Origin: Fusobacterium sp. IOR10
GTDB lineage: Bacteria > Fusobacteriota > Fusobacteriia > Fusobacteriales > Fusobacteriaceae
Direction: 5' to 3'
DNA: 64,000 nt
NCBI RefSeq assembly: GCF_010367435.1
Contig: NZ_WJWY01000003.1
Location: 1 to 64,000 of the forward strand
Positions 1 through 64,000 of this stretch are shown here, one piece after another (positions within the stretch are counted from its first letter, which is position 1; every line of letters starts with the position of its first letter). A program made the position numbers and the translations under genes. Under the pieces are notes generated by a model. That model ran no database searches. It saw only the letters and a program-made list of their open reading frames with translations, and had not been told where the DNA came from.

Positions 1-91
1 AACTTCGAGACTAGGAGTTTGATAGGTTGGAAGTGTAAGTGAAGCAATTTATTTAGCAGACCAATACTAATAAGTCGGAATCTTAATCAAA
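1..91 (+). rRNA. 23S ribosomal RNA, 3' end (partial)
   Basis: The first ~90 bases match the 3' terminus of bacterial 23S rRNA: the segment ending in ACCAATACTAATAAGTCGG corresponds to the conserved helix 101 and 3'-end region, and a 5S gene follows about 60 bases later. Only the tail of the gene is in the window. The exact mature end is estimated. Confidence 0.9.
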
Positions 92-149
92 TATTAAATT
101 ATATTTTACTATGTAGTATCAAGTGTTCAAGAAATACAAATAAATAATG

Positions 150-266
150 ATTGGCAAGAATAGCTATGAGGGTACACCTAGTAACATACCGAACCTAGAA
201 GTTAAGCTCATAAACGCTGAAAGTACTTGGGGGGCAGCCCTCTGGGAGGATAAGTACTTGCCAATC
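150..266 (+). rRNA. rrf: 5S ribosomal RNA
   Basis: This is a ~116-base 5S rRNA. The terminal helix pairs TTGGCAAG at the 5' end with CTTGCCAA at the 3' end. The interior contains the typical CCGAACCTAGAAGTTAAGC core (loops B and C) and the GGGAGGATAAGTA-like 3' half. It follows the 23S end in standard 23S-5S order. A T-rich run directly after the closing helix probably forms the operon terminator. An open frame across this stretch is fortuitous. Confidence 0.95.
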
Positions 267-279
267 TTTTTTTTATTTT

Positions 280-308
280 TTGGAAAAATATTTAGATTAT
301 GTTATAAT
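280..308 (+). promoter_or_regulatory. sigma-70-type promoter for the SEDS gene
   Basis: TTGGAA at 280-285 and a consensus TATAAT at 303-308 are separated by 17 bases. The site lies after the 5S gene and about 45 bases before the start codon of the SEDS gene. Confidence 0.65.
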
Positions 309-353
309 CTGTTCAATGGAAGCTATCTAAAAATATTTGTAGTATAAGGAAAA

Positions 354-1583
354 ATGATGGAAAAAAATAAGAATATTTATCAGCAACAAAAAATAATAGA
401 AGAAAATATAGCAAAGGTTCTAAAGGAAAAAAATAAAAAAAAAGTTGTTAAAAGAAGAAAAAGAGTTTTAATAGGAATATTAGGTATAATAATGATACTA
501 GGAATTTTAAATATTTTTAGTATATCCTATTATAGAAACGGTATTTTAAATAAAAGTAAATATTGTCTCTATTTAAGCATAGGATTATTTTGTTATTGTT
601 TACTAAGCGGTAAGGATTATAGAATATTAAAAAATAAATATATAGTATATTTTCTATATTTTATTTCTATTTCAATTTTGTCTTTTTTAGCTGTGGGAAA
701 TAAACTCTTTCCAAGCATAGTTAGAGAAATAAACGGTGCAACAGGTTGGATTGTAGTAGGCACCTTTGGAACCATACAACCTGCAGAACTTTTAAAGGTA
801 GTTTTTATAGTTCTACTAGCTAGACTGTTTTCAAAATGTGAGGAAGAAAATAAAAGTGTATTTGAAACATTTACATCTTCAGCTTTTATTTTAATGGTTT
901 TTTCATTTTTAATATTCTTTGAAAATGATTTGGGAACAATAATCCATTACATTTGTATTTATATCTTTATGTTTTTCTTCACTAAAATATCAAAGAAAAA
1001 AATATTAGAAATATTAATGCCAGCAATTGTTTTAGGAATAACTGTTTTAACATTTATTTATAGAGGAGATTCACCAAATTATAAATTAGTGAGAATAAGG
1101 ATGTTCTTACAAGGAATACTTAGAGATAATTACTTGGGAAATCTTAATGAAGGATATCAGGTTGCCCAATCTTTACTTGCCTTTGGAAACGGAGGTATTT
1201 TAGGGAGAAGTTATGGTAGTGGAGTTCAAAAATATAATTATTTGCCTGAAATACACACTGATTTTATAATGGCTCTATTTGGAGAAGAATTAGGTTTTAT
1301 TGGGGTAGTATTTGTAATATTCTTATTTTTCTTATTATATAATTTAATATTAGAAATAGGATTAGATTCTAAAGATATTTTCGGTAAATACTTAGCAGTA
1401 GGTATAGGTGGTTTTATAATAACTCAATTTTTAATCAATTTTTTTGTAGTTTTAGGCTTACTACCAGTTTTTGGTATTCCCATGCCTTTGTTCAGCTATG
1501 GAGGAAGTTCAATAATTACCATTATGGTTGCAATGGGAATTATTGCTAGCATAAACAATGTGTCCATGTTTGACAAAAAATAA
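354..1583 (+). CDS. FtsW/RodA/SpoVE (SEDS) family peptidoglycan polymerase
   Basis: This is a SEDS-family integral membrane protein of 409 residues that would polymerise glycan strands from lipid II with a partner class B PBP. A charged cytoplasmic N-terminus (~40 residues, Lys-rich) precedes about ten hydrophobic segments. Family signatures visible are GWIVVGTFGTIQPAELLK (~125-142), the FFENDLGT segment, EGYQVAQSLLAFGNGG with the following GRSYGSG, and FGIPMPLFSYGGSS near residue 380. The last motif favours FtsW/RodA over other membrane proteins. FtsW (division) and RodA (elongation) cannot be separated from this sequence alone. Tandem ATG codons at 354 and 357 follow a weak AAGGA. It has its own promoter just after the rRNA genes. 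Confidence 0.85.
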   Translation: MMEKNKNIYQQQKIIEENIAKVLKEKNKKKVVKRRKRVLIGILGIIMILGILNIFSISYYRNGILNKSKYCLYLSIGLFCYCLLSGKDYRILKNKYIVYFLYFISISILSFLAVGNKLFPSIVREINGATGWIVVGTFGTIQPAELLKVVFIVLLARLFSKCEEENKSVFETFTSSAFILMVFSFLIFFENDLGTIIHYICIYIFMFFFTKISKKKILEILMPAIVLGITVLTFIYRGDSPNYKLVRIRMFLQGILRDNYLGNLNEGYQVAQSLLAFGNGGILGRSYGSGVQKYNYLPEIHTDFIMALFGEELGFIGVVFVIFLFFLLYNLILEIGLDSKDIFGKYLAVGIGGFIITQFLINFFVVLGLLPVFGIPMPLFSYGGSSIITIMVAMGIIASINNVSMFDKK

Positions 1584-1598
1584 AATAAAATGTATAAT
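1570..1598 (+). promoter_or_regulatory. consensus promoter inside the 3' end of the SEDS gene, for ynzC-asnS
   Basis: A perfect TTGACA at 1570-1575 and a perfect TATAAT at 1593-1598 have 17-base spacing. The -35 box lies in the last codons of the upstream gene. It probably drives ynzC and asnS. A second TATAAT-like box occurs nearer ynzC, but without a clear -35. Confidence 0.75.
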
Positions 1599-1657
1599 AC
1601 TTTAGATTTATAGATGTAATAAATTACAACTAATATGTTATAATATAGGAGATAAAA

Positions 1658-1846
1658 ATGGAAATGAAAGATATAGTTACAAAGGTAAATTATTTTGCAA
1701 ATCTGTCAAAAAAAAGAACTTTAACTAAAGAAGAATTATTAGAAAGAGATAAATACAGAAAGCTTTATATTGAAAAATTTAGAGCTCAAGTTAAAGGTCA
1801 TTTGGACAGAATAGAAATAGTAGATGATAAAGGGAACTTAAATTAA
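1658..1846 (+). CDS. ynzC: DUF896/YnzC family small protein
   Basis: This 62-residue protein belongs to the UPF0291/DUF896 family, whose members form a short helical hairpin and have no settled biochemical role. The family signature is clear: an N-terminal helix with INxLA-like spacing ([17 protein letters not shown]), then [26 protein letters not shown] lies six bases before the ATG. It sits directly ahead of asnS with a 12-base gap, so the two are probably cotranscribed. Confidence 0.85.
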
Positions 1847-1857
1847 GGGGGAGTTTA

Positions 1858-3252
1858 ATGAGTTGTGGAGTTACAGTAAGAGAATTGTATAGAAAAGAAA
1901 AAGAATTATTGGGGAAAGAGGTTGAAATTTCTGGATGGGTAAGAAAAATAAGAGCTCAAAAAAACTTTGGGTTTATAGAAATAAATGATGGAAGTTTTTT
2001 TAAAGGAATTCAAATTGTTTATGATACAAGTTTAGAAAATTTTGAAGAAATTTCTCATTTATCAATTTCTTCTTCTGTATTTGTAAAAGGAATGTATAAA
2101 GAATCACAAGGAAAAGGGCAAGCAGCAGAAATAATTGCCACTGAAGTGAAAATAGAACAAAAAGCAGACTTGGATTATCCACTTCAAAATAAAAGACATT
2201 CATTTGAATATCTAAGAGAGATAGCACATTTAAGACCAAGAACAAATACTTTTTCTGCTGTATTTAGAGTAAGATCAGTATTAGCTTATGCTATTCATAA
2301 ATTTTTTCAAGACAAAAATTTTGTGTATGTTCATACTCCAATTATAACTTCTTCAGATACTGAAGGGGCAGGAGAAATGTTTAGAGTTACAACTTTGGAT
2401 ATGGAAAATTTGCCTAAGAATGAAGATGGAACAGTTAATAATTCAAAAGATTTTTTTGGTAAAGCAACTAACTTAACAGTAAGTGGACAACTTAGTGTTG
2501 AGACATATTGTTCTGCTTTTAGAAATGTTTATACTTTTGGACCTACATTTAGAGCAGAAAATTCAAATACTTCAAGACATGCTTCTGAATTTTGGATGAT
2601 AGAACCAGAAATGGCATTTGCTGACTTAACAGTAAATATGGATGTTGCTGAAGAAATGGTTAAATATATAATTAAATATGTTATGGAAAATTGTCCAGAA
2701 GAAATAGAATTTTTCAATAAATTTATAGAAAAGGGATTAACTGAAAAATTAAATAATATTCTAAATAATGATTTTGCAAGATTAACATATACAGAAGCTA
2801 TAGATATATTAATAAATTCAAAACATAAATTTGATTATAAAGTTGAATGGGGAATAGATTTACAAAGTGAACATGAAAGATTTTTAGCTGAAAATCATTT
2901 TGGAAAACCTGTATTTTTAACAAATTATCCAAAGGAAATTAAAGCTTTCTATATGAAATTAAATGAAGATGGTAAAACCGTTAGAGCTATGGATTTATTA
3001 GCTCCAGGAATTGGAGAAATAATAGGTGGATCTCAAAGAGAAGATAAACTAGAAATATTAGAAGGAAAAATGAATGAATTAGGATTAGATAAAGATGAAT
3101 ATAAATTCTATACTGATTTAAGAAAATATGGAAGTTTCCCTCATTCAGGTTATGGATTAGGTTTTGAAAGAATGATGATGTATATTACAGGAATCACTAA
3201 TATTCGTGACGTAATACCATTCCCAAGAACACCAGGAAATGCAGCATTTTAA
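1858..3252 (+). CDS. asnS: asparaginyl-tRNA synthetase
   Basis: This enzyme charges tRNA-Asn with asparagine in the cytosol (EC 6.1.1.22). It has the usual length (464 aa). The N-terminal OB-fold anticodon-binding domain (~1-110, starting [20 protein letters not shown]) is followed by a class II catalytic core. Motif 2 is seen as [19 protein letters not shown], and motif 3 as [15 protein letters not shown] near the C-terminus. The [10 protein letters not shown] stretch is typical of AsnRS rather than AspRS. GGGGGAG precedes the ATG by five bases. It lies just downstream of ynzC. Confidence 0.97.
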
Positions 3253-3293
3253 ACAAATTTAATTGAATAAAAATAAAGAAAGGAGATAAAAAA

Positions 3294-4325
3294 ATGATTA
3301 TTAGTCTTTTTGTGACAGTAGTATTTTTATGTCTTCTTTTTTACTTTATAACTTATCCTTATAAATTTAAATTTGCAAGAAAATTAAAAAGAGTATTGTC
3401 ATATGAGGAAGTTCAATATAATAAGGAAACAGAGTTAGATTTAACCAGTTTAAGTAAAGAAGAAGTTTATGATAATTTTAACATTCAAAGAAAAAGTATA
3501 AAAAGTGTTCATGTTAAGGAAATGATGAAAGTTATTATTGTAACTCCAAAGAACGTAGAACTTAAAGAAATTCCTTGTTTAATTTTACTCCACGGTATTA
3601 GAGACTCAAGTGAAGATTGGTTGGAGAGAGGGAAATTATTAGAAAATTATTTAATCTTAAAAAAAAGTAATAGTATAAATGATATGATGTTTATCTTACC
3701 TGATTCAGGATATGCTGGAGAAAGTTGGTATACCAACTTTTATGAGGATAGCAATTTTAAATATGAAGATTATATAATGGATGAACTGTACAATGAAGTT
3801 AAAAAAATCACTCCAAATGGGAAATTAGGTATAGCAGGTTTTTCAATGGGTGGTTATGCAGCTTATAAAATAGGACTGAAAAACATTGGAAAATTTAATG
3901 TTATTGGAAGTTTTTCAGGGGCAGTAAGTCTAATTAGGATGAGCGTAAATAGAAGGGTCATGAGAATAATGAAATATATTTATATTCCAAGATTTTTATT
4001 TAACGATTTGGATAAAACAAATTTTATACGAATTTTTAGTCCTTGGGGTTGGAGAATATTAAAACAAGATCCATATAGTATAATTAAAGTGATGGATAAG
4101 GAAGAATTCAATGGAAAGAATTTTTATTTAAGTGTAGGTGCAGAGGATAAGAAACCTTATTTGATGCTTCAACAATGGATTGATATAGTTGGAAGATTAA
4201 AAAAATATAATATAAATTTCAAAGGCTATATTTATAAAAATGAGTATCATACTTGGGAGTTTATTTCAAAGGATATTTATTGTTTTTTAAAATATTTTAA
4301 TAAAACAATAAATAAAATTGACTAG
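3294..4325 (+). CDS. putative membrane-anchored alpha/beta-hydrolase (esterase family)
   Basis: This 343-residue protein has one N-terminal hydrophobic helix (MIISLFVTVVFLCLLFYFIT), suggesting a membrane anchor with the enzyme on the outer side. The rest looks like an esterase-D/PF00756-type alpha/beta hydrolase: an oxyanion-region motif LLHGIRDSSEDW, an FILPDSG segment, the nucleophile elbow GFSMGG (~182-187), a likely acid in GAEDKKP and a likely histidine in EYHTWEF. The substrate is unknown. It starts a closely spaced group with a lipoprotein and a cell-surface glycosyltransferase/deacetylase, hinting at acyl-group removal on envelope polysaccharide or on imported esters. A strong AAAGGAG precedes the ATG. 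Confidence 0.7.
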   Translation: MIISLFVTVVFLCLLFYFITYPYKFKFARKLKRVLSYEEVQYNKETELDLTSLSKEEVYDNFNIQRKSIKSVHVKEMMKVIIVTPKNVELKEIPCLILLHGIRDSSEDWLERGKLLENYLILKKSNSINDMMFILPDSGYAGESWYTNFYEDSNFKYEDYIMDELYNEVKKITPNGKLGIAGFSMGGYAAYKIGLKNIGKFNVIGSFSGAVSLIRMSVNRRVMRIMKYIYIPRFLFNDLDKTNFIRIFSPWGWRILKQDPYSIIKVMDKEEFNGKNFYLSVGAEDKKPYLMLQQWIDIVGRLKKYNINFKGYIYKNEYHTWEFISKDIYCFLKYFNKTINKID

Positions 4326-4385
4326 AAGACGGAAGATATGATATGCTCAAAGAAAGAATTGACTTATAAGTCAAGGGGTGTGTGT

Positions 4386-4688
4386 TTGTTGAAAAGATTA
4401 ATCTTAATTATAATTGTAGTTCTAATGACCTCTTGTTCAGGAATACACTATTATAACAGTTACGAATTTGAGAAGAATTTTAAAATTTCTGAGAAAATGT
4501 TCAATAGAACCTTAGAAGGAAAAGTTACTAAGAAAAAGTTGAAAAAATTAAAAAAACATTTTGTTGTTTTAAACAGACAATTGTATGAGGAAAATGATAA
4601 TTATATTAGAATAAATAAAGAAATAGTTGAAAATTACAGTGGCAAAATTAACCACTATATTATGTTGATAAAGGATTTAGAAGATTAA
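4386..4688 (+). CDS. small putative lipoprotein
   Basis: I do not recognise this family. The frame is open from an ATG at 4338, but AAGGGG at 4373-4378 sits at normal distance from the TTG codons at 4386/4389. Starting there gives a classic lipoprotein signal: LKRLILIIIVVLMTSC, with the lipobox cysteine at about residue 17. The mature part is ~85 residues, Lys-rich, probably helical, with no cysteines. It lies 12 bases before the glycosyltransferase/deacetylase gene, so a role in the same envelope process is a guess. The 4338 start would put 16 extra polar residues ahead of the signal and is less likely. Confidence 0.6.
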   Translation: MLKRLILIIIVVLMTSCSGIHYYNSYEFEKNFKISEKMFNRTLEGKVTKKKLKKLKKHFVVLNRQLYEENDNYIRINKEIVENYSGKINHYIMLIKDLED

Positions 4689-4700
4689 AAGTGAGGGAAA

Positions 4701-6506
4701 ATGAATATATTAATGGCATTATCTCAATTGGAAGTTACAGGGGCTGAAGTTTATGCAGTAACCCTTAGTAATGAATTAATAAAAAGAAAAAATAAAGTTA
4801 TTATAGTATCAGACACATTAACAAAAAAAACCAGTGCTGAATATTTTGAAATTCAATTTAATAAGAGAAGTTTATTTCAAAGATTGGGTCACGTTAGAAA
4901 ATTATTAAAAATTATAAAAGAAAATGATATTCAAGTTGTTCATGCTCATTCTAGAGCCTCAGCTTGGAGTTCAGCATTAGCTTGTAAAATAGCAAGAATT
5001 CCTCTAATAACAACTACCCATGGGAAACAACCTGTTCATCTAAGTAGAAAATTAATTAAATGTTTTGGTGATTATGGAATAGCAGTTTGTGAAAATATTA
5101 AGCATCAACTAATTACTGAATTAGGAGTTGATAATTCCAAAATAGAGGTGTTGAGAAACCCAGTTGATTGTAACGAATATCTTTTTGAAGTTGAAAATAA
5201 ATGTAATGAAAAAATAGTAGTTTCAATAATTGGAAGATTGTCAGGACCAAAGGGAGATGTGTGCTACGATATTTTAGAGGAAATATCAGATAGAAAAGAT
5301 TTAGTTGTTAGAGTTATTGGAGGAAAAGAAGTTCCTAAAAGATTTGAGAAATTTAAAAATAAAGTTGAATTTATGGGATATATAAATAATGTTTATGAGG
5401 AAATATGTAAGTCATCAATAGTTATAGGAGCTGGTAGGGTTGCAGTGGAAGCTATTTTATCAGGTAAGCCAGTTATAGCAGTTGGAGAAAATGAATATTT
5501 AGGATCAATAGGAACAAGTAACATAGACTATGGATTAAAAAGCAACTTTGGTGATATTAATTTAAATGAAAATTTAGCTAGTAAAGTTGAAATAAGAGGA
5601 ATATCTCAAGATATTAATAATGCAATTAAAAAATCCCATGGAAATCTTTTGGAATTAAGAAAAAAGGTAGAGAAGAATTTTTCCTTAGAAAAAATAGTTG
5701 ATAGAATAGAAAAAATATATTCAAAACAATATGTTTTAAAAAACAAATATGAAATTCCAATTATAATGTATCATAGAGTTATAAAAGGAGATGAGGAAGA
5801 GAAAGGGGTTCATGGAACCTACATAGAAGAGAAAATCTTTAGACAGCATATGCAGTACCTAAAGGATAAAGGTTATGAAACAGTGACCTTTGAAGATTTA
5901 AAGGATAATAATTATAAAAAAAGATTCAATAAAGACAAAAAATTAATAGTATTAACCTTTGATGATGGGTATAAGGATAACTATGAAATAGCCTTTCCAA
6001 TTCTTAAAGAATTTGGATTTAAGGGAGTAATATATTTATTAGGAGAGTTGAAATACAATAAATGGGATGCTGAAAATAATTTTAATCCAGAAAAAGTTTT
6101 TCATCTAATGAGTGATGAAGAAATACTAGAGATGCAAAATTACGGAATGGAATTTGGTGGGCATTCTATGACACATTCTAAAATGGGAAATTTAAAGCCT
6201 GAAATAGCAAAAAAAGAAATTATTGATTCTAAAGAAATATTAGAAAAAAAATTAGGGAAAAAATTAACTAGTTTCGCTTATCCCTATGGGCATAGAAGCA
6301 AAATAGTTAAAGAACTTGTAAAGGAAGCTGGATATGAGTTTGCAGTGACAACAGATAATGGAGACATTTCTTTTCAAGAAGACTTATTTGACATAAGAAG
6401 AATAGCGATTTTTCCAACTAATGGAAAATTTAGTTTTAAAAGAAAAGTAACAGGAAAATATAATTTTATAAAAATAAAAAGAGAAGAGAAACATATGAAT
6501 AAATAA
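4701..6506 (+). CDS. fusion of GT4-like glycosyltransferase and NodB-type polysaccharide deacetylase
   Basis: This is a two-domain protein of 601 residues. Residues ~1-350 resemble a GT-B/GT4 glycosyltransferase: an N-terminal Gly-rich loop region (LSQLEVTGAEVYAV), VVHAHSRASAWSS, and the IIGRLSGPKGD start of the nucleotide-sugar domain. Residues ~355-590 are a carbohydrate esterase family 4 deacetylase with PIIMYHRV, the metal-binding TFDDGY (~419-424), GGHSMTHS and SFAYPYG motifs. No signal peptide is visible, so both activities appear cytoplasmic or membrane-peripheral. This suggests sugar transfer followed by N-deacetylation during lipopolysaccharide or capsule assembly. The gene follows the lipoprotein closely and precedes an outer-membrane protein. 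Confidence 0.8.
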   Translation: MNILMALSQLEVTGAEVYAVTLSNELIKRKNKVIIVSDTLTKKTSAEYFEIQFNKRSLFQRLGHVRKLLKIIKENDIQVVHAHSRASAWSSALACKIARIPLITTTHGKQPVHLSRKLIKCFGDYGIAVCENIKHQLITELGVDNSKIEVLRNPVDCNEYLFEVENKCNEKIVVSIIGRLSGPKGDVCYDILEEISDRKDLVVRVIGGKEVPKRFEKFKNKVEFMGYINNVYEEICKSSIVIGAGRVAVEAILSGKPVIAVGENEYLGSIGTSNIDYGLKSNFGDINLNENLASKVEIRGISQDINNAIKKSHGNLLELRKKVEKNFSLEKIVDRIEKIYSKQYVLKNKYEIPIIMYHRVIKGDEEEKGVHGTYIEEKIFRQHMQYLKDKGYETVTFEDLKDNNYKKRFNKDKKLIVLTFDDGYKDNYEIAFPILKEFGFKGVIYLLGELKYNKWDAENNFNPEKVFHLMSDEEILEMQNYGMEFGGHSMTHSKMGNLKPEIAKKEIIDSKEILEKKLGKKLTSFAYPYGHRSKIVKELVKEAGYEFAVTTDNGDISFQEDLFDIRRIAIFPTNGKFSFKRKVTGKYNFIKIKREEKHMNK

Positions 6507-6527
6507 ATTATTAACTGGGAGGTAATT

Positions 6528-7268
6528 ATGAAAAAAATAGCTTTTTTTCCCATGATAGCATTAGTATCACAAATTACTTTAGCATCTAGTGTTGGAATTG
6601 GTTATGGAGTTACAAGTGAATTTTTTAAAGGTGATGATAAAAGTCATGTACTGCCATTTTTGAATTATGAATATGACAATTATTTTATAGATTCTACAAC
6701 AGCTAATACGTTACACATAGGGTATAGGTTAATGGAAGATGATGTGTACGCATTTTCTTTATATGCAGTTCCCTTTGGAGGATATAAAATTGATGGAAGT
6801 GATTTAGATTCTAAATATAAAGGAATTGATGACAGAGATTATCAATTTATGCTAGGAAGTGAATTTAAATATTACAATGGACTTCATGATGTTGAGACAA
6901 TTTTAAATGCAGAAATAGGCCAAGAGGGAGGAAAATTATCCCTTAGAATTCAAAAACCTTATGTAATTAATGAAAATTTAATAATAAAACCTTCTTTTAA
7001 TTTTAACTATTATAATTCAAGTTTTATTGATTATTATTTTGGTATAGACTCTGGAGAAGCCAGTACAAGTACTTCCTTAAATGAGTATAATGGGGAAAGT
7101 GGCTATTCACTAGGAATTGGGGTTACAAGTTCTTATAGATTAACAGATGCTTTTTCATTGCTTGGATTTTTAGGTGCAATGAAATTTTCAAGTGAAATAA
7201 AAAATTCTCCCATTGTTAGTAATAGTTTGATTTATTTAGGTGGAGTTGGAATTGTATATACTTTTTAA
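6528..7268 (+). CDS. MipA/OmpV family outer-membrane protein
   Basis: This 246-residue protein has an N-terminal signal peptide (MKKIAFFPMIALVSQITLAS) followed by alternating amphipathic beta-strands and a C-terminal GVGIVYTF ending in phenylalanine, as in outer-membrane beta-barrels. The overall pattern (VGIGYGVTSEFFKGDD, PFLNYEYDNYFID, FGGYKIDGSDLD, LGFLGAMKFSSEI) matches the MipA/OmpV family, known as scaffold or adhesion barrels. GGGAGG sits upstream of the ATG. It is the last gene before the SAM riboswitch and supports a Gram-negative envelope. Confidence 0.75.
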   Translation: MKKIAFFPMIALVSQITLASSVGIGYGVTSEFFKGDDKSHVLPFLNYEYDNYFIDSTTANTLHIGYRLMEDDVYAFSLYAVPFGGYKIDGSDLDSKYKGIDDRDYQFMLGSEFKYYNGLHDVETILNAEIGQEGGKLSLRIQKPYVINENLIIKPSFNFNYYNSSFIDYYFGIDSGEASTSTSLNEYNGESGYSLGIGVTSSYRLTDAFSLLGFLGAMKFSSEIKNSPIVSNSLIYLGGVGIVYTF

Positions 7269-7274
7269 AAAAGC

Positions 7275-7303
7275 TTGACTTTTTGAACAAATAATAATAA
7301 AAT
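7275..7303 (+). promoter_or_regulatory. promoter for the SAM riboswitch-metK unit
   Basis: TTGACT at 7275-7280 and TAAAAT at 7298-7303 are 17 bases apart and sit immediately upstream of the SAM-I riboswitch. Confidence 0.7.
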
Positions 7304-7315
7304 ATAAACTGAAAT

Positions 7316-7442
7316 ACCATCAAGAGAGACGGAGGGATTGGCCCGTAGATGTCTCAGCAACCTACATTTATTGTGTGGTGCTAATTCCAAAGAGATGGGA
7401 CAATGTAGATATTATGTCCTTTCCTATGGAAAGGACTTTTTA
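7316..7442 (+). promoter_or_regulatory. SAM-I (S-box) riboswitch with terminator
   Basis: The aptamer carries the S-box conserved segments in order: ATCAAGAGAGACGGAGGGA, TTGGCCCG, CTCAGCAACC, GTGGTGCTAATTCC and AGAGATGGGA. It ends in an intrinsic terminator, GTCCTTTCC-TAT-GGAAAGGAC at 7415-7435, followed by TTTTTATTTT. By analogy with S-box RNAs, SAM binding would favour the terminator and lower metK expression. Only one aptamer copy is seen. Confidence 0.93.
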
Positions 7443-7510
7443 TTTTGAATTTAATTTGTGATAACTAAGTAAATATAATATATAAGTATATATATTTTAA
7501 GGAGGAATTA

Positions 7511-8665
7511 ATGGAAGATTTAATTTATTTTACTTCAGAATGCGTTTCCCCAGGACATCCAGATAAAGTATCTGATCAAATTTCAGATGCAGTTTTAGAT
7601 GCATGTTTAAAGGATGATCCAGAATCAAGAGTAGCATGTGAGGTTTTTTGTACAACAGGACAAGTAATAGTTGGAGGAGAAATTACCACTAAAACTTTTG
7701 TAAATATTCAAGATGTAGTTAGAGATAAAATAAGAGAAATAGGATATAAAACAGGTATGGGATTTGATAGTGATTGTGGGGTATTTAATTCAATACACGC
7801 TCAATCATCAGACATTGCCATGGGTGTAGATAGAGGAGGAGCAGGAGACCAAGGTATTATGTTTGGGGGAGCTGTAAAAGAAACCCCAGAACTTATGCCT
7901 CTTGCTTTAGTATTAGCAAGGGAAATATTAAGAGTTTATGTGGATTTAAAGGATAATGGAGTTTTGACTTGGGCTAGACCAGATGCAAAATCTCAAGTAA
8001 CATTAGCCTATGACAGGGAAGAAAACATTAAATTTATTGAAGCTATAGTTGTTTCAGCTCAACACAATCCAGACGTAACTCAAGAACAAATCCACGAGGA
8101 TTTAAAAGAATTAGTAATTAAACCTGTAATTAAAAAATATAACATGAAGTTTGAAGATATAAAGAAAATATTTATCAATCCCACAGGACAATTTATAATC
8201 GGCGGTCCAAATGGAGACACAGGACTTACAGGCAGAAAAATTATAGTTGATACCTATGGTGGATATTTTAGACATGGGGGAGGAGCTTTTTCTGGAAAAG
8301 ACCCTTCAAAAGTTGACAGATCAGGGGCTTACGCTGCTAGATGGGTTGCTAAAAATATAGTTGCAGCTGGATTAGCTTACAAATGTGAGGTTCAACTATC
8401 TTATGCAATAGGAGTAATAGAACCAATTTCAATAAAAGTAGATACATTTGGTACAGGTAAAGTTGATGAAGTGAAATTATCAAGAGTAGTTAAAAAAATA
8501 TTTGATTTAACACCAAGAGGAATAGAAAAAGAGTTGAAATTAAGAAGTGGTGAATTTAGATATCAAGATCTTGCAGCTTTTGGTCATATTGGAAGAACAG
8601 ATATTGATCTTCCATGGGAAAAATTAGATAAAGTTGAAGAATTAAAAAGCTATTTTGGCTTATAA
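7511..8665 (+). CDS. metK: S-adenosylmethionine synthetase
   Basis: This enzyme makes S-adenosylmethionine from ATP and methionine (EC 2.5.1.6) in the cytosol. At 384 residues it has the normal family length. Visible motifs include [17 protein letters not shown] at the N-terminus, the ATP-binding GAGDQG near residue 115, and the P-loop-like [16 protein letters not shown] (~257-272). AAGGAGG lies six bases before the ATG. The gene is alone behind the SAM-I riboswitch, so product feedback at the transcript level is expected. Confidence 0.98.
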
Positions 8666-8725
8666 TTCTAGGACGGAAATCTGTTTAAAAGCCTATGATT
8701 TGCTTAGGAAAAATCCAAAGAATGA
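8666..8725 (+). other. short intergenic stretch after metK, nothing recognised
   Basis: Between metK and the rimP promoter there is no clear terminator, tRNA or small gene. A CCTA...TAGG dyad with AT-rich flanks is too weak to call. Confidence 0.4.
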
Positions 8726-8754
8726 TTGATTTTTTTGAATTTATATGGTATAAT
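8726..8754 (+). promoter_or_regulatory. promoter for the rimP-nusA-infB operon
   Basis: TTGATT at 8726-8731 and TATAAT at 8749-8754 have 17-base spacing. Transcription would start near 8761 and run into a short leader with a hairpin before rimP. Confidence 0.7.
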
Positions 8755-8782
8755 TTCTTGGTAAAGTATATTGTTTAGAGGA

Positions 8783-8807
8783 GAGTGGGGAAACCCACTC
8801 TTTATTT
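8783..8807 (+). terminator. terminator-like hairpin in the rimP leader (possible attenuator)
   Basis: GAGTGGG-GAAA-CCCACTC (8783-8800) has a GNRA tetraloop and is followed by TTTATTTA. It lies between the promoter at 8726-8754 and the rimP start, so it is within the operon's own leader rather than after metK. It may set operon output or protect the transcript's 5' end. I see no aptamer attached. Confidence 0.5.
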
Positions 8808-8840
8808 ATGGTAAGGATTAGGAAGAGAGGTGAGTTGTTT

Positions 8841-9314
8841 TTGGAAAAAGAAGATAAATTGAAAGTTATAGAAAAAATTGAGAAGATAATAGATCCAACT
8901 CTAAAAGAATTTGGTCTGGAATTAGTTGATGTGGAGTATCTTCAAGATGGAGGATATTGGTATGTAAGGATATACATAGAATATTTAGATAAGGAGATAT
9001 CATTGGGAGATTGTGCTAAAGTGAGCTCAGCAGTTGGTGATGATATAGATAAAATTATCGATAAAAAATTCTTTTTAGAAATTTCCTCACCTGGAATAGA
9101 AAGACCTTTAAAAAAACCAGAAGATTTCATTAGATTTCAAGGGTCAAAAATAAAAGTAAGTTTAAAGCATAAGTTAAATGATAAAAAGAATTTTGAAGGT
9201 GTACTAACAAAATTTGAAAATAATATTGTATTTCTTCAAACAGAGGATGAAATGCAAATACCATTTAAAGAGATTAGAAAATCTAATCTAGTCTATGATT
9301 TTAAAGATATTTAA
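8841..9314 (+). CDS. rimP: ribosome maturation factor RimP
   Basis: RimP assists late 30S subunit assembly. The protein shows the family pattern EKIIDPTLKEFGLELVDVEY, GGYWYVRIYIE, the SLGDCAKVSSAVGDDID helix and ISSPGIERPLKKPEDF, then the C-terminal SH3-like domain (KVSLKHKLNDKKNFEGVL). The frame is open from an ATG at 8808 that has no Shine-Dalgarno site. A TTG at 8841 follows AGAGGTGAG with proper spacing and matches the usual N-terminus, so it is preferred (158 aa). It is first in the nusA-infB operon. Confidence 0.93.
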   Translation: MEKEDKLKVIEKIEKIIDPTLKEFGLELVDVEYLQDGGYWYVRIYIEYLDKEISLGDCAKVSSAVGDDIDKIIDKKFFLEISSPGIERPLKKPEDFIRFQGSKIKVSLKHKLNDKKNFEGVLTKFENNIVFLQTEDEMQIPFKEIRKSNLVYDFKDI

Positions 9315-9337
9315 AGTCTAGGCTTCAGGAGGAGAAA

Positions 9338-10399
9338 ATGAAAGGTAAAGACGGAAAAAAATTTCTAGCAGCATTGGAAGAGTTGGAGAAATCAAAGGGG
9401 TTAAGCCAAGAAAGTTTATTAGAAACAGTTGAGCAAGCCCTTTTAGCAGCTTATAAAAAACATTTTGGAGAAGAAGAAAATGTCAAAGTTGAGATAAACA
9501 GAACAACAGGAGAAATTAAAGTTTATGAATTAAAAACAATTGTTGATGATGTTTATGATGCAGCTTTAGAAATTTCTTTAGAAGATGCTAAAGAATACAA
9601 GAAAAGAATTAAAATTGGAGACGAAATAAAAATAGAAGTTAACTGTGAAGAGTTCAGAAGAAATGCAATTCAAAACGGTAAACAAATAGTTATCCAAAAA
9701 GTTAGAGAAGCAGAAAGAACAGGGGTTTACGATAAATTTAAAGTTAGAGAAAAAGATATAATCATTGGTATTATAAGAAGAATCGATGATAGAAAGAGTA
9801 TATTTATAGAGTTTGATGGAACAGAAGCAGTACTTCCTATATCTGAACAATCACCATCTGATGTATATAGAGTTGGAGACAGAATAAAAGTTTATGTTGC
9901 TGAAGTTGAAAAAACTAGCAAATTCCCTAAAATAGTAATATCTAGAAAAAACGAAGGACTATTAAGAAAATTATTTGAATTGGAAATTCCAGAAATATCT
10001 GAAGGGTTAATAGAAATAAAATCAGTTGCTAGGGAAGCAGGATCTAGAGCTAAAATAGCAGTCTACTCAAAGGATAAAAATATAGATACAATAGGTGCTT
10101 GTATTGGTCAAAAAGGACTAAGAATAAGAAATATTGTAGATGAATTAAATGGAGAAAAAATAGATATAGTTGAATGGAAAGAATCAATAGAAGAATTCGT
10201 TTCAGCAGTTCTTAGTCCAGCAAAAGTTAATAGTGTGGAAATTCTAGAAGATGAAACTACAGCAAGAGTTATAGTTGATGCAACTCAATTGTCTTTAGCA
10301 ATTGGTAAAAGTGGTCAAAATGCAAGACTTGCTGCTAAATTAACTGGAATGAGAGTAGATATAAAAGTAAAAGAAGCGTTAGAGGAAAAAAATGACTAA
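9338..10399 (+). CDS. nusA: transcription termination/antitermination factor NusA
   Basis: NusA binds RNA polymerase and nascent RNA, modulating pausing, termination and rRNA antitermination. At 353 residues it is the short, Gram-positive-like form: an N-terminal RNAP-binding domain (1-~130), an S1 domain (~135-200, VGDRIKVYVAEVEKTSKFPKIVIS) and two KH domains (~205-350, GACIGQKGLRIRNI and AIGKSGQNARLAAKLTG). The acidic repeat domains of the E. coli protein are absent. AGGAGG precedes the ATG. The last eight bases overlap the next gene, so translation is probably coupled. Confidence 0.97.
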   Translation: MKGKDGKKFLAALEELEKSKGLSQESLLETVEQALLAAYKKHFGEEENVKVEINRTTGEIKVYELKTIVDDVYDAALEISLEDAKEYKKRIKIGDEIKIEVNCEEFRRNAIQNGKQIVIQKVREAERTGVYDKFKVREKDIIIGIIRRIDDRKSIFIEFDGTEAVLPISEQSPSDVYRVGDRIKVYVAEVEKTSKFPKIVISRKNEGLLRKLFELEIPEISEGLIEIKSVAREAGSRAKIAVYSKDKNIDTIGACIGQKGLRIRNIVDELNGEKIDIVEWKESIEEFVSAVLSPAKVNSVEILEDETTARVIVDATQLSLAIGKSGQNARLAAKLTGMRVDIKVKEALEEKND

Positions 10400-10910
10400 A
10401 ATTTCTGAAAGAACATGTATTATTTGTAGAAAAAAGCATACTAAGGATGAATTATTTAGAATTGTTGAAAAAGGAGATAAATATACCTTTGATGAGAAAA
10501 TGAAATCTCAAAAAAGAGGAACATATATATGCAGATCCCAAGAATGTGTGAACAGATTATCAAAACATAAGAAAATAAAAGTTGAAATAGATGATTTACT
10601 AAAAATGTTAAGCTTATTAAAAAAAGATACCAAGGATTATCTTAAGGTTTTGAAAGCAATGAAGAATTCTCAGGAGTTAGTTTTTGGAGTAAATATGATT
10701 TTTGATGAAATAGAAAAAATTCATTTTATGATAATAGCTGAAGATATAAGTGAAAAGAATGACAATAAGCTAATAAGAAAAGCAAATGAAAACAACATTC
10801 ACTATATTCATTACGGAAGTAAGATTCAGTTAGGAGAAATATTCGATAAAGAAGAAGTAAATGTAATTGCTATTAAAAATAAGAGGGTAGCCCGAGGACT
10901 TATAGGATAA
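10392..10910 (+). CDS. ylxR: YlxR (DUF448) and L7Ae-like YlxQ domain fusion
   Basis: The first ~75 residues are a YlxR/DUF448 domain (SERTCIICRKKHTKDELFRIV, then KRGTYICRSQECVNRL). Residues ~85-172 look like an L7Ae/YlxQ RNA-binding fold (MIIAEDISEKNDNKLIRKA, VNVIAIKNKRVARGL). In many Firmicutes ylxR and ylxQ are two separate genes between nusA and infB; here they form one 172-residue protein in the same position. The role is probably RNA or RNase P/nucleoid-associated regulation, but this is not settled for the family. The start overlaps the nusA 3' end by eight bases. Confidence 0.85.
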   Translation: MTKISERTCIICRKKHTKDELFRIVEKGDKYTFDEKMKSQKRGTYICRSQECVNRLSKHKKIKVEIDDLLKMLSLLKKDTKDYLKVLKAMKNSQELVFGVNMIFDEIEKIHFMIIAEDISEKNDNKLIRKANENNIHYIHYGSKIQLGEIFDKEEVNVIAIKNKRVARGLIG

Positions 10911-10935
10911 GTTTTAAGGGGGGTGCTAAGAATAA

Positions 10936-13050
10936 ATGAAAGTAAGAGTTCATGAATTAGCTAAAAGATATAAAATGGGGAATAAGGAGTTTTTAAATTT
11001 AATTAAAGAGTTAGAAATAGAAGTGTCATCTCATTTATCTGGTTTAACAGATGATCAAGTTGATAAAATAAAGAATTATTTTGTTAAAGATGACGAGCAC
11101 GATAAAAAAGAGAATAAAAAGAAAAAATCAAAAACAAAAAATAAAGAAAGTGAAGAGGGAATAGATATAGATAAGAAAAAGAATAAGAATAAAAACAAAA
11201 AGAAAAAAAAGGGTAGAAGAGCAGATTTTTATGTAAAAAAAGTTGATACTGAAGCTGCAGTTTTAGTTGAAGAAGATGGAGTTAAAATAATAAAAATGAG
11301 AAGTGAAATGACTTTAGGTGATTTTGCTGAAAAACTAGGAGTTAACAGTTCAAGTTTAATCAAAAAATTATTTTTAGAAGGTGGAATGTACACAATAAAC
11401 AGTCCAGTTAATTTAGAATTAGCAGAACAATTAGCAGCTGAATATGATATTTTAGTTGAAGAAGAAGAAGAAGAAAAAATAGCATTTGGAGATAAATTTG
11501 CACTTGAAATAGAAGACAAAGAGTCTGATTTAGTTGAAAGAGCTCCAGTTATAATAATTATGGGTCACGTTGATCATGGTAAAACATCTCTATTAGATGC
11601 AATAAGAAGTACTCAAGTTGTTGATGGAGAAGCAGGAGGAATCACTCAAAAGATTGGTGCTTACCAAGTTGTAAAAAATGGAAAGAAAATAACTTTTGTT
11701 GATACTCCAGGTCATGAGGCTTTTACTGATATGAGAGCAAGAGGAGCACAAGTAACTGATATAGCAATATTAGTTGTAGCAGCTGATGATGGTGTAATGC
11801 CACAAACAGTTGAAGCAATCTCCCATGCTAAAGCAGCTAAGGTTCCAATTATAATCGCAGTAAATAAAATAGATAAACCAGATGCTAATCCATTAAAAGT
11901 TAAACAAGAACTTATGGAATATGGACTAGTTGCAGTTGAATGGGGTGGAGACATAGAGTTTGTTGAAGTTTCTGCTAAAGCTAGAATAAATTTAGATGAT
12001 TTATTAGAAACTATTTTATTAACAGCTGAAATCTTAGAATTAAAAGCAAATTCAAAGAAAAGAGGAAAAGCAGTTGTTCTTGAATCTAAATTAGATTCTC
12101 AAGTTGGACCAATTGCAGATATACTAATTCAAGAAGGAAACATAAAGATAGGTGACGTTGTAGTTGCAGGGGAATCTTATGGTAAAATAAGAGCCTTAAT
12201 TGATGATAAAGGTAAAAAAATCAAAAAAGCTATTACATCTCAACCAGTTGAAATTATAGGATTTAACACAGTTCCAGAAGCAGGAGACGTTGTTTATGTA
12301 ATTCAAAATGAACAACATGCTAAAAGAATAGTAGAAGAAATGACTAAAGAAAGAAGATTAGGAGAGAAATCAAGAAAAACTGTAACTCTAGAATCTCTAT
12401 CAGAAAGTTTTGAACATGAAGAAGTAAAAGAATTAAACTTAGTTATCAGAGCTGATACAAAGGGTTCTGCTCAAGCTTTAGTGGAATCTTTAAATAAATT
12501 AAATAATGATGAAGTTGCAGTTAATATAGTTCAAGCAACTCCAGGAGCAATAACTGAAAGTGATGTAAGACTTGCAGAAGTTTCAGGTTCAATAATAATA
12601 GGATTTAATGTTAGACCTACAACTAAAGCAATAAAAGACGCTGAAAAAGCTGGAATAGAAATAAGAACATCTTCTATAATTTATGAAATAATTGAAGATG
12701 TTGAAAAAGCCTTAACAGGTATGTTAAAACCAGAATTTAAAGAAAATTATTTAGGAAGAATAGAAATCAAACAAATATTTAAAGTTACAAAATTAGGAAA
12801 TATAGCTGGATGTGTAGTTGTTGATGGAAAAGTAAAAAGAGACTCAAACATAAGAATACTTAGAAATGGAACTATTACATATGAAGGAAAATTATCATCT
12901 TTAAAAAGATTTAAAGACGATGTAAAAGAAGTTGTTGCTGGTCAAGAATGTGGATTAGGAATAGAAAACTTTAATGATATTAAAGTTGATGATATAGTAG
13001 AGGCATTTAATATTGTAGAAATAAAAAGAACTCTTAACGATAAAAAATAA
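10936..13050 (+). CDS. infB: translation initiation factor IF-2
   Basis: IF-2 is the GTPase that brings initiator tRNA to the 30S subunit. The protein has 704 residues. It starts with an IF2_N helix (MKVRVHELAKRYKMGNKEFL), then a Lys/Asn-rich linker (~55-95), then a second IF2_N-like subdomain (~115-170). The GTPase domain has G1 GHVDHGKT (~210), DTPGH and NKID, and domains II-IV follow (APGAITESDVRL, FNVRPTTKA). The linker is low complexity (KKNKNKNKKKKKG). A GGGGGG run lies upstream at slightly long spacing from the ATG. Confidence 0.98.
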   Translation: MKVRVHELAKRYKMGNKEFLNLIKELEIEVSSHLSGLTDDQVDKIKNYFVKDDEHDKKENKKKKSKTKNKESEEGIDIDKKKNKNKNKKKKKGRRADFYVKKVDTEAAVLVEEDGVKIIKMRSEMTLGDFAEKLGVNSSSLIKKLFLEGGMYTINSPVNLELAEQLAAEYDILVEEEEEEKIAFGDKFALEIEDKESDLVERAPVIIIMGHVDHGKTSLLDAIRSTQVVDGEAGGITQKIGAYQVVKNGKKITFVDTPGHEAFTDMRARGAQVTDIAILVVAADDGVMPQTVEAISHAKAAKVPIIIAVNKIDKPDANPLKVKQELMEYGLVAVEWGGDIEFVEVSAKARINLDDLLETILLTAEILELKANSKKRGKAVVLESKLDSQVGPIADILIQEGNIKIGDVVVAGESYGKIRALIDDKGKKIKKAITSQPVEIIGFNTVPEAGDVVYVIQNEQHAKRIVEEMTKERRLGEKSRKTVTLESLSESFEHEEVKELNLVIRADTKGSAQALVESLNKLNNDEVAVNIVQATPGAITESDVRLAEVSGSIIIGFNVRPTTKAIKDAEKAGIEIRTSSIIYEIIEDVEKALTGMLKPEFKENYLGRIEIKQIFKVTKLGNIAGCVVVDGKVKRDSNIRILRNGTITYEGKLSSLKRFKDDVKEVVAGQECGLGIENFNDIKVDDIVEAFNIVEIKRTLNDKK

Positions 13051-13079
13051 GTTTGATTTTTATTTAGAAAGGGGCAAAA

Positions 13080-13442
13080 ATGAGAAAAGAAAGATTAGCT
13101 TCTATAGAAAAAGAAATACTAAGGGTTGTTTCAACATTATTTCTAACTGATATAAAAAACCCTAAAGTTAAAGGATTAGTTTCTATAACAAGAGTTAACG
13201 TAACAGAAGATTTAAAATTTGCAGATTTATATTTTACAATTTTATCCACAGAGGGTAAGGAAATAGATAATAAAAAAGTTTTAGAAGGATTAAATGAAAT
13301 TAAAGGTTTCCTAAGAAAAGAAGTGGCTAAAACATTGGCTCTTAGATATATACCAGAATTGAGAGTAAAGTTAGATACTTCAATAGAGTATGCTGTTAAA
13401 ATGTCTAAATTACTAGATGATTTAAAAATAACTAAGGATTAG
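13080..13442 (+). CDS. rbfA: 30S ribosome-binding factor A
   Basis: RbfA is a KH-like cold-shock and 16S maturation factor, 120 residues here as in most bacteria. The family pattern is seen in RLASIEKEILRVVSTLFLTD, KNPKVKGLVSITRVNVTEDL, and the C-terminal RYIPELRVKLDTSIEYA. A strong AAAGGGG site precedes the ATG. It follows infB by 29 bases in the standard order nusA-ylxR-infB-rbfA. Confidence 0.96.
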   Translation: MRKERLASIEKEILRVVSTLFLTDIKNPKVKGLVSITRVNVTEDLKFADLYFTILSTEGKEIDNKKVLEGLNEIKGFLRKEVAKTLALRYIPELRVKLDTSIEYAVKMSKLLDDLKITKD

Positions 13443-13453
13443 GCGAATGGAAA

Positions 13454-15139
13454 ATGTTATGGAAAAATAATTTTATAGAGGATTCTTTAGTGGAAAAAAA
13501 ATCCATAGAATGGGGTATTTCAAAAACACTTACAAGACTTCTATTAAAAAAACAAATAGTTGAAAAAGAAGAAGTTGAAAAGTTTATAAATCCTGAATTA
13601 AGTCAATTAAGAGATCCTTTTGATTTTGAAAATATGGAAGCTGCTGTTTCGAAAATCATAGAAAAAAGGAATAGTCAAGAAAAGATATATATCTATGGTG
13701 ATTATGATGTTGATGGGATAAGTGCTACTGCTTTTTTAGTTCATGTTTTTAGGGATATAGGAATAAAAACAAATTACTATATTCCAAATAGAATGGAAGA
13801 AAACTATGGCTTTGATAAAAAAACTGCAGATTTTATGAAGAGCAAGAAAGGAAAACTTGTTATTACTGTAGATATAGGTGCTAATTCCATAGAAGATATT
13901 AGATATGCTAAAAGTATAGGAATTGATATTATTGTTACAGATCATCATAAGGCTGAAAAGGAAGAATTTGATGACGAATATATATTGATAAATCCTAAAA
14001 TTAGTAAAACTTATAAATTTAAATATTTGTCAGGGGCAGGAGTCGCTTTAAAATTGGCCCAAGGATTATATAGAAAATTAGGTATATCTGAGGAAAACCT
14101 ATATAAATATTTAGACATAATAATGATAGGTACAGTGGCAGATGTTGTACCTATGGCAGATGAAAATAGAATAATAATTAGTAACGGATTAAAAGTATTG
14201 AAAAATACTAATGTAAATGGATTATTTTATCTTTTGAAATATTTAAAATTTCAGCATAAAAAAATAACCACAACTGATGTAAGTTATTTTATTTCTCCTT
14301 TAATAAATTCCTTAGGAAGAATAGGAATTTCAAAAGTAGGAGCAGATTTTTTCATAGAAAATGATGATTTTAAAATATATAACATTATTGAAGAAATGAA
14401 AAAAATGAATAAAATAAGAAGAAAATTAGAAAAAAAGATATTTGATGAAGCTATTGAAATAATTGAATCATACACTGATGGAAGACAGGAAAAAAAGATA
14501 CTTATAAAATCAGAAAATTGGCATCCAGGTGTTATTGGGGTGGTTTCCTCTAGATTATCTATAAAGTATGGTGTTCCAGTAATTTTAATAGCTATAAGCA
14601 AAGACATTGGAAAAGCATCTTGCAGAAGTAGTAACGGAATAAATGTTTTCAATATATTTGTAGATATGAAAGAAAACTTTATTAGGTTTGGAGGACATGA
14701 TTTAGCAGCAGGTTTTGTAGCTAAGATTGAAAAATTAAACGAAATTGAAAAAATATTTTCTGAAAAAATTAATAATTTAGATAAGGAAAAAGTACAAGAA
14801 ATAGTAGAGATAGATATGAAATTATCTGTAAATGATATAAATAAAGAATTATTGCAAGATATGGAAAAACTATCCCCCTATGGATTATCAAATAAGCAAC
14901 CATTGTTCTTAGATGAAAATATTGAAATAAAAACAATTGAAAAATTTGGAGTGGAAAATAGACATTTTAGTGGTGTTTTGAAAAAGAATAATAAAGAGTA
15001 TTCTTATATAGCTTTTAATTTATCAAATGAGATAAAAAATATAAAAGATTTAAAAAATTTGTCAATAGTCTATTATCCTGAGAGAATAGTAGTTAAAGAT
15101 AAAGAAAAATACAACATAAGAATAAAAAGTATAAAATAA
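13454..15139 (+). CDS. recJ: single-stranded-DNA-specific exonuclease RecJ
   Basis: RecJ degrades single-stranded DNA 5'-3' during recombination and mismatch or base-excision repair. The 561-residue protein shows the DHH phosphoesterase motifs YIYGDYDVDGISATAF (~80-95), ITVDIGAN, VTDHHKAEKEEF (~160) and the DHHA1 motif RFGGHDLAAGF, plus a C-terminal OB-like domain. It lies 11 bases after rbfA, so it is probably part of the same operon. The length is normal for the family. Confidence 0.95.
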   Translation: MLWKNNFIEDSLVEKKSIEWGISKTLTRLLLKKQIVEKEEVEKFINPELSQLRDPFDFENMEAAVSKIIEKRNSQEKIYIYGDYDVDGISATAFLVHVFRDIGIKTNYYIPNRMEENYGFDKKTADFMKSKKGKLVITVDIGANSIEDIRYAKSIGIDIIVTDHHKAEKEEFDDEYILINPKISKTYKFKYLSGAGVALKLAQGLYRKLGISEENLYKYLDIIMIGTVADVVPMADENRIIISNGLKVLKNTNVNGLFYLLKYLKFQHKKITTTDVSYFISPLINSLGRIGISKVGADFFIENDDFKIYNIIEEMKKMNKIRRKLEKKIFDEAIEIIESYTDGRQEKKILIKSENWHPGVIGVVSSRLSIKYGVPVILIAISKDIGKASCRSSNGINVFNIFVDMKENFIRFGGHDLAAGFVAKIEKLNEIEKIFSEKINNLDKEKVQEIVEIDMKLSVNDINKELLQDMEKLSPYGLSNKQPLFLDENIEIKTIEKFGVENRHFSGVLKKNNKEYSYIAFNLSNEIKNIKDLKNLSIVYYPERIVVKDKEKYNIRIKSIK

Positions 15140-15168
15140 AATTTATATAAAAAACTAAGGAGGAAAAA

Positions 15169-16458
15169 ATGAAACACGAAATTAAAAAACTTGAAAAATC
15201 AGCTTTAGAGATTACTATGACTTGGAATAAGGAAGAATTCGCTCCAATAGAAAAAAAAGTAATTACAGAAATTCAAAAAAATGTAGAGGTTCCAGGATTT
15301 AGAAAGGGACATGCACCTATTGATCAAATAGAAACAAAATTTGCAAAGGAAATTACTGAAGAAATTACTGATAAATTAATAAAATCAGATTTCATGAATG
15401 TTGTAAAAGAAGCAGAATTAAAACCTATCAGTCCTTTATACAATGCAAAAACTGAAAAGAAAGATGGAGGATTTGAAATTGTTGCTTCAATAGATGTTTT
15501 TCCTGAATTTGAATTAGGTCAATATAAAGATTTAGAAGTAGAAAAAACAGAATTTGAAATGACTGATGAAAAATTAGAAGAAGCTGTAAAAGAATTATTA
15601 AAAAGCAAAGCAAAATTAGAAGACTGTGAAGAAGGTTATAAAGCAGCAATGGGTGACACTTTAGATCTTGCATTTGAAGGTTCTGTAGACGGTGTTGCAT
15701 TTGAAGGAGGAAAAGCTGATTCTCATACATTGGAATTAGGAAGTCATTCTTTCATTGATACTTTTGAAGATCAATTAGTTGGATATACTGTTGGACAAGA
15801 AGGAGAAGTAAATGTAACTTTCCCTACTGAATATCATGTTGATACTCTAGCTGGAAAACCTGCTTTATTCAAAGTTAAAGTAAATGCTATAAAAAAATTA
15901 ACAACTCCTGAATTAACAGATGATTTAGCAAAAGAATTAAAATATGAAAATGTTGAAGATTTAAAAGCTAAATTAAGAGAAGAAACTGAGAAAAAAGGAA
16001 AAGAAGCAGTTGAAGTTGAATTTAAAGGAAGACTTTTACAAAAAGTTATGGAATTAACAGAAGTTGAAATTCCAAAATCTTTAGTAATGCAAGAAGTAGA
16101 CGCTAAAATCAATCAATTTGCACAACAATTAAAATCTCAAGGAATGGAATTTGAACAATACTTAAAAATGACAGGTTCAACAATGGAAAGTATTTATGAT
16201 CAATTAGCTCCTATGAGTGAAAATAAAGTAAAAATGGATTTAGTTTTAGATAGAATAGCTCAAGTTGAAAAATTAGAAGTAACTGAAGAAGAATTAGTTG
16301 AAAAAGCAAAGGAATTTGCAACTTCTTATGGAATGACTTATGAAGCTTTACAAGATGAATTAAATAAAAACAAAAAAATGGAAGACTTTAAAGGAAGTAT
16401 CAAAGCTGATTTAGTAATAAATAAAGCAATGGATTTCTTAGTAGCTAATGTTAAATAG
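15169..16458 (+). CDS. tig: trigger factor (peptidyl-prolyl isomerase chaperone)
   Basis: Trigger factor is a ribosome-associated chaperone. The 429-residue protein has the N-terminal ribosome-docking signature VPGFRKGHAP (~43-52), a middle FKBP-type PPIase domain (~150-240, GDTLDLAFEGSVDGVAFEGG) and the helical C-terminal arms. AAGGAGG precedes the ATG. It is upstream of clpP and clpX, a common neighbourhood. Confidence 0.97.
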   Translation: MKHEIKKLEKSALEITMTWNKEEFAPIEKKVITEIQKNVEVPGFRKGHAPIDQIETKFAKEITEEITDKLIKSDFMNVVKEAELKPISPLYNAKTEKKDGGFEIVASIDVFPEFELGQYKDLEVEKTEFEMTDEKLEEAVKELLKSKAKLEDCEEGYKAAMGDTLDLAFEGSVDGVAFEGGKADSHTLELGSHSFIDTFEDQLVGYTVGQEGEVNVTFPTEYHVDTLAGKPALFKVKVNAIKKLTTPELTDDLAKELKYENVEDLKAKLREETEKKGKEAVEVEFKGRLLQKVMELTEVEIPKSLVMQEVDAKINQFAQQLKSQGMEFEQYLKMTGSTMESIYDQLAPMSENKVKMDLVLDRIAQVEKLEVTEEELVEKAKEFATSYGMTYEALQDELNKNKKMEDFKGSIKADLVINKAMDFLVANVK

Positions 16459-16470
16459 ATTATAAAAATT

Positions 16471-16500
16471 GAGACATTGGTTTTCCAATGTCTCTTTATG
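16471..16500 (+). terminator. intrinsic terminator after tig
   Basis: GAGACATTGG-TTTT-CCAATGTCTC (16471-16494) is a 10-bp perfect stem followed by a short T-rich stretch (TTTATGG). The U-tract is weak, so readthrough into clpP is possible. Confidence 0.6.
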
Positions 16501-16546
16501 GAAAAAATAAATTTTTTTATTTTTTCTATAAAGGAGGGGATGACAT

Positions 16547-17128
16547 ATGTATTATAATCCAGTTGTAATAGAAAATACTAGTAGCGGAGAAAGATCTTAT
16601 GATATTTATTCAAGGCTATTGAAAGATAGAATTATATTTTTAGGAACAGAAGTTAATGATACTGTAGCAAATGCAATTGTAGCACAACTTTTATTTTTAG
16701 AGGCAGAGGATCCAGAAAAGGATATAATAATGTATATAAACAGTCCTGGTGGAGTTGTAACAGCAGGGATGGCTATATATGATACAATGAACTATATTAA
16801 GCCAGATGTTCAAACTATTTGTATAGGACAAGCTGCTAGCATGGGAGCTTTTCTTTTATCTGCAGGAAGTAAAGGAAAAAGAGCTGCTTTAGAAAATTCA
16901 AGAGTAATGATACATCAACCTCTTGGTGGAGCCCAAGGTCAAGCAACAGATATAGAAATTCAAGCTAAAGAAATATTGAAAATAAAGGATACATTAAGTA
17001 GAATATTATCTGAAAATTGTGGAAAAACTCAAGAAGAAATATTAAAAGATACAGATAGAGATAATTTTATGTCTGCAAAAGAGGCATTGGATTATGGAAT
17101 TATTGATAGAATTTATAATAAGAGATAG
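16547..17128 (+). CDS. clpP: ATP-dependent Clp protease proteolytic subunit
   Basis: ClpP is the serine peptidase barrel that degrades substrates unfolded by ClpX. At 193 residues it has the usual length. The catalytic Ser lies in [14 protein letters not shown], the His in [15 protein letters not shown], and the third residue in the [14 protein letters not shown] segment. AAGGAGGGG precedes the ATG. clpX follows 25 bases later. Confidence 0.98.
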
Positions 17129-17153
17129 TGAAGGCATTTAGAGAGGAGAAAAT

Positions 17154-18419
17154 ATGGATAAGGTAGTTTGTTCTTTTTGTGGAAGAGGAAAAGAAGAAGT
17201 AGGAAAACTTTTTAGAGGAATAGAAGGATCTTATATTTGTGAAGAGTGTATTGAAACATGCTATGAAATGCTTGAATATTCTGCAGATTCTATTGAAGAA
17301 GTATTATCTGAAAAAGAAACAAAAGAAAGAGAAGAGATTAAACTTTTAAATCCAAAAGAAATAAAAGAAAAATTAGATGAATATGTAATAGGTCAGGAAG
17401 AAGCTAAAAAAGTTCTTTCAGTTTCTGTTTACAATCATTATAAAAGAATAAAACTATTATCAACAAACAAAGAAGTATTAGATGATGGAATAGAACTTCA
17501 AAAATCTAACGTTTTAGTAATTGGTCCAACTGGTTCAGGAAAAACATTAATGGCTCAAACTCTTGCAAAGATACTAAATATTCCATTTGCAATTGCAGAT
17601 GCAACTACTTTAACAGAAGCTGGATATGTTGGAGACGACGTAGAGAATGTTTTAGTTAGATTGTTGCAAGCAGCTGATTATAATGTAAATGCTGCTGAAT
17701 ATGGGATAATATTTATAGATGAAATAGACAAAATAGCTAGAAAATCTGAGAATATGTCTATTACAAGGGATGTATCAGGAGAAGGAGTTCAACAAGCTCT
17801 ATTAAAGATAATAGAGGGAACAAAATCTCAAGTTCCTCCTGAAGGTGGGAGAAAACATCCTAACCAACCATTAATAGAAATAGATACTAAAAATATACTA
17901 TTTATTGTTGGAGGAGCCTTTGAAGGGTTAGAAAAGGTAATAAACAAAAGGACTCAAAATAAAAGTATAGGTTTTGGTTCAGAAGCTACCAAGGAAAAAT
18001 TAGGAGCTGAAGGGGAAGTATTTAAAAAAGTAACTCCTGAAGATTTAATTAAACAGGGAATAATTCCTGAATTAGTTGGAAGACTACCCCTTGTAACAAC
18101 ACTTCAAAATTTAGATGAGGAAGCATTATTAAAAATATTAGTTGAGCCTAAAAATGCAATAATAAAACAATATAAAAAATTCTTTCAAATGGAAGACATA
18201 GAATTAGAAGTCACTGAGGAAGCATTAAAAGAAATTGCAAAAAGAGCACTAGACAGAAAAATAGGTGCTAGGGGATTAAGAGCTATTATAGAAAGAACAA
18301 TGATAGATTTAATGTATGAAATTCCATCAAAAAAAGATGAAAATATAAAAAAAGTTATAGTTGATAAAGATTCTTTAGACAATTATAAGAAAGTAAAATT
18401 AATAAAAAGGGAGGAATAG
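17154..18419 (+). CDS. clpX: ATP-dependent Clp protease ATPase subunit ClpX
   Basis: ClpX is the AAA+ unfoldase partner of ClpP. It has an N-terminal zinc-binding domain (Cys6, Cys9, Cys29, Cys32 in CSFC and CEEC), Walker A GPTGSGKT (~124-131), Walker [15 protein letters not shown], and GRLPLV and [13 protein letters not shown] in the C-terminal part. The length of 421 residues is normal. It sits between clpP and lon, so protease genes are grouped here. Confidence 0.98.
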
Positions 18420-18422
18420 CAA

Positions 18423-20741
18423 ATGAGCAATAGGATAGCGTTTTTACCTACAAGAGACTTAATCGCATTTCCAGGAGCAGTTCGTCCATTATATGTGGGA
18501 AGAGAAAAAAGTCTAAAAACAATAAAAAAATTAATTAAAAAGGGTGAAACTAAATTATTATTGGTTTCCCAAAAAAAGATGGAACAAGAAAATCCCTCTT
18601 TTCCAGAAGACGTATATCAAGTGGGTGTTATAGCTAATATATTACAAGAAATTACAATGCCAAACGAAACTGTTAAATTATTAATAGAGGTTGAAAAAAA
18701 AGTCATTGTTGAAAATATAAAGGATGAAGATGGTGATGTAACTGCTGAATATACAGTAGTTGAACCAGATACTAATTATGATAAAGAGACAATGGCCTTG
18801 TATAGGAAAATTGTTTCTAAATTTGAAGACTATATAGATATAGAAAGAAATTTATCAAAGGAAGTTTTAATAAGCTTAGAAGGAAGTACTAATGTTGAAG
18901 CTAATTTTGACTTAATTTGTAATAATTTAAAAATAGAAAATAAAAAGAAACAATTACTTTTGGAAAAATTTAATGCAAAAGAAAGAGGTTTTTACTTATT
19001 AGAAATTTTATTAAATGAAATGGAAATGTTAAGAATTGAAACTAATGTGGAAGAAAAAGTAAGAAAAAAAATAGATGCAGCTCAAAAAGCATATTATATA
19101 AAAGAAAAAATAAATGCCCTTAAGGATGAACTTGGAGGGGAAGAAGAAATTAGTCAAGAGGATGACGAAATTTTAAAAAGGCTTGAAAAAGCTAAACTCC
19201 CTGTAGAAGTAAGAAAAAAAATAGAAGCAGAATTAAAAAAAGTTTCTAAAATGCCATCTTTTTCTGCAGAAGCTTCAGTTTCTAGAAATTATATAGATGT
19301 TCTTCTTGATTTACCTTGGGGAAAATCAACAAAGGATCATTTGGATATAGTGAAGGCTAACAGAATATTAGAAAGAGATCATTATGGATTGAAAGAAGTT
19401 AAAAATAAAGTACTAGACTATTTAGCTGTAAAAAAACTTAATCCAAAAATGAAGGGAACAATACTTTGCTTAGTTGGCCCTCCAGGGGTTGGAAAAACAT
19501 CAATTGCAAAGTCAGTGGCAGATGCAATGGGTAGAAAATTTGTAAGAGTATCCCTAGGTGGAGTAAGAGATGAAGCTGAAATAAGAGGACATAGAAGAAC
19601 TTACATAGGTTCTATGCCTGGAAGAATAATGAAGGCTATGAAAATAGCAGGAACTAAAAATCCATTAATATTATTAGATGAACTTGATAAAATGGCAAGT
19701 GATTTTAAAGGAGATCCAGCTTCAGCAATGCTTGAAGTTTTAGACCCAGAGCAAAACATTCATTTTGAAGATCATTATGTGGATTATCCATTTGATTTAT
19801 CAGATGTCTTTTTCCTTGGAACAGCAAATGATTTAAGAAACATACCAAGACCATTAATAGATAGAATGGAGATAGTTTCAATTTCTTCATACACTGAATT
19901 TGAAAAATTAAATATAGCTAAAAAATATATAGTAAAGAAACTTCAAAAAGAAAATGGTTTGGAAAAGATAAAAATTAATATTTCAGATAAAGTTATATTA
20001 AAAATAATAAATGAATATACAAGGGAAGCAGGAGTTAGAAATTTAAAAAGAGAAATTAATAACTTATTTAGAAAATTAGCTAGAAAAGTTATTAATGAAA
20101 AAGTAGATAAAATAAGTGTTACAGTTACAAATTTAGAAAAATATTTAGGAAAACCTAAGTTTAGGTTAGAAAAATTAAAGGAAAAACAAAGCAAAGTTGG
20201 TATTGTCAATGGACTTGCTTGGACATCAGTTGGTGGAGTAACTCTAGAAGTTCAAGGGGTATTAATTCCTGGAAAAGGAAATATAACATTAACAGGTACA
20301 CTTGGAGATGTAATGAAAGAATCTGCACAAGTTGCATTTACTTATGTTAAATCTAATTTTGAAAAATATAATATAAAATCTGAAGATTTTTTACAAAAGA
20401 AAAATATTCATCTTCATTTTCCAGAAGGTGCAACTCCAAAAGATGGTCCTTCTGCAGGGATTACAATAGTAACAGCTATTTTGTCTGTTCTTACAGGTAG
20501 AAAAATAAGACAAGATGTTGCAATGACAGGGGAAGTAACAATAACAGGAGAAGTTCTTGCTATTGGTGGAGTTAAAGAAAAAGTTATAGGGGCTCATAGA
20601 GCTGGAATAAGAGAAGTTATTCTTCCTGACGATAATAGAGTTGATGTGGATGAAATACCTCAAGAAGTTTTGAAAGAAATGAAAATTAATTTCGCTAAAA
20701 CTTATGACGATGTGGAAAAAATTGTTTTTGAAAACAATTAA
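18423..20741 (+). CDS. lon: ATP-dependent protease Lon (LonA)
   Basis: Lon is a cytosolic AAA+ serine protease of 772 residues. It has the N-terminal LON substrate domain (FLPTRDLIAFPGAVRPLYVG), Walker A GPPGVGKT (~352-359), Walker B LILLDELDKM, and a C-terminal protease domain with the catalytic Ser in PKDGPSAGI (~676) and Lys in the GVKEKVIGAHRAG region (~719). The start follows GGGAGG, and the gene is three bases after clpX. Confidence 0.98.
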   Translation: MSNRIAFLPTRDLIAFPGAVRPLYVGREKSLKTIKKLIKKGETKLLLVSQKKMEQENPSFPEDVYQVGVIANILQEITMPNETVKLLIEVEKKVIVENIKDEDGDVTAEYTVVEPDTNYDKETMALYRKIVSKFEDYIDIERNLSKEVLISLEGSTNVEANFDLICNNLKIENKKKQLLLEKFNAKERGFYLLEILLNEMEMLRIETNVEEKVRKKIDAAQKAYYIKEKINALKDELGGEEEISQEDDEILKRLEKAKLPVEVRKKIEAELKKVSKMPSFSAEASVSRNYIDVLLDLPWGKSTKDHLDIVKANRILERDHYGLKEVKNKVLDYLAVKKLNPKMKGTILCLVGPPGVGKTSIAKSVADAMGRKFVRVSLGGVRDEAEIRGHRRTYIGSMPGRIMKAMKIAGTKNPLILLDELDKMASDFKGDPASAMLEVLDPEQNIHFEDHYVDYPFDLSDVFFLGTANDLRNIPRPLIDRMEIVSISSYTEFEKLNIAKKYIVKKLQKENGLEKIKINISDKVILKIINEYTREAGVRNLKREINNLFRKLARKVINEKVDKISVTVTNLEKYLGKPKFRLEKLKEKQSKVGIVNGLAWTSVGGVTLEVQGVLIPGKGNITLTGTLGDVMKESAQVAFTYVKSNFEKYNIKSEDFLQKKNIHLHFPEGATPKDGPSAGITIVTAILSVLTGRKIRQDVAMTGEVTITGEVLAIGGVKEKVIGAHRAGIREVILPDDNRVDVDEIPQEVLKEMKINFAKTYDDVEKIVFENN

Positions 20742-20764
20742 TAAAGAAAAAGTTAGGAGATATT

Positions 20765-21367
20765 ATGCAAATAAAACAGGCAGATTTTGTAAAATCAGCA
20801 GTTTATGATAAGGATTATCCAGAAGAATTAGGGGGAATAGAATTTGCCTTTGTTGGGAGATCCAATGTTGGAAAATCATCTTTAATAAATAGTATAACAG
20901 GAAGAAAAAAATTAGCAAGAACAAGTAAAACTCCAGGTAGAACACAACTTATTAATTATTTTATAATGAATAATGAATTTTACTTTGTTGATTTACCAGG
21001 GTATGGTTTTGCAAAAGTACCTAAAGCGGTTAAAGCTGAATGGGGAACAACTATGGAAAGATATTTATCTAGTCCTAGGAAAAAATTAGTATTTGTTCTT
21101 TTGGATATTAGAAGAGTTCCAAGTGGAGAAGATTTGGAAATGTTAAATTGGCTAGAGCATTTTGAAACACCATTTAAAATTATTTTCACAAAAATGGATA
21201 AGGTTTCAAATAATGTTAAAAGCAAATGTTTAAAAGCTATTAAAACTAAATTAGAATTTGATCATGATGATGTATTTTTTCATTCTTCACTAAAAAATAC
21301 AGGAAAACAAGAAATATTAGATTATGTTGGAAAAGTAGTTGACAAATATAGAGTAGAAAACAATTAA
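20765..21367 (+). CDS. engB: ribosome biogenesis GTPase EngB/YsxC
   Basis: This GTPase is needed for 50S subunit assembly. The 200-residue protein has G1 GRSNVGKSSLINS (~30), G2 in SKTPGRTQ, G3 DLPGYGFA and G4 TKMD. The TrmE-Era-EngA-EngB order and length fit YsxC. It follows lon by 23 bases, the same order as in many Firmicutes. Confidence 0.96.
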   Translation: MQIKQADFVKSAVYDKDYPEELGGIEFAFVGRSNVGKSSLINSITGRKKLARTSKTPGRTQLINYFIMNNEFYFVDLPGYGFAKVPKAVKAEWGTTMERYLSSPRKKLVFVLLDIRRVPSGEDLEMLNWLEHFETPFKIIFTKMDKVSNNVKSKCLKAIKTKLEFDHDDVFFHSSLKNTGKQEILDYVGKVVDKYRVENN

Positions 21368-21385
21368 AATTTGGAGGTAGGAGTA

Positions 21386-24043
21386 ATGAAAGAATTAGAA
21401 AAGGTATATTCTCCTAAAGAAATAGAAAAAAAGTGGTATAAAATTTGGGAGGATTCTAAATATTTTGCAGCAACTATGGATGAAAAAAAGAATAATTATT
21501 CTATAATGATTCCACCACCAAATGTAACAGGAATACTACATATGGGGCATATTTTAAATAATAGTATTCAAGATACATTAATAAGATTTAAGAGAATGTC
21601 AGAATACAATACTTTGTGGATGCCTGGAATGGACCATGCTGGAATAGCTACACAAAATAAAGTTGAAAGAAAACTAGCAGATGAAGGATTGACAAAGGAA
21701 GATTTAGGAAGAGAAAAATTTATAGAAGAAACATGGAAATGGAAAGAAAAACATGGTGGGATAATAACTTCTCAACTTAGAAAAATAGGAGCTTCTCTTG
21801 ATTGGGATAGGGAAAGATTCACTATGGACGAAGGACTTTCAGAATCTGTAAAGGATATATTTATCAAACTATACAATGATGGTTTAATTTATCAAGGTGA
21901 ATATATGGTAAATTGGTGCCCAAGATGTGGAACTGCAATTGCAGATGATGAAGTGGAATTTGAAGATATAGATGGTGGATTTTGGTATGTTAATTATTCA
22001 GTTAAAGGAACAGATGAAAAATTAACAATAGCAACTACAAGACCTGAAACAATGTTAGGGGATGTGGCTATAGCAGTTCACCCAGATGACGAGAGATATA
22101 AGCATTTAGTTGGTAAAAAAGCAATACTTCCATTAGTTGGTAGAGAAATAGAAATAGTTGCAGATTCATATGTAGATATGGAATTTGGAACAGGAGCCTT
22201 GAAAATAACTCCAGCTCATGATCCCAATGACTTTGCAATTGGAGAAAAATTTAATCTTCCAATTATCAATGTATTTACAAAGGATGCTAAAATAGCTGAA
22301 GGATATAAGTATTCTGGAATGGATAGATTTGAAGCTAGAGATAAAATAGTTGAAGATTTAAAAGCAGAGGGATATTTAGTAAAATTTGAAGCTAGATCTC
22401 ATAATGTAGGTACATGTTATAGATGTAAAACTGTAATAGAACCTAGAGTATCTAAACAATGGTTTGTAAAAATGAAACCTCTTGCAGAAAAGGCATTGGA
22501 AGTAGTTAGAAATGGCGAAGTAAAAATAATGCCAAAAAGATGGGAAAAGGTATATTATAACTGGCTTGATAATATAAGAGATTGGTGCATTTCAAGACAA
22601 ATTTGGTGGGGACATAGAATACCTGCTTGGTATGGACCAGATAAAAAAATGTTTGTTGCTCATGACGAAGCAGAAGCCTATGCACAAGCTAAAGAATTTT
22701 ATGGTAAGGATGTGAAATTAGAACAAGAAACAGATGTTTTAGATACTTGGTTCTCATCAGCACTTTGGCCATTTTCAACTTTAGGTTGGCCAAATAAAAC
22801 AAAAGAATTGGAATTATTCTATCCAACTTCTACCCTAGTAACAGGAGCAGATATTTTATTCTTCTGGGTAGCTAGAATGATAATGTTTGGAGAGTATACT
22901 CAAGGGGAAATTCCATTTCATAATGTATATCTTCACGGAATAGTAAGGGATGATTTAGGTAGAAAAATGTCAAAATCATTAGGAAATTCTCCTAATCCAC
23001 TTGATTTAATAGATAAGTATGGAGCAGATGCAATTAGATTTACAATGCTATATAATACATCTCAAGGTCAAGATGTTCATTTCTCTGAAAAATTAATAGA
23101 AATGGGAAGAAATTTTTCCAACAAAATTTGGAATGTTTCAAGATTTGTTATAATGAATTTAGAAGGTTTTGATGTAACTAAAGTTAAAGCAGAAGAATTG
23201 AAATATGAGCTTGTGGATGAATGGATATTCTCAAGATTAAATGCAACAGCTAAAGAAGTTGCAGACAAATTAGATAAGTTCCAATTGGATGAAGCTGCAA
23301 AATCTGTTTATGAATTTTTAAGAGGAGATTTTTGTGATTGGTACGTTGAATTAGCAAAAATTAGATTGTATAATTCAGATGATAAGGATCAAAAAATTAC
23401 AGCTCAATATGTTTTATGGTCTATTTTAGAAGCAGGAATGAGATTATTACATCCATTCATGCCATTTATAACAGAGGAAATTTGGCAAAAAATAAAAACT
23501 AACGGAGAAACAATAATGTTAGAAAAATATCCAGTTTGTGATGATTCTCAAGTAAATAAAGATGTGGAAAAATCTTTTGCCTATATTCAAGGAATAGTAT
23601 CATCTCTTAGAAATATTAGAGCAGAAGCTTCAATATCTCCAGCTAAATTAGCAAAAGTTGTTATTAAAACATCTGATGATAATGAACTTAAAACAATAGA
23701 AGATAATTATATGTTTATAACAAAATTATGTAATTTAGAAGAACTTAATTATGGAAAAGAGATAGAAAAACCAGCACAAAGTGGATTTAGAGTAAATATG
23801 AATTCAGAGGTTTATATGATTCTTACAGGTCTTTTAGATGTTGAAAGTGAAATCAAGAAATTAGAATCTCATTTGTCAAAAGTAGAAAAAGAATTAGAAA
23901 AGATAAATAAGAAATTATCCAATGAAAAATTCTTAGCAAAAGCTCCAGAAAATATTTTAGAAAGAGATAGAAGAATTCAAAGGGAATATCAAGATAAATT
24001 TAATAAACTTTCTGAAAATATAAAAGAATTAAGAAATAATTAA
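21386..24043 (+). CDS. valS: valyl-tRNA synthetase
   Basis: ValS charges tRNA-Val (EC 6.1.1.9). The class I signatures are LHMGHILN (~51) and KMSKSLGNSP (~526), with the CP1 editing domain between them (TTRPETMLGDVAIAVHPDD). There is a C-terminal coiled-coil arm (EIKKLESHLSKVEKELEKIN). The frame is open from a TTG at 21371, but GGAGGTAGGAG lies within that extension and serves the ATG at 21386, giving 885 residues. No T-box leader is present; only 18 bases separate it from engB. Confidence 0.98.
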   Translation: MKELEKVYSPKEIEKKWYKIWEDSKYFAATMDEKKNNYSIMIPPPNVTGILHMGHILNNSIQDTLIRFKRMSEYNTLWMPGMDHAGIATQNKVERKLADEGLTKEDLGREKFIEETWKWKEKHGGIITSQLRKIGASLDWDRERFTMDEGLSESVKDIFIKLYNDGLIYQGEYMVNWCPRCGTAIADDEVEFEDIDGGFWYVNYSVKGTDEKLTIATTRPETMLGDVAIAVHPDDERYKHLVGKKAILPLVGREIEIVADSYVDMEFGTGALKITPAHDPNDFAIGEKFNLPIINVFTKDAKIAEGYKYSGMDRFEARDKIVEDLKAEGYLVKFEARSHNVGTCYRCKTVIEPRVSKQWFVKMKPLAEKALEVVRNGEVKIMPKRWEKVYYNWLDNIRDWCISRQIWWGHRIPAWYGPDKKMFVAHDEAEAYAQAKEFYGKDVKLEQETDVLDTWFSSALWPFSTLGWPNKTKELELFYPTSTLVTGADILFFWVARMIMFGEYTQGEIPFHNVYLHGIVRDDLGRKMSKSLGNSPNPLDLIDKYGADAIRFTMLYNTSQGQDVHFSEKLIEMGRNFSNKIWNVSRFVIMNLEGFDVTKVKAEELKYELVDEWIFSRLNATAKEVADKLDKFQLDEAAKSVYEFLRGDFCDWYVELAKIRLYNSDDKDQKITAQYVLWSILEAGMRLLHPFMPFITEEIWQKIKTNGETIMLEKYPVCDDSQVNKDVEKSFAYIQGIVSSLRNIRAEASISPAKLAKVVIKTSDDNELKTIEDNYMFITKLCNLEELNYGKEIEKPAQSGFRVNMNSEVYMILTGLLDVESEIKKLESHLSKVEKELEKINKKLSNEKFLAKAPENILERDRRIQREYQDKFNKLSENIKELRNN

Positions 24044-24073
24044 TAGACTCAATTAAGAAAAACAAATATATTT

Positions 24074-24106
24074 AATCCTTCAGTTTTTAGCTGAAGGATT
24101 TTTTAT
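24074..24106 (+). terminator. intrinsic terminator after valS
   Basis: AATCCTTCAG-TTTTTAG-CTGAAGGATT (24074-24100) is followed by TTTTATT. It lies 31 bases after valS and ends the clpP-valS run. Confidence 0.85.
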
Positions 24107-24111
24107 TAATT

Positions 24112-24150
24112 GTATAAAAAAGGTGCTAATATTAAAAAATACTAGCACCT
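24112..24150 (-). terminator. intrinsic terminator after brnQ
   Basis: On the minus strand AGGTGCTA pairs with TAGCACCT across an AT-rich loop, and TTTTTATA follows. It is back-to-back with the valS terminator between convergent genes. Confidence 0.8.
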
Positions 24151-24178
24151 AATATTATATAATCTAATGAAAGTTGTA

Positions 24179-25450
24179 TTAATTATTTTTTTTACTAGAG
24201 AAGAATAAACTAACTACAAAAACAATTACACATGGAACTAGCCATGAGAAACCATTTTTTGCAAGAGGAATATATTCAATCATTTTAGAAAGACTAGATA
24301 TATGGAAAGTACTTCCTAAAACCTCTAAAGTAGCAATAATTAAAGCTGTATAAGATACTGATTTAAAAACAGTTTTATTTTCAATTCCAAACATATTTAA
24401 TAAAATCAAAACAATAGTTATTGGATAAAGAATTATCAAAACAGGAATTGATAATTTTATAATGAAATCCACTCCTCCAATTGCCATTAAAGCTGAAAAA
24501 ATACAAGTGAAAATAGCAATTCCTTTATAAGAAAATGGAGTGATTCTTTCAAACCAATCACTTACAAGGGCAACAAGTCCAACTGAAGTAGTAAGACAAG
24601 CCACAGACACACAAACACCAAAGGCTAATTTACCAATGGATCCTAGAGTAATTTCAGCTATATAAAGCGCAGAACTTGTAGTAGCAGCACCACTTTCAAC
24701 TCCACTAACTCTAGAACCAAGATACATTAAAGATAAGTAAATAAGTCCAAGGCCTAAAGCAGCAATAATAGCAGCACCACTTAAATAAGATCTTTGCTCA
24801 TGTGGATCTTTAATTCCTTTTCCCTCTAACCCTTTAACAATAACAACCCCAAATATAACAGAAGCAAGAGCATCCATAGTTTGATATCCTTGAACGAATC
24901 CATATGAAAATACTTTCTCTGCTTTTGAAACAATAGGAGTTCCAATGTCTGTAGTTAAGCCAATAATAGTAACTGCAGCTAAAATAATTAAAATTATAGG
25001 AGTAAGAAATTTTCCAATAATATCTGTAATTTTAGATTCTTTTAAAACAAGAGCAAGAGTAATACCAAAGAAGGCAACTGATGTTATAATTGAAATCATA
25101 AAATGATTGGCATTTGGTAACATTGGCAAAACTCCCATTTCAATTGTAGTAGATCCTGTTCTAGGAATTGCAAATAACGGACCAATTACTAAAATAAGAA
25201 TAGAATAATACAGAGTATTAAACTTAGGAGAAATAATTTTAGCAAAATTTTCAACCTCTCCAACTTTAGTAAATGCAAGAACCCCTAAAAGTGGAAGTCC
25301 AACTCCAGTAAGTAAAAAACCAAATCCAGCTAAAAGCCAGTTGGATCCCATATTTACACCAACAGAAGGCGGAAATATAAGGTTTCCAGCTCCAAAAAAC
25401 ATTGCAAATAGTGCAAAACCAAGCACTAAAATCTCTTTTTTCTTATTCAT
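24179..25450 (-). CDS. brnQ: branched-chain amino-acid:cation symporter, BrnQ (LIVCS) family
   Basis: BrnQ imports Leu, Ile and Val with Na+ or H+. The 423-residue membrane protein shows the family N-terminus KKEILVLGFALFAMFFGAG and the NLIFPPSVG region near the start, and about 12 hydrophobic segments. The frame opens further upstream, but AAGGGGG is placed for the ATG at 25450, which gives the usual LIVCS start MNKKKEILVLG. It has a leader with a 58-codon Ile/Leu/Val-rich peptide and a terminator, so attenuation by branched-chain aminoacyl-tRNA level is likely. This agrees with its substrate. Confidence 0.95.
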   Translation of the reverse strand: MNKKKEILVLGFALFAMFFGAGNLIFPPSVGVNMGSNWLLAGFGFLLTGVGLPLLGVLAFTKVGEVENFAKIISPKFNTLYYSILILVIGPLFAIPRTGSTTIEMGVLPMLPNANHFMISIITSVAFFGITLALVLKESKITDIIGKFLTPIILIILAAVTIIGLTTDIGTPIVSKAEKVFSYGFVQGYQTMDALASVIFGVVIVKGLEGKGIKDPHEQRSYLSGAAIIAALGLGLIYLSLMYLGSRVSGVESGAATTSSALYIAEITLGSIGKLAFGVCVSVACLTTSVGLVALVSDWFERITPFSYKGIAIFTCIFSALMAIGGVDFIIKLSIPVLIILYPITIVLILLNMFGIENKTVFKSVSYTALIIATLEVLGSTFHISSLSKMIEYIPLAKNGFSWLVPCVIVFVVSLFFSSKKNN

Positions 25451-25477
25451 ACACACACATCCCCCTTTAAACCTTAA

Positions 25478-25513
25478 CAATAAAAAACAACCTAATCATA
25501 AGCAATTAGGTTG
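25478..25513 (-). terminator. attenuator terminator of the brnQ leader
   Basis: Read on the minus strand, CAACCTAAT (25513-25505), loop TGCTTATG and ATTAGGTTG (25496-25488) form a 9-bp stem followed by TTTTTTATT. It lies between the leader peptide and brnQ, so it controls brnQ rather than ending an upstream gene. A copy of the 3' arm, ATTAGGTT, occurs at 25613-25606 inside the leader peptide frame and can pair with the 5' arm to form an antiterminator. Confidence 0.85.
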
Positions 25514-25552
25514 ATGATAACTTAAATATATATTTTTAAAACTAAATTATAT

Positions 25553-25729
25553 TTACGCAAAATTGCAATGATAATTTAATTTATATAAAAATTTATGTTT
25601 TAAGAAACCTAATATACTCTTATTCATACTAAAAAATCTGTTACGTATGACTAGTATTAGTAGCACTAATATAGTTATTAGTATCAGTAAAATATTTATT
25701 ATGAATATTTTAAGTGTATTATTAAACAT
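25553..25729 (-). CDS. brnQ leader peptide (58 aa, Ile/Leu/Val-rich)
   Basis: A 58-codon reading frame starts at 25729 after AAAGGAGAAATATTT and stops at 25553, with no obvious homologue known to me. Its first half is a hydrophobic run of Ile, Leu and Val (FIINILLILITILVLLIL), written with CTA (four times), CTG, GTG and GTC codons that looked uncommon in the genes around it. The second half is basic (RNRFF, LKHKFLYK) and ends with a Tyr-His-Cys segment. Codons 39-41 contain the antiterminator ATTAGGTT. Placement, codon content and RNA pairing indicate a ribosome-sensing leader peptide. A functional single-pass membrane miniprotein is the alternative, and both may hold. Confidence 0.8.
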   Translation of the reverse strand: MFNNTLKIFIINILLILITILVLLILVIRNRFFSMNKSILGFLKHKFLYKLNYHCNFA

Positions 25730-25763
25730 AAATATTTCTCCTTTGAAAAATTATAATAATATA

Positions 25764-25792
25764 ATTTTATCAGATATTGGGTTTTATGTCAA
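25764..25792 (-). promoter_or_regulatory. promoter of the brnQ leader
   Basis: On the minus strand, TTGACA (25792-25787) and TAAAAT (25769-25764) are 17 bases apart, giving a start point about 28 bases before the leader peptide ATG. Confidence 0.85.
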
Positions 25793-26069
25793 TAAATAAA
25801 TCATAAAGTTAGTGATTAAGAAAATAAAATCTTTAATTAAAATTAAAATATATTAATCTTTTGAAACCAATATATATAGCTAATATTTTTTAATAAATAA
25901 AATTTATATTAAAAAAAAAGTTGACATAAATTAAAATTTTAGTTAGAATAATTGTCATAAGTGAAAAATATGCTATAAAATTAGAATATATATACCAAAA
26001 AAACAAACAATTTGTAAAAAAAAGTTAAACAGTTGTTTTAAATAAAATTTAATATAAAACAGGGGGATT
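25793..26069. other. AT-rich intergenic region between divergent brnQ leader and NSS symporter gene
   Basis: Very AT-rich sequence holding only the promoter at 25921-25949 and an untranslated leader of about 110 bases. I found no hairpin with a U-tract, no known riboswitch and no small frame with a ribosome site in it. The leader contains GTAAAAAAAAGTT and TTAAACAGTTG stretches without clear structure. Confidence 0.6.
25921..25949 (+). promoter_or_regulatory. promoter of the NSS symporter gene
   Basis: TTGACA at 25921-25926 and TAGAAT at 25944-25949 have 17-base spacing. The start codon is ~115 bases further on, an unusually long leader for this window. Confidence 0.8.
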
Positions 26070-27419
26070 ATGATGACGGAAAAAAAAGAAAAAAGGGGAG
26101 AATGGAGTTCAACCTTAGGATTTATTTTAGCAGCAGCAGGATCAGCTGTAGGATTGGGGAATTTATGGAAATTTCCATATTTAGCTGGTAAAAATGGTGG
26201 AGGAGCTTACTTATTTGTATATTTAATTTTTGTTGGACTTATTGGGTTCACAATGATATTAGCTGAGATGGCAATAGGTAGAAATGGACATTCAGATGCT
26301 TTAGGTGCATTTAGAAAAGTTAGTGAAAATTGGAAATACTTAGGATTATTACAAATTTTTATTAGTTTTCTAATTTTATCTTATTACAGTGTTATTGGTG
26401 GATGGGTTTTGAAATATGTTTTTTCATTCTTAAGTGGTGGAATATCAGGGGATAAAGCAACATATTTTACTAATTATATTAGTAGTACAAATGGCCCAAT
26501 AATATTTCATTTATTCTTTATGATAGCTACAGCAGCAATAGTTTTCAAAGGAGTTTCAAGTGGAATTGAAAAGGCAAGTAAATTTATGATGCCAGCATTA
26601 TTTGGATTATTAATTTTAATTTGTATACGTTCAGTGACTTTACCAGGTGCAGGTGCAGGAATCAAATTTTTCTTAAAACCAGATTTTTCTAAACTTAATG
26701 GTTCAGTTGTATTAGATGCACTAAGTCAAGTTTTCTATTCATTAAGTTTAGCAATGGGTATCACAGTAACATATGGTAGTTACTTAAGAAAAGAAGAAAA
26801 TTTATTAGGTAATGCAATAAAAGTACCAATTTTAGATACAATAGTAGCTGTGTTAGCAGGTTTTGCAATTTTACCAGCAGTATTTGCTCTAGGATTTAAA
26901 CCAGGTGCAGGACCAGGATTAATGTTTATTACATTACCAGCAGTATTTGAACAAATGGCTTTTGGAAAATTGTTTGGATTGATGTTCTTTGTGTTGGTTT
27001 TATTTGCAGCATTAACATCTTCAATTTCTCTTTTAGAAGTTAGTACTTCTTTACTTGTGGATCAATTTAAAATAAAAAGACAAAAAGCAGTTATAATTTT
27101 AACAGCAGCATTATTTTTATTAGGTGTTCCTTCTTCTTTATCAATGGGAGTTTGGTCAGATTTAAGAATATTTTTCGGAATGAATTTCTTTGATTTCTTA
27201 TGTTACTTAACTGATAATGTTTTCCTACCAATTAGTGGACTTTTAACTTGTATATTCATAGGTTATGTTTGGAAAAAAGAAGACCTTTACAAACAAATTA
27301 CAAATGATGGAACTATTAAATTTAAAATGTTTAAAGTTTGGTTTGGAATGTTAAAATATGTAGCTCCTGTAATTTTAGTAGTAATATTACTAAAATCATT
27401 GGGAATTATAAATGTTTAA
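26070..27419 (+). CDS. Na+-dependent amino-acid transporter, NSS (SNF) family
   Basis: This is a LeuT-fold symporter of 449 residues. The diagnostic first helix, FILAAAGSAVGLGNLWKFPY, is followed by GKNGGGAYLFVY, the standard Na+ and substrate site of the family, and EMAIGRN comes next. The length fits the bacterial 11-12 helix subgroup. The substrate cannot be read directly; family members move tryptophan, tyrosine, leucine or methionine. Tandem ATGs at 26070/26073 follow GGGGG. It is monocistronic, between its own promoter and a bidirectional terminator. Confidence 0.9.
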   Translation: MMTEKKEKRGEWSSTLGFILAAAGSAVGLGNLWKFPYLAGKNGGGAYLFVYLIFVGLIGFTMILAEMAIGRNGHSDALGAFRKVSENWKYLGLLQIFISFLILSYYSVIGGWVLKYVFSFLSGGISGDKATYFTNYISSTNGPIIFHLFFMIATAAIVFKGVSSGIEKASKFMMPALFGLLILICIRSVTLPGAGAGIKFFLKPDFSKLNGSVVLDALSQVFYSLSLAMGITVTYGSYLRKEENLLGNAIKVPILDTIVAVLAGFAILPAVFALGFKPGAGPGLMFITLPAVFEQMAFGKLFGLMFFVLVLFAALTSSISLLEVSTSLLVDQFKIKRQKAVIILTAALFLLGVPSSLSMGVWSDLRIFFGMNFFDFLCYLTDNVFLPISGLLTCIFIGYVWKKEDLYKQITNDGTIKFKMFKVWFGMLKYVAPVILVVILLKSLGIINV

Positions 27420-27440
27420 AAGGATATTAAAAAACTTCTA

Positions 27441-27486
27441 AAAAAAGAGGCGAGTACTTATTAATAAGTACTCACCTCTTTTTATT
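27441..27486. terminator. bidirectional terminator between the NSS gene and uraA
   Basis: AAAAAGAGG-C-GAGTACTTATT pairs with AATAAGTACTC-ACCTCTTTTT. Poly-A on the left and poly-T on the right make it usable from both strands between these convergent genes. Confidence 0.85.
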
Positions 27487-27489
27487 TTA

Positions 27490-28713
27490 TTATCTGTCTT
27501 CTGGGAAGAATTTGTTTAATGTAACTCCAACTAGAGCTGCTATTGCAAGACCAGATAAAGAAACAGTTCTCCAAATTGTGATATTATTTATTCCAATACC
27601 AAGCACAAGAATAAGAGAAGCTATAATCAAATTTCTAGATATGGAAAAATCCACTTTGTATTCAATAAGAGTTCTCATTCCAACAGAAGCAATCATTCCA
27701 AATAGAATAACAGATATACCACCCATAACAGGAGTAGGTATAGTTTGTAAAATAACACCAAATTTCCCAATAAATGAAAGGACAATTGCATAGCAAGCTG
27801 CGATTCTTAAAATAGCAGGGTCATAAACTTTAGTTACTGCTAAAACACCAGTATTTTCACCATAAGTTGTATTTGCAGGACCTCCTAATAATCCAGCTAC
27901 CACAGTAGCCATTCCATCTCCAAGTAAAGTTCTTGAAATACCAGGATTAGCAAAGAAATCTTTTCCAACAACTGCTCCATTAGTAGTAATATCTCCAATG
28001 TGTTCAATAAATACAACAAAGGCAATAGGTGCAATTGCAAGTACACTAGTTAGACTAAATTTAGGTACAGTGGTAAGGGAAGTCCAAGCTTCTGGAGAAA
28101 ATCCAATCCAACTAGCCTCTCTTATTGGAGTAAAGTCAACCATTCCAAGTGCCATGGCAACTAGATATCCAATAACTACAGATAGAAGGATAGGTACTAA
28201 CTTAAAGAAAGATTTTCCTAATAAAGATACAAGTACCATACAAATAACAACAGTTCCAGATACAATTAAACTTCTAGTATCAAATATTCCATTGGAATAT
28301 CCTGCCATTGAAAGAGCAGTGGGACTAAGTCTCAATCCTATAACAACGATAGTTGGTCCAACAACTATTGGTGGGAAGAAAGATTTTACTTTTTCTACAC
28401 CAAAAATTCTAACAAGTTGGCTAACTAAAACATAGACAAGACCTGCAGCGATAACTCCACCTTTAACTTCAGCTATACCATTTTCCCTTAAAACAAGAGA
28501 GATAGCTCCGATAAATGCAAAAGAAGATCCTAAAAATACAGGGACGATTTTCTTAGTACATGCATGAAAGATTAAAGTTCCAAGACCTGCTGATAAAAGA
28601 GCAACTGAAGGATTTAATCCAGTAAGGAAAGGTACAAGTACAGTAGCTCCAAACATAGCTAAGATGTGCTGAAGCCCCAGGACTAGTTTTCCTTTAGTGT
28701 TAATTTCATTCAT
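27490..28713 (-). CDS. uraA: uracil/xanthine permease, NCS2 family (UraA-like)
   Basis: A 407-residue NCS2 permease with about 14 membrane segments. The UraA-like N-terminus (LVLGLQHILAMFGATVLVPFLTGLNPS) and the central FVVFIEHIGDITTNGAVVGKDF are typical of the uracil branch, including the conserved Glu of EHIGD. It probably imports uracil by proton symport. It is preceded by GGAGG and has its own promoter. I saw no PyrR-type attenuator or riboswitch in its leader. Confidence 0.9.
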   Translation of the reverse strand: MNEINTKGKLVLGLQHILAMFGATVLVPFLTGLNPSVALLSAGLGTLIFHACTKKIVPVFLGSSFAFIGAISLVLRENGIAEVKGGVIAAGLVYVLVSQLVRIFGVEKVKSFFPPIVVGPTIVVIGLRLSPTALSMAGYSNGIFDTRSLIVSGTVVICMVLVSLLGKSFFKLVPILLSVVIGYLVAMALGMVDFTPIREASWIGFSPEAWTSLTTVPKFSLTSVLAIAPIAFVVFIEHIGDITTNGAVVGKDFFANPGISRTLLGDGMATVVAGLLGGPANTTYGENTGVLAVTKVYDPAILRIAACYAIVLSFIGKFGVILQTIPTPVMGGISVILFGMIASVGMRTLIEYKVDFSISRNLIIASLILVLGIGINNITIWRTVSLSGLAIAALVGVTLNKFFPEDR

Positions 28714-28838
28714 TCATTAACCTCCATTAATATATTAAATTTATGTAATAACTTTAAAATAAATAAGATCACTTATTTTTGGACAAAAAAAATTTGAGAG
28801 TTTTCACAAATTTTCTTAAATTTTTACGTATTTTTACT

Positions 28839-28868
28839 ATTCTATCACATTAGAAAATAGAAAGTCAA
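28839..28868 (-). promoter_or_regulatory. putative promoter of uraA
   Basis: On the minus strand TTGACT (28868-28863) and TAGAAT (28844-28839) are separated by 18 bases. The leader to the start codon is ~120 bases, AT-rich and without clear structure. Confidence 0.55.
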
Positions 28869-28877
28869 ATAGTTTTA

Positions 28878-29510
28878 TTATAAATTTTCAATAATCCCAA
28901 TAAGCTTTCCAATTGAAAAAGTGATATGAGCTGTTGACTCAGTAATAACATTGCTATTACAAATAGAATCTCCCCTATATAATAAAAAATTATTTAAAGG
29001 ATATTTAAAACCCCTTAGGGTTAAATTATGGACAGCATCAGTCATAGGAATAAAGGAAACAGTTTTATTGATTTCATTTATAATATGAAAATCTGAAGTA
29101 ACTCTAAAGATTTTTTCTGTGTCACTTAAAAAAACAATGTTGTTGTATTTAAATAATAAATTTAAATTAGTTAAAAAATGATCAGTTCTTCCTCCTAGTC
29201 CACCTAGGATAATAATTTCATCATAATTTCTCCTTGAGATATCTGAAATTAATAACTCACCATCAGTTAGATCTTTTTCAGAATTAAATTTATTAATAAT
29301 ACAATTTAAACTTCTAGCTTTATCAATTAAATTTTTATCACAGGAATCTAGATCTCCCCAGATTTCCAGTGGTTTTAAATTTAATTCCAATGCAAATTTA
29401 ACCCCTCCATCTGCACAAAAAATGTTTTCCTCATTTTTCAAGATTTCTTTATAGAAATTTTTAGTAGTATCCATACTACCATTTAAGAAAATAAATGCTT
29501 TGTTTTTCAT
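28878..29510 (-). CDS. thiN: thiamine pyrophosphokinase
   Basis: This enzyme converts thiamine and ATP to thiamine pyrophosphate (EC 2.7.6.2). It has 210 residues. Motifs include CADGGVKFALELNLKPLEIWGDLDS, the NSEKDLTDGELL segment with the acidic metal-binding residues, and GGLGGRTDHFLTNLNLL, all characteristic of TPK/ThiN. The frame is open to 29540, but AAAGGA is placed for the ATG at 29510. Acetolactate synthases in this window need the product as cofactor. Confidence 0.93.
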   Translation of the reverse strand: MKNKAFIFLNGSMDTTKNFYKEILKNEENIFCADGGVKFALELNLKPLEIWGDLDSCDKNLIDKARSLNCIINKFNSEKDLTDGELLISDISRRNYDEIIILGGLGGRTDHFLTNLNLLFKYNNIVFLSDTEKIFRVTSDFHIINEINKTVSFIPMTDAVHNLTLRGFKYPLNNFLLYRGDSICNSNVITESTAHITFSIGKLIGIIENL

Positions 29511-29532
29511 AAAAATCCTTTCATCATTAATT

Positions 29533-30381
29533 CTAATCATCGTCTAAATCAGTACTCACCTCTATAAAAATAGGGAGATGATCAGAAATATATTTTCTAC
29601 AATATTCATAGTTACCATTTGTATAGTCAATGGTACCACTTATATTATTATACTCCTTTGTATATTTTTTTGAAACAAAAATATTATCATATTGATTGGC
29701 TAATTTTTTTGTTCCAATAGTTGTCTTTAAATTAGGGGAAATACAATTTATTACACTGTCTTCATGGGAAAGCAAAGATTTAAATCCTTCATTTCTAACA
29801 GATAAATTAAAATCTCCACCAATTAATATATCATTTTCTTTTTTATCTAAATCTTGGAAATATTCATATACTTTAGGTAAAGCTTCAGCTTCAGCAACTC
29901 TAAAGCTTTTACGTTTCCCATATATAGAATGTAATAAAATAAAAGTAAAATCAAAGTTATTTATTTTAAAATCTGCCCCGTAAGGCTCCCTAATAAAATC
30001 GTTATTTTTATCTTTGAAATAACCTCTAGATTTTATAAATTTAACTCTATTAATTTTATATACGTAAGCATAATATTCCTTATACTTCCTAGTCCCCACA
30101 GGATAAGAAGCTATATGATAATCCCACTTTTCTTTTGAAATTTTGTTCATATTATCTACTAATTTTTCAACTCCATTTTTATTTGAAACTTCAATTAAAC
30201 CAATTATATCAAACTCAGAAACTATGCTAGCTAATTCAGTATAATTTTTTTGATTTTGTCCTAGTCTTAAAACATTAAATGAAGATATATAGGCAGTATT
30301 ATCCTTTGTAGAGTAGGGATTATCATTAGAAAATGAAATAAAATATATTGAAATAAAAATAGTTAAAAATATTGATTTCAT
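29533..30381 (-). CDS. secreted endonuclease/exonuclease/phosphatase family protein
   Basis: This 282-residue protein has a signal peptide (MKSIFLTIFISIYFISFS) and an EEP-fold (DNase I-like) domain: AYISSFNVLRLGQNQKN, the metal-binding Glu in IGLIEVSN, LLHSIYGKRKSFR, GGDFNLS and a C-terminal ISDHLPIFIEV. The conserved His/Asp/Asn set looks complete, so it should be active. It may be a periplasmic or secreted nuclease or a phosphodiesterase. It overlaps no neighbour functionally known to it; thiN follows 22 bases later. Confidence 0.8.
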   Translation of the reverse strand: MKSIFLTIFISIYFISFSNDNPYSTKDNTAYISSFNVLRLGQNQKNYTELASIVSEFDIIGLIEVSNKNGVEKLVDNMNKISKEKWDYHIASYPVGTRKYKEYYAYVYKINRVKFIKSRGYFKDKNNDFIREPYGADFKINNFDFTFILLHSIYGKRKSFRVAEAEALPKVYEYFQDLDKKENDILIGGDFNLSVRNEGFKSLLSHEDSVINCISPNLKTTIGTKKLANQYDNIFVSKKYTKEYNNISGTIDYTNGNYEYCRKYISDHLPIFIEVSTDLDDD

Positions 30382-30401
30382 AAATTACCTCGATTATTAG
30401 T

Positions 30402-30430
30402 CAAAATAAAAGGCAGAAATATTCTGCCCT
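30402..30430 (-). terminator. intrinsic terminator after gmhA
   Basis: On the minus strand GGCAGAA and TTCTGCC form a stem followed by TTTTATTTT. It separates gmhA from the downstream secreted-nuclease gene. Confidence 0.7.
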
Positions 30431-30437
30431 TTAGAGT

Positions 30438-31016
30438 TTATAAATAGTTTTCTGGAAACATAATTTTTTCCACACCTTCAATAATAATATGAAGGATCAT
30501 CATATGAATTTCTTGGATTCTATCTGAAGTCTCTCCAGGAATAATAAATTCATAATCACAAATTCCCTTTAATTGTCCTCCATCTTTTCCAAGAAGGGCA
30601 ACAGTTTTCATTCCTATTTCCTTAGCTGTCTTTATAGCTTTAATAACATTGTCTGAATTTCCACTAGTGGAAATTCCAATTAACATATCATTTTCTTTTC
30701 CAAAGGCTTCAATACCTTTAGAAAAAATAGAATTAAATCCATAATCATTTCCAACACAAGTTATATGAGAAGAATCAGATATGGAAATAGCAGGAAGTGC
30801 TCTTCTTTCGTTTCTAAATCTACCTGTAAATTCCTCTGCAAAATGCATTGCGTCACAGTTACTTCCACCATTTCCGCAAATCATAACTTTATTTCCACAA
30901 GTGAAAATTTTAGCCAACTCAATGGCAATTTTTTCTGTTGTTTTATTATTTTCTTCTTCTTTTATAAAGTTAATAAGTAGTTCTAATTCATCTTTATATG
31001 ATTTTATTAAATTCAT
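30438..31016 (-). CDS. gmhA: phosphoheptose isomerase (SIS domain)
   Basis: GmhA converts sedoheptulose 7-phosphate to D-glycero-D-manno-heptose 7-phosphate, the first step to the heptose of the LPS inner core. The 192-residue protein shows the SIS fold and the family motifs MICGNGGSNCDAMHFAEEFTGRF, LPAISISDSS, GISTSGNS and IQEIHMMILH (metal/catalytic His). DiaA is a close relative, but GmhA is better supported by the length and motifs. Presence of this gene supports heptose-containing LPS. Confidence 0.88.
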   Translation of the reverse strand: MNLIKSYKDELELLINFIKEEENNKTTEKIAIELAKIFTCGNKVMICGNGGSNCDAMHFAEEFTGRFRNERRALPAISISDSSHITCVGNDYGFNSIFSKGIEAFGKENDMLIGISTSGNSDNVIKAIKTAKEIGMKTVALLGKDGGQLKGICDYEFIIPGETSDRIQEIHMMILHIIIEGVEKIMFPENYL

Positions 31017-31035
31017 AATTTGTCCTTTCTATTAT

Positions 31036-31908
31036 TTAGCCGTTAATTTTATAATGTGACATAAAATTTAAAAACTTAATTATTGGAGTAAGATTAGCCT
31101 TATCCTTAGTTATAACTAATTGATATCCATCTTTAATTTCTTCTAATTCTTCTACTATTTTAAAAGTTCCATTTAAAATTTCTTTAGAAACTGAATAATA
31201 AGGTAAAATAACATTTGCAATATCTTTTTTTACCATACCTTTAATTACTTCTAAACTTCCTAAAACTGAAATTTTATTTTCAAATATAAAATTATATTTA
31301 TCTTCTAAGTAATTAATAGCTTTGGTGTTGTTAGGAACATTAGTTCTAGTAATAAGAGGATATTCAGAGATATTTTCAATTGAAATGTCTTTGTTTGAAG
31401 TTATCAAAACATATGGAACTTTTTCAACAGTAATAACATCTAGGTTAGGGTCAATAATATGCTCTTCATCAACTAAAGCTATATCTATTTCTCCTTCTTT
31501 TAATTCTTTTAAAAGAATAACTTTATCTGATATTTTAATTTCATATTCAATTTCATTGTGAGAATGACCAAATTCTTCCATTAATCTAGGTAAAAGTGGA
31601 TCTCCGATTATAGAAGTAGAACCAATTATGATTTTAGCTTTACCTAATTTAATAATTCTATTGATTTCTTTTTCTGTTCTTTGAACTTTGTTGAAAATAT
31701 CTTCAGCCATTTTATACAGAGCTTCTCCAGTATAGGTAAGTCTTATTTTTTTAGAACTTCTATCAAACAATTTAGTATTTAAAATTTCTTCAAATTTCTT
31801 TACTTGAATAGAAACAGCTGACTGATTAATAAATAATCTATTTGCTGCTTTAGTGAAACTTTTTTCTTTAGCTACTTCGTAAAAAATTTTTAAATAATGT
31901 AAATCCAT
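31036..31908 (-). CDS. LysR-family transcriptional regulator
   Basis: A 290-residue LTTR. The N-terminal winged helix-turn-helix is clear (LHYLKIFYEVAKEKSFTKAA, then SQ/NQSAVSIQVKKFEE), followed by a type 2 periplasmic-binding-like effector domain. The frame is open to 31926, but AAGGAGG precedes the ATG at 31908. The effector is unknown. It is divergent from pepF and directly upstream of gmhA on the same strand (19-base gap). Confidence 0.9.
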   Translation of the reverse strand: MDLHYLKIFYEVAKEKSFTKAANRLFINQSAVSIQVKKFEEILNTKLFDRSSKKIRLTYTGEALYKMAEDIFNKVQRTEKEINRIIKLGKAKIIIGSTSIIGDPLLPRLMEEFGHSHNEIEYEIKISDKVILLKELKEGEIDIALVDEEHIIDPNLDVITVEKVPYVLITSNKDISIENISEYPLITRTNVPNNTKAINYLEDKYNFIFENKISVLGSLEVIKGMVKKDIANVILPYYSVSKEILNGTFKIVEELEEIKDGYQLVITKDKANLTPIIKFLNFMSHYKING

Positions 31909-32064
31909 AAATTCCTCCTTAATCAAGAGCGTATACTCTAAGATCTAAATATATTCTATCATATAAAGTATATATTTCATATATAAAATCAAAAATATTT
32001 AAAAAAAGAAAATTAATTTGTTATAATCTGAATATAAAGAAAAATTAATACAAAGGAGATTAAT

Positions 32065-33879
32065 ATGGATAAAGTTATTAATAGAGAAATGATAGATGAA
32101 AAGTATAAATGGAAACTAGAGGATATCTATGAAAATTGGGATAAATGGGATAAAGATATTGGTAAATTAAAGGAAGATATAAAGGGTATTTCTAAGTTTC
32201 AAGATAAAATCAAAGAAGATAAAGAAAGCTTTGTTTCTTTAATAAATTTACAAGAAAAAATAGAAAGAAGATTGGAAAAATTATATATCTATGCTTTTAT
32301 GTGGAAAGATTTAAATTCTGTTGATCAATTTGTTTCTAAAAAATTACAAGATATTGAATATATCTACTCAGAATATGGTGTTGTTTCCTCTTGGGTAACT
32401 CCTAAAATTCTTGAGATACCAGAGGATACAATGGATAAATGGATAGAAAGCAATGAAAAATTGCAAGAAAATAAATTTGGATTAAAGGAAATATACAGGC
32501 TTAAAACTCATGTTTTAGATATGGAAAAGGAAAAATTATTATCTTATTTTGGACAATACATGGGAGCAACAAATTCAATATATAATGAACTTTCAATATC
32601 AGATATAAAATGGAACAAAATAAAATTATCCTCTGGGGAAGAGGTTGAAGTTACAAATGGAATGTATTCTAAAATTTTAGGGGAAAGTAGAAATGTGGAA
32701 GATAGAAGAAATGCTTTTGAGGCTTTATATAAAGCCTATGAAATCAATAAAAATACATATGCTTCAATATATAAAAGTCAGTTACAAAGAGATGTGGCTT
32801 TTATAAAAGCTAAAAACTATAAAACAACTTTAGATCAAGCTTTGGAACCTGATAATATTCCTGTGAAAGTTTATGAAAATTTAATAGAATCTGCTAGAGA
32901 AAATTCGGAACCATTAAAAAAATATATAAGTCTAAGAAAAAAATACTTAAAATTAGACAAATATCATTACTATGATAATCAAATAAAAATAGTAGATTAT
33001 AAAAGAGAATTTTCTTATGATGAAGCTAAAGATATTGTATTAAATTCAGTAAAACCTTTAGGAGATAAATATTTTGAAAATTTAAAAAAAGCTATAGGTG
33101 ATGGATGGCTTGATGTTTTTGAAACACCTAATAAAAGAAGCGGTGCTTATTCTATAAATATTTACGATGTTCATCCTTATATGCTTTTAAATTATAATGG
33201 TACCATGGATTCTGTTTTTACTTTAGCCCATGAATTAGGACATACTCTTCACAGTATGTATTCAACAAAAAATCAGCCTTATGCCACTAATGATTATACT
33301 ATTTTTGTTGCAGAAGTAGCCTCAACTTTTAATGAAAAATTACTTTTAAAATATATGCTAGAAAATACAGAGGACAAAAAAGAGAGAATAGCATTAATAG
33401 AAGAAGCTATTGGAAACATTATGGGAACTTATTATTTACAAGCTTTATTTGCCAATTATGAATATGAAGCTTACAAAATTGTTGAAAAGGGAGAAAGTAT
33501 AACCACTGATATTTTAGATAATTTAATGGAAAAATTATTTAAAGATTATTTTGGTGATGAACTTGTAATGGATGATTTACAAAAAATTATTTGGGCAAGA
33601 ATTCCACATTTTTTCAATTCTCCATACTATGTTTATCAATATGCCACAAGTTTCTCAGCTTCATCAAAATTATTTGAACTAGTAACAGATGAGAAATATA
33701 GTAATGAAGAAAGAACTATAGCTTGTGAAAAATATTTAAAACTATTAAGTTCAGGTGGAAATAATTATCCTGTTGAACAACTAAAACTTGCAGGAGTAAA
33801 TTTAGAGGAAAAAGATAATTTTGCAGCAGTAAGCAAAGAAATGGAAAAATTAATTAAATTATTAGAAAAAGAAATTTAA
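32065..33879 (+). CDS. pepF: oligoendopeptidase F (M3B family)
   Basis: A cytosolic zinc peptidase of 604 residues that cleaves short peptides. The metal site HELGHTLHSMYS is near residue 389, with the third ligand Glu in AEVASTFNEKLL. The N-terminal part (WKLEDIYENWDKWDKDI) matches PepF/M3B. AAGGAG precedes the ATG. It fits a peptide-fermenting lifestyle. Confidence 0.95.
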   Translation: MDKVINREMIDEKYKWKLEDIYENWDKWDKDIGKLKEDIKGISKFQDKIKEDKESFVSLINLQEKIERRLEKLYIYAFMWKDLNSVDQFVSKKLQDIEYIYSEYGVVSSWVTPKILEIPEDTMDKWIESNEKLQENKFGLKEIYRLKTHVLDMEKEKLLSYFGQYMGATNSIYNELSISDIKWNKIKLSSGEEVEVTNGMYSKILGESRNVEDRRNAFEALYKAYEINKNTYASIYKSQLQRDVAFIKAKNYKTTLDQALEPDNIPVKVYENLIESARENSEPLKKYISLRKKYLKLDKYHYYDNQIKIVDYKREFSYDEAKDIVLNSVKPLGDKYFENLKKAIGDGWLDVFETPNKRSGAYSINIYDVHPYMLLNYNGTMDSVFTLAHELGHTLHSMYSTKNQPYATNDYTIFVAEVASTFNEKLLLKYMLENTEDKKERIALIEEAIGNIMGTYYLQALFANYEYEAYKIVEKGESITTDILDNLMEKLFKDYFGDELVMDDLQKIIWARIPHFFNSPYYVYQYATSFSASSKLFELVTDEKYSNEERTIACEKYLKLLSSGGNNYPVEQLKLAGVNLEEKDNFAAVSKEMEKLIKLLEKEI

Positions 33880-33881
33880 GG

Positions 33882-33910
33882 TTGACGAATAAAAAAGAAT
33901 ATGATAAAGT
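33882..33910 (+). promoter_or_regulatory. promoter of the adenine deaminase operon
   Basis: TTGACG at 33882-33887 and TAAAGT at 33905-33910 have 17-base spacing. The -35 begins two bases after the pepF stop codon. Transcription would enter the structured leader at 33955-34015. Confidence 0.65.
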
Positions 33911-33916
33911 TGTTTT

Positions 33917-34018
33917 TATCAAATATCAGTAATAACTGAATAAAATTCCATTTTAGATACTAGACGCAGGACGGGAAACCTGGTTCGCCTTTTAAGGCCG
34001 TAGAGTATCTTTTTTATT
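33917..34018 (+). ncRNA. unassigned structured leader RNA with terminator, ahead of adenine deaminase
   Basis: A leader of about 100 bases lies between the promoter and the first deaminase gene. AGATACT (33955-33961) pairs perfectly with AGTATCT (34004-34010), closing a 42-base GC-richer core and running straight into TTTTTTATTT, so the closing helix doubles as an intrinsic terminator stem. Inside, CAGG/CCTG (33967-33970 / 33979-33982) form a hairpin whose loop bases ACGG (33971-33974) can pair with CCGT (33998-34001), a pseudoknot. GCC-TTTTAA-GGC is a further small stem. A short hairpin TCAGT-AATA-ACTGA precedes it. It does not match the purine (xpt) riboswitch consensus. I cannot assign it to a known class. 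Confidence 0.6.
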
Positions 34019-34055
34019 TAAAATTATAAAATTTAAATTTAAAAATGGAGGAATT

Positions 34056-35837
34056 ATGGAACAAACAGTTACAAACTTAAAAGAATTGGTAAGAGCAGGA
34101 AGAGGAATAATACCTGCAGATTTGGTCATTTCCAAAGGGACATTAGTAAATGTAATGTCAAATGAAATATATCCTGCAGATGTTGCAATTTATAAGGATA
34201 CTATAGTTGCAATAGGAAATGTAGATGATTATATTGGAGATGCAACTGAAATTTTAGATGCTTCTGGGAAATATATAACACCAGGGCTTATTGATGGACA
34301 TATTCACAGTGAGTGTAGTAAATTAAGTATTACTAGTTATGCTAAAGCAGTAGTTCCTTGTGGGACAACAAGCATGATATCTGGCTTAGATGAATATATT
34401 TCAGTTTCAGGTTTAGAGGGATTAAAAGAAATCTTTGAAGAAATTAAACTAAGCCCTTTAAAAGTATTTTGGGGAGCTCCTCATCAAACTCCTTATACTA
34501 TTCCACAATCTACTATTTCTTTTAATTTTACTAAGGAAGTTCATGAAAATGTTCAAAAATGGCCTGAATGTTTTGGAGTTTGGGAAACAGTTAGAGAGTT
34601 TATTCAAGAGGAAGACGAAAATACTTTAGGAGCAATAGCTGAGGCATCTAAAAATAGATTACCAGTTTTTGGTTGTGCACCAATGGCTAGGGGAAAAGAA
34701 TTAAATGGCTATTTATGTAGTGGTGTACGTTTGGATCATGAAAGTTATACCCATGAAGAAGTTGTTGAAAAAATGAGAAATGGAATGCATATGTTAATTA
34801 GAGAATCATCTGTAACTCATTTCTTAGAAGAAAATATGAGAGCAGTTACAGAGGTTAATCCATATTTTGCAAGGCGTGTAAGTTTTTGTACTGACGATGT
34901 TACAGCTACAGATGTTTTAGAAAAAGGACATTTAGACAATGTTGTTAGATTAGCTATAAAACAAGGTATAGAACCTATCACAGCAATACAAATGGCAACT
35001 ATAAATAGTGCAGAGGCTTATAGAATAGATCATTTAATTGGATCAGTTTCTCCTGGAAGAATAGCAGATATTCTTTTAGTTGATAATTTAGAAGAATTTA
35101 AAGTGAACACTGTAATTACAAATGGGAAAATAGTTGCTAAAAATAAAAAACTTACATATGAGTTAAAAGCTCCAAAAAGAAGTGAATTATTAACAAGTAA
35201 ATTAAAATGTGATAAGGTTTTACCATCAGATTTTCAATATAAAGTTGAACAAGAAAATGGAAAAGTAAAGGTGCTTTCTATGAATGTTATAGGTCCATTT
35301 GTTAGAAAAAGAAGAGATGCTATATTGGAAGTTGAAAATCATATTGTAAAACCAGATATTGAAAATGATGTTTTAATGGTTTCGGTTTTAGAAAGATTTG
35401 GGAAAAATGGAAATAAATCTTTAGCTTTTTGTTCAGGATGGAAGTTAAAAAGAGGAGCAATGGCTTCTTCAGCAGCACCAGATGATAATAATATTGTTGT
35501 ACTTGGAGCAAGTGCTTCTGATATGGCAGTTGCAGTAAATTATTTAATTGAAAATGGTGGAGGACAAGTGGTTGTTTGTGATGGAAAAATTATAGAATTT
35601 TTACCATTACCAGTTGGAGGAATATGCAGCGATGCAGAACCAGAAGAAATAGCAAGAATAGAAAAATTATTATCTAAAGGAGCAAATGAGTTAGGTTGTG
35701 ATTTACCAGAGCCTCTAATGTATATGTTTTTCTTACCTATAACAGCTATTCCAGACTATGCTATAACAGATGTTGGACCAGTTGACTGTATAGAGCTTAA
35801 AATATTTAATCCAATTTTAGAAACAAATATAAAATAA
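34056..35837 (+). CDS. adenine deaminase-like amidohydrolase, divergent paralogue
   Basis: A 593-residue member of the Ade (COG1001) amidohydrolase family, which releases ammonia from adenine or related bases. The N-terminal composite domain (ADLVISKGTLVNVMSNEIYPADV) and the metal-site start PGLIDGHIHSE are present, as are RLDHESYTHEEV, CTDDVTATDVLEKGHLD and the C-terminal GGGQVVVCDGKI domain. However, the DPHEIVNVCG motif seen in the next gene is replaced here by SGLDEYISVSG, and the HIHIES motif by HIHSEC, so substrate range may differ. GGAGG precedes the ATG. It is first in the operon, behind a structured RNA. Confidence 0.8.
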   Translation: MEQTVTNLKELVRAGRGIIPADLVISKGTLVNVMSNEIYPADVAIYKDTIVAIGNVDDYIGDATEILDASGKYITPGLIDGHIHSECSKLSITSYAKAVVPCGTTSMISGLDEYISVSGLEGLKEIFEEIKLSPLKVFWGAPHQTPYTIPQSTISFNFTKEVHENVQKWPECFGVWETVREFIQEEDENTLGAIAEASKNRLPVFGCAPMARGKELNGYLCSGVRLDHESYTHEEVVEKMRNGMHMLIRESSVTHFLEENMRAVTEVNPYFARRVSFCTDDVTATDVLEKGHLDNVVRLAIKQGIEPITAIQMATINSAEAYRIDHLIGSVSPGRIADILLVDNLEEFKVNTVITNGKIVAKNKKLTYELKAPKRSELLTSKLKCDKVLPSDFQYKVEQENGKVKVLSMNVIGPFVRKRRDAILEVENHIVKPDIENDVLMVSVLERFGKNGNKSLAFCSGWKLKRGAMASSAAPDDNNIVVLGASASDMAVAVNYLIENGGGQVVVCDGKIIEFLPLPVGGICSDAEPEEIARIEKLLSKGANELGCDLPEPLMYMFFLPITAIPDYAITDVGPVDCIELKIFNPILETNIK

Positions 35838-35856
35838 ATCTTTTAGGAGGGCTAAA

Positions 35857-37587
35857 ATGGAAAAAAAAGTTTTAAAAAGACTTATTGAAGTTGCTTCAGG
35901 AAGAGAGAAGGCAGATTTAGTTATTAAAAATTCCAAAGTAGTGGATGTTTATTCTTCTAAAATTATAAATGGAGATATTGCCATTTGTGATGGAATTATA
36001 GCTGGAATAGGATCCTACGATGGGAAGAAAGTAATAGATGCAAAGGGAAAATATGCTGCACCAGGTTTTATAGATAGTCATATACATATTGAATCAGCAT
36101 ATGTTTCTCCAGAGGAAATAGGTAAACTATTATTGCCTCATGGGGGAACAACTATAATTGCAGATCCCCATGAAATTGTTAATGTTTGTGGAATTAAAGG
36201 TTTAAACTATATGATGGAAGCTGGAAAAAATACAGTTTTAGATATAAAATATATGATACCATCTTGTGTTCCTGCAACTCCCTTTGAAGATTCAGGGGCT
36301 ATTATAGATGCAGAAAAAATAAAGGAACCTATACTAAGGGAAAATGTTTTAGGATTAGGAGAATTTATGAATTTTCCAGGGATAATTAATGGAGAAGATT
36401 ATGATTTAGAAAAAATAATGGTTGCTAAAAATTCAAATAAAATAATTGATGGTCATTGTCCAGGAATATATGGGAAGGATTTAAATGCCTATGTCTCTGT
36501 TGGAATTAGAAATGATCATGAATGTTCCACTGTTGAAGAAATGGACGATAGAATTTCTAGAGGAGTTTATGTATTATTAAGAGAAGGATCAGCCTGTCAT
36601 AATTTAAGAGATTTAGCAAAGGGTGTAACTAAAAATAATAGTAGACGTTGTCTTTTATGTTCAGACGATAGACAGCCAAAAACTATACTAGAGTTAGGAC
36701 ATCTAGATAATCATTTGAGAATTTGTGTTGAAGAGGGAATTGATCCAATAGGAGCAATACAAATGGCAACAATAAATGCAGCAGAATGTTTTAATTTAAA
36801 GGATAGGGGAGCAATTGCTCCTGGGCTTCGTGGAGATATAGTTCTTTTAGATGACTTAACAAATTTTAAAGTTCAGCAGGTCTTTGTAAAGGGGGAAAAA
36901 GTAGCAGAAGCTGGAGAATATCTTCTTGAAACTAAAAAATATGATATAAGTTCAGTTAAGGGAAGTATGCATGTGGCTGATTTTTCTTTAGAGAGGTTGC
37001 AATTGAAACTAAAGTCAAATAAAGTTAATTTAATTGATATTTTACCAGGTGGAGTTGTAACAAAGAAAAGTGTTGGGGAAATTAATATAGACAGCAGTGG
37101 TGACTTTATATATGATAAAGAAAAGGATATTGCTAAAGTAGCTGTAATAGAAAGACATAATAACACAGGGAAAATGGCAGTGGCTTTACTTAGAGGATAT
37201 GGAATAAAAGAAGGAGCAGTTGCTTTGTCCATAGCCCACGATTCTCATAACATAATAGTTGTTGGAGTCAATAATGAAGATATGACCTTTGCAGTTGAAA
37301 AATTGATAGAGCAAGAAGGTGGAATTATTCTTGTTAAAGATAAAAAAATTATAGAATCAATGCCTATGCCAATAGCAGGTATTATGAGTGATAAAGATGG
37401 AAAATGGGTTGATAAAAAATTAAGAGCCATCCATGAAAAGGCTTATAATGAACTAAGGGTGCATAAAAATGTGGAGCCTGTTATGACACTATGCTTTATG
37501 TCTTTACCTGTAATTCCTGAAATAAAAATTACAGATAGAGGTTTATTTGATGTAACACAATTTAAATTTATAGATTTAGAAATTTAA
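35857..37587 (+). CDS. ade: adenine deaminase
   Basis: Ade converts adenine to hypoxanthine and ammonia (EC 3.5.4.2). The 576-residue protein keeps the family motifs: PGFIDSHIHIESAYVSPEE, ADPHEIVNVCGIKG, DGHCPG, RNDHECST, CSDDRQPKTILELGHLD and the C-terminal GGIILVKDKKI domain. It therefore looks catalytically intact. It follows its divergent paralogue by 19 bases and precedes a purine-type permease by 29, forming a purine import and deamination operon. Confidence 0.93.
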   Translation: MEKKVLKRLIEVASGREKADLVIKNSKVVDVYSSKIINGDIAICDGIIAGIGSYDGKKVIDAKGKYAAPGFIDSHIHIESAYVSPEEIGKLLLPHGGTTIIADPHEIVNVCGIKGLNYMMEAGKNTVLDIKYMIPSCVPATPFEDSGAIIDAEKIKEPILRENVLGLGEFMNFPGIINGEDYDLEKIMVAKNSNKIIDGHCPGIYGKDLNAYVSVGIRNDHECSTVEEMDDRISRGVYVLLREGSACHNLRDLAKGVTKNNSRRCLLCSDDRQPKTILELGHLDNHLRICVEEGIDPIGAIQMATINAAECFNLKDRGAIAPGLRGDIVLLDDLTNFKVQQVFVKGEKVAEAGEYLLETKKYDISSVKGSMHVADFSLERLQLKLKSNKVNLIDILPGGVVTKKSVGEINIDSSGDFIYDKEKDIAKVAVIERHNNTGKMAVALLRGYGIKEGAVALSIAHDSHNIIVVGVNNEDMTFAVEKLIEQEGGIILVKDKKIIESMPMPIAGIMSDKDGKWVDKKLRAIHEKAYNELRVHKNVEPVMTLCFMSLPVIPEIKITDRGLFDVTQFKFIDLEI

Positions 37588-37616
37588 TATTATATATAGT
37601 TAAATAAGGAGAGAAA

Positions 37617-39182
37617 ATGAAATCTAATTCACATATTCCTTTTTTCAAAAAGGGAGATATAGGTGGTCTTACGTATATAGTTACAAATAATGTTATAAAT
37701 TATTTAATTGTTATAGCAACACTTTCAGGAGTTTTAGAATGGCCTGATGAAATTGTTTATGGAAAGGTAATCCCTGGAATGTCAATAGGTTTGGGGTTAA
37801 GTTGTTTGTACTATGTATATATGGCAATGAAACTTGCAAAAAAAGAAGGAAGAAATGACATTACAGCCCTTCCTTCAGGAGTATCAACTCCAGCCATGTT
37901 TGTTATATTATATGGGGTAATAATGCCCCTTAACTATAGTTTAAATGATCCTCAACTTACTTGGTCAGCAGCAGTTGCAGCTTGCTTTATAGGTGGGATG
38001 GTTGAATTTTGTGGAGGATTTATAGGTCCTTGGATGAAAAAAAATATTCCCCGTGCAGCTTTACTTGGAACAGTTGCAGGAATAGGATTTATTTGGATGG
38101 CAACTCAAGGATTATTTGATATATTTAGTGATCCTATAATTGGACTACCAATATTTATAATAGCTATGATAGGACTGTTCGGAGGATATTTATTTCCTAA
38201 AAGAATTCCACCTTTAGTAGTTGCAGTATTAGGTGGGGTAGTTTATGCTTATTGTTTAGGAAGAACAGAAATAGATTTTACAGGAATAGGTTTTTATTTT
38301 CCAAACCCAATTAATACAATACAAAACCTTATAAATGGTTTTGCTGTTGTAGCTCCATATTTAACAATAATTATTCCAATAGAAATTTATAATTTTGTAG
38401 AAACAATGGATAATGTTGAAGCTGCAAATGCAGCAGGGGATAATTACAGTGTAAGGGAAGCACAATTTGCAGATGGTGTTTGTACAATGATTTCAGCTAT
38501 ATTTGGAGGAGTAGTTCCAAATACAGTGTGGTTAGGGCATGCAGGATTAAAAAAGGCAGATGCAGGAATAGGATATTCAGTTGTTTCAGGAATAATATTA
38601 GCTAGTTCAGGAATATTTGGATTGTTTACATTTTTAAGTAAAATGGTTCCCCCAGCAATTTGTGGGATAACATATTTATGGTGTGCAGTTATAATGGTAG
38701 CTCAAGCATTTAGAGTTTGTAAAAGAAAACAATTTGCAGCAGTTGTAGTTTCAATGATTCCACCAGTTGCAGATTTCTTATTTACTCAAGTATCAGGTGC
38801 AATGGGAGTTTCTAATATTTGGACAGAGGTAACAGCTTCTGGAGTAAATGGTTATACACCTGAAGTTTCTAAGATGCTTATAGATTCTGGTGTTATGTGG
38901 CATGGAATACCTGAAGTTAAGGCAGGTGCAATTATAATAGGAATAATAGTAGGAACTTTAACTTCTTGTATAATAGACAGAAATTTAAATAAAGCTTCTA
39001 TAACAATGTTTTTTGCAGCAGGATTATCAATTTTTGGATTTATTCATAGTTCAGCATTGGGATTCTATCCAAATTCACAATTTTTTAAAGCCTATGTAAT
39101 ATCTGCAGTATTATTATATGTTTTACATTTAGGAAGTAAAACTTCATGGTTACAAGAACAAGAAGATTTTGATTATGTATAA
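37617..39182 (+). CDS. NCS2-family permease, probably purine/xanthine-type
   Basis: A 521-residue membrane protein with 12-14 hydrophobic segments. Features of the NCS2/AzgA-like group are seen, such as DITALPSGVSTPAMF, the acidic IPIEIYNFVETMDNVEAANAAGDNY segment (equivalent to the substrate-site Glu region) and the C-terminal half that follows GVVPNTVWLGHAGLKKADAG. Its place after two adenine deaminases suggests purine uptake. The exact substrate is not shown by the sequence. AAGGAGAG precedes the ATG. Confidence 0.8.
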   Translation: MKSNSHIPFFKKGDIGGLTYIVTNNVINYLIVIATLSGVLEWPDEIVYGKVIPGMSIGLGLSCLYYVYMAMKLAKKEGRNDITALPSGVSTPAMFVILYGVIMPLNYSLNDPQLTWSAAVAACFIGGMVEFCGGFIGPWMKKNIPRAALLGTVAGIGFIWMATQGLFDIFSDPIIGLPIFIIAMIGLFGGYLFPKRIPPLVVAVLGGVVYAYCLGRTEIDFTGIGFYFPNPINTIQNLINGFAVVAPYLTIIIPIEIYNFVETMDNVEAANAAGDNYSVREAQFADGVCTMISAIFGGVVPNTVWLGHAGLKKADAGIGYSVVSGIILASSGIFGLFTFLSKMVPPAICGITYLWCAVIMVAQAFRVCKRKQFAAVVVSMIPPVADFLFTQVSGAMGVSNIWTEVTASGVNGYTPEVSKMLIDSGVMWHGIPEVKAGAIIIGIIVGTLTSCIIDRNLNKASITMFFAAGLSIFGFIHSSALGFYPNSQFFKAYVISAVLLYVLHLGSKTSWLQEQEDFDYV

Positions 39183-39183
39183 A

Positions 39184-39218
39184 AAAATAGTCTGGACTTT
39201 TAAAGTCCAGACTATTTT
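39184..39218. terminator. bidirectional terminator between the NCS2 permease and the sigma-54 regulator
   Basis: AAATAGTCTGGACTTT-TA-AAGTCCAGACTATTT is a long near-perfect hairpin with poly-A on the left and TTATTT on the right, between convergent genes. Confidence 0.85.
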
Positions 39219-41190
39219 ATTTCATTTTATTTAATCCTTTTTCAGTTAGGCGAGATCCTCCCCTTCCCTTTAAAGGAATAATATATCCTTCTTCTTTTAA
39301 TTCATTAAAGAGTGTTCTAATTTTAGCATCAGTTATGAATATATTAATTTTTTTCAATTCATTCATTAGAATTTTTCTTCCACACCCCTTTCCTAAAAGA
39401 TGGAAATTATACATAATATTTAAGATTTGATTTTTTAAAGATTTAGTGTTTTCAATTATATTTTTATTTAAATTAATATGAGAACATTCTAAAATATATG
39501 CAGGAAGAGATTGAGGTTCAATTATTTTTTCATCTAAGCAGAAAAAATACTCCATACAATTTTTCAATTCCCTTATATTTCCTGGCCAATCATAATTTAT
39601 TAAAATATCCTTAGTTTTATTTGTAAAAGCAAAATTGATATTAGCTTCCTTTTTTAAAGAATCTATAATTAATCTAATGTCTTGTTTTCTCTCTCTAAGG
39701 GGAGGAATAGTTAAAGGCAGAGTATTTAACCTATAATATAAATCCTTTCTGAATTTTTTTTCTTGAACAAGAATTGATAAATTTTCATTGGTTACAGCAA
39801 TTATTCTAACATCTATTTTTATAATGCTATCTCCTCCAACTTTTATAATTTCTTTTTCTTGAATAACACGTAATAATTTAAATTGTAAATTTTCACTCAT
39901 TCCTTCGATTTCGTCTAGAAAAAGAGTCCCATTATTTGCTATTTCAAAAAGACCAATTTTCCCTCCCTTTTTAGCCCCAGTAAAAGCTCCTTCTTCATAT
40001 CCAAAAAGTTCACTCTCTAATAAGGTATCAGTAATAGCTCCACAGTTTATAGCTACAAAGGGTTGGTTTCTTCTATTGGAATGATTATGAATTGAATGAG
40101 CAAATAATTCTTTTCCAGTACCACTTTCCCCTGTAATAAGTATAGTTGCATTTGTATTGGCCATTTTCATTGCCATATTTTTTGTTTTTATAATGGATTT
40201 TGAAGTGGTGATAATATCGTCAAAGGTATATTTTGCTTTATGCCCTTTTTTTATAATTTCGTTTCTTAATTTATTTTGTAAAGTTTGTTTTTCTTTTTCT
40301 TTACTTATAATAAAAAAATTAGAGAAATGTTTTTTATATCTATTTATAGGTGTTATGGACACATTAAATTTTTCGCTATTTTTATTTGTAAAGGGAATAT
40401 TGTAGGATAGCAAATTATTGCAATTAATATTCTGTGGAATATCTATTATGTTATTAATATTATTATGAAGAAGAGAATAGTTAGATTTCTCTAAAAATTC
40501 AGCAGCTTTATTATTAAAATTTAAAATTTTATAATTTTTATCAGTTACAATAATTCCTATATGAATAGCTTGCAAAAGAAGATTAAATTCTTCCTTTAGA
40601 ACAGCTGTTTTAGCAATTAAGCTTTCAATTCCAGTGTTGTTATCAGAGATATTTTCAAAATAATTTATAAATCTGTTGGTTTCTAAAAGATATTCACAGT
40701 CAGATGCAGAAGCTATTTCAAGAATAGTATTTATGTCTAAAATTCTGTTTTCAATATCAAGAACATTGGTTATATTTTTAGGAACAATTTCCTTCTCTCC
40801 AGGGGTAATAGCAAGTGAAACAAAAGAGTAATCATCTTTACACTTTGGATAAAAAGGAAAAAATTCAATATTATTTATTCCTCTAGAATATAATAAAGTA
40901 ATAGTTTCATTTGCCATTTTAGAAGTTGAATTTACAAGTAAAGCTTTAGTTCTATCTGGATATTTTTTTAACATGTTTATAGTTTTATTTGTTAGGGTAA
41001 CTCCTCCGATAATTAGTGGTTTATCCTCATCAATATATTTTAAAACAGTTTTGTATGAATCAAAGGTTACAGTTGTGACTAAAAATATATCTTCATCCTT
41101 TTTAGAAAAAGCTGATTTATCTTCAAAAGAATAGGAGTTAACATTGATAGAATCTCCAAAAAGATAATTGATTTGTTCTTTATAAAACAA
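39217..41190 (-). CDS. sigma-54-dependent transcriptional activator
   Basis: An enhancer-binding protein with an N-terminal PrpR-like sensing region (~1-190), a PAS domain (~200-300, HIGIIVTDKNYKILNFNNKAAEF) and an AAA+ domain with Walker A GESGTGKELFAHS, the sigma-54-contacting GAFTGAKKGG loop and Walker B GTLFLDEIEG. Instead of an obvious Fis-type helix-turn-helix, the C-terminus looks like a winged helix (ITDAKIRTLFNELKEEGYII). The listed start is a TTG with only a weak ribosome site. In-frame sequence continues upstream to 41238 (SINLAIIAAGKKVS), which looks like real protein, and a perfect AAGGAGGTGA at 41251-41242 would serve an ATT at 41235. It is divergent from the PatB-NhaC genes and probably activates them. 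Confidence 0.9.
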   Translation of the reverse strand: MFYKEQINYLFGDSINVNSYSFEDKSAFSKKDEDIFLVTTVTFDSYKTVLKYIDEDKPLIIGGVTLTNKTINMLKKYPDRTKALLVNSTSKMANETITLLYSRGINNIEFFPFYPKCKDDYSFVSLAITPGEKEIVPKNITNVLDIENRILDINTILEIASASDCEYLLETNRFINYFENISDNNTGIESLIAKTAVLKEEFNLLLQAIHIGIIVTDKNYKILNFNNKAAEFLEKSNYSLLHNNINNIIDIPQNINCNNLLSYNIPFTNKNSEKFNVSITPINRYKKHFSNFFIISKEKEKQTLQNKLRNEIIKKGHKAKYTFDDIITTSKSIIKTKNMAMKMANTNATILITGESGTGKELFAHSIHNHSNRRNQPFVAINCGAITDTLLESELFGYEEGAFTGAKKGGKIGLFEIANNGTLFLDEIEGMSENLQFKLLRVIQEKEIIKVGGDSIIKIDVRIIAVTNENLSILVQEKKFRKDLYYRLNTLPLTIPPLRERKQDIRLIIDSLKKEANINFAFTNKTKDILINYDWPGNIRELKNCMEYFFCLDEKIIEPQSLPAYILECSHINLNKNIIENTKSLKNQILNIMYNFHLLGKGCGRKILMNELKKINIFITDAKIRTLFNELKEEGYIIPLKGRGGSRLTEKGLNKMK

Positions 41191-41308
41191 CGAAACTTTC
41201 TTTCCAGCAGCAATAATAGCTAAATTAATAGAAATAAATCTTCACCTCCTTAGGTTTATATATAAGTTATATCAGTAATAAATTAAAATATCAAGAGCTA
41301 AATAAAAA

Positions 41309-41364
41309 AAATAGGTTTAAATAGGTTAAATAATTAGTTAAACCTATTTAAAATGGGTTTAACC
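41309..41364 (+). promoter_or_regulatory. inverted repeats, putative upstream activating sites
   Basis: AAATAGGTTTAA (41309-41320) and its exact inverse TTAAACCTATTT (41338-41349) flank a third TAGGTTAAA copy (41322-41330). A fourth related GGGTTTAACC lies at 41355-41364. They are about 95-150 bases upstream of the predicted sigma-54 start point, the normal distance for an enhancer. They are the best candidates for binding by the divergent activator. Confidence 0.65.
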
Positions 41365-41430
41365 TTTTAAAGGGCTCTATAAAAACAAACAAATTTTCTT
41401 TAAAATCTTACTAGAAAAGCAGTTGAAAAT

Positions 41431-41446
41431 TGGCATGAAAAATGCT
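41431..41446 (+). promoter_or_regulatory. sigma-54 (-24/-12) promoter for patB-nhaC
   Basis: TGGCATG-AAAA-ATGCT fits the TGGCACG-N4-TTGCW consensus, with the invariant GG and GC 12 bases apart. The predicted start is near 41457. A perfect dyad, AATGCTATA-G-TATAGCATT (41441-41459), overlaps the -12 element and start point. Confidence 0.75.
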
Positions 41447-41512
41447 ATAGTATAGCATTAAAGAATAAAAAGTAATATTTTATTTATAAAAATACAAAAG
41501 GAGATGACTTTA

Positions 41513-42703
41513 ATGAAATATTGTTTTAATGAAAAAATAGACAGAAGTAATAATCATTCAGCCAAATGGGAGGAAATGGGAAATAAGTTTATATCTAATG
41601 ATTTATGGCCAATGTGGATTGCAGATATGGATTTAAAAACACCACCAGAAATTATAGAAGCAATGAGAGAAAAAGTAGAACAAGGAATATTTGGGTATGT
41701 TTATAGACCAGATTCTTACTATAAAGCAGCAACAGATTGGTTAGAAAAAAGGTTTCAATATAAAATAGATGCAAATACTTTAATCAATAGTCCAGGAGTT
41801 GTTCCTACTTTATCTATTCTAGTAAGATTAATGACAAAAGCTGATGAAAAAGTTTTAATTCAATCTCCAGTTTACTATCCCTTTGCCAGTGTAGTAAAGG
41901 ATAATGGAAGAGAATTAGTAAAAAATGATTTACTTAGAGATGAAAAAGGATATTATACTATAGATTTTAAAGATCTAGAAGAAAAATTAGCAGATGAAAA
42001 GGTTACATTATTTATATTATGTTCTCCACATAATCCAGTTGGAAGAGTTTGGAAGAAAGAGGAGTTAGAGGAAATTTCAAGACTTTGTTTGAAATATAAT
42101 GTAAGACTTATTGCAGATGAAATATGGAGAGATATAATCATGCCAGGAAATAAACATATTCCAATAGCATCATTAAACAAAGAAACAGAATTAAATACAA
42201 TAACTTGTTTTTCACCAACAAAAACATTTAATATAGCTGGACTTCAAGCTTCTTTTGTAACTTTCCCTGTAAAAGAGGAATGGGAACAATTTGATAGAGA
42301 ACTTGGGATTTTAGATGTTAAAAGAAATAGTCCATTTAGCTTAGTTGCCTTTGAAACAGGATACACAAAGGGTGAAGAATGGTTAGAAGAGTTAATAGAA
42401 CATTTAAGTGGAAATATGGATTATGTTATAGACTTTATAGAAAAAAAATTGCCAGAATTAAAAGTTCAAAAACCAGAGGGAACTTATTTAATGTGGATAG
42501 ACTTTGCTGGTCTAGGAATGACAAAGGAAGAATTGTCTAACTTTATGCAAGTGGAAGCTAAAATTGCATTAGATGATGGATGTTGGTTTGGAGACAATGG
42601 TTGTGGATATGAAAGAATGAATGTTGCTTGCCCTAGATATATGGTTGAAGAGGGAATGAATAGAATAGAAAAAGCAGTAAAAAAATGGAGAAAAACAAAA
42701 TAA
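41513..42703 (+). CDS. patB: PatB/MalY-type PLP-dependent C-S lyase (aminotransferase class I fold)
   Basis: A 396-residue fold-type I PLP enzyme of the MalY/PatB group, which cleaves cystathionine or cysteine to give pyruvate, ammonia and homocysteine or H2S. Visible motifs are PMWIADMDLKTPPEI, GYVYRPDSYY, CSPHNPVGRVW, the ADEIWRDI segment and the lysine-containing CFSPTKTFNIAGLQ (PLP Schiff-base Lys), plus a C-terminal Arg in NVACPR. An ATG also exists at 41504, but AAAGGAG abuts it and is spaced correctly for 41513. It is behind a sigma-54 promoter and ahead of an NhaC-family transporter. Confidence 0.88.
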   Translation: MKYCFNEKIDRSNNHSAKWEEMGNKFISNDLWPMWIADMDLKTPPEIIEAMREKVEQGIFGYVYRPDSYYKAATDWLEKRFQYKIDANTLINSPGVVPTLSILVRLMTKADEKVLIQSPVYYPFASVVKDNGRELVKNDLLRDEKGYYTIDFKDLEEKLADEKVTLFILCSPHNPVGRVWKKEELEEISRLCLKYNVRLIADEIWRDIIMPGNKHIPIASLNKETELNTITCFSPTKTFNIAGLQASFVTFPVKEEWEQFDRELGILDVKRNSPFSLVAFETGYTKGEEWLEELIEHLSGNMDYVIDFIEKKLPELKVQKPEGTYLMWIDFAGLGMTKEELSNFMQVEAKIALDDGCWFGDNGCGYERMNVACPRYMVEEGMNRIEKAVKKWRKTK

Positions 42704-42763
42704 AAGTTGCAAGCAATTAATAAATAGTGGAAACTTGATAAAATTAAAATAAGGGGGAATATT

Positions 42764-44107
42764 ATGACGGGGAAAAACCAAAAGAAATATGGAGCATCTT
42801 CATTTTTACCATTACTAGTATTTTTGGCGCTTTACATAGGAAGTGGATTATTTTTTACAATTATGGGAGTAGATGGAGCATTTAAAAAATTTCCAAGACA
42901 TGTTGCATTACTTGCAGGGGTAATTGTGGGAATGGTAATGAATCCTTCTAAAACTATGGATGAAAAAATGGATATTTTTGCTAAAAGTGCAGGAAATCCA
43001 GGGGTTATGACAATAGGATTAATTTACTTACTTGCAGGAGGATTTCAAGGAGCTGCAAGAGCCATGGGAGGAGTTCAATCAGTTGTTAATTTAGGACTTA
43101 CTTTCATACCTGGTTTTGCATTAGTTCCAGGAATATTTATAATGTCAGCTATAATTTCAACAGCTATAGGTACTTCAATGGGAACAGTTGCAGCAATGGC
43201 TCCAATTGCTATAGGAGTTGCAGCTACAGCAAAACTTAATTTGCCAGTTACTTGTGCAGCAGTTATTTGTGGAGCTTATTTTGGAGATAATTTATCTATG
43301 ATTTCTGATACAACAATTTCTGCAGCTAAAGGTGTAGGTTCTGAAATGAAAGATAAATTTAAAATGAACTTTTTCATAGCTTTACCAGCAGCAATTATTG
43401 CAGCTATTCTTTATGGAGTATTTAGTAGTGGTGCAGATTTAACAGGAGATTATCCATTTCATATAATAAGAATTATTCCTTATTTTGTAGTTTTAATAGC
43501 AGCTCTTTCAGGTTTCAATGTTGCAGGAGTGCTGTTTATAGGGATAGGAATGGCAGGGCTAATTGGGATCATGCAAGGGACTATAGATTTCCTAGGATGG
43601 GTCTCAGCCATAGGTGGTGGAATGTCAGACATGTTTAGTATTACAATAGTAGCTATTCTTGTTTCTGGTATTCTTGGAATTGTAAGAGAAAACGGTGGTG
43701 TAGATTGGATGGTTACTTCAATAACTTCTAGAATAAAGGATCGTAAAGGTGCTGAGTATGGAATAGGACTTTTATCTGGAATATTATCAGCTGCTTTAGT
43801 TAACAATACAATTGCTATAATTATTTCAGCTCCAATTGCTAAAGAAATAGGTAAAAATTATGGTATAGCTCCAAAAAGATTAGCAAGTTTAATAGATATA
43901 TTTGCTTGTGCTTTCTTATCAGTATTACCATATGATGGTGGAATGTTAATTGTTACAGGACTTGCAAAAACAGTATCTCCATTGTCAGTTATGAAATATA
44001 TGTTTTATATGTTTGCGTTAATAATAGTTACTAGTATAACTATACAATTTGGATTACTAAGAACTGAGGAAGAAAAACAGTTTTTAATAGATAATAATAA
44101 AAAATAA
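42764..44107 (+). CDS. NhaC-family Na+/H+ antiporter-like transporter
   Basis: A 447-residue membrane protein of the NhaC superfamily with 11-12 hydrophobic segments. Typical are the central AAVICGAYFGDNLSMISDTT (helix-break motif) and the C-terminal LVNNTIAIIISAPIAKEI and DIFACAFLSVLPYDGGML. Members exchange Na+/H+ or an amino acid/product pair. Next to a C-S lyase, import of a sulfur amino acid or export of its product is plausible but only inferred. GGGGGAA precedes the ATG. Confidence 0.88.
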   Translation: MTGKNQKKYGASSFLPLLVFLALYIGSGLFFTIMGVDGAFKKFPRHVALLAGVIVGMVMNPSKTMDEKMDIFAKSAGNPGVMTIGLIYLLAGGFQGAARAMGGVQSVVNLGLTFIPGFALVPGIFIMSAIISTAIGTSMGTVAAMAPIAIGVAATAKLNLPVTCAAVICGAYFGDNLSMISDTTISAAKGVGSEMKDKFKMNFFIALPAAIIAAILYGVFSSGADLTGDYPFHIIRIIPYFVVLIAALSGFNVAGVLFIGIGMAGLIGIMQGTIDFLGWVSAIGGGMSDMFSITIVAILVSGILGIVRENGGVDWMVTSITSRIKDRKGAEYGIGLLSGILSAALVNNTIAIIISAPIAKEIGKNYGIAPKRLASLIDIFACAFLSVLPYDGGMLIVTGLAKTVSPLSVMKYMFYMFALIIVTSITIQFGLLRTEEEKQFLIDNNKK

Positions 44108-44123
44108 AATATAAATAAAAAAC

Positions 44124-44159
44124 AATAAGGGACCACTTATTCATAAGTGGTCCCTTATT
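44124..44159. terminator. terminator hairpin between the NhaC gene and the rhodanese-CsoR gene
   Basis: AATAAGGGACCACTTAT pairs with ATAAGTGGTCCCTTATT across a two-base loop at full extension. The strong U-tract is on the minus strand (GTTTTTTA), so it mainly ends the rhodanese-CsoR transcript. Confidence 0.8.
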
Positions 44160-44181
44160 AAAATTATTATATAATGGTTTA

Positions 44182-44787
44182 TTATTTTGTTAATTTTTTT
44201 AAATATTTAAAGAAATCATTTTTTTGTTCCACAGAATTAATACAAGTATTAAAAAACATTTCCATGATTTCTTGATTGGTTCCAGCTAATGCAGCTTTAA
44301 CTGCAAGGGATTGATTTAAGATATCACCACAATATTCACCTTCTAAAAGCATTTTTTTCATTCCCTTTACTTGCCCTTCAATTTTATTAAGACGTGTAAT
44401 TATATTTTTTCTAGATTCAATAATTTCCTGATCATCTAATTTAGAAACAGTAGTTACAAGATTTTGATTTCTTTGCCAATTTTTTAAACCACCTTCTAAA
44501 TCATAAATATATTTAAATCCCAATTCAATCATAAGTTCAGCTGCAAAATGGCTTAATCTACCTACAGCACAATAAATAAGATAAGGTTTTTCTTTATCTA
44601 AAGTTAATATTTTTTTCTTGAAAAGTCTAGGTTTAAGAAAATCAATTAGAATTGATTCTTCTAATTTTCCTTCATATAAATGTTCTGCCTCTGTTCGAAC
44701 ATCTATAATTACTAAATCTTTAGTTTCCTCAATAATATTTTTTGCTTTTTCAGGAGACAGCTTAATAAAATAGTTTTGTTTATCCAT
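44182..44787 (-). CDS. rhodanese fused to a CsoR/CstR-family regulator
   Basis: Residues ~1-110 form a rhodanese domain (VIIDVRTEAEH, active-site-type Cys73 in YCAVGRLS, IYDLEGGLKNWQ). Residues ~125-201 match the CsoR/RcnR helical DNA-binding family (RLNKIEGQVKGMKKML, EYCGDILNQ). Cys153 and Cys182 are 29 residues apart, as are Cys31 and Cys60 of the persulfide sensor CstR. The copper-ligand His of true CsoR is replaced by Phe178. This suggests a regulator that could receive a persulfide from its own rhodanese domain. It has its own promoter and follows a YeeE transporter and a CoA-disulfide reductase. Confidence 0.85.
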   Translation of the reverse strand: MDKQNYFIKLSPEKAKNIIEETKDLVIIDVRTEAEHLYEGKLEESILIDFLKPRLFKKKILTLDKEKPYLIYCAVGRLSHFAAELMIELGFKYIYDLEGGLKNWQRNQNLVTTVSKLDDQEIIESRKNIITRLNKIEGQVKGMKKMLLEGEYCGDILNQSLAVKAALAGTNQEIMEMFFNTCINSVEQKNDFFKYLKKLTK

Positions 44788-44819
44788 AAATACCCCACTT
44801 TAAATTAATATACAACCAA

Positions 44820-44848
44820 ATTATATAATATATTTTATAAATATGCAA
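44820..44848 (-). promoter_or_regulatory. promoter of the rhodanese-CsoR gene
   Basis: On the minus strand TTGCAT (44848-44843) and TATAAT (44825-44820) are 17 bases apart, just after the terminator of the upstream gene. A GTGGGGTAT close to the start codon is the ribosome site and may also resemble a CsoR-type half-site. Confidence 0.65.
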
Positions 44849-44861
44849 CTTCTTTGAATTT

Positions 44862-44892
44862 AAAATAAGGAGCTAAATAGGCTCCTTATTTT
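44862..44892 (-). terminator. terminator after the YeeE/YedE gene
   Basis: AAAATAAGGAGC pairs with GCTCCTTATTTT around a seven-base loop. It separates the CoADR-YeeE transcript from the sensor gene, although readthrough may occur. Confidence 0.7.
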
Positions 44893-44914
44893 AGATACTG
44901 TTATTATATAAAAA

Positions 44915-46174
44915 TTAGTTTATAATCCTAGATACTTTGTTTACAATGATTCCTCCAACAACAAGAAAAATAAAGAATATCCAACCAGATAAAGAGAAGT
45001 TAGCAATGGGAGTATACAGCGCTCCAACATTACATCCATTTGCTAATCTAGTTCCAAATCCCATAGAAATACCACCTAATGCAAAAAGGAAAACATCTTT
45101 TTTGGATATCTTCAATTCAGATTTGGAAATTTTAGTAAAGGTACCTGCAAGTAAAAGGCAGATAAAAGTTCCTAAAACAATACCAAAGTTTTGAACATTT
45201 ATTGGATGACTAAAAAATGACATTGTGAAAACTGATGCTGGTTTTGTGGAAAAACTAGTGATAGTTTCTATTGGAACTCCTAATTTAAGAAGCAATGTTC
45301 CAAACCAAAATCCATAGGGAGTAGAAGCTCCCCATCCTGCTTTAGTTACACCCATAAGTAAAGTAAACACACCTGTTATAATAATTGCTCCAGTTTCCAT
45401 AGTCCAAGGTTTAACAAAAATTTTATTATATGTTCTTTCACTAATTAGCTTAAAAGGTTCATATTCTAATTCTTCTTTACTATATTGAATAGTTTCAGAT
45501 TCAATATGATAAAAACTATTTTTTAATTTTCTACTGTCCTCATATTTATAAGAAATCCAAATTGTAATTCCAGCAAAAATTATTGTTACTATACTAGCTC
45601 CAATATAGCCATTTAAACCATCATTTTTAAATAAATCAGGTAGATAAACTCCACCAGAAAGTTTTGATCCAACCTCAGTGGTAAACCAAGAATCAGTTAC
45701 CCAAGAGGCTTTAGATTGTATAGGGAACCCTAAAAATACTCCCATACAAAAGAAAAGTAAAGTAATAATTGCTCTAGGAAGACTAGTTACTAAATCTGTT
45801 AAAACTCCAGAGGCGCAACAAACAGAAAACGTCATTCCAAATCCAAACAGAATTCCTCCAAGTATTAACCCTAAATTTATAGGATTAACCCATAAGTTAT
45901 AAGTTGAAGCATCTACATTATATAAGAAAGCAATGGAAATTAATGCTGTGATTGTAAACATTCCTGCTAAGACTCTCATTAACTTAGTAGATCCACTGTT
46001 GTAGGCTCTATTAACACTTCCTGCAAATCCCATAAAGGATCTAGTAAGAGCATAACCAAGAGTTATACCTACTAATAATCTAAAAAATAACATTCCAGAA
46101 ATAAGGAATTTATGTCCAAAAAAAATAACAATAAAGCTTAAAATGATTCCAATAATATTTTCATTTTTTTTCAT
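44915..46174 (-). CDS. yeeE: YeeE/YedE-family sulfur-compound transporter
   Basis: A 419-residue membrane protein with two homologous halves of the YeeE/YedE type. Conserved cysteine motifs are seen in MTFSVCCASGVLTDL and FGTRLANGCNVGALYT, matching the Cys relay of the thiosulfate channel TsuA. Related proteins have been tied to selenium or thiosulfate uptake. The neighbours, a CoA-disulfide/polysulfide reductase and a persulfide-type sensor, favour thiosulfate or sulfane-sulfur transport. AGGAG precedes the ATG. It is 17 bases after the reductase gene. Confidence 0.87.
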   Translation of the reverse strand: MKKNENIIGIILSFIVIFFGHKFLISGMLFFRLLVGITLGYALTRSFMGFAGSVNRAYNSGSTKLMRVLAGMFTITALISIAFLYNVDASTYNLWVNPINLGLILGGILFGFGMTFSVCCASGVLTDLVTSLPRAIITLLFFCMGVFLGFPIQSKASWVTDSWFTTEVGSKLSGGVYLPDLFKNDGLNGYIGASIVTIIFAGITIWISYKYEDSRKLKNSFYHIESETIQYSKEELEYEPFKLISERTYNKIFVKPWTMETGAIIITGVFTLLMGVTKAGWGASTPYGFWFGTLLLKLGVPIETITSFSTKPASVFTMSFFSHPINVQNFGIVLGTFICLLLAGTFTKISKSELKISKKDVFLFALGGISMGFGTRLANGCNVGALYTPIANFSLSGWIFFIFLVVGGIIVNKVSRIIN

Positions 46175-46191
46175 TTTATTTTCTCCTAATA

Positions 46192-47889
46192 TTAATCAAA
46201 ATTATAGTCAGTGACTATTTTTGGTCTATTTAAAGTAAGGTCATTAAAATATTCATAGAAAGAAAGTCCCATGAATCCCCCTGCAATTGAATAAGAATTT
46301 TTAAATCCTAAGTTTTCCATAATTAAAACAGCATTATAGCTTCTTTGTCCACTTCTGCAATGTAAGTAAACTGGAACATCTTTAGGTATTTCATTGATTC
46401 TTTCTCTAAATTCACTTAAAGGAATATTTTTTGCATTAATAATATGACTTAATTCAAATTCATCCCTTTCTCTTACATCTATAATGTAGGCATTTTTCTC
46501 TACAAGGTTTCTAACCTTAGAAAAACTTATTTGTTTATAGTCACCATTAAGAAGATTACTTGCAATATATCCACCAAAATTTACAACATCCTTTGCAGTT
46601 CCAAAGGGAGGAGCGTAACACAATTCTAAATCTTTTAAGTCATCTATAGTGGCATTTAGTTTGATTCCAGTTGCAATAACATCTATTCTTTTGTCAACAT
46701 TTCCTTTCCCTACAGCTTGGGCTCCTAGTATTCTTCCAGAAGGAACCTCATAAATAAGCTTAAAATGTAGAGGATTAGAGCTAGGCATTAATCCTACTCC
46801 GTCTCCAGGTATGGCCCAAACAACATTATAGTGAATATTCATTTTTTTCATTTTAATAAATTCTTCTGTAAGACCTGTTGAAGCGCCATTATAGTCAAAT
46901 ACTTTTATAACAGAAGAACCAATAAATCCTTTGTTATTTATTTTCATTCCATTAATGTGATCTGCAACACTTCTAGCTTGTTTTTGAGCTGGGCCAGCAA
47001 GAGGAAGCTTAAAATAGTCATTAAACAGTGCTCCATAAACTTCAATAGCATCTCCAACAGCATAAATATTTTCATCATTAGTCATATAGTTTGAATCTGT
47101 TTTAATTCCACCTAGAGGACCTAGTTCAAGTCCAGAGTTTTTAGCTAACTTAGTTTCAGGAAGAACTCCAATAGCCATAATAACAGTATCAACATTTATG
47201 CTTTTTCCAGATTCTAATATTACAGTTTTATCTTCAAATGAACAAACTTTATCATTTATAATAAGATTAATTCCCTTATCAACTAATTCTTTATGAAGTA
47301 TTTGAACCATGTCATAATCAAAGGGTTTCATTATTTGTTTAGCTGCTTCTATAAGTGTCACATTGTAACCAGCTTCTTTTAAATTTTCACAAGTTTCAAC
47401 TCCTATAAATCCTCCACCAATAACAGAAATATTTACAGAATTAGAAGATTTTATAAATTTATTTAAATTATCTATGTCAGTAACATTTCTTATTGAGAAA
47501 TGATTTATTTTTTCAATTCCAGGAATATTTGGAACAATTGGTTTAGCACCAGGAGATAGGATAAGTTTATCATAACTTTCATTGTATTCTTCTCCAGTTA
47601 GAGTATTTTTAACTCTAATATTTTTAGAGTCTCTATCTATTGAAATAACTTCATTATTTATTCTAGCTTCTATGTTATATTGTTTAATAAATTTCTCAGG
47701 TGACATAAGAACTAAATCTTCAGCTTCCTTAACAGTTCCTCCTAAATGATAAGGTAAACAACAATTTGAGAAAGAAACATGAGGTCCTTTTTCAAACATT
47801 ATTATTTGATCTTCTTCACTATGTCTTCTAAGTCTAGCAGCAGCAGAAGCTCCACCAGCAACTCCTCCAACTATAAGAATTTTTTTCAT
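46192..47889 (-). CDS. CoA-disulfide reductase/NADH-dependent persulfide reductase with C-terminal rhodanese
   Basis: A 565-residue flavoprotein: FAD-binding VGGVAGGASAAARLRR at the N-terminus, the active-site Cys43 in SFSNCCLPYHLGG, the NAD-binding VIGGGFIGVE segment, and the dimerisation domain with the SSNPLHFKLIYE region. Residues ~465-565 are a rhodanese domain with catalytic Cys in HCRSGQRS. This is the CoADR-RHD/Npsr architecture that reduces polysulfide, CoA persulfide or S0. The frame is open to 47940, but GGAGG is placed for the ATG at 47889. Its promoter overlaps a repeat that may bind the CstR-like sensor. Confidence 0.92.
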   Translation of the reverse strand: MKKILIVGGVAGGASAAARLRRHSEEDQIIMFEKGPHVSFSNCCLPYHLGGTVKEAEDLVLMSPEKFIKQYNIEARINNEVISIDRDSKNIRVKNTLTGEEYNESYDKLILSPGAKPIVPNIPGIEKINHFSIRNVTDIDNLNKFIKSSNSVNISVIGGGFIGVETCENLKEAGYNVTLIEAAKQIMKPFDYDMVQILHKELVDKGINLIINDKVCSFEDKTVILESGKSINVDTVIMAIGVLPETKLAKNSGLELGPLGGIKTDSNYMTNDENIYAVGDAIEVYGALFNDYFKLPLAGPAQKQARSVADHINGMKINNKGFIGSSVIKVFDYNGASTGLTEEFIKMKKMNIHYNVVWAIPGDGVGLMPSSNPLHFKLIYEVPSGRILGAQAVGKGNVDKRIDVIATGIKLNATIDDLKDLELCYAPPFGTAKDVVNFGGYIASNLLNGDYKQISFSKVRNLVEKNAYIIDVRERDEFELSHIINAKNIPLSEFRERINEIPKDVPVYLHCRSGQRSYNAVLIMENLGFKNSYSIAGGFMGLSFYEYFNDLTLNRPKIVTDYNFD

Positions 47890-47919
47890 AACTATCCTCC
47901 AAATTTTTATTTTTTGTTC

Positions 47920-47959
47920 TACCAGTACCCAGTATAGCAAAAATAAAAAACTTCGTCAA
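47920..47959 (-). promoter_or_regulatory. CoADR promoter with overlapping candidate CstR/CsoR operator
   Basis: On the minus strand TTGACG (47959-47954) and TATACT (47936-47931) are 17 bases apart. TATACTGGGTACTGGTA (47936-47920) starts in the -10 box, has two TACTGG repeats and is partly palindromic, like the G/C-tract operators of the CsoR family. Operator assignment is by position and similarity only. Confidence 0.6.
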
Positions 47960-47991
47960 TTGTTTTCATATAAATACTTTTAATTAAAATA

Positions 47992-48020
47992 AAAAAGAGA
48001 AAGTTTAAACTTTCTCTTTA
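47992..48020 (-). terminator. terminator after cvfB
   Basis: AAAGAGAAAGTTTAAACTTTCTCTTT is a perfect dyad followed on the minus strand by TTTTTA. It separates cvfB from the downstream CoADR gene. Confidence 0.75.
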
Positions 48021-48038
48021 GGATATTTATTAATTTAT

Positions 48039-48890
48039 TTATTGATTTAATTTGAATCCATTTGGAGTTTTAATAATAATTTGTTTTTTAAATAATCCTC
48101 CAATAGCTCTTTTAAAAGCTTTTTTACTAATACCAAAATAATCATAGATTTCTTCAGGGGAAGATTTATCATTAAAATAAAATGCATCCTTTAGAAGTTT
48201 CATTTTTTCTACAATTAATTCCTCATCCTTATCCATTTGCTCATAAGCACGTAATCTAGGAGAAAGATCTAATTTACCATCTTCTCTAACTCTTATAACA
48301 CGAGCACTAACTTCATCTCCTATTTTATAAGATTTAAAAAATTCGTTGTTTGGCATAAGTCCAAAATACCTATTGTCAACAGCAACAAAAACTCCGATTT
48401 CTTCATCAATACTATAAACAGTTCCTTTAACTAAATCATTTTTTTCATAATCGCTACATGGTAAAAGGAAATTATAAATTTTCATAGTAGAAGAAATTCT
48501 ACCTTTTTTATCTTCATAAACTCCAACTAAATATTTTTTACCAATTTCTAGAGGACATACCTCTTGACCTCTTGGTAGTAATAAATCTTTTTTTAATCCC
48601 CAATCTAAAAATGCTCCTATTTTTGGGTTGATATCAGTAACTTCTAAGCTTTTTATAGTACCAACAGTTGCATAAGATGTTCTTAGTGTAGAGATAAGTC
48701 TATCTTCTGAATCGCTGTAAATAAAAACATCCAATTCATCTCCAACATTTGGTTTTTCATCTAGTAATTCAAATTCATTTTTTGGAAGAAGAATGTTATC
48801 ATTTTCGTCCCCTGTTTCAGCATCCAAGTATAATCCAATAGATGTATAATTGTTTACTTTTAATTTTTGTCGTTTACCTATTTTTATCAT
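48039..48890 (-). CDS. cvfB: CvfB/YitL-type S1 RNA-binding protein
   Basis: A 283-residue protein of the CvfB family, with three S1-like beta-barrels (for example NYTSIGLYLDAETG, VTDINPKIGAFLDWGLKKDLLLP and GTVYSIDEEIGVFVAVDNRYFGLMP) and a C-terminal winged helix (SPEEIYDYFGISKKAFKRAIG). Family members bind RNA and tune virulence or stress gene expression in Gram-positive bacteria. GGAG precedes the ATG. Confidence 0.9.
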   Translation of the reverse strand: MIKIGKRQKLKVNNYTSIGLYLDAETGDENDNILLPKNEFELLDEKPNVGDELDVFIYSDSEDRLISTLRTSYATVGTIKSLEVTDINPKIGAFLDWGLKKDLLLPRGQEVCPLEIGKKYLVGVYEDKKGRISSTMKIYNFLLPCSDYEKNDLVKGTVYSIDEEIGVFVAVDNRYFGLMPNNEFFKSYKIGDEVSARVIRVREDGKLDLSPRLRAYEQMDKDEELIVEKMKLLKDAFYFNDKSSPEEIYDYFGISKKAFKRAIGGLFKKQIIIKTPNGFKLNQ

Positions 48891-48946
48891 AAAATGACTC
48901 CTTATATAATTAATTATCTGTATAATGTCTTAGCGTCTAGTAATGT

Positions 48947-48997
48947 ATTATACAATGTATACAAATAAATTACAAATAATATTTTATATGGTATAAT
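48947..48997. promoter_or_regulatory. divergent promoters sharing one -35 box (cvfB and M15 lipoprotein)
   Basis: Bases 48970-48975 read TTACAA on the plus strand and TTGTAA on the minus strand. With TATAAT at 48992-48997 (spacing 16, plus) and TATAAT at 48952-48947 (spacing 17, minus) they give two good promoters facing opposite ways from the same -35 hexamer. Confidence 0.6.
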
Positions 48998-49029
48998 AGA
49001 AAATAAAAAATGATTAATTGGAGAAGACT

Positions 49030-49521
49030 ATGAAAAAAATAATCTGTATAATATTATTATCCATTAGTTTTATAAGTTGTGGAAAGATAAAAAGAAGAGG
49101 AAACTTTAAAATATCTAGACATTTTACTTTTTCAGAAGCTACTATTAGTAGAAAAGGAAGCCGTCTTCATTTTAATAATTATCCAAATAAAAAAAATTAT
49201 AGAAATATAGTATATACTGCAAGAAGAATGGAAGATATTAGAAGAATAGTAGGAAAAGAACTTAAAATAAATAGCTGGTATAGAAGTGGAAATATTAATA
49301 GACTAGTTGGAGGTTCAAAACATTCAGCTCATAAGGATGGATTAGCTGTTGATTTTACAGTTAATGGAAAATGGGAGTTAAATAATGCTTTGAGAAAAAT
49401 AAGAAAATCTGGATATAGTTTTGATCAAATATATTATCACTCAAAGAGCAATTATATTCATATTTCCTTTAGATTAAATAGAAGAAGAGAAAGAAAACAA
49501 TTTTATTATAGAAGAAAATAA
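49030..49521 (+). CDS. M15-family peptidase-like lipoprotein
   Basis: The protein has 163 residues. A lipoprotein signal (KKIICIILLSISFISC, lipidated Cys at ~17) is followed by a Peptidase_M15A domain: HFTFSEAT, the ELKINSWYRSGNINRLVGG region, metal-binding SAHKDGLAVDF and IHISF. It is probably an envelope D-Ala-D-Ala or cross-link peptidase. The frame is open from a TTG at 49018, but GGAGAAG serves the ATG at 49030. The C-terminus is Arg-rich (NRRRERKQFYYRRK). Confidence 0.82.
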   Translation: MKKIICIILLSISFISCGKIKRRGNFKISRHFTFSEATISRKGSRLHFNNYPNKKNYRNIVYTARRMEDIRRIVGKELKINSWYRSGNINRLVGGSKHSAHKDGLAVDFTVNGKWELNNALRKIRKSGYSFDQIYYHSKSNYIHISFRLNRRRERKQFYYRRK

Positions 49522-49555
49522 AAAAAGGACTAATTAGATAATTAGTCCTTTTAAA
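49521..49555. terminator. bidirectional terminator between the M15 gene and the Cys-rich winged-helix gene
   Basis: AAAAGGACTAATTA pairs with TAATTAGTCCTTTT, with A-tract and T-tract on either side, between convergent genes. Confidence 0.8.
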
Positions 49556-49560
49556 TTAAT

Positions 49561-49869
49561 TTAGAATTCAAATTCACGAATAGCTTTAGCAGTTATAACT
49601 TTAATATTTTTATAGCTTTCGGGAGAAACTTTCATTCCACAACCAGAGCAATTAGACCCACAACTACTGGACATACAAGCTGGCTTCCCATCACTATTTG
49701 TTCTTTTTAAATAGTCTTCATAAGTTTCAATATATCCTAAATCAAGTAGAGTTAATAAAGCAGCATCTAATTCTTCTTTAGTTATACCAAGATTTTTTAA
49801 TATTGCATCATCACTATAAGCTTTTCCTGAAACTAAAAACTTTAATATTTTAATATCAATTTCATTCAT
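49561..49869 (-). CDS. small winged-helix protein with four-cysteine cluster (FeoC-like)
   Basis: A 102-residue protein. Residues ~1-55 look like a winged helix (IDIKILKFLVSGKAYSDDA, ITKEELDAALLTLLDLGYIE). A cysteine cluster follows: Cys65, Cys70, Cys74 and Cys77 (spacing C-x4-C-x3-C-x2-C). This resembles FeoC-type regulators, where such cysteines bind an iron-sulfur cluster, but the family is not certain. No feoB is nearby. It is divergent from the TtcA-like pair, which also depend on Fe-S clusters. Confidence 0.6.
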   Translation of the reverse strand: MNEIDIKILKFLVSGKAYSDDAILKNLGITKEELDAALLTLLDLGYIETYEDYLKRTNSDGKPACMSSSCGSNCSGCGMKVSPESYKNIKVITAKAIREFEF

Positions 49870-50004
49870 AATATCACCCTTTCTAAACAGATTTTATCTT
49901 TAGATAAACTAATTATATCATATTCTAATAAAGAATATAAAAAAAATTTTTAATACTTAAAAATTATGATATAATTATTCTATAAAAAAAGAAAGGAAAT
50001 AGAA

Positions 50005-50799
50005 ATGATGCTAAGTTTAGAAAAAGATTTTTATTTAGAAAGCTTGAGACAATCTTATAGAAAGAAAATCTGGAGAAAATTTATTAAAGGAATTAAGGAC
50101 TTTAATTTAATAGAAGATGGAGATAAAATAGCAGTTGGAGTATCAGGAGGAAAAGATAGTTTAATTCTTTGCAAATTATTTCAAGAATTAAAAAGGGATA
50201 AAAGCAAAAATTTTGAAGTGGTATTTATTTCAATGGATCCAGGTTTTTCAAAGGAAGATTTACTTGATTTCAAGGAAAACCTAATAAAATTAAAAATTCC
50301 TTGTGAAATTTTTGGTTCAAATGTTTGGGATGTTGCCTTTAGAGAAGAGCCAGATAATCCTTGTTTTCTTTGTGCTAAGATGAGAAGGGGAGTATTATAT
50401 AATAAAGTGGAAGAACTAGGATGCAATAAACTTGCCTTGGGACATCATTTTGATGATATTGTGGAAACAGGTCTTATAAATATGTTTTATGCAGGAACAA
50501 TAAAAACAATGATTCCTAAAGTAAATTCTACCAGTGGGAAACTGACGGTAATTAGACCTATGGCTTATGTTAAAGAGAAAGATATTATTTCATATATGAA
50601 TAAAAATGAAATATCTCCTATGGGTTGTGGATGTTCTGTTCAGTCTGGAGAAAAAGATTCAAAAAGATTAGAAATAAAACAACTTTTAAGTGAGCTAGAA
50701 AAAAATAATTCAAATATAAAACAAAGTATATTTAATTCTTTGAGAAATGTAAATTTAGATTATATTATGGGATATACAAAGGGAAATAAAAATGGATAG
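50005..50799 (+). CDS. TtcA-like PP-loop ATPase (tRNA thiolation family), copy 1
   Basis: A 264-residue member of the TtcA/TilS PP-loop family. The ATP-binding motif SGGKDS is at ~48-53. NPCFLCAKMRRG gives the Cys-x2-Cys pair of TtcA-type enzymes, LALGHHFDDIVET is the family HDD motif, and MGCGC supplies further cysteines, suitable for an Fe-S cluster. TtcA makes 2-thiocytidine at tRNA position 32. The exact substrate here is unproven, because the group has several specificities. It overlaps copy 2 by eight bases. Confidence 0.82.
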   Translation: MMLSLEKDFYLESLRQSYRKKIWRKFIKGIKDFNLIEDGDKIAVGVSGGKDSLILCKLFQELKRDKSKNFEVVFISMDPGFSKEDLLDFKENLIKLKIPCEIFGSNVWDVAFREEPDNPCFLCAKMRRGVLYNKVEELGCNKLALGHHFDDIVETGLINMFYAGTIKTMIPKVNSTSGKLTVIRPMAYVKEKDIISYMNKNEISPMGCGCSVQSGEKDSKRLEIKQLLSELEKNNSNIKQSIFNSLRNVNLDYIMGYTKGNKNG

Positions 50800-51553
50800 T
50801 ATAGATATTAAAAAGAAAAGAGAAGTGTTAAAATTTATTGAAGATAAGGGCTATGGCAAGCTTCTTTGGAGTAAGATAGGAAAAGCCATGCATAGATTTA
50901 ATATGATTGAGGAAAAAGATAGGATTTTAGTAGGTGTATCTGGTGGAAAAGACAGCCTTGTTTTATTAAATTCCCTAGTGAGAATAAAAATAATTTCCAA
51001 TATGAATTTTGAAATTATACCTATTCATATTCATATGGAAGAGGATATATCTGATTTAAATGATGTAATTGAATATTGTGAATTTTTAGGTTTGAAATTA
51101 GAGATAATAAAGACAAAATTAAATGCTTTAGTAGAAGGTGATTCTAAAGAGAAAAATCCTTGTTTTTTATGTGGAAGGTTAAGAAGAGGAATATTGTACT
51201 CTTTCATGAAAGAAAAAAATATAAAAAAACTAGCATTAGGACATCATAAAGATGATATAATAGAAACTTTTTTAATGAATATATTTTATCAAGGAAACAG
51301 AAATGTAATGAAGCCATCTTATATTTCAAAGATTCATAATGTAACAGTAATTAGGCCAATGTCATTTGTTGAAGAAAAAGACTTGATTGATTATTCAAAG
51401 AGATTAAAATTACCAATTTTAAAAAATAAATGTCCCTATGAAGATAGTAAGAATTCCAAAAGACTTAAAATAAAAAATATGATAAAAAATTTATCGTTAG
51501 AAAATGAAGACGTTAGAAGTGTTATTTTAAATAGTATAAAAGATTTATTTTAG
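50792..51553 (+). CDS. TtcA-like PP-loop ATPase, copy 2
   Basis: A 253-residue paralogue of the preceding gene, with the same order of motifs: SGGKDS (~50-55), NPCFLCGRLRRG, LALGHHKDDIIET and a third cysteine in LKNKCPYED. Both copies keep the PP-loop and the CxxC pair, so both should be active. Divergence and immediate adjacency suggest either different targets or a heteromer. The start lies inside the end of copy 1. Confidence 0.8.
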   Translation: MDSIDIKKKREVLKFIEDKGYGKLLWSKIGKAMHRFNMIEEKDRILVGVSGGKDSLVLLNSLVRIKIISNMNFEIIPIHIHMEEDISDLNDVIEYCEFLGLKLEIIKTKLNALVEGDSKEKNPCFLCGRLRRGILYSFMKEKNIKKLALGHHKDDIIETFLMNIFYQGNRNVMKPSYISKIHNVTVIRPMSFVEEKDLIDYSKRLKLPILKNKCPYEDSKNSKRLKIKNMIKNLSLENEDVRSVILNSIKDLF

Positions 51554-51580
51554 AATATAGAGAGTTTGGAGAGTGAAGAA

Positions 51581-52384
51581 ATGGTGAGATCATGTAGTAT
51601 AGGGGTTCTTGATTCAGGTCTAGGAGGAGTTAGTGTTTTAAAAAGTTTAGTTAAGCTAATGCCTAATGAAGATATAATATATGTTGGAGATACAAAAAAT
51701 ATTCCTTATGGAGGAAGAACAAAGGAAGAAATAAGAAAATTTGCATTGAGAATTGTTGAATTCTTAATTTTAAATAAATGTAAAATGATAGTTGTAGCTT
51801 GTAATACTGCTTCTATAGCAGCATTAGATTATTTGAAAGGGCATTGTAACATTCCAATTGTTGGAATTATAGATGCAGGGGTTGAAATAGTTTTAGATGG
51901 AGGCTACAAGGAAGTTTCAGTTTTATGTACACCTTTTACAGCTAAAAGTGGAGATCATAAAAGGAAAATAAATAACAAAAATAAAAAAATAAAGGTAAAT
52001 GTTATTGGGTGTGAATTGCTGTGTCCAATGATAGAAAAGGGATGGGAAACAATTGAAAATAGAGATGATATTTTAGATGAATATATGTCCCATGTTTCTA
52101 AAACCTCAGAAGCTCTTTTGTTAGCATGTACCCACTATCCCTTTATAAAGGAAGAAATAAGAAAAAAATTTAGCGGAGAAATTATTGTACCAAGTGATGA
52201 ATGTGTAAGGGAAGTTTATAGAACACTTAGAGAAAATAGTTTGTTAAATGAAAACAAGAAAAAAGGAAATGTAGAATTTTATGTTACAGGGGATGTAAAT
52301 AGCTTTAAGGATAAGGCAGAAAAATTCTTAAAACAAAAAAATTTAGAAGTTTATAAAGTGAACTTAACAGATATAAAAAAATAA
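51581..52384 (+). CDS. murI: glutamate racemase
   Basis: MurI makes D-glutamate for peptidoglycan (EC 5.1.1.3). The 267-residue protein has the family start IGVLDSGLGGVSVLK, the first catalytic Cys in VACNTAS (~72) and the second in ACTHYPF (~182). A frame from TTG at 51566 exists, but GGAGAGTGA serves the ATG at 51581. It is 27 bases after the second TtcA-like gene, so it is probably cotranscribed with that pair. Confidence 0.95.
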   Translation: MVRSCSIGVLDSGLGGVSVLKSLVKLMPNEDIIYVGDTKNIPYGGRTKEEIRKFALRIVEFLILNKCKMIVVACNTASIAALDYLKGHCNIPIVGIIDAGVEIVLDGGYKEVSVLCTPFTAKSGDHKRKINNKNKKIKVNVIGCELLCPMIEKGWETIENRDDILDEYMSHVSKTSEALLLACTHYPFIKEEIRKKFSGEIIVPSDECVREVYRTLRENSLLNENKKKGNVEFYVTGDVNSFKDKAEKFLKQKNLEVYKVNLTDIKK

Positions 52385-52387
52385 AAT

Positions 52388-52430
52388 AAAAATGAGATAA
52401 GTGAATGTATAAGTCACTTATCTCATTTTT
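52388..52430. terminator. bidirectional terminator between murI and the lipid kinase gene
   Basis: AAAAATGAGATAAGTGA pairs with TCACTTATCTCATTTTT across a nine-base loop, between convergent genes. Confidence 0.85.
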
Positions 52431-52451
52431 ATAAATAGATATAAATAGTTT

Positions 52452-53336
52452 TCAATTATTTCCCAATATTTTAAGACCATTTTTTATACAAGAAATTTTA
52501 ACAGGAAAATTAGGTCCCTTTTCCCCATCAATATCTGTAGAGTAATATTTATTTGAAACATCAATAGAAAGTTCAGATGTTTTAAAATGTAAAATTCCTT
52601 TAGGATAAGAAAAATTTTTTTTAAGTAAAAATTGAGGAAGAATTTTTATGATTTTCATTAAGTTTTCATTTGAAATAACAATGACATTTAATAGTCCATC
52701 ATTAATACAAGAGTCATGGGCTATTTCAAAGGAACCAGCACTTTTTCCGTTAAAAACAAAAAATAAAATTGATTCTCCTTCATATGAAAAATCTTCAGAT
52801 TTTAGAGATAAATTTAGTAATTTAAATTTAGGTAGTTCCTTTAATCCTGTAAAATAATAGGCTAGTTTTCCAAATATATTTTTATATTCAGAGGATGTTT
52901 TTTGTGATACATCTGTAAAAAGCCCACAACTAAAGATATTTACAAAGTATTGATTATTAGCAAGTCCTAAATCAATACTTGAAACTTTACTATTTAATAT
53001 TTTGTCAACAGAATGGATAATATTTTTAGGCATATTTAAAACATTGGCAAAATCATTGGCAGTTCCAGCTGGTAAAACAGCAATTGGAAGATTAATATTA
53101 TTATTTTTCATAGTATTTACTATTTTATTGATAGTTCCATCACCACCAGAAATTAGAATATGGTCATAACTATCGTCTACATCTAGAAAAGCGTTTTTAA
53201 GATTGAAATTATAACTTATTCTAAAAGGAATAATTAAAAATTCTTTTTTTTGATAAGCATTTATAATATAATCTAAATATTTTAGTATTGTTCTTTCTCC
53301 AGAAAAAGGATTATAAAAAAATTTAACTTTTTTCAT
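52452..53336 (-). CDS. diacylglycerol/lipid kinase (DagK/YegS family)
   Basis: A 294-residue member of the DAGK catalytic family, which phosphorylates diacylglycerol or a related lipid. Motifs are KFFYNPFSGE at the N-terminus, GGDGTINKIVN (~64-74), LPAGTANDFA and the C-terminal STDIDGEKGPNFPVKI, which fits the family. The precise lipid is not shown. It is convergent with murI and lies upstream of the ilvC end. Confidence 0.87.
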   Translation of the reverse strand: MKKVKFFYNPFSGERTILKYLDYIINAYQKKEFLIIPFRISYNFNLKNAFLDVDDSYDHILISGGDGTINKIVNTMKNNNINLPIAVLPAGTANDFANVLNMPKNIIHSVDKILNSKVSSIDLGLANNQYFVNIFSCGLFTDVSQKTSSEYKNIFGKLAYYFTGLKELPKFKLLNLSLKSEDFSYEGESILFFVFNGKSAGSFEIAHDSCINDGLLNVIVISNENLMKIIKILPQFLLKKNFSYPKGILHFKTSELSIDVSNKYYSTDIDGEKGPNFPVKISCIKNGLKILGNN

Positions 53337-53387
53337 GACTTCACCTCTTAAAATTACATAATCTTATAAACTAATTATATCATACAA

Positions 53388-53421
53388 ATAAAAAAAGGAG
53401 AATATCTTTCGATATTCTCCT
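53388..53421 (-). terminator. terminator of the ilv-leu operon, after ilvC
   Basis: On the minus strand AGGAGAATATC-GAAA-GATATTCTCCT is an 11-bp perfect stem with a GNRA loop followed by TTTTTT. It lies directly after the ilvC stop codon and ends the whole branched-chain operon. Confidence 0.9.
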
Positions 53422-53433
53422 AAGGAATTCTTT

Positions 53434-54462
<1,029 letters not shown>

Positions 54463-54482
54463 CTAATTTTTATATATTTATA

Positions 54483-55286
54483 TTATTTAACGATGACCCA
54501 AGGTCTTCCTTGTTCCCAAACTAATTTTACATCCACTTCATATAAAGTAGATAGATTTTTTTCTGTAAGTACTTCTTCTTTTTTTCCAGTTGCAATCATA
54601 GTTCCATCTTTTCCTAAAATTGCCACATGGGTAATTTCAGGAATAAGTTCATCTAACTGATGTGTAACATATATAAATGGTGCTGTTGTTTTTTGTGTGG
54701 TATTTCTTAAAAGATTTAAGAAATGTTCTCTAGATTTTAAATCCAAACCAGTACAAGGTTCATCTAAAATAAGAAGTTTTGGATTATTCATAAATGCCCT
54801 AGCTAAAAGAACCTTCATTTTTTCCCCTTGTGAAAAGTTTTTATAATTTTTATTAATTAAATAGGAGATTCCAAATTCCTCTATTAATTTATTAGCTAAC
54901 TTAATATCTTTATCATTAATTTTTTCATATATTCCAATGGAACTAAATTTCCCAGAAATTATAATATTTTCAACACTTTGAATGTTTAAAATGTTTGAAA
55001 AGTTAGATAAACTAGAACTTACAAAACCTAATTTTTCTCTAACATTAGCCCAAACACAATTTCCAAATAAATTCCCAAATACAGTAAGTTCTCCGCTACT
55101 AGGAAAAGAATAGGCAGGAATCATATTAAGTAATGTTGATTTTCCAGTTCCATTAAGTCCAATTAGTGCCCAGTGTTCCCCAGAATTTATATTCCAATTG
55201 ATTTTATCTAATATCTTTCTTCTATTTCTTGTAAAAGAAATATTTTTAAAATTCAAAATTTCTTTTTTATTTAATGTATGTTCCAT
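54483..55286 (-). CDS. stand-alone ABC ATPase (YlmA-like)
   Basis: A 267-residue single ABC ATPase domain: Walker A GLNGTGKS (~43-50), signature-like FSQGEKMKVLLARAF (~151), Walker B LLILDEPCTGLD and the H-loop in VTHQ. It resembles the YlmA/ModF-like soluble ATPases. No permease or binding protein is near, so its role is unclear. The start overlaps the leuB 3' end by 16 bases, which implies coupled translation and a link to branched-chain amino-acid metabolism. It could pair with a distant transporter or act in translation. Confidence 0.8.
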   Translation of the reverse strand: MEHTLNKKEILNFKNISFTRNRRKILDKINWNINSGEHWALIGLNGTGKSTLLNMIPAYSFPSSGELTVFGNLFGNCVWANVREKLGFVSSSLSNFSNILNIQSVENIIISGKFSSIGIYEKINDKDIKLANKLIEEFGISYLINKNYKNFSQGEKMKVLLARAFMNNPKLLILDEPCTGLDLKSREHFLNLLRNTTQKTTAPFIYVTHQLDELIPEITHVAILGKDGTMIATGKKEEVLTEKNLSTLYEVDVKLVWEQGRPWVIVK

Positions 55287-56332
55287 GCTATTAAGTCCCC
55301 CATTTGAGAAGTTGAAATTTTCTTAGTTCCTTCACTGTATATATCAGGAGTTCTATAACCCTGATCTAAAACTTTTTTCACTGAAGCTTCAATAGCTTCA
55401 CTTTCTTTAACTAAATTAAAGGAATATTTTAACATCATAGCAACAGATAATATAGTTGCTATTGGATTAGCAATTTCTTTTCCTGCAATATCAGGAGCAG
55501 ATCCGTGAACAGGTTCGTATATTCCTAATTTAGAATCACCTAAACTAGCAGATGGAAGCATCCCAATTGAACCAGTTAGCATAGAAGCTTCATCAGATAA
55601 AATATCTCCAAATAAATTTCCAGTTAAAATAACATCAAATTGTTTTGGATTAACAACTAATTGCATAGCAGCATTATCCACATACATATGATCAACCTTA
55701 ACTTCAGGATAATCCTCTCCAACTTTAATAACAACATCTCTCCAAAGTTTAGAACTATCTAAAACATTTCTTTTATCAACATTTATTATTCTATTTTTTC
55801 TTAATTTAGCAATTTCATAAGCTTTTTTAGCTATTCTCTCAACTTCAAAATTAGAATAAAGTAAAGTATCATAGGCTTTTTCTTCATCTCTATTTCTAGG
55901 GCCAAAATATAGTCCTCCAGTTAGTTCTCTAACTACCATAATGTCTAATCCACCTTTAATAATAGACTCTTTTAAAGGGGAAGAATCCTTAAGAGATTCA
56001 AACAACATTGCAGGTCTTAAATTACAATAAAGATTAAGAGCTTTTCTTATTTGTAATAATCCTTTTTCAGGTCTAAGATTAGGATCAATATCATCCCATT
56101 TAGGACCTCCAATAGATCCCAAAAGTATAGAATCACTTTCTTTACATAATTTTATAGTTTCTTCACTAAGAGGAACTCCATATTTGTCAATTGATTCTCC
56201 ACCTAAGTAACCTCTTTTATAGATGAAATTATGATTGTATATTTTTCCAATTTTATCAAAAATTTTAATTCCTTCATTTACAATTTCAGGGCCTATTCCA
56301 TCTCCCTTTAAAATGGTGATTTTATAATCCAT
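55271..56332 (-). CDS. leuB: 3-isopropylmalate dehydrogenase
   Basis: LeuB oxidises 3-isopropylmalate with NAD+ (EC 1.1.1.85). The 353-residue protein has the family start ITILKGDGIGPEIV, the substrate-binding RKALNLYCNLRPA and VRELTGGLYFG segments, and the metal/NAD region LTGNLFGDILSDEASML and HGSAPDIAGKEIANP. AGGAGG precedes the ATG. It lies between leuD and an ABC ATPase gene that it overlaps. Confidence 0.98.
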   Translation of the reverse strand: MDYKITILKGDGIGPEIVNEGIKIFDKIGKIYNHNFIYKRGYLGGESIDKYGVPLSEETIKLCKESDSILLGSIGGPKWDDIDPNLRPEKGLLQIRKALNLYCNLRPAMLFESLKDSSPLKESIIKGGLDIMVVRELTGGLYFGPRNRDEEKAYDTLLYSNFEVERIAKKAYEIAKLRKNRIINVDKRNVLDSSKLWRDVVIKVGEDYPEVKVDHMYVDNAAMQLVVNPKQFDVILTGNLFGDILSDEASMLTGSIGMLPSASLGDSKLGIYEPVHGSAPDIAGKEIANPIATILSVAMMLKYSFNLVKESEAIEASVKKVLDQGYRTPDIYSEGTKKISTSQMGDLIAWNIH

Positions 56333-56340
56333 ATATCCTC

Positions 56341-56916
56341 CTAATAATTTTTATTTTCATATTCTTTTATTAAATTGATAGATTCTAATGTAACGTCAAT
56401 AGCATCGAGACCTTTTAATAGTTTAGTTTTCCAAGATTCTTCCAATTGAAAACTAAAGTTAAATTCATTGGTTATGACCTTATTATTTTCTAAATCAATT
56501 GTAATTTTTTCATCTCCAGGGATAAGGGCAAGTTTTTCCCTTTGATCCCTAGGAAGAATAATAGGAAGATGTCCGTTATTTAGCCAGTTCATATAAAATA
56601 TTCCAGAATAACTTCCTGCAATAATTACATGTATTCCATAATCTTGTAATGCCCAAGCAGCATGTTCTCTTGAAGATCCACATCCAAAGTTTTCACCAGT
56701 AATTAAAATAGTTCCAGTTTTATATTGAGGTTTATTTAAATTAAAGTTTTCATTTTCACTTCTATCTTGATTATATCTCCATTCATCAAAAACATAGTCT
56801 CCAAAACCAGTCTTTTCAGTACTTTTAAGATACTGTTTAGGAATAAGTTGATCAGTATCAATATTGTTATGCATAATTGGAATGATAGTTCCACTATATT
56901 TAGTAAAAGCTTTCAT
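56341..56916 (-). CDS. leuD: 3-isopropylmalate dehydratase small subunit
   Basis: LeuD is the swivel domain partner of LeuC (EC 4.2.1.33). The 191-residue protein has the family start FTKYSGTIIPIMHNNIDTDQLIP and the GENFGCGSSREHAAWAL motif. Its LeuC partner is part of the upstream LeuA-LeuC fusion five bases away. No internal oddity is seen. Confidence 0.97.
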   Translation of the reverse strand: MKAFTKYSGTIIPIMHNNIDTDQLIPKQYLKSTEKTGFGDYVFDEWRYNQDRSENENFNLNKPQYKTGTILITGENFGCGSSREHAAWALQDYGIHVIIAGSYSGIFYMNWLNNGHLPIILPRDQREKLALIPGDEKITIDLENNKVITNEFNFSFQLEESWKTKLLKGLDAIDVTLESINLIKEYENKNY

Positions 56917-56921
56917 AATAA

Positions 56922-59816
56922 TTAAACCTCCTCAATTTCAAATCTAGCATCTATAAAATGACCATAAATTGCAGCAAGAACAGCCATAGCTGGACTTATT
57001 AAATGAGTTCTAGCACCATTTCCTTGTCTACCTTCAAAATTTCTATTTGATGTGGAAGCACAGTGCTCCCCATAAGGTATTAAATCAGGATTCATTCCAA
57101 GACAACTAGAACATCCAGATTCTCTCCACTGGAAACCAGCATCTTTAAATATTTTGTCAATTCCAAGTTCTTCAGCTTGTTTTTTAATGATTTGAGATCC
57201 AGGTACAACTATTCCTGAAATATTAGGATTTATTTTTCTTCCCTTTATATATGAAGCTGCAATTTTTAAATCACTTAATCGTCCATTGGTACAAGAACCT
57301 ATAAAAACGTGTTTTAATGGAATGCTTTCAGGAGATGCTCCAGGAGTTAGTCCCATATATTCATAGGCTTTCTTATCATTTATATCCTTTATGATTGGGA
57401 AAGTATCTGTTATATTCATTCCCATTTCAGGAGAAGTTCCCCAAGTAATCTGAGGCTCTAAATTACTTACATCTAAGTTGATTATCTTATCAAAGGCTTC
57501 AGGGGAATCTGTTTTTAACATTTTCCATTTAGAAAGCATATTTTCCCATTCTTCTTCATTAGGAGCATAAGGTCTTCCTTTTAAATATTCAAAAGTTTTT
57601 TCATCAGGAGCTATAATTCCAGATTTTCCTCCAGCTTCAATGGCCATATTACAAATTGTTAATCTGCTTTCCATGTCTAAATTTTCAATAGTATCTCCAA
57701 AGAATTCAAAAGCATAGCCATTTCCAACAGCAACTCCATAAGTTTTTATAAAGTGTAATATAATATCTTTAGCATAAACTCCCTTAGGTAAATTTCCAGT
57801 TATTTTAACTCCCATTGTTTTTGGTTTTTTTTGCCACAAGGTTTGAGTTGCAAGAACATGCTCAACTTCACTTGTTCCTATACCAAATGCAATAGCTCCA
57901 AAGGCTCCATGAGTTGCAGTATGGCTATCTCCACATACAATTGTTTTTCCTGGTTGAGTTAATCCTTGCTCAGGGCCAACAGTGTGAACAATTCCATTTC
58001 TTTCATCATTCATATGTGCAAGCTCTACTCCAAACTCTTTACAGTTATTTTCCAAAGCATCCAATTGGGCTTGAGAGAAAGGATCCTTAATACATTTTCT
58101 TTCTTCCACAGTGGTTGGAGTATTATGATCCATAGTGGCAAAGCATAGTTCTGGTTTTCTAACAGTTCTATTTTTTAGTTTCAATCCAGAAAAGGCTTGG
58201 GGAGAAGTTACCTCATGAAGTAAGTGTAAATCAATATAAAGTAACTGAGCTTCTCCAGTTTTTCCTATAATAACATGATTATCCCAAATTTTATCAAATA
58301 ATGTTTTTCCAAGGCTGCAAACTCTATTTATTGCATTAATGTAAGCTTTTATACTTGCTTCAACAATATCAGTACTTTGTCCACGGCCTATATATTCTTT
58401 TTCTTTATTTAAAATTATCACTGTTGCTTGAGCTTGAGCATCAACATCCTCTGTTATTGCATCTAATTTATATTCAGATAAGAAAGGTTCAGAACCAAAT
58501 ATTTTATTAATAACTTGGAAAGCTGCATCCACAGGACCATCTCCATAGGCTTCTCCAGTTTTTAAATTTCCATTTTCTAATATTTCAACCTTTGCTTTTG
58601 TTTTATTATTATCCCTATAAATCTCAAAATGTTTAAGTTTGAATTTGCCATTTGTTGAAATACCTGCATCTCCTGCAATTAATGCAATAATATCATCATC
58701 TAGAATATATTTCTTTTTATCTGCTAATTTTTTAAATGCATCAAATAGTTGAGATACTTTGTCTTCAGATAAATTATGGATTCCTAAAGTATTTAATTTA
58801 TCAATAAAAGCATGTTTTCCAGAAAGTTTTCCAAGTATAAGACTGTCACTAGTTCTTCCCACTGTATCTGGTTTCATAATTTCATATGTTTCTGGATTTT
58901 CCAAAACTCCATGTTGATGAATTCCAGATTCATGGGAAAAGGCATTTGCTCCAACAATAGCTTTATTTGGTTGAGGTTCAACACCTGTTAACAAACCAAC
59001 TAATTTGCTAGTAGGGTACAATTGTTTAGTATTAATATTTGTTTGGTATTCTTTAAATATATCAGTACGAGTATTAATGATCATAACCACTTCTTCTAAA
59101 GAAGTATTTCCTGCTCTTTCTCCTAAACCATTTATTGTACATTCAATTTGAGTTGCACCTCCTTTAATAGAGGCTATTGAATTAGCTACTGAAAGTCCTA
59201 AATCATTATGACAATGAACTGATATTTCAGCTTTTTCAATATTTCTTATATTAGATTTTAAATAAGAAATAAGAGAATACATTTCTTCAGGTGTTCTATA
59301 ACCAACAGTATCAGGGACATTTAATATTGTAGCTCCAGCTTCAATAGCTGTTGAATAAGCTTCAACTAAAAATTCTTTTTCTGTTCTTGTTCCATCTTCA
59401 CAAGAAAATTCCACTTCATCTACAAATTTTCTAGCATAGGCAACATTTTCCTGTATACTATTTATAATTTCTTCTTTGCTCATTTTTAATTTAAATTTTC
59501 TATGTATTGGGGAAGTTGCAATAAAAACATGAATTCTTGTTTTAGTTCCTTCTTTAAGAGCTCTAACAGAAGCATCAATATCTTTTTTAACAAGTCTAGA
59601 TAAACTAGAAACAGTTGATTTTTTAATTTCTTTAGCTATTAAACTCACTGCTTCAAAATCTCCAGGTGATGCAATTGCAAAACCTGCTTCAATAACGTCT
59701 ACTCCCAAATGTTCCAATTGTTTTGCTATTCTTAATTTTTCATTAGTATTTAAATTCACCCGAGGTGTTTGTTCTCCATCTCTTAAAGTTGTATCTACAA
59801 TTTTGATGTTTTTCAT
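56922..59816 (-). CDS. leuA-leuC: LeuA-LeuC fusion: 2-isopropylmalate synthase joined to isopropylmalate dehydratase large subunit
   Basis: One 964-residue frame contains two complete enzymes. Residues ~1-499 are Leu[11 protein letters not shown] (9-16 core), [29 protein letters not shown], and a C-terminal leucine-binding allosteric domain. Residues ~503-964 are Leu[41 protein letters not shown] and [12 protein letters not shown] with the three cluster Cys. The joint (~499-503, around 58310-58320) has no ATG and no ribosome site for LeuC, so the fusion looks real and not just an annotation effect. It would physically join steps one and two of leucine synthesis. An assembly frameshift remains to be excluded. 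Confidence 0.92.
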
Positions 59817-59825
59817 AAAATCCTC

Positions 59826-60314
59826 CTATATTTTTTCTCCTCTTGACATTGCAAGGGTTCCAGTTTTAGCTACTTCTAAAATTCCATATTCCTTCATGAG
59901 TTCTAAGAAACCTCTGAGCTTAGGAACTTTCCCAGTAAGCTCAATAACTATGGAATTTGAAGCTACATCTAATATTTTTCCCCTATAGACATCAGCTATT
60001 TGAATTATTTGAGAACGAGTTCCAGGTGATGAATTAACTTTTACTAACATTAATTCTCTTCTAAGAACATTTTCTTCAGGAAAGATTTTAACCTTAACCA
60101 CATCTATAATTTTATAAACTTGTTTTTGTATTTGATGTAAAATTTGTTCGTCCCCTTGTACACTTAAAGTTAATCTAGCGTAACCTTCTTTGTTTGTTGC
60201 TCCAGCTGTCATTTTTTGTACAAGATATCCACGTTTATTAAAAAGGAGCATAATCCTAGCTACTATTCCATTTGTATTTTTAGTAATAATTAAAACTTCT
60301 GATGTTTTAGTCAT
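59826..60314 (-). CDS. ilvN: acetolactate synthase small (regulatory) subunit
   Basis: A 162-residue ACT-domain protein of the IlvH/IlvN type that binds valine and activates the catalytic subunit. The ACT start is VLIITKNTNGIVARIMLLFNKRG, and the second half (VDVVKVKIFPEENVLRRELML) matches IlvH's C-terminal domain. Where E. coli has an NxSG motif, this copy has NTNG. The start follows the ilvB stop in a TAAATG arrangement, so the two are translationally coupled. Confidence 0.94.
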   Translation of the reverse strand: MTKTSEVLIITKNTNGIVARIMLLFNKRGYLVQKMTAGATNKEGYARLTLSVQGDEQILHQIQKQVYKIIDVVKVKIFPEENVLRRELMLVKVNSSPGTRSQIIQIADVYRGKILDVASNSIVIELTGKVPKLRGFLELMKEYGILEVAKTGTLAMSRGEKI

Positions 60315-62024
60315 TTAAATCACTCCTTTTTTTCCAATCATTTTATCAACAGAATAATTACTAGGTACCATAGGTAAAACATTTTGATTCTTATCAACTA
60401 CAAATTCTATTAAAACAGGTTCGTTTAAATTAAGTAAATTTTCTAGATTTTCATTTAGATCTTCTTTTGTTGATAGTTTCATAGATTTAATATCATAGGC
60501 TTCACCAATTTTTACAAAATCAGGATTATATGTTAAATCCACTTGAGAGTATCTTTTTTCATTAAAAACTTCTTGTAATTGTCTAACCATTCCTAAGCAA
60601 GAGTTATTAATTATTAAAATTTTTATAGGAAGGTTGTATTCCCTTAAAAGTATCAATTCTTGGATAGTCATTTGGATACTACCATCTCCAACTATTAGTA
60701 CTACATTTTTGTTAGGATTTGCAATTTGTGCTCCTATTGCAGCAGGTAATCCAAATCCCATTGTACCAGCTCCCCCAGATGAAATAAGTGTATTAGGTTT
60801 ATTAAAATTAATAAATTGAGCTGTCCACATTTGATGTTGTCCAACATCTGTTGCAATAAGAGTGTCATCTTTTAACAAAGTATTTAATTTATTAAAAACA
60901 TATTGAGGAACTAAAGAATTATCATTGCTTTCAGGTATAATCAAAGGGTATTCTCTTTTCCAAGTATTAATTTTATCAATCCATTCTTCATGAGTTAAAC
61001 TTTGTAAATTATCGTTAAGTTTATTAAGAACATTATTTAAATCTCCAACTATAGGCACATTGGAAACTATATTCTTATCAATTTCAGCAGGATCAATATC
61101 AATATGAATAATTTTTGCATTTGGACAGAATTCTTTTATGTTCCCTGTAACTCTTTCATCAAATCTCATACCTGCTGCTATAATTAAATCAGCTTGTTTA
61201 GTTGCATAGTTTGAAGCAACAGTTCCATGTAATCCAAGCATTCCTAGCATTAATTTGTGATTACTTGGAAATCCTCCAAGGCCCAGGAAAGTACAAGTAA
61301 CAGGACAATTTATTTTTTCAGCAAATATTAATAGTTCATCAGAAGCACCAGATTTAAGTATTCCTGCCCCAGATATTATTAAAGGACTTTTTGAACTTTT
61401 AATAAGCTCAGTGGCTCTTTTTATTTGTCCAGCATGTCCCTTGTAAATTGGATCATATCCTTCAAGGATAAAGTCTTTTTCAAATAATTTTTCAAATTCA
61501 TCAATTGATATTTCAGTGCTTTGTATATCCTTTGGTATATCTATTAATACAGGACCAGGTCTTCCAGTTTTTGAAAGATAGTAAGCTTCTTTGATTATTC
61601 TAGGTAAATCTCTAATATCTGTAATAAGATAATTTGTTTTTGTTATTGGAATAGTAATACCAACAATATCAGTTTCTTGAAAGGAATCAGTTCCAAGCAA
61701 AGTTGTTTGAACTTGTCCAGTTATAGCAAGTAAAGGAACAGAGTCCATATGAGCAGTCATAATTCCAGTAACAATATTTGTAACCCCAGGTCCAGAGGTA
61801 GCTAAGCAAACACCAACTTTTCCACTTGATCTAGCATAACCATCTGCTCCATGAATTGCACCTTGCTCATGTCTTGCAAGATAATGTTTTATTTTTTTGA
61901 AGTCATATAATTCATCATAAATTTTAAGGACAGAACCTCCTGGATATCCAAACATATCAGTGACTCCAAGTCTAGATAAACACTCTAATAAGATTTTTGC
62001 CCCGCTTATTGTTTTTGATTCCAT
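60315..62024 (-). CDS. ilvB: acetolactate synthase catalytic subunit
   Basis: A 569-residue ThDP-dependent enzyme (EC 2.2.1.6), first common step of Ile and Val synthesis. Motifs are EQGAIHGADGYARSSG with the catalytic Glu, ATSGPGVTN, the FAD-related GLHGTVASNYA region and the ThDP motif GDGSIQMTIQELILLRE plus NNSCLGMV. The start is behind a leader peptide/attenuator, so synthesis should respond to charged tRNA for branched-chain amino acids. A second synthase of this type lies upstream. Confidence 0.97.
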   Translation of the reverse strand: MESKTISGAKILLECLSRLGVTDMFGYPGGSVLKIYDELYDFKKIKHYLARHEQGAIHGADGYARSSGKVGVCLATSGPGVTNIVTGIMTAHMDSVPLLAITGQVQTTLLGTDSFQETDIVGITIPITKTNYLITDIRDLPRIIKEAYYLSKTGRPGPVLIDIPKDIQSTEISIDEFEKLFEKDFILEGYDPIYKGHAGQIKRATELIKSSKSPLIISGAGILKSGASDELLIFAEKINCPVTCTFLGLGGFPSNHKLMLGMLGLHGTVASNYATKQADLIIAAGMRFDERVTGNIKEFCPNAKIIHIDIDPAEIDKNIVSNVPIVGDLNNVLNKLNDNLQSLTHEEWIDKINTWKREYPLIIPESNDNSLVPQYVFNKLNTLLKDDTLIATDVGQHQMWTAQFINFNKPNTLISSGGAGTMGFGLPAAIGAQIANPNKNVVLIVGDGSIQMTIQELILLREYNLPIKILIINNSCLGMVRQLQEVFNEKRYSQVDLTYNPDFVKIGEAYDIKSMKLSTKEDLNENLENLLNLNEPVLIEFVVDKNQNVLPMVPSNYSVDKMIGKKGVI

Positions 62025-62065
62025 AAGAATACCGTCCTTTTATATTTTATAAAATAATTCTGCTT

Positions 62066-62106
62066 AAACAAAAATGACCCAATGGAATAGATTCCATTGG
62101 GTCATC
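62066..62106 (-). terminator. attenuator terminator of the ilvB leader
   Basis: On the minus strand ATGACCCAATGGAAT (62105-62091) pairs with ATTCCATTGGGTCAT (62088-62074) and is followed by TTTTTGTTT. It lies between the leader peptide and ilvB. ATTTCATTG at 62229-62221, inside the leader frame, can pair with CAATGGAAT of the 5' arm (nine pairs, one G-U), giving an antiterminator. Confidence 0.85.
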
Positions 62107-62139
62107 AAAAAGTTTTATATTAGTTTATAAGATTAAAGA

Positions 62140-62298
62140 TTAAATACATTTACAATGTTTCTCTAAAATATATTTATACTTAAGTACTACAAAACTATTA
62201 TCAGTAACTTTAAGGCAATTCAATGAAATCAAACCTGTTACGAGACCGATAAGGACTAGCAGTATGCTTATTATAAATATAATTTCAAATGTAAACAT
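62140..62298 (-). CDS. ilvB leader peptide (52 aa, Ile/Leu/Val-rich)
   Basis: A 52-codon frame begins at 62298 after AGAAGGAGAAAGAA and ends at 62140. It reads MFTFEIIFIISILLVLIGLV in its first part, with codons CTG, CTA, GTC, ATC and CTC that looked uncommon in the neighbouring genes, and ends with a basic segment LKYKYILEKHC. The antiterminator segment lies within codons 24-26. By position between a promoter and a terminator this is a ribosome-sensing leader peptide. The core IFII-x-ILL-x-LI and the LK-aromatic-K and HC tail match the brnQ leader, so the peptides form one family. Confidence 0.82.
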   Translation of the reverse strand: MFTFEIIFIISILLVLIGLVTGLISLNCLKVTDNSFVVLKYKYILEKHCKCI

Positions 62299-62328
62299 TT
62301 CTTTCTCCTTCTTTTAATTATTTGTAAC

Positions 62329-62356
62329 ATCTTATCAAAAAAAGTCCGCAATGTAA
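62329..62356 (-). promoter_or_regulatory. putative promoter of the ilvB leader
   Basis: On the minus strand TTACAT (62356-62351) and TAAGAT (62334-62329) are 16 bases apart, about 30 bases before the leader peptide. There is no terminator between the upstream ilvM-like gene and this point, so upstream transcription may also pass through. Confidence 0.45.
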
Positions 62357-62417
62357 AATACATTAAATAAACAGTAGGCGTTCTATGAATATATATAATG
62401 AATAGTTTGAGAATGTG

Positions 62418-62648
62418 TTAATTTTTATCTTTAATTTCAGAAACATTAAAGACATCAATAAGTCTTTCAATTTGTTTTTTTAAATAAATTTCTTTTTGGT
62501 TCTCTTCAGAAAAAGAAAGAGTAATATTAGAAGTTTGGTTATCAATTTTAAAAGAGAATTCATTTATAAAAATTCCAAGTCTACTAGTTAATCCAATAAG
62601 TCTACTTAGAGTCCAAGGGCTATGTCTTGCTACAATTAAAAGTTTCAT
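62418..62648 (-). CDS. ilvM: small ACT-domain protein, acetolactate synthase regulatory subunit (IlvM-like)
   Basis: A 76-residue protein with a single ACT-like domain (VARHSPWTLSRLIGLTSRLGIFINEF). Its length and place directly after a second acetolactate synthase catalytic gene match IlvM of the ilvGM type. The ATG follows the upstream stop codon in TAAAATG, and its AGGAGG lies inside the upstream gene's last codons, so translation is coupled. Valine sensing cannot be judged. Confidence 0.75.
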   Translation of the reverse strand: MKLLIVARHSPWTLSRLIGLTSRLGIFINEFSFKIDNQTSNITLSFSEENQKEIYLKKQIERLIDVFNVSEIKDKN

Positions 62649-62649
62649 T

Positions 62650-64000
62650 TTAACCTCCTATAATCATCTCACTAATGTTTCCTTTAGCTGGAACCATTGG
62701 ATAAGTATTTTCTTCTTTAGTTACTTTAATATCTATTAAAACAGGCTCATCTGTAAATAGATTTTCCTTCAAGATTTTTTCTAAATTTTTAGGATTTTCA
62801 ATTTTTATAGATTTAATATTATAAGATTTTCCAAGTGCCACAAAATCTGGATTTTGTTCTAAACTTACAGAGGAATATCTTTTATCAAAGAATAGTTCTT
62901 GCCATTGTCTAACCATTCCTAAATAAGAATTATCAATAATAATAATTTTTATTGGCAATTTATACTGGGAAATAGTCATAAGTTCTTGGCTTGTCATTTG
63001 AAAACCACCATCTCCTAAAATAGCAACAACCTGTGAATTAGGATTTCCAATTTGAACTCCAATTGAAGCAGGTAGCCCAAATCCCATTGTACCTCCTCCT
63101 CCAGAAGTACAAATTGTATGATGTAAGTTATAAAATTGAGCTGTCCACATTTGATGTTGTCCAACATCAGTAACAACATAAGCTTCAGGTAAAAGTTTAC
63201 TAATTACATCAATTGCTTCTTGTGGTTTAATAGAATCTGTAGGAGTATAGCTAAATTTAGTGCTATTTTTTAGTGCGAATATTTCTTCGTTCCATACAGA
63301 ATAATCTCTATTTACAAGGGGAGTTATAGTTTGTAAAATATCTTTACAGTCCCCAACTATATGTGTACATTGTTTTATTTTATTAATTTCAACATTATCA
63401 ATATCAATATGAATAATTTTAGCTTGAGGTGCAAAAGTTTTTACATTGCAAGTTACTCTATCATCAAATCTCATACCAATAGCAATAAGAACGTCAGCTT
63501 GAGAAACAGCTTTATTAGCCACAATGCTTCCATGCATTCCTAGCATTCCAAGGGAAAGTTCATGATTTAGTGATCCAATTCCCATAAGAGTAAAAGCAAT
63601 AGGTGAATTTATTTTTTCAGCAAAATCTTTCAGTTCTTCTTTAGAATGTTTGGAACCTCCTCCAGCTAAGATTAAAGGTCTTTCACATGAATTTATAATT
63701 TCAATAACTTCCTCTAATTTTGAAGTATCTTTTTTATTTTCCATATGAAAATGTGAGTTAGAATATTGTTTTTCAAAATCTTCAAAATCAATTTCTTGCA
63801 TTTGAATATCCACAGGAAAATCAATTAAAACAGGTCCAGGTCTACCATTTTTAGTTATATATAAAGCCTCTTTAATTATTCCAGCCAGTTGATTAATATC
63901 TCTTACAAGATAACTATGTTTTGTTATTGGCATTGTAATGGCCATGATATCTGATTCTTGAAATCCATCAGTTCCAATTTCGTTACAAGCTACTTGTCCA
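62650..64000 (-). CDS. ilvG: second acetolactate synthase catalytic subunit (5' truncated by window edge)
   Basis: An open frame runs to the end of the window; about 450 residues are visible and the N-terminus lies beyond 64000. It matches IlvB/IlvG: FQESDIMAITMPITKHSYLV, GLMLGMHGSIVANKAV-type region, and the ThDP motif GDGGFQMTSQELMTISQ, with a Trp at VRQWQELFFDKRYSS that differs from the other copy's VRQLQEVF. It is followed by an IlvM-like subunit. The internal ATG at 63945 is not the true start. Confidence 0.92.
   Translation of the reverse strand, partial: GQVACNEIGTDGFQESDIMAITMPITKHSYLVRDINQLAGIIKEALYITKNGRPGPVLIDFPVDIQMQEIDFEDFEKQYSNSHFHMENKKDTSKLEEVIEIINSCERPLILAGGGSKHSKEELKDFAEKINSPIAFTLMGIGSLNHELSLGMLGMHGSIVANKAVSQADVLIAIGMRFDDRVTCNVKTFAPQAKIIHIDIDNVEINKIKQCTHIVGDCKDILQTITPLVNRDYSVWNEEIFALKNSTKFSYTPTDSIKPQEAIDVISKLLPEAYVVTDVGQHQMWTAQFYNLHHTICTSGGGGTMGFGLPASIGVQIGNPNSQVVAILGDGGFQMTSQELMTISQYKLPIKIIIIDNSYLGMVRQWQELFFDKRYSSVSLEQNPDFVALGKSYNIKSIKIENPKNLEKILKENLFTDEPVLIDIKVTKEENTYPMVPAKGNISEMIIGG

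Follow-up and report, generated by a model that had tools for sequence, protein, structure and literature searches.

What governs transcription into ilvB of Fusobacterium sp. IOR10 (G000)? The window analysed here, a stretch of 64,000 nt of this genome, carries the gene on the minus strand (60315–62024; acetolactate synthase large subunit, with Pfam TPP_enzyme N/M/C domains), and 393 bases separate its start at 62024 from an ACT-domain gene that ends at 62418. An earlier note, which put this gap at 390 bases, proposed that it encodes an Ile/Leu/Val leader peptide with a terminator and an antiterminator. Our analysis leads to the same reading. Judged from the sequence and from folding models, the ilvB leader is very probably a ribosome-mediated transcription attenuator that would sense the supply of charged Ile-, Leu- and Val-tRNA.

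The ilvB leader and its surroundings

The leader ORF (62140–62298, minus strand, as are the other features of this locus) consists of an ATG start, 52 codons in all and a stop, and reads MFTFEIIFIISILLVLIGLVTGLISLNCLKVTDNSFVVLKYKYILEKHCKCI. An AAGGAG ribosome site (62305–62310), which is kept in the congener G006, lies 6 bases before the ATG, and the frame length and the good ribosome site are thus as the note described them. Codons 6–20 (62239–62283) encode Ile, Leu or Val at 12 of 15 positions and include CTG, CTA, GTC, ATC and CTC, the codons that had been pointed out. In the genes of the window, CTC and CTG account for 0.6% and 1.0% of Leu codons, GTC for 2.4% of Val codons and ATC for 6.3% of Ile codons. 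These four rare codons occur 4 times in the run, compared with 0.83 expected (p 0.008).

A weak candidate promoter, TTTACA-17-TAAGAT with a TG ahead of the second hexamer, is located at 62329–62357. Promoter matches in the gap were no better than chance (4 found, 4.0 expected in shuffles); the corresponding site of G006 reads TTTACT-17-TAGTAT. Counting the promoter-like sequence, the functional unit extends over about 62066–62357, a minor correction to the otherwise correct 62066–62356 proposed earlier.

The intrinsic terminator (62066–62106) starts 33 nt past the leader stop. Its 15-bp stem, GATGACCCAATGGAA-TCTA-TTCCATTGGGTCATT (62073–62106), has 6 G-C pairs and a 4-nt loop and is followed by a T-rich tail. 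The earlier note had also described a 15-bp stem before ilvB. It is the sole terminator-like site in the gap, and with 0.1 such sites expected in shuffles it is clearly non-random. One could regard it as closing the ilvD-ilvB1-ilvM operon upstream, with the downstream ilvB copy (ilvB2) transcribed from an unregulated promoter of its own further down. The preceding operon does end at 62418 with no other terminator in between, but the stem lies 312 nt past that end, with an ORF and its ribosome site in between, and only 48 nt from the ilvB start. The same arrangement is also found ahead of ilvD in relatives, and we consider an operon-end terminator very improbable. Because there is no terminator between the ACT-domain gene and the leader, polymerase coming from the ilvD promoter would also need to get past the proposed ilvB attenuator.

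The remainder of the proposed operon after ilvB (53434–60314, minus strand) comprises ilvN (59826–60314), a fused leuA-leuC (56922–59816), leuD (56341–56916), leuB (55271–56332), an ABC ATPase gene (54483–55286) and ilvC (53434–54450). Pfam domains and ORF translations identified the downstream genes as ilv and leu genes; leuD, leuB and the ATPase gene were named from their ORF translations. LeuA and LeuC are encoded in one ORF of 964 aa, in which HMGL-like and LeuA_dimer domains precede an Aconitase domain. Within the operon, the ABC-type ATPase gene is flanked by leuB and ilvC, and an ORF resembling the C-terminal part of the ATPase is also found ahead of ilvC in G094 and G056. The ACT-domain gene upstream of the leader (62418–62648, minus strand; Pfam ACT_5) encodes an ilvM-like protein of 76 aa, which is probably a short regulatory subunit of acetolactate synthase. 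Two adjoining operons of this genome each hold an ilvB gene. The IlvB of the operon studied here is 62–67% identical to the IlvB proteins of family f4, compared with 55% to the IlvB1 encoded just upstream.

Antiterminator pairing and ribosome-masked folding

The claim that codons 24–26 can pair with the 5′ arm of the terminator also stands. The core pairing of ATTTCATTG with CAATGGAAT comprises 9 bp, one of them G-U, and extends to 10 bp, again with one G-U, between GATTTCATTG and CAATGGAATC. Pairing and folds indicate GATTTCATTG (62221–62230), which takes in the end of codon 23 and codons 24–26, as the 5′ half of the antiterminator; the 3′ half, CAATGGAATC (62090–62099), is located within the 5′ arm and loop of the terminator. 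An accessory pairing is formed by AAAGTT (62206–62211), identified in the MFE fold with a stalled ribosome and in the alignment, and AACTTT (62109–62114), which is situated just upstream of the terminator and is equivalent to ACTTTTAAGGC in relatives. AAAGTT matches the AAAAGTT part of a motif conserved in these relatives. In the no-ribosome and stop-codon folds, the 5′ half is enclosed in a local hairpin, GGUUUGAUUUCAUUGAAUUGCC (62214–62235; proposed segment 1:2), and GGUUCAAUUCCAUUGAAUUACC of G006 is able to form the same hairpin. The ORF continues for 26 more codons after the antiterminator 5′ half, and the stop lies 78 nt beyond it.

In dinucleotide shuffles, the pairing had a p value of 0.022, or of 0.032 with the terminator 5′ arm alone. 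Values of 0.02–0.03 make the complementarity by itself suggestive only. The complementarity of a single leader is only modestly unusual; the case for an attenuator rests on recurrence, and comparison with other leaders is what renders it convincing.

A terminator with a structured leader (z −3.4) might be controlled by other means, namely a T-box, a metabolite or ppGpp riboswitch, or an RNA-binding protein. T-boxes govern ilv-leu in Bacillus subtilis (PMC5794164), and one T-box scores above the cut-off elsewhere in the G006 genome. However, no T-box (RF00230) was detected at the ilvB leader, either at the gathering score or in the list of matches with E<=5, or anywhere in the G000 genome, and the leader has no match to any Rfam family at gathering score. 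The complementarity is moreover tied to a translated-looking Ile/Leu/Val ORF, and control of these other kinds has, in our judgement, very little probability. Low-score Rfam matches at the terminator (VrrA and others) fell far below the cut-offs and were discarded. Elsewhere in the window, a SAM riboswitch (RF00162; 7314–7401, plus strand) precedes a gene that reads as S-adenosylmethionine synthetase.

The behaviour expected of an attenuator was modelled by folding the RNA through the terminator loop, without the 3′ arm, and masking positions −14 to +16 around the P site of a ribosome. When the ribosome was placed at the Ile/Leu/Val codons, the predicted probability of the antiterminator was 0.99 on average and at least 0.98. 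In the ribosome-free fold it was 0.34. It fell to 0.00 when a ribosome occupied the stop codon, a state in which the local hairpin GGUUUGAUUUCAUUGAAUUGCC sequesters the antiterminator segment in the model; with the A site at codons 22–31, it was also 0.00. Predicted capture of the 5′ arm was 0.72 in the stalled state versus 0.04 at the stop, a contrast that 0 of 80 shuffled leaders reached. In this model, the textbook masking of segment 2 by a ribosome at the stop codon appears to be replaced by the local hairpin.

The leaders of G004, G073 and G046 and both ilvB leaders were alike in the folding model. The ilvD and brnQ leaders of G000 and the leaders of G053 and G054 gave no clean stop-codon state; the antiterminator was predicted to form with a ribosome at the stop in some f4 leaders (1.00 in G053 and 0.99 in G054), and the brnQ leader had no contrast between stall and stop (0.96 and 1.00). 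The ilvB leader of G006 had an antiterminator probability of 0.98 without a ribosome; given this value and the 0.34 of G000, a failure of translation may not give clean termination. These folds treat a kinetic process at equilibrium. In folds that include the 3′ arm, the equilibrium prefers the terminator in nearly every state, and the decision must therefore be kinetic, with the antiterminator forming first. The antiterminator forms first in known attenuators as well.

Leaders elsewhere in the genome, in a congener and in the order

The earlier note called the ilvB leader the second of its kind. The first is presumably that of brnQ, a gene identified by its Pfam Branch_AA_trans domain (branched-chain amino acid transporter). 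Its leader ORF (25553–25729, minus strand) has 58 codons rich in Ile, Leu and Val and reads MFNNTLKIFIINILLILITILVLLILVIRNRFFSMNKSILGFLKHKFLYKLNYHCNFA; a terminator, CAACCTAATTGCTTATGATTAGGTTG (25488–25513, minus strand), was found in the scan of upstream regions. ATTAGGTT at codons 39–42 pairs with AACCTAAT in the terminator 5′ arm. The brnQ leader and terminator are present in G006 and reduced in G002. A further leader (L031), MNLKTISIIGLILSIIIIIVQIKIQTLASSEKEILIKL, precedes ilvD of the adjoining operon, outside the window (contig C3, about 66127–66011, minus strand). It has a promoter-like TTGACA-17-TATACT and a terminator, AGCCGACA..TGTCGGCT (65971–65950, minus strand), and its GTTGGCT at codons 26–28 pairs with AGCCGAC. 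L031 and the ilvB leader are arranged in series, with L031 first. For the pairing in the three G000 leaders, the Fisher combined p was 0.004, and G006 keeps all three.

Comparison of the two ilvB leaders shows how their parts have changed. Codons 4–20 differ between G000 and G006 by 4 synonymous and 0 non-synonymous changes, whereas codons 21–44 differ by 7 non-synonymous and 0 synonymous changes, and the end of the peptide is different in G006. This pattern indicates that the run retains its Ile/Leu/Val identity and that, beyond the run, the RNA pairing is kept and the peptide sequence is not. It bears on the alternative that the ORF is the gene of a genuine small membrane protein, with the Ile/Leu/Val run as a transmembrane helix and the terminator incidental. 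A hydrophobic stretch of about 20 residues could span a membrane, and the ORF is well provided with a ribosome site. Against this, the retention of Ile/Leu/Val identity and RNA pairing alongside a freely diverging tail argues against a stable membrane protein. The ORF has no match in Pfam or PDB, and the peptide search of relatives recovered a clear homologue only ahead of ilvB in G006. Equivalent ORFs also precede ilvD, ilvB and brnQ, and the terminator that follows them is in most cases complementary to the ORF. There is, in our view, only a slight chance that the ORF encodes such a protein.

Other matches of the leader-peptide search were low-scoring hydrophobic stretches, mostly within larger frames, and were rejected. 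Because this search found only G006 with confidence, relatives were surveyed by scanning the regions upstream of ilvD (50), brnQ (30) and ilvC (30). An Ile/Leu/Val-rich leader followed by a terminator was found ahead of ilvD in about 30 genomes of families f1 and f4. In f1, the bearers belong to genera g1, g7, g8 and g13, together with g4, which has a short leader of 20 aa; in f4, they include most members. The 30 loci upstream of ilvC yielded no convincing leader, and among the 30 scanned for brnQ none outside this genus was convincing. Three loci ahead of ilvD (L262, L268 and L269, from G032, G022 and G065) carry the 20-aa leader MNKFKNLFTIIIIICFWVWI, or a near copy, and a terminator; their antiterminator segment comes after the stop codon, nearer to the classical layout.

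The f4 leaders share the motif ALKVSxNDF, encoded by GCCTTAAAAGTTTCT..AATGATTTT. In nearly all of them, GCCTTAAAAGT within the ORF pairs with ACTTTTAAGGC, which consists of the last bases before the terminator and its 5′ arm, and most core pairs are formed in 19–21 of 21 sequences. When the terminator arm alone was used, the pairing test gave weak p values for f4; inclusion of 10 nt more upstream revealed duplexes of 10–14 bp, with p values down to 0.0005 in shuffles. G090 has ACCTT paired with AAGGT in place of the GCCTT and AAGGC of the others, with both partners altered. At codons 21–26, the equivalent position, G073 has a 14-bp duplex of ATCATCTATTGAAT with ATTCAATGGATGAT and G004 has an 11-bp duplex; the unrelated pairing sequences of these two look like conserved pairing without conserved sequence. 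Over eight lineages, the Fisher combined p for pairing was 1.3e-7. Pairing was not significant in G095, G013, G025 and brnQ of G002, and G056 has only a shifted 6-bp duplex. We also considered ALKVSxNDF as an arrest peptide and set this aside, the block being explained as an antiterminator half that pairs with ACTTTTAAGGC.

The ilvB leader itself carries CLKVTDNSF (TGCCTTAAAGTT), which is recognisably the f4 motif. Its AAAGTT-AACTTT pair is still formed, while the main pairing lies about 10 nt further upstream than in f4, at GATTTCATTG.

Proposed switch and known systems

The ilvB locus thus combines an ORF that has a ribosome site and matches no known protein, a run of codons for the amino acids that the operon produces, a terminator, and a conserved antiterminator. 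The 5′ half of the antiterminator lies just past the control codons, and its 3′ half shares sequence with the 5′ arm of the terminator. We propose that RNA polymerase transcribes the leader with its Ile/Leu/Val run and that, when charged Ile-, Leu- or Val-tRNA is scarce, a ribosome would stall on codons 6–20. The stalled ribosome would block the local hairpin and leave codons 23–31 free to pair with the emerging spacer and terminator 5′ arm; the terminator would not form, and ilvBN-leuAC-leuD-leuB-ABC-ilvC would be transcribed. When charged tRNA is plentiful, a passing ribosome would cover codons 23–31 or leave them in the local hairpin behind it. With these codons unavailable, the terminator would form and transcription would end after about 250 nt. 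Translation of the leader, stalling, termination and its efficiency, the response to amino acids and the extent of the operon are what we infer. Recurrence before brnQ and ilvD, in G006 and in relatives, together with the masked folding, supports the leader-peptide attenuation put forward in the earlier note, and the observation at ilvB is real and most likely what that note took it to be.

From its position, the ilvB switch would operate in series behind a second attenuator, the one ahead of ilvD. A broader proposal, which we put forward tentatively as a possibility somewhat short of an even chance, is that branched-chain attenuators occur throughout the order, with an in-ORF antiterminator motif GCCTTAAAAGT (ALKVS), a hairpin reset, serial ilvD-ilvB switches and a third switch at brnQ. 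If so, polymerase from the first promoter would pass both switches, which would give graded control of Ile/Val versus Leu synthesis, and the brnQ switch would control uptake. The attenuator reading provides a concrete model of how a little-studied bacterial order may sense branched-chain amino acids with no T-boxes at the genes concerned, and it would tie synthesis (ilv, leu) and uptake (brnQ) to one kind of sensor. The in-ORF antiterminator and serial layout offer a testable case of the limit on the distance from stop to switch. Leader-peptide attenuation did not turn up for this group in the open literature that we searched, though an earlier mention is possible.

The ilvGMEDA, ilvBN and leuABCD operons of Escherichia coli and Salmonella are controlled by leader-peptide attenuators. 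Like these, the ilvB leader has an ORF rich in end-product codons, a terminator, and an antiterminator 5′ half just past the control codons. Unlike them, it shows no detected sequence relationship (no Rfam hit), its antiterminator half lies in the ORF, 26 codons from the stop, and its terminator begins 33 nt after the stop. In the E. coli-type layout the stop adjoins segment 2, whereas here it lies 78 nt past the segment end. In the folding model, the ilvB leader works like this layout, but it is not a member of it. The branched-chain leader peptides of E. coli and Salmonella have been cited as precedents (PMC5794164) for Staphylococcus aureus, where suppressor mutations support attenuation by a leucine-rich peptide ahead of ilvD. 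The S. aureus system likewise has a short Ile/Leu/Val-rich ORF and a terminator ahead of ilv-leu, but its peptide is 26 aa long, its terminator lies 52 nt after the stop, and in its proposed antiterminator it is the poly-U, not the 5′ arm, that is sequestered (PMC5794164).

Rli60 of Listeria monocytogenes is an ilv-leu attenuator for which attenuation is experimentally supported (PMC5864092). It resembles the ilvB leader in having a peptide rich in branched-chain codons, ahead of ilvD, and a four-segment terminator/antiterminator; it differs in that its hairpins lie downstream of a 13-aa peptide and that it acts with CodY (PMC5864092), whereas the ilvB leader peptide has 52 aa with the antiterminator half encoded within. 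The ilvBNC operon of Corynebacterium glutamicum likewise has an attenuator with hairpins upstream of ilvB, but in a different phylum and gene order and with a three-hairpin model (PMC11857589). WRC-18-2 of Veillonella is a structured RNA upstream of ilvD, in some cases with a terminator, but it was reported in Veillonella only, and its authors regarded it as a weak candidate for a riboswitch and not as a leader peptide (PMC8632094). Set beside these systems, the mechanism proposed for ilvB is itself textbook; less usual are the two attenuators in series and the placement of an antiterminator half within the ORF, 26 codons ahead of the stop, and the order-wide spread and the details of the layout merit a short description.
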